Positions 1-23,401 of a DNA stretch of 23,401 nucleotides are shown here, one piece after another. Source of the DNA: Lentzea aerocolonigenes (GTDB taxonomy: Bacteria; Actinomycetota; Actinomycetes; Mycobacteriales; Pseudonocardiaceae). The position numbers and the translations under genes were made by a program. The notes under the pieces are model-generated. The model was not told the origin of the DNA. It did not search any database and was given only the letters and a program-made list of their open reading frames with translations. Numbering within the stretch: position 1 is the stretch's first letter; each line of letters starts with the position of its first letter. The stretch spans positions 1 through 23,401 of the forward strand of contig NZ_JYJG01000394.1 in the NCBI RefSeq assembly GCF_000955955.1. The letters are read 5' to 3'.

Positions 1-69
1 GTGGTTACGGGCGGTTTGATCAAGAGTTGGTGGTACTTGCAGACGTCAACACAGCAACCGCGGGCGGGT

Positions 70-3000
70 CTAGAGAGCGCCCGCTTCCGCACGAATCTCC
101 TGCAGCGCCTCGGCTTTCGTGATGCCGAGGCGCTCAGGCATGCCCAGGATCCCCGCGAGCCGCCGGACGTCCGGGTCGCCCAGATCGATCCGTCCGCGGA
201 TCATCTGCGCGAGCCCCAGCAACCGTAGAGCCTTGTCGTCACGGCCCTGCGCGTGCCGCACGAGCGCGAGCAGCTCCGTCACGCCCGCCAGATCCGGCAT
301 GTCGCCGCGTTCCGACGTCGTCCGCACGGCCACCGCGACGCACGGCTCGGCGTCGTCCGGCCTGCCCTCGGCGATCGCGATCCGCCCGTCGAGCATCGCG
401 CCCCACTCCGTGACGAACCCGTTCAGCACCGGTGAGACCGCGGCCATCTCCTTGAAGCCGGCGCTCAACCGGCTCGCCTCCGCGACCCTGCCCGCGCGCA
501 GCACGACCTCCGCCCGCGCGTAGCCGGTCATGACGGCCATCTGGTCGTTGCCGATGGCCTGCGCGAACTTCTCGGCCTCGGCGACCTCGCGCGCGGCCGA
601 CTCGTGGTCGCCGAACCGGGCGTACTCGACCGCGAGCCGCCACCGCTGCTGAATCGCGTCGTCCTGCGACCGCAGCTCCAGCGCCACGTCGAGACCCTTG
701 CGGTACAACGCGATCGCGGCCTCGTTGTCGCCCGTGTGCGAGATGAACGCGGCCTTCATGCCGAGCGTCATCGCCGCGCCCCACCGGTCGCCGACGGCCA
801 CGAACTGGTCGTACGCGCGGTCGCGGGCCACTTCGGCGCCGTCCAGGTCGCCGTTGTCGACCAGCATGAAGCTCAACGCCCAGGACGCCGCCGCCCGTGC
901 CCACGCGTCCTCGCTCGCCGCCGCCCGCGCGACCTCCTGAGTCGCCAGCTCGCGGTTCTGGCTGAGGAACGCCAGCATCGGCAACGCGATCGCGAGTGCC
1001 GGGTACTTCTGGGTCGCACCGGTGCGCACGCAGTCGTTGATCACCGTCGCGGCCTCGGCCGTGTCGGGCAGCCCGGGAATCGCGGCCATGATCAGCTGCA
1101 TCGCGCGGAACGAGGCGTACAGGTCCTCCGGCAGCGCGTCGCCGAGTGCCAGCACTTCGCGCACCGAGGACTCCGCGCGTTCGTTGTCGCCCTTGACCAG
1201 CCAGTACCAGAAGGTACCGCTGAGCAGGTCCGCCGCCAGGCCGACCTCACCGTCGTCGATCGCCCCGCGCATGGCCGCCACGATGTTGTCCTGCTCCGCC
1301 TCGTACATCGAGATCGCCTCGATCTGGCGGGCGGTGCGGGTCAGTGGTTCCCACGTCTCGGTCACGTCCCGGTAGTAGCGGCGGAACCGGTCGACGATCT
1401 CGCGCTTCTCGCCGGATGCCTCGAGCTGTTCGTCCGCGTAGACCCGGATCGTCTCCAGCATCCGGTACCGCGGCTCACCTTCCAGCTCGTAAACGTCCAC
1501 AATGGACTTCTCGACCAACGACGTGAGCACGTACAACGCGTCGTCGTGGCAGACGTGCTCGATCGCGGCGAGGTCCGCTCCGGCCGGGAACACCGACAGC
1601 CGGCGGGCGAGCTGCAGTTCCTCGGGGGTCAGCAGGTCCCAGCTCCACTCCACGACCGCTCTCAGCGTGCGCTGGCGGGGGAGTGCGGTGCGGCTGCCCG
1701 AGGTCAGCAGCCGGAACCTGTCGCCGAGCCGCTGGGTGATCTGCCGGACCGTCATCGACCTGAGCCGGGCCGCCGCCAGCTCCAGCGCCAGCGGCATGCC
1801 GTCGAGCCTGCGGCAGATCTGCTCCACGTCGTCCACAGTGGACTCGTCGAGCTGGAACCCCGGCTTCACCGCGCTCGCCCGGTCCAGGAACAGCTTCACC
1901 GCGCCGGAGCCGGCGAGCGGACCGACCGGGCACAACGACTCGCCGTCGATCGCCAGCGGTTCCCGGCTGGTCGCGAGCACCCGCAGGTTCGGCACCCGCC
2001 GCAGCAGCTCGCCGGTGAACTCCGCGGCCGCCGTGATCAGGTGTTCGCAGTTGTCCAGCACCAGCAACGACTCGCCGGCACCCAGCACCTCGGCGATCCG
2101 CTCCATGCCCTCGGACCGGCGGCGCAACGGATCTCCGCCGAACGTCAGGTCGAACGCACCGAGCACCGCGCCCGCGAGGTCCTCCTGCGCCCGCACCCCG
2201 GCCAGCGCCGCGAACCACACGCGGCCCTTGGCGTGCAACGGATGCCGTGCCGCGGTCTCGGTGGCCAGGCGCGTCTTGCCCGCACCGCCCGGCCCGACGA
2301 GCGTCACCAGTCGTGCGCTGTCGAGCTGGTCGTGGATCTGCGCGAGCTCGTCGTCGCGGCCGACGAAACTGGTGAGCCGCACCGGCAACCGGTCGACCGC
2401 GGTGCGCGGCTTGAGCTCACCGCGCAGAGCCGCCAGGTGAACGTCCTGCAGCTCCTGCGACGGGTCGACGCCCAGCTCGTCGGCGAGCCTGCCGCGGACC
2501 TCCTCGTAGACCCGCAGCGCGTCGGACTGCCTGCCCTGCGCGCACAACGCCCGCATCAGCAACCCGGCCAGGCGTTCCCGCAACGGGTGCTTCTCGTGCA
2601 TCGCGGTCAGGGCGGCGACGTCGAGATCGCCGGTCTGGAAGCGCTCTTCCTCAGCGGCCAGCCGGGCTTCGTCCAGCCGCACGGCCGCTGGTGCCGCGAA
2701 CGGCGCCTCCCGCACGTCGGCCAGCGCCTCGCCGCGCCACAACCCGAGCGCCTCGTCGAGCCGTCCGGCCGCGCGCAGCCGTTCGAACCGGAAGACGTCC
2801 ACGTCGTCCTGGGCGATCGCGAGCCGGTAGCCGCCGGGCTCCAGCGTCACGTCCGGGCAGACCTTGCGCAGCCGCGAGACGAGCGACTGCAGGGCGTTCG
2901 ACGCGTCCGCGGGCGGTTGCCCGCCCCACAGGTCGTCGATCAGCGTGGTGGTCGCGACGGGACGGCCGGGGTCGAGCGCGAGACGGGCCAGGAGCATGCG

Positions 3001-3078
3001 GACACGGGCACCACCGATGTCGACCGGTGTGCCGTCGTCGGCCTCGACCGTCGTCGGGCCCAGCAATCCCACGCGCAC
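70..3078 (-). CDS. AfsR/SARP-family transcriptional regulator with NB-ARC ATPase and TPR repeats
   Basis: Large cytoplasmic regulator of about 1002 residues. In order: an OmpR-type winged helix (about 1-90, beginning RVGLLGPTTVE), a bacterial transcriptional activation domain (about 92-225), an NB-ARC/STAND ATPase with Walker A GPGGAGKT (262-269) and Walker B-like LLVLDNCEHL (about 338-347), then a long alpha-helical TPR-like C-terminus. Proteins of this architecture switch on secondary-metabolite or developmental genes after nucleotide-dependent oligomerisation. I chose the GTG at 3078 over an in-frame GTG at 3099 because GGAAAG lies 8 nt upstream of 3078 and the family normally begins right at this beta strand. 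It follows the phosphotransferase gene by about 30 nt on the same strand, so the two are probably co-transcribed. No biosynthetic cluster is visible in the window, so the target is unknown. Confidence 0.93.
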   Translation of the reverse strand: MRVGLLGPTTVEADDGTPVDIGGARVRMLLARLALDPGRPVATTTLIDDLWGGQPPADASNALQSLVSRLRKVCPDVTLEPGGYRLAIAQDDVDVFRFERLRAAGRLDEALGLWRGEALADVREAPFAAPAAVRLDEARLAAEEERFQTGDLDVAALTAMHEKHPLRERLAGLLMRALCAQGRQSDALRVYEEVRGRLADELGVDPSQELQDVHLAALRGELKPRTAVDRLPVRLTSFVGRDDELAQIHDQLDSARLVTLVGPGGAGKTRLATETAARHPLHAKGRVWFAALAGVRAQEDLAGAVLGAFDLTFGGDPLRRRSEGMERIAEVLGAGESLLVLDNCEHLITAAAEFTGELLRRVPNLRVLATSREPLAIDGESLCPVGPLAGSGAVKLFLDRASAVKPGFQLDESTVDDVEQICRRLDGMPLALELAAARLRSMTVRQITQRLGDRFRLLTSGSRTALPRQRTLRAVVEWSWDLLTPEELQLARRLSVFPAGADLAAIEHVCHDDALYVLTSLVEKSIVDVYELEGEPRYRMLETIRVYADEQLEASGEKREIVDRFRRYYRDVTETWEPLTRTARQIEAISMYEAEQDNIVAAMRGAIDDGEVGLAADLLSGTFWYWLVKGDNERAESSVREVLALGDALPEDLYASFRAMQLIMAAIPGLPDTAEAATVINDCVRTGATQKYPALAIALPMLAFLSQNRELATQEVARAAASEDAWARAAASWALSFMLVDNGDLDGAEVARDRAYDQFVAVGDRWGAAMTLGMKAAFISHTGDNEAAIALYRKGLDVALELRSQDDAIQQRWRLAVEYARFGDHESAAREVAEAEKFAQAIGNDQMAVMTGYARAEVVLRAGRVAEASRLSAGFKEMAAVSPVLNGFVTEWGAMLDGRIAIAEGRPDDAEPCVAVAVRTTSERGDMPDLAGVTELLALVRHAQGRDDKALRLLGLAQMIRGRIDLGDPDVRRLAGILGMPERLGITKAEALQEIRAEAGAL
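1831..1843. repeat. 13-bp palindrome GTCCACAGTGGAC inside the SARP gene
   Basis: Perfect palindrome identical to 6630-6642. A near copy with one changed base, GTCCACAATGGAC, lies at 1495-1507 in the same gene and is read in the same frame (Ser-Ile-Val-Asp). Confidence 0.6.
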
Positions 3079-3086
3079 ACGTCCAG

Positions 3087-3092
3087 CTTTCC
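3087..3092 (-). promoter_or_regulatory. Ribosome binding site deciding the SARP start
   Basis: GGAAAG on the minus strand, 8 nt before the GTG at 3078. The alternative GTG at 3099 has no purine-rich stretch at a suitable distance. Confidence 0.5.
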
Positions 3093-3108
3093 AGATCACG
3101 AGCGGCGA

Positions 3109-3975
3109 TCAGGCGAGAACGTCCAGTGCACGCGTGAGCGCGTTGGTGATAAGGGACTCCATCGCCTGGTCGGTGCTGCCGCGCGGCACCCGTTCCACCA
3201 GCATGATCGAGTACAGGTACGCCTGGTAGGCGGCGAGCCGGACGCGGGCGGAGTCGGTGAACTCGAAGCCGTAGCTCGTCAGGAAGTCCTCGTCGTCCTC
3301 GATCGTCCGGAACAGGGCGAGCGACACGAACTCGGCGACCGGATCACCCCAGAAGGCCCGCTCGCCGTCCACGAGCCCGGTCAGTCCGGTGTCGGTGAGG
3401 ATGTTGCCGTCCCAGAGGTCGAAGTGCACCAGCGCAGGCCGCTTGACCTCGTCGAACACGGCCGGGTCCAGTGGGATGCCCGGCAGTTCGACGCCGTATC
3501 GCCGAGCGTCGGCCTTCACGGCGTCGAACATCGCGAGGAACGCGGCGGTCCACGTTGTGTGCAGGCCGAGCTGCGGGTAGCCGAAGCCGGGCCCGGTGAC
3601 CTCGTGCAACGCCGCCACGGCCTGGCCCAGCTGACGACGGACGAGCGGCCGGTCGACGTCCTCGCGGCCGAACAGGGGCCGGCCGGGCAGCCACGTCGTG
3701 AGCAACGCGTCGCTGTTCACCAGAGCGCGGGAGAAGTCGGTGTGCACGACCTCCGGCACGGGCGCGACCGCGTGCCCCAGCCTGCAGAACAACGCCTCGG
3801 TGCGCATGAGATTGCGTTCGTAGGTGAGTCCTGGCCGGCCGGACGGCGAGACCTTGAGCACGAAGTCGCCCTCGGGCGAGGTCACCCGGAACACCTCGTT
3901 GTACGTGCCGCCACCCAACGGGCGCACGGTGAACTCGGTCAGGTCTGCCTGGGCCAGAATCAGCTCCACCGTCAC
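3109..3975 (-). CDS. APH-family (aminoglycoside phosphotransferase-fold) kinase
   Basis: A 288-residue small-molecule kinase of the APH/choline-kinase fold. Visible motifs: a glycine-rich nucleotide loop GGGTYNEVF (21-29), the ATP-anchoring lysine in FVLKV (Lys41), the catalytic loop HFDLWDGN (His184, Asp186, Asn191) and the metal-binding segment LVDGE (Asp203 to Glu205), standing in for the usual IDWE. Length is normal for the family. The substrate cannot be told from sequence; the APH fold also covers fructosamine, homoserine, hydroxyurea and macrolide kinases, so resistance should not be assumed. It starts with GTG, only 23 bp from the divergent LanC-like gene, and is followed by the SARP regulator on the same strand. 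A few residues at the N-terminus could be mis-assigned because no Shine-Dalgarno sequence is evident. Confidence 0.85.
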   Translation of the reverse strand: MTVELILAQADLTEFTVRPLGGGTYNEVFRVTSPEGDFVLKVSPSGRPGLTYERNLMRTEALFCRLGHAVAPVPEVVHTDFSRALVNSDALLTTWLPGRPLFGREDVDRPLVRRQLGQAVAALHEVTGPGFGYPQLGLHTTWTAAFLAMFDAVKADARRYGVELPGIPLDPAVFDEVKRPALVHFDLWDGNILTDTGLTGLVDGERAFWGDPVAEFVSLALFRTIEDDEDFLTSYGFEFTDSARVRLAAYQAYLYSIMLVERVPRGSTDQAMESLITNALTRALDVLA

Positions 3976-3998
3976 AACGGCAATGTAATGATCGAACG
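3976..3998. promoter_or_regulatory. 23-bp divergent promoter region with overlapping -10-like hexamers
   Basis: The whole space between two divergent start codons. On the minus strand TACATT (3987-3982) lies 6 nt before the GTG. On the plus strand TAATGA (3986-3991) lies 7 nt before the ATG. The two hexamers share two base pairs. No good -35 is seen on either side, and any -35 would have to lie inside the opposite coding region. Both mRNAs would be leaderless, which is common in actinobacteria. Inferred from spacing only. Confidence 0.35.
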
Positions 3999-5267
3999 AT
4001 GAACACGTACTGGGGGACCGCCGAGGCAGCCTGGCGGTGGGTACTGGATCAGGTCCACCACGACGACGGGGTGTGGATGCCGCCGTCGGTGGGCGAAGAG
4101 CTCGATCTCGACGACCGCGACAGCATGTACAGGGGCGTCGGCGGCCTGGCCCACGTGCTGGCGGAGATCCGGCTGTGCCGCGCGTGGACCGACGAGGAAC
4201 AACACCTCGCGGACGCCATCGCCGAGCAGATCCGCGCGGGCATCGGCACGGCGACCGACTACATGTTCTTCAGCGGCCTGGTCAGCGCGATCGGTGTGCT
4301 GACCGCGCTGGACGCGCCCGGCTCCGGCGCCGCCGTCGCCCGCCTGCTCGAACTGTCCACCCCGGACGGCTGGGCGCACGAGTACTTCAGCCCGCCGCGC
4401 TTCGTGGACGGTGCCAGGGCTCTCGACCTGACGCTGGGGACCGCGGGCGTGCTGCTGGCCGCGGTGTACGCGCACCGGCACGGCGTGGAGCGCGCGGAGC
4501 AGTTGGCCGCCGTGGCCGCCGAGATCCTGCTGGCCGAACGCGAAGAGACACCAACGGGCCTCAACTGGCGGATGGTGCCGGTGCGCATGGCCGTGGTGCA
4601 ACGGGAGATCCCGAACTTCTCGCACGGCCTCTCCGGCATCGCGACCGCACTCGCCCTGGCCGGTGCCGAGTTCGCCCGTCCGGACCTCGTCGAGGCGGCG
4701 ACCGCGGGCGCCGAACACCTCGTGGCGCTGGGCGACACCAGCGACGGCGGCTTCCGGGTGCAGCTGCGCATTCCGCTGCTGGAGGACATGGAGCGGTTCA
4801 GCTACGGCTGGTGCCACGGCCCGACCGGCACCTCACTGCTGTGGCCCGCCCTGAAACGCGCGGGTGTCGCCGAGGTCGCGGGCACGCCGGTGATGGACTG
4901 GCACAGCCGAGGCCTGCACAGCATCCGTGTCTCCGGCCTGCCCGAACGCCGCTATCCGGGCTTCTGGGACAACGACGGACGCTGCTGCGGCACCGCGGGT
5001 GTGGGCGACCGGCTGCTCGACGCGGGCGAGCACACGGACTTCGCGCTGCACCTCGCCGACGTGGTGGTGGAACGGGCGATTCCGGACGGATCGGGCGTGT
5101 GCTGGCGGTTCATCGAGCACAAGAACGACGACCCGCTGCTGCCCGCCGGCCTCGGCTGGATGCAGGGCGCGGCGGGCATCGCCGGGTTCCTGTTCCACGC
5201 CGGCCGCGTCGCTGAAGGTGACACGACCGCCGTGCCGCGCATGGACACCTGGTGGGCTCTACGCTGA
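3999..5267 (+). CDS. Stand-alone LanC-like protein with CCG-type zinc site
   Basis: A 422-residue lanthionine-synthetase-C-like protein with the alpha/alpha-barrel repeat motifs: FSHGLSGIA (His209), YGWCHGPTG (Cys272, His273), GRCCGTAG (Cys329, Cys330) and MQGAAGIAG (Gln389). LanC cyclases hold zinc with Cys (WCxG) and Cys-His (CHG). Here the histidine is replaced by cysteine, giving the three-cysteine CCG type known from a subset of LanM enzymes such as ProcM. No lanthipeptide precursor, dehydratase or exporter is seen nearby, so it may be a LanC-like protein with another role, for example glutathione- or thiol-related chemistry. The start is the first ATG; there is no Shine-Dalgarno sequence, but TAATGA lies 7 nt upstream. 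Its stop overlaps the end of the convergent flavin monooxygenase gene by 9 nt. Confidence 0.88.
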   Translation: MNTYWGTAEAAWRWVLDQVHHDDGVWMPPSVGEELDLDDRDSMYRGVGGLAHVLAEIRLCRAWTDEEQHLADAIAEQIRAGIGTATDYMFFSGLVSAIGVLTALDAPGSGAAVARLLELSTPDGWAHEYFSPPRFVDGARALDLTLGTAGVLLAAVYAHRHGVERAEQLAAVAAEILLAEREETPTGLNWRMVPVRMAVVQREIPNFSHGLSGIATALALAGAEFARPDLVEAATAGAEHLVALGDTSDGGFRVQLRIPLLEDMERFSYGWCHGPTGTSLLWPALKRAGVAEVAGTPVMDWHSRGLHSIRVSGLPERRYPGFWDNDGRCCGTAGVGDRLLDAGEHTDFALHLADVVVERAIPDGSGVCWRFIEHKNDDPLLPAGLGWMQGAAGIAGFLFHAGRVAEGDTTAVPRMDTWWALR

Positions 5268-6260
5268 CCAGCCGAGTTCCGGACCCAGCTTCGTGGCGAT
5301 GTCGGTGAGGATCTGCACGTAGTCCTCGTGCTCGAAGCTGAACGGCAGCGCGAACGCCACCTCGTCGACCTCCTGGAAGGCGAGGTGCGCGTACAGCTGC
5401 TCGGCGATCTGGGCGGACGTGCCGATCAGGTCGCGCGCGAACATGAAGCGGCGCGGCCCGAACGGTGTGAGAGTGCGTTCCGTGCGCTGGTCCACGTAGT
5501 CCTGGTACTTCGCGCGCTGCTCCGGCGTGGCCGAGTCGGTCGGGATCACCACGAGCCCCTGGGAGACCCGGCCGCCGCCGTTCTCGCGGAACGTCCTGAT
5601 GTGCGACAGCTGGATCTCCGCGAAGTCCTCGGACTCCTCGGCCTGGACCACGTTGCTGCACAACAGGTTCAGGCCGTGCGAGCCCGCCCACTTCGCCGAC
5701 CGCAGGCTCCCGCCGCCGTACCACATCCGTTCGCGCAGGCCGGCCGAATGCGGCTGCACGTGGTCGGAGAACTGCTCGATGCCCCTGGTGCCGCTGAACT
5801 CCGTGACCTTCTCGCCTTGGATGAAGTCCAGCAGCCGCTGCAGCCGGTCGTAGCCGAAGTCCTCGACGTCGGCGGTCTGCGGGTACAGCGCGTGCTTGAC
5901 GTCGTCGTAGTACATCGGCGGCCCGACGCTCACGCCCGGATTCAGCCGGCCGCCGGACAGGACGTCGACCGTCGCCAGGTCCTCCGCGAGCCGCAGCGGG
6001 TTCTCCCAGCCCAGCGGGATCACGGCGGTGCCGAGGCTGATCCGGCTGGTGCGCTGGGAGGCCGCGGCGAGCAACGCTACGGGCGAGGAGATGCCGAACT
6101 GCAGGTGCCGGTGCCGCACCCAGGCGCTGTCGAACCCGAGCTGCTCGCCGAGTTCGATGATCTCCAGCGTGGACCGGTGGCCCGCGCCGGGGTCGTGCTC
6201 GTCGAACAGCCCGATGGTGAGAAAACCCAGCTTCCGCAACGGCTCTGACTTGCGCGGCAC
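5259..6260 (-). CDS. LLM-class (luciferase-like) flavin-dependent monooxygenase
   Basis: A 333-residue bacterial-luciferase-fold oxidoreductase using FMN or F420. The N-terminus LGFLTIGLFDEHDP is followed by the strand-helix pattern of the LLM TIM barrel. Family-typical segments include EQLGFDSAWVRHRH, RISLGTAVIPL and LAEDLATVDVLSGGRLNPGVSVG. Length fits the family. The substrate is not predictable. The GTG at 6260 was chosen because GAGGAGGAG lies just upstream; an in-frame start at 6314 would add 18 residues that do not resemble the family and would overlap the promoter-like region. It is downstream of lacZ on the same strand with a 63-bp gap that has its own -10-like element, so it may be read separately. 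It is convergent with the LanC-like gene, overlapping it by 9 nt. Confidence 0.88.
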   Translation of the reverse strand: MPRKSEPLRKLGFLTIGLFDEHDPGAGHRSTLEIIELGEQLGFDSAWVRHRHLQFGISSPVALLAAASQRTSRISLGTAVIPLGWENPLRLAEDLATVDVLSGGRLNPGVSVGPPMYYDDVKHALYPQTADVEDFGYDRLQRLLDFIQGEKVTEFSGTRGIEQFSDHVQPHSAGLRERMWYGGGSLRSAKWAGSHGLNLLCSNVVQAEESEDFAEIQLSHIRTFRENGGGRVSQGLVVIPTDSATPEQRAKYQDYVDQRTERTLTPFGPRRFMFARDLIGTSAQIAEQLYAHLAFQEVDEVAFALPFSFEHEDYVQILTDIATKLGPELGWSA

Positions 6261-6262
6261 GG

Positions 6263-6271
6263 CTCCTCCTC
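6263..6271 (-). promoter_or_regulatory. Strong ribosome binding site of the LLM monooxygenase
   Basis: GAGGAGGAG on the minus strand, ending 2 nt before the GTG at 6260, with its central AGGAGG at 5 nt. It decides the start against the longer in-frame option at 6314. Confidence 0.65.
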
Positions 6272-6285
6272 GATGTCTCCTTCCG

Positions 6286-6291
6286 AGTTTA
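6286..6291 (-). promoter_or_regulatory. Possible -10 element for the LLM monooxygenase
   Basis: TAAACT on the minus strand in the 63-bp gap between lacZ and the monooxygenase; transcription would start near 6279, leaving a leader of about 20 nt that holds the strong ribosome binding site. There is no good -35. Confidence 0.3.
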
Positions 6292-6308
6292 GGTGACGCT
6301 TCAACTAG

Positions 6309-6323
6309 TTCCACATGCTGGAA
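6309..6323. repeat. Short inverted repeat upstream of the LLM monooxygenase
   Basis: TTCCA and TGGAA arms separated by 5 nt, ending exactly at the lacZ stop codon and about 18 bp upstream of the -10-like element. It could be an operator for the monooxygenase; the arms are only 5 bp, so chance is possible. Confidence 0.3.
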
Positions 6324-6326
6324 TCA

Positions 6327-9066
<2,740 letters not shown>

Positions 9067-9879
9067 TCAGCCTTTCAAAGCACCAGCGGCGATGTTGCGG
9101 ATGAAATGGCGCGCGCCGATCAGGAACACGATCACCAGCGGCACGATCGCCACCAGCGTCCCTGCCATCACGACGGCGTAGTTCTTCAGGTACAGACCGT
9201 TGAGCTGTGACAACGCCACCTGCAGCGTCACGTGGTTCGAGTCGATCAGCACGACCAGCGGCCACAGGTAGTCGTTCCACGCGTTGATGAAGGTGAATAT
9301 CCCGAGGAACGCGAGCGCGGGCCGCAGCACCGGCAGGCCGATCGACCAGTAGGTGCGGAAGAAGCCCGCGCCGTCGGCCCGTGCGGCCTCCAGCAGCTCG
9401 TCCGGGATCGCACCGCGGGCGTACTGGCGCATCCAGAAGATGCCGAACGCGTTGGCCGCCGCCGGGATGATCAGCGCCTTCAGGTCGCCGACCCACCCGA
9501 ACGCCGCCATCAGGTCGAACTGCGGGATCGCCGCGAGCTGCGTCGGCACCACGAACGTCGCCAGCAGGAGGCCGAACAACACGTTGCTGCCCGGGAAGTC
9601 GTACTTGGCGAACGTGAAGGCGGCCAGCGAGTCGAAGAACAGCACCAGCAACGTCGTCACGACGGCCACGACCAGCGTGTTGACCACCGAGCCGAAGAAG
9701 TCGATCTTCGCGAACACCTCGCCGATGTTCTCGAACAGGTGCCCGCCGAACCAGAACGTGGGCGGCGACGAGTAGATGTCCGCGGTGGTGTTCGAGGCCA
9801 TCACCGCGAGCTGGTAGTAGGGGAACAGCGTGATCAGCGCACCGATCGCCAGCGCCGCTGAGGTGAGGACGCGGTTCAC
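9067..9879 (-). CDS. Sugar ABC transporter permease, MalG type
   Basis: A 270-residue inner-membrane permease of the CUT1 carbohydrate importer family, with about six hydrophobic segments beginning at residue 5. The cytoplasmic EAA loop that docks the ATPase is visible as ELLEAARADGAGFFRTYWSI followed by LPVLRPAL. It pairs with the MalF-type permease just upstream, whose stop it overlaps by 4 nt (GTGA), which implies translational coupling. The lacZ start lies 3 nt after its stop, so uptake and hydrolysis are one transcription unit; a beta-galactoside is therefore the likely substrate, by context only. Confidence 0.95.
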   Translation of the reverse strand: MNRVLTSAALAIGALITLFPYYQLAVMASNTTADIYSSPPTFWFGGHLFENIGEVFAKIDFFGSVVNTLVVAVVTTLLVLFFDSLAAFTFAKYDFPGSNVLFGLLLATFVVPTQLAAIPQFDLMAAFGWVGDLKALIIPAAANAFGIFWMRQYARGAIPDELLEAARADGAGFFRTYWSIGLPVLRPALAFLGIFTFINAWNDYLWPLVVLIDSNHVTLQVALSQLNGLYLKNYAVVMAGTLVAIVPLVIVFLIGARHFIRNIAAGALKG

Positions 9880-10772
9880 TCACCCGCTCCCTTCAGCTGT
9901 GACCTCAGCTTGGGCGGGCGCTGCACGAGCCGCCAGTTGAGGATCGAGAAGAGCACGACCACGACGAAGATGCCCCACGCGATGGCGGCGCCGTAGCCGA
10001 AGTCGTTGTCCGCGAACGCGGTGTTGTAGAAGTAGAGGACCATCGTCATGCCCGCGCCCTCGGGGCCGCCGCGGTTGCCGAGCAGGATCTGCGACTCGGT
10101 GAAGATCTGCAGCCCGCCGATCGCCGACATCACGACCGAGAACAGCAACACCGGGCGCAGCAACGGGAGCGTGACGCGGAAGAACGTCTGCGCCGGTCCG
10201 GCGCCGTCGAGCTTCGCGGCCTCGAACACGTCGTTCGGCAACGCCTGCAGACCGGCCAGCAGGATGATCGCGTTGTAGCCCGTCCAGCGCCAGATGATCA
10301 TCAACGAGATGGCCACCCGGATCGCCCACGGATCGCTGAGCCACTGCACGGGATCCACGCCGACGAGGCCGAGGAACCAGTTCAGCACACCGAACTCGTT
10401 GGAGAAGAACGACCCGAACACCAGCGACATCGCGACGATCGACGTGACGTTCGGCAGGAAGTAGGCGATCCGCAGGGCGCCTTTGTAGCGCACCGCGGAG
10501 TTCAGGCCGAGAGCCACGAGCATCGACAGGATCAGCATCGGGATCGTCGACATCACCCAGATGATCAGGGTGTTGCCGATCGAGTTCCAGAACGCGGTGT
10601 CGGTGAGCAGGAACCGGAAGTTCTCCAGTCCCACGAACTTCATCTCGCTCACGCCGTTCCACCGCTGCAGCGACAGCCACAGCGAGTACAGCACCGGGTA
10701 GACGCCGAACACGGCGAACAACACGAAGAACGGTGCGATCGCCAGGTACTGCGGCAGGTACCTGCGGTTCAC
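9876..10772 (-). CDS. Sugar ABC transporter permease, MalF type
   Basis: A 298-residue CUT1 family permease. The N-terminus RRYLPQYLAIAPFFVLFAVF is the first membrane segment, and five more follow. The EAA loop reads DVFEAAKLDGAGPAQTFFRV then LPLLRPVL. It starts with GTG overlapping the stop of the binding-protein gene by 4 nt (GTGA), and its own stop overlaps the MalG-type gene the same way. No ATP-binding subunit is in the operon, as is usual for actinobacterial CUT1 importers that share an MsiK-like ATPase encoded elsewhere. Confidence 0.95.
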   Translation of the reverse strand: MNRRYLPQYLAIAPFFVLFAVFGVYPVLYSLWLSLQRWNGVSEMKFVGLENFRFLLTDTAFWNSIGNTLIIWVMSTIPMLILSMLVALGLNSAVRYKGALRIAYFLPNVTSIVAMSLVFGSFFSNEFGVLNWFLGLVGVDPVQWLSDPWAIRVAISLMIIWRWTGYNAIILLAGLQALPNDVFEAAKLDGAGPAQTFFRVTLPLLRPVLLFSVVMSAIGGLQIFTESQILLGNRGGPEGAGMTMVLYFYNTAFADNDFGYGAAIAWGIFVVVVLFSILNWRLVQRPPKLRSQLKGAGE

Positions 10773-12052
10773 GCGAGCACCCCCTGCCGGCGCAGCAGCC
10801 GTTCGACCGCGGTCTGCGCGTCTTCCCAGGCCTGGTCAGGGTCCTTGCCCGCGCTCTCGACGTTCGTGAGCTCGTCGGTGTAGGTGTCGCTGATCGAGAT
10901 GTCGTACGGCGAGAAGTAGACGGCCTGCACCCCGGAGGCGATCTCGGCGAAGACCTCCATGGTCACCTGGCCGCCGAAGAACTCCTCCGGCGCGAGCGCC
11001 CGCGGGTCGTCGAACGCGGCGGGGCTCGACGGGAACAAGCCGAGCTCCTGGTAGGCGGCCGCCTGGTTCTCGGGCGACAGCAACCACTTCACGATCTCGT
11101 ACGCGCCCTGCGGATCCGGGCAGTACTTCGTGATCGCCAGGAACGACCCGCCCTGGTTGCCGGAGCCGCCGGGCGCGCCGCACACCCGCCACTTGCCGGA
11201 CGTGCCCGGCGCGGACTGCTTCAGGCTGCCGGTGATCCAGGAGGCGTTGACGAAGCTGACCTCCTTGCCGTTGTTCCAGGCGGCGAGCCGGTCGACGCCC
11301 TCACCGCTCGCCGAACCCGCGTACCCCGCGGTGAGCCCCATCTGGAACGCCTTGACCGCGCGGTCCCAGGCGCGGCGCACCTGCGACTGGTCGGCGAGAT
11401 AGCGGTTCTGCCGGTCCAGGTACTTCTGCTTCTCCTGCGCGAGCGAGTACGTGAACACCATCTTCGTGTCGGTGATCAGGTACCGGCCGGGCAGCTTGTC
11501 CTTGACCCGCTCGGCGAACTCGAAGTAGTCGTCCCATGTGGACAGTGCGGAGGAGACGGCCCGCGGATCGGTGGGCAGGCCGGCCTCGCCGAACAGGTCG
11601 GCGCGGTAGTAGAGCGCGGCCGGCCCGATGTCGATCGGGAACCCGAGCTGGAACCCGTCCGGGCTGCGGCCCGCCTGCCACTTCCAGGGCAGGTAGCGCG
11701 GTTCGTCCTGACGCGCGCCCAGTGCGTTGAGGTCGGCGAACCGGTCGGTGGCCGAGAAGTACGTCGAGATGCCATCGCCGATCAGGGTGATGTCCGGCAG
11801 GTAGGCCTCGCCGGACAGCGCGGCGAGCAGCCGCTGGTTCAGTTCGCCGCTGACCTTGGACGGCGTCAGCTTCTGCGCGGGGAAGCGCTCGACCGCTTCC
11901 GCCAGCAGCTTCTCCGACACCGAGTTCGTGCCGTACCAGAGCGTGATGCGGCCGGGGTTGGCCGTGGTCGGGCTGCTACAGGCCCCTGCGCCGAGCGCGG
12001 TGGCGGCGACTGCCGCCGTGCCGGTCAGGAACCTGCGTCGAGTCAACGTCAT
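10769..12052 (-). CDS. Sugar ABC transporter substrate-binding lipoprotein
   Basis: A 427-residue extracellular solute-binding protein (CUT1 family). The N-terminus LTRRRFLTG is a twin-arginine signal, followed by a hydrophobic stretch and a lipobox-like LGAGAC with Cys25 as the likely lipidated residue. The mature protein starts RITLWYGTNSVSEKLL and shows the usual binding-protein segments, including ALYYRADLFGEAGLP and AWNNGKEVSFVNASW. It binds an oligosaccharide outside the cell and hands it to the two permeases. First gene of the operon: GGAGGG lies 6 nt before the ATG, and a promoter plus palindromic operator are directly upstream. Substrate inferred from the downstream beta-galactosidase. 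Confidence 0.94.
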   Translation of the reverse strand: MTLTRRRFLTGTAAVAATALGAGACSSPTTANPGRITLWYGTNSVSEKLLAEAVERFPAQKLTPSKVSGELNQRLLAALSGEAYLPDITLIGDGISTYFSATDRFADLNALGARQDEPRYLPWKWQAGRSPDGFQLGFPIDIGPAALYYRADLFGEAGLPTDPRAVSSALSTWDDYFEFAERVKDKLPGRYLITDTKMVFTYSLAQEKQKYLDRQNRYLADQSQVRRAWDRAVKAFQMGLTAGYAGSASGEGVDRLAAWNNGKEVSFVNASWITGSLKQSAPGTSGKWRVCGAPGGSGNQGGSFLAITKYCPDPQGAYEIVKWLLSPENQAAAYQELGLFPSSPAAFDDPRALAPEEFFGGQVTMEVFAEIASGVQAVYFSPYDISISDTYTDELTNVESAGKDPDQAWEDAQTAVERLLRRQGVLA

Positions 12053-12082
12053 CGGGGACCCTCCGAGAGCCCGTGAACGCTC

Positions 12083-12098
12083 CCGTGAACGTTCACGG
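12083..12098. promoter_or_regulatory. LacI-type operator of the galactoside operon
   Basis: CCGTGAACGTTCACGG, a perfect 16-bp palindrome with the central CG step typical of LacI-family operators, 31 nt upstream of the binding-protein ATG and about 4 nt past the predicted transcription start. The left arm is repeated as CCCGTGAACGC at 12070-12080, a 12-bp direct repeat that could be a second half-site. The lacI gene is the next gene upstream. The pairing of repressor and site is inference. Confidence 0.8.
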
Positions 12099-12108
12099 CG
12101 TGGCGCGA

Positions 12109-12137
12109 AGCATGAGCCGATCGAGTGAGAGTGTCAA
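12109..12137 (-). promoter_or_regulatory. Promoter of the galactoside operon
   Basis: On the minus strand a perfect -35 TTGACA (12137-12132), a 17-bp spacer and a -10-like CATGCT (12114-12109). Transcription would begin near 12102, so the palindrome at 12083-12098 lies just downstream, where a LacI-type repressor blocks initiation or early elongation. Confidence 0.75.
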
Positions 12138-12160
12138 CCCCCGGTTACTGAAATAGCAGG

Positions 12161-13129
12161 TCAGGCGGACTCGCGCAGGAGCAGGACGGCCTGCACGACC
12201 AGGTCCTCACCCGATAGTGGCTCGTCGCCGGCCATCAGCCGCGCGGCCTGCTCGACGGCGAGCGCGCCGATCTTGCGGGTGTCGAGCGCGACGGTCGTCA
12301 GCGCCGGGTCGACCACGGTGCCGAGCTGCAGGCCGTCGAACCCGATCACGGCCAGGTCCCTGCCCGACCGCCGGGCGGCCCGCAGCGCACCGATCGCGAT
12401 GATGTCGTTGAAGGTGAAGATGGCCGTCACGTCCGGCTGGGCCTTGAGCAGCCTGGTGAGCGCGTCCGCACCACCGTCGACCGACTGCACGGCACCCGCG
12501 ACCTTGTCCGGGCTGAGGCCGTGCGCGTTCATCGCGTCGCAGAACCACTGGTGCTTGTCGCTGGGCTCCGCGTGCGCGTGGTCGAGCATGCCGATGCGGC
12601 GGTGGCCTGCGGCGACGAGGTGGTCGACGGCGGACCGAACGCCCTGGGCGCCCTCGATCCGGATCGAGCTGAACCTCGTGGCATGGTGCTCGCGGCCGAT
12701 CAGCACCACCGGGATGCCGTGCGTGTGCTGGTCGAGCTGGGTCTCGGAGAGGTTGAAGTAGCCGACCACGGCGTCGACCTGCGAGCCGATGACCTGCAGC
12801 GTGCTGAGCTCCTCGTCGACGCTGTCGGCCGTGTCGTAGACGACGACGTGCCAGCCTTTCGCACGCGCGGCTTCCAGTGCGGCGGCGGCGACCTCGGTGA
12901 AGAACGGGTTGAGCAGGTCGGGGATGACCAGGCCGATCGACGTGGTGTCCGGGCGCACCAGGCCTCGCGCGAACCGGCTCGGCCGGTAACCGAGCTCCTT
13001 GGCCGCGTCGAGCACGCGCTGCTTGGTGTCGCCGTCGATCTCGCCCTTGTCGTTGAGCGCCCTCGACACCGTCTGCCGCGACACCCCGGCGGCGCTCGCG
13101 ACATCGTTGATCGTGATTCTCTGTGACAT
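12161..13129 (-). CDS. LacI-family transcriptional repressor
   Basis: A 322-residue regulator. The N-terminal helix-turn-helix and hinge read ITINDVASAAGVSRQTVSRA, continuing to LGYRPSRFARGL. The rest is a periplasmic-binding-protein-like sugar sensor domain (TTSIGLVIPDLLNPFFTEV, VIGFDG). It most likely represses the downstream galactoside operon through the palindrome at 12083-12098. The ATG at 13129 is set by the HTH. An open frame continues further upstream but only as antisense-like sequence through the LysR gene in another frame. The start overlaps the stop of the LysR gene as TGATG, with no separate Shine-Dalgarno sequence, so translation is probably coupled to dgdR. Confidence 0.95.
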   Translation of the reverse strand: MSQRITINDVASAAGVSRQTVSRALNDKGEIDGDTKQRVLDAAKELGYRPSRFARGLVRPDTTSIGLVIPDLLNPFFTEVAAAALEAARAKGWHVVVYDTADSVDEELSTLQVIGSQVDAVVGYFNLSETQLDQHTHGIPVVLIGREHHATRFSSIRIEGAQGVRSAVDHLVAAGHRRIGMLDHAHAEPSDKHQWFCDAMNAHGLSPDKVAGAVQSVDGGADALTRLLKAQPDVTAIFTFNDIIAIGALRAARRSGRDLAVIGFDGLQLGTVVDPALTTVALDTRKIGALAVEQAARLMAGDEPLSGEDLVVQAVLLLRESA

Positions 13130-13983
13130 CACTGTGGAGTATGCAGCGCGTGGAGCACGACTGTGATGGCGGCGCGCGAATCCCGCCGCACGGCCGCGGT
13201 GATCTTCCTGGTCACCGGCAACTCTTTCGCGACGACGTCGAACCTCGGGTCCACCGCGAGCGCGGGCAGCACCGCGACGGCCAGACCTGCCTCGACGTGC
13301 TGGAGCGTCAGCATGTAGTTGCTGAACCGGCTCACGATCCTCGGTTCGAACCCCGCTTCGCGGCACAGACGCGTCGCGAGCTTCGCCATGTACGAGCCGG
13401 GCATGTCGAACGCCCACGGCTCGTCCTTGCAGGCTTTCAGCTCCGCCTTCGGCTGGCCGGGTGGGCTGAGGAGCACGATCGGGTCCTCCGCGAGCGGCAC
13501 GACGTCGATGTCGGGCGGAACCGGCAGCTCCACGAAGTCGGTGGTCGTGATGATCACGTCGACCTCGCCGGACAGCAGCGCGGGCATGCTGGCATGCGGC
13601 TCCAGCTCGACGATCTCGACGTCCAGGTGCGGGTGGTTCAGGTGCTGGATCGCGGGCACGGCCAGGGTGTGGATCGAGCTCTGGAACCCGCCCAGCCGCA
13701 CGCGTCCGGACGGCTCTTCGTTGAGGCCTCTGAGCTCGGCCTCGACGGCGTCCATCTGGTCGAGGATCGAGCGGGCTCTTCTGGCCAGGATCAGCCCGGC
13801 CGAGGTCAGGCGGACGCGCCTGCCGGTGCGTTCGAGCAGCTGGGTACGAGTTTCGCTTTCGAGCACCGCGAGCTGCTGCGACACGCTCGACGCGCTGAGG
13901 TTCGCGGCCTGCGCCACCGCCCGGACCGTGCCCAGCGCGTCGAGCTGGCTGAGCAGTTTGAGCCGCCACGGGTTGAGCGTCAT
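13129..13983 (-). CDS. dgdR: LysR-family regulator, DgdR-like
   Basis: A 284-residue LysR-type regulator: an N-terminal winged HTH (LGTVRAVAQAANLSASSVSQ, then QLAVLESE), a linker helix, and a LysR substrate-binding fold (GRVRLGGFQSSIHTLAVPAI onwards). It is divergent from dgdA, the same layout as dgdR/dgdA described in Burkholderia cepacia, where DgdR represses the decarboxylase gene. The name rests on this context, since the protein alone could be any LysR. A 19-bp palindrome begins 3 bp upstream of its ATG and contains its own -10-like TAATAC, so autoregulation is likely. The stop overlaps the lacI start by one base. Confidence 0.85.
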   Translation of the reverse strand: MTLNPWRLKLLSQLDALGTVRAVAQAANLSASSVSQQLAVLESETRTQLLERTGRRVRLTSAGLILARRARSILDQMDAVEAELRGLNEEPSGRVRLGGFQSSIHTLAVPAIQHLNHPHLDVEIVELEPHASMPALLSGEVDVIITTTDFVELPVPPDIDVVPLAEDPIVLLSPPGQPKAELKACKDEPWAFDMPGSYMAKLATRLCREAGFEPRIVSRFSNYMLTLQHVEAGLAVAVLPALAVDPRFDVVAKELPVTRKITAAVRRDSRAAITVVLHALHTPQ

Positions 13984-13985
13984 GC

Positions 13986-14004
13986 TGTTCAGTATTACCG
14001 AACA
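13986..14004. promoter_or_regulatory. LysR-type operator between dgdR and dgdA
   Basis: TGTTCAGTATTACCGAACA is a near-perfect inverted repeat: TGTTC-n-GTA-n-TAC-n-GAACA, with only the three central-type positions unpaired. It carries the T-N11-A signature of LysR sites. Its centre lies about 65 bp before the predicted dgdA transcription start, the classical recognition site position, and it covers the -10 region of dgdR. Confidence 0.75.
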
Positions 14005-14024
14005 GCGAGCGTGGAATTGTGAGA

Positions 14025-15287
<1,263 letters not shown>

Positions 15288-15312
15288 CCGGGGTTCAGGC
15301 CAGGCGTCATCG

Positions 15313-15331
15313 CTCGCCGGGTCCCGGCGAG
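15313..15331. terminator. Hairpin between convergent dgdA and the 50-aa gene
   Basis: Perfect palindrome with arms CTCGCCGGG and CCCGGCGAG around one base, flanked by further pairing bases (TCGCT and AGCGA). It lies 26 nt after the dgdA stop and 16 nt from the stop of the convergent small gene, so it can end both transcripts. No T tract, as is common in actinobacteria. Confidence 0.6.
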
Positions 15332-15346
15332 GTGAGCGACCCGCGG

Positions 15347-15499
15347 TTACTTGGTGACCGGCGCGGGCAGTTTGGCGAGCAGCGCGCGTGCCTTGCGCAG
15401 GATGTCGGCTTCCTCGTGACCGAAGTCCGACAGGTAGTGGCGCAGCGCGTGCCGGAGGAGCACCAGCTCCTCGTCGGTCAGTTCCAGGGTGGTACCCAT
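15347..15499 (-). CDS. Small 50-residue protein of unknown function
   Basis: Reads MGTTLELTDEELVLLRHAL, then RHYLSDFGHEEADILRKAR, ending ALLAKLPAPVTK: a 50-residue acidic-amphipathic, all-helical-looking protein with two predicted helices. No cysteine, membrane segment or signal. Codon choice is strongly GC at third positions, like its neighbours, which supports real coding. TAACAT lies 6 nt before the ATG with GGAG in between, so the mRNA is probably leaderless or very short-leadered. It is separated from the carboxypeptidase gene upstream by a 17-bp hairpin and faces dgdA. I do not recognise a named family; similar short TDEELxLLRxAL proteins seem common in actinobacteria. Confidence 0.7.
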   Translation of the reverse strand: MGTTLELTDEELVLLRHALRHYLSDFGHEEADILRKARALLAKLPAPVTK

Positions 15500-15548
15500 G
15501 TCTCCATGTTATGCCTGCTCACGGGGTTTCACCGGATACTGCGCAGGC

Positions 15549-15588
15549 GGTACGGGCGGCGCGGTCCTGACACCGCGCCGCCCGTACC
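15549..15588 (-). terminator. 17-bp perfect hairpin terminator after the M14 carboxypeptidase
   Basis: Arms GGTACGGGCGGCGCGGT and ACCGCGCCGCCCGTACC pair over all 17 bp around a 6-nt loop, 15 nt past the stop of the carboxypeptidase gene on the minus strand. There is no U tract. It is the strongest hairpin in the window and sits upstream of the 50-aa gene, insulating it. Confidence 0.85.
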
Positions 15589-15603
15589 GAAATGGCAGCG
15601 GCG

Positions 15604-18600
15604 TCAGCCCATCAAGTACTGCATCGACCTGGCCATCACGTCGTTGCGGATCGCCGCGTCGGTGATGCCCTCGAAGCCGAACCCGAAGTACAGGGTGTCG
15701 GCGGTCTTCACGATGGCGCCCTCCGGGAACCCGGCCGCCGTGGTGCGGGTGAAGTTGTTGCCGTTCGGCGCGCTGCCGTCGGGCGGACCGGTGACGGCCC
15801 AACCGTCCAAACCGGACTCGAACGACGTGGATCCCTCACCGGTCGACACGACGACGTCGTCGACGAACACACCGAGCCCCTGCGTCGCCCAGTCGCTCGC
15901 GTAGGCGATGGACACCTCGACCTGGCTGCCCGCGTAGGCGGTCAGGTCGACGTTCCACTGCTGCCAGCCACCGGATCCGCCGGACGCCGCGTTCCACACA
16001 CCCGTTGTGCCGGTGGGCGAACACGTGCCGTCGGGGTTGAGCGTCTGGTAGTGGTCGAGCTGCGGATGCAGGTCGCGCCACCCCTCCGGACAGCTGTCGC
16101 CAGTCGCCGTCGTCGTGTGCCCGTTGGTGTCGGGCAGCGTCGTCCAGTTCGTGCCACCTGCGGTGCGCGCTTCGACGAACACGTGGTCCCACGCGGGCTC
16201 GGTGTCGTACGACGTCCAGAACGACATCTGCGCGCCACCGGCCGGAACCGTGATCGTGCGCGTCAGCCGCTTGTACGACACGTCGCTGATCTGCGAGTAC
16301 ATGTAGTAGTCGCCGAAGTGCGGTGCGAACGGGCCACCGGGGCGGTCCCAGGCCGCGGCGATGTCGCTGCGGAACTGCGGGTACTGGTTCACCGGCAGCA
16401 GACCGCTCGTCGTCAGGAACGACGCCGTGTGGTCCTGGTTCTGCGCGCTGTCGGTGCCGTTGAGGGTCAGCGAGACGCCGGTCAGCGGGTTCGCGACGCC
16501 GTTGACCCCGAACGGGTCGCCGTTGTCGTCCTGGCCGGTGCCCTCGTTGATGATCGCCGCGCCGAACCAGTACTCGATGACGTCGTTCACGCCGTCGCCG
16601 GAACCGGACAGCGGGCGGCACCGCAGGTCGACGTCCGGGAGCGTGCTGCACTGCTTGTTCTCGAACGGGTCGTAGAGCTGCGTACCGTGCCCGCCGGCGT
16701 ACTGGTGCCCGGCGTACTTGCCGGTGTAGAGCACCTTGCCGCCCTCGTTGAGGTAGTCGCGGACCTCGAACAGCTCGGTCTGCGCCAGGCTCGACGCGTT
16801 GCCCGCGCCCCAACCGGGTTCGCGCGTCACCACGTCGTCACCGGTGTACCAGATGACGGCCTTGTAGTGGCTCAGCACACCGAGTGCGTCAGGTGCCTTG
16901 CGCCCGTTGGCATCCACGTCGTACACGTCGCTGCTGATGCCGTTGGCGGTGAGCGCGTCGGTGTAGTAGTTCACGTACTTCGGCGCGGTCACGCCCTGGT
17001 TCGGCGACGCGCCGGTGTAGTCCTCGGCGGACAGGACGAGCACCGGGTCGTGCGACTCGGAGACGGCGCGGTAGGTGAACGACCTGCTGGTCTTACCACC
17101 GCCCTCGAACCACACCTTGACCTGGTCGCCGGGGGTCGTCCCGGTCACCGTGCCGCGCACGACGTGGTAGTAGTTCGCGTTGCCGATGCCGTACTTCTCG
17201 CCACCCTGCCACTCGGACGTCGACGCGCTCTGCACCGGCCCGTTGCCGATCTGCCACTTCGCGGTGACGGCGCCGAGCGACTTCTTCGCGAGCACCCGGA
17301 CCTCCTGCGGGTCGCCGTAGGAGACGTCGAACGTGAAGTCCAACATGGACAGTGGCGCGTTCTCCTGGTCGATGTCGGCCTGGTCGAGGTAGAACGGCTC
17401 GACCGTGATGCCGACCGACGACTTCGGGTTCTCCGGGTCCTGCGCCGACATCGCCTGCGACAACGCGAACGGCAGCGTCTTCTGGAACTCGGCCTCCACG
17501 AGCGCCTCGTCGTCGGGGAAGACGAAACCACACCCCTCGCAGCCTTCGCTCAGCTCGGGCGTGAAGGCCACGGTCCCGGCGTGAGCGTCGGCGTAATCGG
17601 TGGTCTCGCCGTTCGTGACGTACAGCTCGTCGGAGCTGATTCCCGGGTCGAAGCCGGGAATCGCGGGCTTGGCGTCGGTGCCTGCCATGGCGACGTAGAT
17701 CGGGTTGTCGGCCTCGGGCGACCCGGTCTGCCAGCCCTGCGGGTAGAGGATCTGCTGCGCGGCGGAGTGCCAGTTGGTCTGGAACTTCGGCTTGATCCGG
17801 TTCAGCAGGCCCTGCATGGCCTTGGTCTCCGGCTCGGACGCCGCGCCGGTGCCGCGGTAGGTCTCGCTCGCGGTCGCGGTCGACGAACCCTCGTTGTCGT
17901 AGTTGAAGTGCTCGTCGAAGTTGCGGTTCGGGTCCACGCCGTCGCCGACGGTGATCTGGCCGTTGCCGTCGTTGTCGCGGAGGTTCTTGCGCCACAACCG
18001 TTCCACGTCGAACGTGTACTGGTAGCCGTCCGGGTTGGCGACGAGCACGAACCAGAGCTCGGTGCTCTTGAGGAGGTCCTTGATCTCCTTGTCGTTGGCC
18101 TTGAAGCGGTTCACGTAGTGGTTGAGCAGCCTGCGGTTCACCTCGGTGCTGATCCACTCGCGCGCGTGCTGCGTGGAGGAGTAGAGCACCGCCGGTCGGC
18201 TGCCGTCGCGCTGCCCGTTGGCGCCCTGCGTGACCTTGAGCGCGATGATCTCCCGTCCCTGCCCGGTCTTCCCGAGCACTTCGAGCTTGACGAGGTTGGG
18301 GTTGTTGCGCGCCAACGCGTACAGCTGGTCGCGAATCCCGCCAGTCTCGTCGTAGGACCGCCACACGTTGAATCCGTACGCGGCCTGCTCGGCGGCGAGC
18401 TGCCTGGTGGTCTTGCCGTCCTTTGTCTTCTTGAGCTTCGCCTCGATCCCGCGTTTCGCCAGGTCCTTCTGCTGGGCGGCGTCGAGGACGAGCTCGACCT
18501 CGACCTTGTCGCCCGCCGTTCTGGCGCCGGCGATGTCCAGGCCTCGTCTCGACAGATCACCCGCCTGTTTCGGGCTCACCTGGGCGACGTAGACGTCGAG

Positions 18601-18693
18601 AGGGTCGCTCGGCGGGGCGGCTTGGGCGGGTGACGCCGCCGCGCCTCCGATGACGAGTGCCAGTGCGGACAGGAAAGTCGTGGACCGCTTCAT
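15604..18693 (-). CDS. Secreted M14 zinc carboxypeptidase with long C-terminal extension
   Basis: A 1029-residue exported metallopeptidase that removes C-terminal residues from peptides. A Sec signal peptide (KRSTTFLSALALVIGGAAA, cut near SPAQA/APP) is followed by a propeptide-like segment (about 26-100), then the M14 domain. Zinc ligands are STQHAREW (His176, Glu179) and NWHSA (His309); substrate binding is by VDPNRNF (Asn256, Arg257); the catalytic Glu is in FTPELSEG (Glu380). The remaining about 600 residues include a beta-rich part, a Rossmann-like region (VLVLSAEDYTG ... VIWYTGDDVVTREPGWGAG) and a C-terminal region resembling M6/immune-inhibitor-A sandwich domains (MSFWTSYDTEPAWDHVFVEA, VFVDDVVVS). 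GGAGGA 5 nt upstream sets the ATG at 18693; a longer in-frame reading to 18726 lacks a ribosome site. Monocistronic, ended by the hairpin at 15549-15588. Confidence 0.93.
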   Translation of the reverse strand: MKRSTTFLSALALVIGGAAASPAQAAPPSDPLDVYVAQVSPKQAGDLSRRGLDIAGARTAGDKVEVELVLDAAQQKDLAKRGIEAKLKKTKDGKTTRQLAAEQAAYGFNVWRSYDETGGIRDQLYALARNNPNLVKLEVLGKTGQGREIIALKVTQGANGQRDGSRPAVLYSSTQHAREWISTEVNRRLLNHYVNRFKANDKEIKDLLKSTELWFVLVANPDGYQYTFDVERLWRKNLRDNDGNGQITVGDGVDPNRNFDEHFNYDNEGSSTATASETYRGTGAASEPETKAMQGLLNRIKPKFQTNWHSAAQQILYPQGWQTGSPEADNPIYVAMAGTDAKPAIPGFDPGISSDELYVTNGETTDYADAHAGTVAFTPELSEGCEGCGFVFPDDEALVEAEFQKTLPFALSQAMSAQDPENPKSSVGITVEPFYLDQADIDQENAPLSMLDFTFDVSYGDPQEVRVLAKKSLGAVTAKWQIGNGPVQSASTSEWQGGEKYGIGNANYYHVVRGTVTGTTPGDQVKVWFEGGGKTSRSFTYRAVSESHDPVLVLSAEDYTGASPNQGVTAPKYVNYYTDALTANGISSDVYDVDANGRKAPDALGVLSHYKAVIWYTGDDVVTREPGWGAGNASSLAQTELFEVRDYLNEGGKVLYTGKYAGHQYAGGHGTQLYDPFENKQCSTLPDVDLRCRPLSGSGDGVNDVIEYWFGAAIINEGTGQDDNGDPFGVNGVANPLTGVSLTLNGTDSAQNQDHTASFLTTSGLLPVNQYPQFRSDIAAAWDRPGGPFAPHFGDYYMYSQISDVSYKRLTRTITVPAGGAQMSFWTSYDTEPAWDHVFVEARTAGGTNWTTLPDTNGHTTTATGDSCPEGWRDLHPQLDHYQTLNPDGTCSPTGTTGVWNAASGGSGGWQQWNVDLTAYAGSQVEVSIAYASDWATQGLGVFVDDVVVSTGEGSTSFESGLDGWAVTGPPDGSAPNGNNFTRTTAAGFPEGAIVKTADTLYFGFGFEGITDAAIRNDVMARSMQYLMG

Positions 18694-18698
18694 TGCGT

Positions 18699-18704
18699 TC
18701 CTCC
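18699..18704 (-). promoter_or_regulatory. Ribosome binding site of the M14 carboxypeptidase
   Basis: GGAGGA on the minus strand, 5 nt before the ATG at 18693, placing the start directly before the signal peptide. Confidence 0.7.
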
Positions 18705-18770
18705 GGGGCGTGCGTGGTCGACGCAAGACCCGACGACGCTACGCCGACCAGCCGTTACATTGATGAGCCT

Positions 18771-18794
18771 TTGGGCCCTACACGTTCGGCCCAA
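18771..18794 (-). repeat. Inverted repeat between the AhpD-like gene and the carboxypeptidase gene
   Basis: TTGGGCC and GGCCCAA, 7-bp perfect arms with a 10-nt spacer, in the 135-bp gap 18694-18828. It lies 34 nt past the AhpD-like stop and could be its terminator or an operator for the carboxypeptidase promoter. On the minus strand TAGCGT (about 18736-18741) is a weak -10 candidate for the carboxypeptidase; nothing else stands out in the gap. Confidence 0.4.
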
Positions 18795-18828
18795 CGGTCG
18801 CATGTCGTGGTTGGACGGACGCACGCCG

Positions 18829-19385
18829 TCACCGCAACACGAGTCCTGGCAACCGATAGCGCGTCCCCTGGATCACCCTGGCCGCGGCGCGCACGTGCTC
18901 GTCGGAGTCCCAGCTCCAGCCGAACGCGTTGGCCAGCCGGTTGACGATGTTGAACACCGCGTTCACGTGCAACGCCTCCACGAGCGCGTCCGCGGGCACA
19001 CCGGCCTGCCGCACCGCGGCGGCATCGGCCTGCGTGACCTCGCCGCGGTCAGCAAGGTGATGAAGGTGATCACCGCCGCCAGTTCCGGCCGCACGTCGTG
19101 ATGTCCCGCCAGCCTCGCGGTCTCGGTGTGGACGCACACGCAGAACGGGCATTCGTTGAGCCCCGAGGACACCGCGGCGAGGTACTCGCGCTCGGCCACC
19201 GTCCAGAACGACGGCCCGCGCAGCACTTCCTGCCCGTAGTCGAAGAACGGCCGGCCGAAGAAACCAGGCCTGTGCATCGCCGTTTTGACGACGTCGTCCA
19301 CCTCGTGCCCCATGACCGTGACCACGACCTTCTGGAACGCACGCGCGGCCCGGCCGTGGCCGCGTTCCAGGACGTCCAGCCTCAT
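18829..19385 (-). pseudogene. Frameshifted AhpD/carboxymuconolactone-decarboxylase-like peroxidase-related protein
   Basis: The first frame encodes MRLDVLERGHGRAARAF, HEVDDVVKTAMHRPGFFGRP and the CMD/AhpD active-site motif NECPFCVCVH, with the redox CxxC. It then reads AAVITFITLLTA before losing similarity. Another frame continues as EVTQADAAAVRQAGVPADAL, VEALHVNAVFNIVNRLANAF and GWSWDSDEHV to the stop at 18829, which is the usual C-terminal half of this family. The switch lies within about 19041-19050. The gene spans 557 nt; one added base gives 558 nt, a normal 185-residue protein, so a single-base deletion or sequence error is the simplest explanation. No slippery heptamer is seen. The start overlaps the previous stop as ATGA. 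Members are alkylhydroperoxidase-like reductants, sometimes cytosolic antioxidants. Confidence 0.85.
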
Positions 19386-19666
19386 CGGAGTGCTCGCAGA
19401 CCCGCTTCGAGGCGGTCGAGGGCGGCTCCCACGGCCGCGGCGACGGTGACCTCGAAGATCTCCTCCTCGCCGCACCCGGCGGCTTTCAACGCGGTGATGT
19501 CCTCTTCGGACACCCGGTAGGACGTGTCCCGCACGGACCTGACGTATCCGGTCCACACGCCGGGTGCGGTGCCAGAGGCCGCGGCGTCGCGGAGGCCGGG
19601 ATCCGTGACACCGGGCCCGTCGAGCACAGCCGCGCGCAGTGCGGTCAGACGGTCGGCTGGGTGCAT
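19382..19666 (-). CDS. Small CMD-like partner protein without CxxC
   Basis: A 94-residue cytoplasmic protein beginning MHPADRLTALRAAVLDGPGV, with a helix-rich core (YVRSVRDTSYRVSEEDITAL, KAAGCGEEEIFEVTVAAAVG). The pattern resembles the helical carboxymuconolactone-decarboxylase fold (the EEEIFEVTVAAAxG helix), but the CxxC motif is absent; the one Cys is in AAGCGEEE. It sits between the subtilase and the CxxC AhpD-like gene, overlapping the first by TGATG and the second by ATGA, so the two CMD-type proteins are made together and may form a heteromer. AAGGAGGA 3 nt before the ATG confirms the start. Family assignment is moderate. Confidence 0.82.
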   Translation of the reverse strand: MHPADRLTALRAAVLDGPGVTDPGLRDAAASGTAPGVWTGYVRSVRDTSYRVSEEDITALKAAGCGEEEIFEVTVAAAVGAALDRLEAGLRALR

Positions 19667-20868
19667 CACTCCTCCTTCCGGTACTCCCACTCGTACGGCC
19701 TGATGGCGGGATCGCCATCGGGGGCGGTGAGGGCGTGGAACGCCGTCCAGGCGTCGGTCTTGTCCTTCGCCATCTTCGCCGCGATCACTCCGCCGAGCTG
19801 GGCGGCGGCGCAGGAAGTGCCCCGCCACGACACGAACCCCGACTCAAAAGCCCCGATCCGGCCGGTCTTGAGTTCGACCTCGGGAGCGGCGAGGTAGGAG
19901 CTGACGAACTCACCGGCCGGACCAGGGTCGACCGTGCAGGTCACCCACGGGAGGTCAGGGCTGTAGTCCTGGCCGTACGACACGGCCGAGGGCGATCCGG
20001 TGAACGGGGTCGGCAGCCCGGCGGCGATGACGCTGGGCAGCGCGGCCGGCCAGGTGGGGGAGTGGCGCGTGACGCCGAGGTCGGACGTCATGGCCGTCGT
20101 CGCGCCGTGGTTGCCCGCGGCCGCCACGACGGTGATGCGGCGGCTGAGCCGTTCGACCGCCCGCTCGATGATCAACGGCGCCTTGCCGTCGTAGGTGCGG
20201 CACCCGCTGGCCAAGACCAGCAGCTGCACCCGTTCGTCCGGCTCGTCCGTGTAGAACTGCTCCAGCTTCTTGACCACGGACCACGCGGAGGCCTTGCCCC
20301 TGCCGTTCAGCGCGGCCCTGGCGACGAGAGTGGCGCCGGGCGCCTGCTGCAGGATGAGCCCGGCCATGAACACGCCGTGCCCTTCCTCGAAGTAGGGGAC
20401 GGTCGCTTCCTGGGTCTCGAACTTGTCGAAGCCGACCGCCTCGATGGCGTGGTCGGGGATGTCCGGGTGGTCGAAGATCTCGGTGTCGAGCAGTCCGATC
20501 CGCACGCCGCGACCGTCGTCGCCGGTCAGCCACCCGTCCGGCTTGGTGGTCGGGTCCGGATCCCAGAGCGCGTGGCTGCAGGTCTGCGGGTACGCGCCGA
20601 ACATGCTGGACATCTCCCGGTTCTTGCCGAGCAGCGGGATCCAGCCGCCGGACCGCCCGCCGATCCGGGCGCGCACCTCGGTCAGCACCGGGTCGAGATC
20701 GCTGACCTCCTCGCCGTCGGCGTACGTGAGTGCGAGGAGGGTCAGGTCGAACGCGTGTGCGCTGCCCGCTTGCTTGCTGGTGATCGCGAGCTCGTCGAGC
20801 ACCTGCTGCACGGCGTCGAGGTGGGTGGTGTCGACGACGAGTTGACTGGCTTCCTCTGCACTGGTCAT
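19666..20868 (-). CDS. S8 subtilisin-like serine peptidase, apparently intracellular
   Basis: A 400-residue subtilase. Catalytic residues: Asp128 in VRIGLLDTEIFDHPDI, His164 in EEGHGVFMAGLI, oxyanion Asn253 in VVAAAGNHG and Ser352 in WRGTSCAAAQLGG. The about 110-residue N-terminal part (TSAEEASQLVVDTTHLDAVQ) has no signal peptide or membrane segment, so it is probably cytosolic or exported another way. GGAGG 5 nt upstream fixes the ATG at 20868; a longer open frame to 21003 runs into the divergent gene and is rejected. It is first of a three-gene unit with the two CMD-like proteins and divergent from the TPR-CHAT protease by 67 bp. Subtilase-CHAT pairs occur in actinobacterial conflict-type loci, so a proteolytic cascade is possible but unproven. 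Confidence 0.93.
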   Translation of the reverse strand: MTSAEEASQLVVDTTHLDAVQQVLDELAITSKQAGSAHAFDLTLLALTYADGEEVSDLDPVLTEVRARIGGRSGGWIPLLGKNREMSSMFGAYPQTCSHALWDPDPTTKPDGWLTGDDGRGVRIGLLDTEIFDHPDIPDHAIEAVGFDKFETQEATVPYFEEGHGVFMAGLILQQAPGATLVARAALNGRGKASAWSVVKKLEQFYTDEPDERVQLLVLASGCRTYDGKAPLIIERAVERLSRRITVVAAAGNHGATTAMTSDLGVTRHSPTWPAALPSVIAAGLPTPFTGSPSAVSYGQDYSPDLPWVTCTVDPGPAGEFVSSYLAAPEVELKTGRIGAFESGFVSWRGTSCAAAQLGGVIAAKMAKDKTDAWTAFHALTAPDGDPAIRPYEWEYRKEE

Positions 20869-20922
20869 GTCAGCCTCCGGAGTGAGTTCCCGCTGAACCG
20901 ATGCCGCCGCGCGTCGCGTTGA

Positions 20923-20928
20923 TACCTT
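20923..20928 (+). promoter_or_regulatory. Possible -10 of the TPR-CHAT gene, leaderless
   Basis: TACCTT in the 67-bp divergent gap 20869-20935, 7 nt before the ATG at 20936, the same spacing as the dgdA -10 element. There is no convincing -35. The rest of the gap holds the subtilase ribosome site (GGAGG, 20874-20878) and no clear palindrome. Confidence 0.35.
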
Positions 20929-20935
20929 GGTCATC

Positions 20936-23380
20936 ATGCTGGCGGGATCGGCGTTACACGCGGCGCGCGAGGCGATGCACCTCGCCGACGTCGACCCGGT
21001 CAAGGCGATCCCGCTGGCCTCCCAGATCGTCGCCGCAGCTCAGGGTGATGCCGAGGCCCAGGCGCTGGCCGAGCAGGCGTGGGGCCACGCGCTGGCCCAG
21101 ACCGGGCAGGTCGACCTCGCTGTCACCCATCTGCGCCGCGCGGTCCGGCTGGGCACCGGCGAGGCGGCGGCGGAAAGCCGGATGAAGCTCGCGTTCGCGC
21201 TCGTGCACCAGGGTCGTGCCGCGTCAGCCCTGCGCGAGCTGGATCTGGCGGTTCCGGCGCTGGACGCGCGTGCTCGGGGGCAACGGGCCGTGATCCTCTA
21301 CCACCTGGGCAGGCTGGACGACGCGTTCGCCGACTACCAGGTCGCCGAGCGCGCCATCCGCCGCAGCGGCGACCAGCTCCACCTGCAGCGGGTCCTGCTC
21401 AACCGGGGTGTCCTGCAGGCGGAGCGCAACAACTTCGCGGCGGCCACCAAGGACCTGCTCGAAGCCGACCGGCTGGCGCGTGAGCTGGGCCGCCACCTCG
21501 TGGTCGGCATCATCGCGGAGAACCTCGGCTTCGTGGAGGGCCGCCGTGGTGACGTCCCCGCCGCGCTGGCGCATCTGGACAGGGCCGAGGAGATCATCGC
21601 CCAGCACGGCGGTCAGCTGGCACCCGTGCTGCTGGACCGCGCCGAGCTGCTGATGTCCGTCGGGCTGGCCGGCGAAGCACGCGACCACGCCGCGCAGGCG
21701 ATCACGGCGTTCCGGGACGACGGCCGCCAGCTCAAGGTCCCCGAGACCCGGCTCCTGCTCGCCGAGGCCGCTCTGCTCGCCGCCGACCCGGCCGCGGCCG
21801 GTCAGCACGCCCGCGCCGCTCTCGCCCAGTTCATCCGACAGGGGCGTGACCATCACGCGGCGCTGGCCCGCGCGACGGTGCTCCGTGCCGCGTTGAGTGC
21901 CGGAAAGCCGTGCCGGATCAGCGATCCGGAGGGAATGGTGGCCGCCCTGCACGGTCGCCCGGCCGCCGTCGTGCAGGCACACCTCGACCTGGCCGCCGTC
22001 GCAGGCCGCCGAAGACAGCCGGCTCGCGCGGCCGAGCACCTCGCCATCGCGAGCCGGGCGCGGGGGAGTGGCCCGGCCACGCTGCGGGCGCGCGGCTGGT
22101 ACGCCCAAGCGTTGTTGCTGGAGCGCACCAACCCCCGCTCCGCTGCTGCCGCGGCGCGACGAGGGCTTCGCGTTCTCGACGAGAACCACGCCTCGCTGGG
22201 CGCCAGCGATCTTCGCGCCCACTCGGCGATGCATCGTGCTGACCTGGCCTCGCTGGGCCTTCGGGTCGCGTTGAGCTCCGGCAAGCCCGCGGACGTGTTC
22301 GAGTGGGCGGAACGGGGGCGTGCGAGCCGGTTCCTGCAGCACTCCGTTCGTCCGCCTGACGACCCTGAGCTGGCCTCGCTCCTGCCCTTGTTGCGCGCCA
22401 CGGCTCTCGAACTGGAGAGCAGTCCCAGTCCACGGCTCCGGCATCGCCAGGTCGAGCTGGAGCGGCAGATCAAGAACCGCAGCCGCCAGCTGCGGGCTGT
22501 CACCGGTGGTCCCGCCGACCCGGTGCGACCGTCCTCATTGGACCAGCTGGCCGACGGCCGCCTGGAACTGCGCACGGTCGGTCCGGTCGGCGAGATCGGC
22601 GATCTGCTGGCGCGGGTGCCGTTCGCGTTGCGGCACCTGGCTCACCGGCCACGCCCGGAGATCGCCGAGCTGCTCCGCTCCACCGCGTCGAAGCTCGACT
22701 CGCTGCTCCTGTCCGGGTGCGACCGGCCGCTGGTCGTGGTGCCGACCGGAGTGCTGCACGACGTCCCGTGGTCGACTTTGCCGTCGTGCCAAGGCAAACC
22801 GGTCGTGGTCTCGCCGTCGGCGACCCTGTGGCACACCGCCTCTTCCCGGCCTGCTCGCCCGCGCACCTACGCGGTCGCGAGCGGTCCGGGCCTGCCGGGT
22901 GCCTCGGCGGAAGCTGCGGCCGTGGCCGAGATCCACCAGATCGCCAGCCCTGCGTCCGCGACCGTCGACGACGTCCTGAAAGCCCTGAACACGGCCAGCA
23001 CCGTGCACCTCGCGGCCCACGGCCGGCTCAACCCGGACAACCCGCTGTTCTCCGCGCTGTCCCTGCACGACGGCCCGCTCGTGGTCTACGACGTCCAGCG
23101 CCTCGACCAGGTCCCGGAAACCGTGATCATGGCCGCCTGCGACGCCGGCCGCTCGGTCGTGGTGTCCGGCAACGAACTCCTCGGGCTCGCCGCGACGTTC
23201 CTGGAACGCGGCACCTCGCAGCTGATCGCCCCGGTCGTGCCGGTGCCGGACGCCGAGACCGAGGAGCTGATGGTCGCGGTGCACCGGCGGTTGCGCGACG
23301 GCCGGACGCCCGCGGAGGCGCTGGCCGAGGCCCAGCAGGAACTGGGCCAGCCCAGCGGTTTCGTCTGCGTCGGCGCCTAG
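20936..23380 (+). CDS. TPR-CHAT caspase-like protease
   Basis: An 814-residue cytoplasmic protein. Residues about 1-460 are helical TPR-like repeats (for example AQTGQVDLAVTHLRRAVRLG, YHLGRLDDAFADYQVAERAI, RRGDVPAALAHLDRAEEII); about 485-525 is a charged helical linker; about 590-814 is a CHAT domain. The caspase-type dyad is visible as VHLAAHGRL (His695) and IMAACDAGRS (Cys735), followed by the family-typical ELLGLAATFLERGTSQLIAP. Known relatives include the TPR-CHAT subunit of Craspase and bacterial effectors of abortive responses, so the TPR part likely senses a partner that triggers proteolysis. The ATG at 20936 is favoured over a TTG 9 nt upstream. No ATPase, sensor or reverse transcriptase partner lies in the window; the DNA downstream is cut off after 21 bases. 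Confidence 0.93.
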   Translation: MLAGSALHAAREAMHLADVDPVKAIPLASQIVAAAQGDAEAQALAEQAWGHALAQTGQVDLAVTHLRRAVRLGTGEAAAESRMKLAFALVHQGRAASALRELDLAVPALDARARGQRAVILYHLGRLDDAFADYQVAERAIRRSGDQLHLQRVLLNRGVLQAERNNFAAATKDLLEADRLARELGRHLVVGIIAENLGFVEGRRGDVPAALAHLDRAEEIIAQHGGQLAPVLLDRAELLMSVGLAGEARDHAAQAITAFRDDGRQLKVPETRLLLAEAALLAADPAAAGQHARAALAQFIRQGRDHHAALARATVLRAALSAGKPCRISDPEGMVAALHGRPAAVVQAHLDLAAVAGRRRQPARAAEHLAIASRARGSGPATLRARGWYAQALLLERTNPRSAAAAARRGLRVLDENHASLGASDLRAHSAMHRADLASLGLRVALSSGKPADVFEWAERGRASRFLQHSVRPPDDPELASLLPLLRATALELESSPSPRLRHRQVELERQIKNRSRQLRAVTGGPADPVRPSSLDQLADGRLELRTVGPVGEIGDLLARVPFALRHLAHRPRPEIAELLRSTASKLDSLLLSGCDRPLVVVPTGVLHDVPWSTLPSCQGKPVVVSPSATLWHTASSRPARPRTYAVASGPGLPGASAEAAAVAEIHQIASPASATVDDVLKALNTASTVHLAAHGRLNPDNPLFSALSLHDGPLVVYDVQRLDQVPETVIMAACDAGRSVVVSGNELLGLAATFLERGTSQLIAPVVPVPDAETEELMVAVHRRLRDGRTPAEALAEAQQELGQPSGFVCVGA

Positions 23381-23401
23381 TAGTGCTTTGTCGGGTCAGC
23401 A

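Follow-up and report, generated by a model that had tools for sequence, protein, structure and literature searches.

At the end of a contig of Lentzea aerocolonigenes, the gene of a TPR-fused CHAT protease lies divergent from that of an S8 subtilase, which is followed by two small CMD/AhpD-like genes, and this arrangement raises the question of whether these genes form a unit and what such a unit would do. Here, we analysed the whole stretch of 23,401 nucleotides (contig NZ_JYJG01000394.1), called the window below, with the following features, to whose positions the text refers.

20936..23380, plus strand: TPR-CHAT cysteine protease (an alternative TTG start at 20927 is possible for the ORF)
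about 21077-21715, plus strand: TPR region of this protease
22724-23350, plus strand: CHAT domain
23018-23020 and 23138-23140, plus strand: catalytic codons of the CHAT protease, His and Cys
20869..20935: divergent intergenic region, 67 bp, ATG to ATG
19666..20868, minus strand: S8 subtilase, 400 aa, with the catalytic domain from about residue 105 (Asp128, His164, Ser352)
20487-20485, 20379-20377 and 19815-19813, minus strand: catalytic codons of the subtilase, Asp, His and Ser
20608..20844, minus strand: N-terminal beta-alpha-beta-beta-alpha-beta domain of the subtilase (residues 9-87), a pro-subtilisin prodomain in the model
20557..20607, minus strand: linker from prodomain to catalytic domain (residues 88-104), predicted to be flexible and a candidate processing site
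19382..19666, minus strand: CMD1, CMD-like, 94 aa, without CxxC, accessory
18829..19385, minus strand: CMD2, AhpD-like, in two frames (18963-19385 and 18829-19152), with the CxxC codons at 19151-19140
15604..18726, minus strand: M14 zinc carboxypeptidase, a syntenic neighbour outside the unit, used as a yardstick of evolutionary rate

The TPR-CHAT protein matched the Pfam CHAT model (PF12770) with 126.7 bits against a cut-off of 24, its TPRs were also matched, and a domain above the cut-off with a His-Cys pair places the protein in the CHAT family. When the CHAT sequence was compared with solved structures, designed TPR proteins were the sole matches. The subtilase reached 48.6 bits with the Pfam S8 model (cut-off 21.8), and no signal peptide was evident on inspection by eye. 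His and Cys were each kept in 73 of the 75 rows of the CHAT alignment (public loci at E < 1e-60 together with five CHAT genes from the host), while Asp, His and Ser were kept in 82, 82 and 81 of the 82 rows of the S8 alignment (79 public loci plus three from the host genome). The original prediction of a TPR-fused CHAT protease with its His-Cys pair, set 67 bp from a signal-less S8 subtilase with a full Asp-His-Ser triad, was borne out in these respects, and the TGATG and ATGA overlaps that it described in the subtilase/CMD1/CMD2 row can be read directly from the letters.

In a genome scan, the TPR-CHAT gene lay within 10 kb of a subtilase gene in 75 of 80 loci, and the arrangement was divergent in 59 (both among the best 80 of 116 relatives, a set that includes L102, a Candidatus Schekmanbacteria MAG in which no subtilase was found). 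Neighbours were clustered after a GC-frame filter (1141 ORFs), which can miss small or odd genes. Searching the host genome with a 29-row subtilase profile (E up to 1e-5) yielded 20 matches. The two with the highest scores adjoin CHAT genes, and the seven contigs with CHAT matches carry none of the remaining 18. A broader S8 profile, run on part of the host contigs, brought to light one more S8 relative next to a CHAT gene, the third in all (L130). Given the locus counts and the placement of these host matches, we rejected the explanation that the two genes are chance neighbours, the probability of which is negligible. Judged from gene neighbourhoods and alignments, the TPR-CHAT and S8 proteins, mostly divergent and both with kept catalytic residues, are a pair that travels as a unit.

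The co-occurrence predicted for all four genes thus held for the two proteases, but not for the CMD pair, which accompanies four of nine window-type loci, exclusively in Lentzea, and none of 72 public loci outside this genus, some of them clipped by contig ends. Moreover, the match of CMD2 to an intact relative switches frame near 19047-19056, reflecting either a true frameshift or an assembly error, and unbroken orthologues are present in three other Lentzea genomes. On these two counts and the frame break, the CMD pair was rejected as a core component, and its proposed place as a constant part of the module had to be given up. The peroxide or thiol input originally suggested for it is speculative. 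Neither protein reaches the Pfam cut-off for CMD, 23 bits (CMD1, 14.4; N-terminal piece of CMD2, 19.7). The likeness to the AhpD/CMD peroxidase-related families (TIGR00778, TIGR01926) lies in the CMD2 piece, which passes the TIGR00778 cut-off (31.4 vs 27.8 bits) and carries the CxxC core motif, so that the prediction of two AhpD-type proteins, one with CxxC, stands for the motif and this match, whereas CMD2 is not one intact frame in this assembly and CMD1 is both without CxxC and sub-cut-off. The pair may be a late accessory. The M14 carboxypeptidase neighbours the protease pair in six Lentzea genomes, this one included, and occurs without an adjoining pair in four of the ten Lentzea genomes that carry it.

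The wider family places the locus in a regulatory context. A 2022 review, in the part available, describes the sigma group ECF54 as adjoined by carboxypeptidase, subtilase and CHAT genes (PMC8999054), which makes the earlier label 'undescribed' too strong; beyond this ECF54 sentence in that part of the review, the literature searched contained nothing on a CHAT/subtilase neighbourhood. The window agrees with this ECF54-type context in the adjacency of its CHAT and subtilase genes. Among the best 80 of 116 relatives, 66 loci had at least one of ECF sigma gene and protein B nearby, with the ECF sigma gene inside the locus in 55; weak B matches (nine Saccharopolyspora and L094, E 1e-10 to 8e-6) are included in the B count of 64. 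Protein B was modelled as two N-terminal helices plus a beta-sandwich (36-row alignment), for which the best fold match had E 0.033, a lack of match that carries no weight. CarboxypepD_reg appeared in one of four B proteins scanned, from Saccharopolyspora, as a weak match (E 0.00067, 20.4 bits vs a cut-off of 32.3). We infer that protein B may be the 'carboxypeptidase' of the review, and the M14 neighbour in six Lentzea genomes gives another possible reading of that feature.

A full CHAT|S8-ECF-B module is present elsewhere in all 24 Lentzea genomes, the host included, and because of this constancy we read the complete version as probably having a housekeeping or developmental role. No ECF sigma gene was found within 10 kb in the window-type relatives L023, L024, L026-L029 and L031, and no protein B was found beside window-clade pairs. 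A family profile likewise found no ECF sigma gene in the window, where the contig ends at 23401 and the region 3′ of CHAT is lost; a sigma factor or B beside CHAT in this strain is therefore excluded through relatives only, which counts against the cascade reading set out below. We interpret the locus as a side branch, without a sigma gene, of the CHAT/subtilase/ECF/B module of actinobacteria, the ECF54-type neighbourhood.

The window pair formed a separate deep lineage in both the S8 and the CHAT tree (sequences less than half covered, 1 of 107 and 2 of 99, were left out), and the window and core copies of the same genome are 26% (S8) and 38% (CHAT) identical. On this placement and the low identity, we rejected the idea that the Lentzea core pair was recently duplicated. 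The same two results, together with the lack of a common promoter motif by eye in the window and core intergenic regions, speak against a role of the window pair in trans on the core ECF sigma factor and B, by which one regulon would listen to two protease pairs. Such a role would fit the presence of an ECF sigma factor or B near most family loci, and since the core ECF and B genes are retained throughout the 24 Lentzea genomes, a possible partner exists in all nine that carry the window pair; on balance we regard it as distinctly unlikely.

The pair occurs in nine of the 24 Lentzea genomes, and in one relative the site is empty, some 4 kb including the pair being cleanly absent. No subtilase relative was found in 50,697 phage records, and a plasmid collection gave six records with distant subtilase matches, all of them over less than 80% of the query; carriage of the subtilase by phages or plasmids was rejected on these grounds. 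By Nei-Gojobori counting between pairs, which is open to bias from GC-rich codon use, the subtilase was the fastest of five genes compared, with the top dN/dS in 10 of 10 pairs (0.40-0.85), against 0.19-0.26 for CHAT (7 pairs), 0.22-0.33 for M14 (10 pairs) and 0.09-0.26 for CMD2 (the piece compared, three other genomes).

Patchy presence, the empty site and a fast subtilase are what an anti-phage or conflict system might leave, in which the TPR part would meet a foreign signal and the cell would be killed or arrested, or an invader protein cut. However, the core S8 is likewise about 2.8 times faster than the core CHAT (0.25 vs 0.09; in two of nine CHAT comparisons of the core, the CHAT gene of L151 is split and its larger piece was used), so that the accessory copy is not alone in its S8 excess, and dN/dS never exceeded 1. 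In a PADLOC scan of the four proteins, CHAT and both CMD proteins were unmatched and the S8 protein met one generic 'subtilase' model (E 2.3e-8). With no specific system and no phage relatives, the conflict role of the original prediction found no support in either search, and we hold it to be unlikely.

Both window proteases evolve faster than their core copies, a pattern that relaxed constraint would also yield and that to this extent counts against the cascade reading. Together with the minority distribution and the broken CMD2, it might mark a remnant decaying under weak constraint after the loss of sigma and B, the break in CMD2 included. Against such decay, the window CHAT and S8 frames are open, almost every aligned row retains the catalytic residues, dN/dS stays below 1, and CMD2 is unbroken in three other genomes, among which the piece compared has the low dN/dS given above; we consider it improbable. 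Many soil actinobacteria have the two protease genes back to back, usually next to a sigma factor gene; a free-standing pair present in some strains and absent from others suggests two proteases acting together as a switchable cutting system in its own right.

The predicted structure of the subtilase is compatible with regulated proteolysis. It models as a pro-subtilisin, whose N-terminal domain, which we take to be of family I9, would cap the catalytic domain, with a flexible linker between them (pLDDT < 50 at residues 91-98). Residues 76-100 were the most invariant of 16 blocks (16 of 25 positions in eight sequences; the runner-up had 14), and because this block includes the prodomain end, a cut site is not the sole possible reason for its conservation. 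We tentatively favour a two-protease cascade, in which CHAT senses and the subtilase executes, in a sigma-less offshoot of the module. Both proteins would be cytosolic; the TPR-CHAT protease would be sensor and initiator and, upon its signal, would cut the subtilase in the prodomain or the linker, and the freed subtilase would cut proteins of the cell or of an invader. The complete module would act through its sigma factor, which protein B would hold, while the window version may act either by proteolysis as such or in trans on the core sigma/B pair. Self-processing is usual for subtilisin prodomains, so that activation may not depend on CHAT. A further and more speculative picture, which we think possible though doubtful, is that the pair, freed from the sigma switch, became a stand-alone proteolytic response that is gained and lost, in which TPR-CHAT unlocks a cytosolic pro-subtilisin that diversifies so as to keep up with a target that changes, as a two-step cascade of cysteine initiator and serine executor. 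To our knowledge, most bacterial CHAT proteases have no known substrates, and a nearly always adjacent, zymogen-like partner offers a concrete and testable substrate proposal for an entire CHAT family of actinobacteria.

Among known systems, the ECF54 neighbourhood shares the CHAT and subtilase genes with this family, whose membership of the group is read from gene context; unlike it, the close relatives of the window have no sigma or B nearby, and some have the CMD pair. According to the review, in the part available, peptidases hold the sigma factor inactive (PMC8999054), which argues against the cascade. The ECF/B-bearing relatives nevertheless tie the CHAT family to a transcriptional switch, described so far, in that part, from gene context only. 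In the type III-E CRISPR system, a TPR-CHAT protease, Csx29, acts with Csx30 and CASP-sigma and frees an ECF sigma factor from inhibition (PMC10028731). Both Csx29 and the window protein are TPR-CHAT proteases, but the Csx29 model NF041237 of NCBIfam gives the window CHAT 24.9 bits against a cut-off of 300, the part of that paper available mentions no subtilase partner, and no CRISPR effector was found among the window ORFs examined. Finally, pro-subtilisin E, pro-Tk-subtilisin and Bacillus intracellular subtilisin precursors are 15-25% identical to the window subtilase in structural alignments, and the latter differs from them in being partnered with a TPR-CHAT protease.

The window comprises the entire contig C32 (23,401 bases) of a host genome that totals 10.2 Mb; the host is taken to be a Lentzea, the genus name carried by close relatives of the subtilase. 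Two genes of the window match the original prediction, a TPR-CHAT gene and an S8 subtilase gene separated by an ATG-to-ATG gap of 67 bp; two further genes of the window close the list:

20936-23380, + strand: TPR-CHAT gene, CHAT domain above the Pfam cut-off
19666-20868, - strand: S8 subtilase gene, S8 domain above the Pfam cut-off
70-3099: regulator with BTAD, AAA and TPR domains
3109-3975: APH-type phosphotransferase-like protein

The TGATG and ATGA overlaps described downstream of the subtilase were confirmed in the window sequence, but CMD2, the CxxC member of the two CMD/AhpD-type genes, does not read as the single frame that had been assumed, since the alignment of an intact relative covers 19047-19421 and then, in another frame, 18832-19056.

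GTDB species genomes were scanned with a 29-row subtilase alignment, and the best 80 loci of 116 relatives were retained. A TPR-CHAT gene was found no more than 10 kb away in 75 of these 80 loci, being divergent from the subtilase in 59, codirectional downstream in 12 and downstream on the opposite strand in 4. Of the five loci lacking CHAT, one is a remote outlier, and in the other four the contig breaks off on one side no more than 900 bases away. The host genome carries 20 matches to the subtilase profile, of which the top two adjoin CHAT genes, while none of the remaining 18 falls on any of its seven CHAT contigs. This co-occurrence, together with the placement of the host matches, shows that CHAT and this subtilase form a unit. 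The four-gene module first proposed is thus retained for these two genes but not for the CMD pair, since relatives of CMD1 and CMD2 were found beside the subtilase only in the window and in three loci (L025, L027 and L029). Among the 24 Lentzea genomes searched, a CMD2 orthologue (83-100% identity) was confined to the genomes of these loci and that of the window; looser relatives (about 40-44% identity) occurred at other places in 14 of the 24.

Family neighbours were identified by neighbour clustering plus profile searches. Across the best 80 of 116 loci, an ECF sigma factor gene (identity from Pfam and NCBIfam on one example) was present in 55 and protein B, roughly 150 aa long, in 64, although 10 of the 64 matches were weak (Saccharopolyspora, L094); both were present in 53 loci and neither in 14. 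The loci with neither comprise eight of the window type in Lentzea, together with Saccharothrix L030, Amycolatopsis L033, Dactylosporangium L077, L049 and L075, which are cut by contig ends, and the outlier L102. In a phylum-wide sample of 396 genomes, B was found in 31. Among four B proteins scanned, three matched no Pfam or NCBIfam family, and that of Saccharopolyspora weakly matched CarboxypepD_reg. The best predicted model of B (mean pLDDT 82, against 70-77 for the other four) has two N-terminal helices and a beta-sandwich, for which the structure search returned no clear fold match. The sigma factor may be held by protein B. All 11 Herbidospora and Acrocarpospora loci (L035, L036, L037, L038, L040, L043, L047, L048, L050, L051 and L053) carry B, but the stretches covered yielded no ECF sigma gene, which makes them a second kind of reduced module. 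The CHAT gene lies in two overlapping frames in L036, L040, L048 and the Lentzea core locus L151, owing to either frameshifts or sequencing errors.

A B profile match was obtained in all 24 Lentzea genomes, and in the surroundings of the best match CHAT was divergent from S8-ECF-B in every one (L123 in the host, L131-L153 in the 23 others). The window-type subtilase, by comparison, was found in 9 of the 24; in a broader sample of the order, comprising 298 genomes, 15 matched it at E up to 1e-20. The window genes share only 26% (S8) and 38% (CHAT) identity with the host's own core copies. In the trees, the 24 core S8 sequences formed one separate clade (support 1.0), and the window clade grouped with Saccharothrix, then with Asanoa, Amycolatopsis and Microbispora lineages. 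Directly behind the core CHAT gene of the host (contig C91) lies a NACHT-like NTPase gene (L123:9028-12363; Pfam NACHT 24.5 bits, slightly below the 26.7 cut-off), with relatives of 40-51% identity in the same position in 4 of the 23 other core loci, within the fetched stretches. The host also carries a single-strand ECF-B-CHAT set whose ECF is cut by the contig start (L124, contig C18), an S8/CHAT/ECF set (L130, contig C292), and two ECF-B pairs for which the sequence covered holds neither CHAT nor S8 (L125, contig C75; L126, contig C549).

The M14 zinc carboxypeptidase gene next to the window pair was found in 10 of 24 Lentzea genomes and adjoined the pair in six. In genome G310, which lacks the pair, homology to the pair-bearing locus L023 ends where the CHAT-flanking DUF4062 gene ends and restarts 71 bp later, ahead of M14, where L023 holds 3,980 bp with CHAT and S8. 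The pair is thus missing as a single block in G310, the sole empty site shown. A DUF4062 gene occupies L023:4231-7227, where it flanks the pair, and L194:1-1346, where it bounds the empty site of G310 on one side. The match to the window restarts at the CMD2 end (18829-18833) in G298, G309 and G310, suggesting that the CMD genes belong to the variable block in the window.

Rates were compared by pairwise Nei-Gojobori counts at syntenic loci, with dN/dS computed from dN and dS. The window-type S8 gave dN/dS of 0.40-0.85 (10 pairs, mean 0.60), CHAT 0.19-0.26 (7 pairs, mean 0.22), M14 0.22-0.33 (10 pairs, mean 0.29), CMD1 0.21-0.30 (6 pairs) and the CMD2 piece 0.09-0.34 (6 pairs). The S8 gene is not simply older, because its dS of 0.31-0.70 compares with 0.48-0.70 for CHAT and 0.26-0.38 for M14. 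The pattern speaks against an arms race confined to the accessory subtilase, as S8 outruns CHAT by a factor of about 2.8 in core and window versions alike (core means over 9 pairs each: S8 0.25, CHAT 0.09, ECF 0.11, B 0.11), the variation is distributed across the entire protein, and no ratio exceeds 1. What is peculiar to the accessory pair is that both genes outpace their core copies, each by about 2.4 times.

We found no paper on the CHAT/subtilase pair itself in the literature searched, which misses most subscription papers. The neighbourhood type is already in print as one sentence: a review states that sigma group ECF54 has conserved neighbour genes for a carboxypeptidase, a subtilase and a CHAT protein, and puts forward proteolysis as the mode of regulation (PMC8999054). 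The name ECF54 for the sigma factor here would follow from the gene context in that passage. As far as the literature searched goes, the novelty lies in the sigma-less version with its empty site, in the zymogen model for the subtilase and in the pattern of rates.
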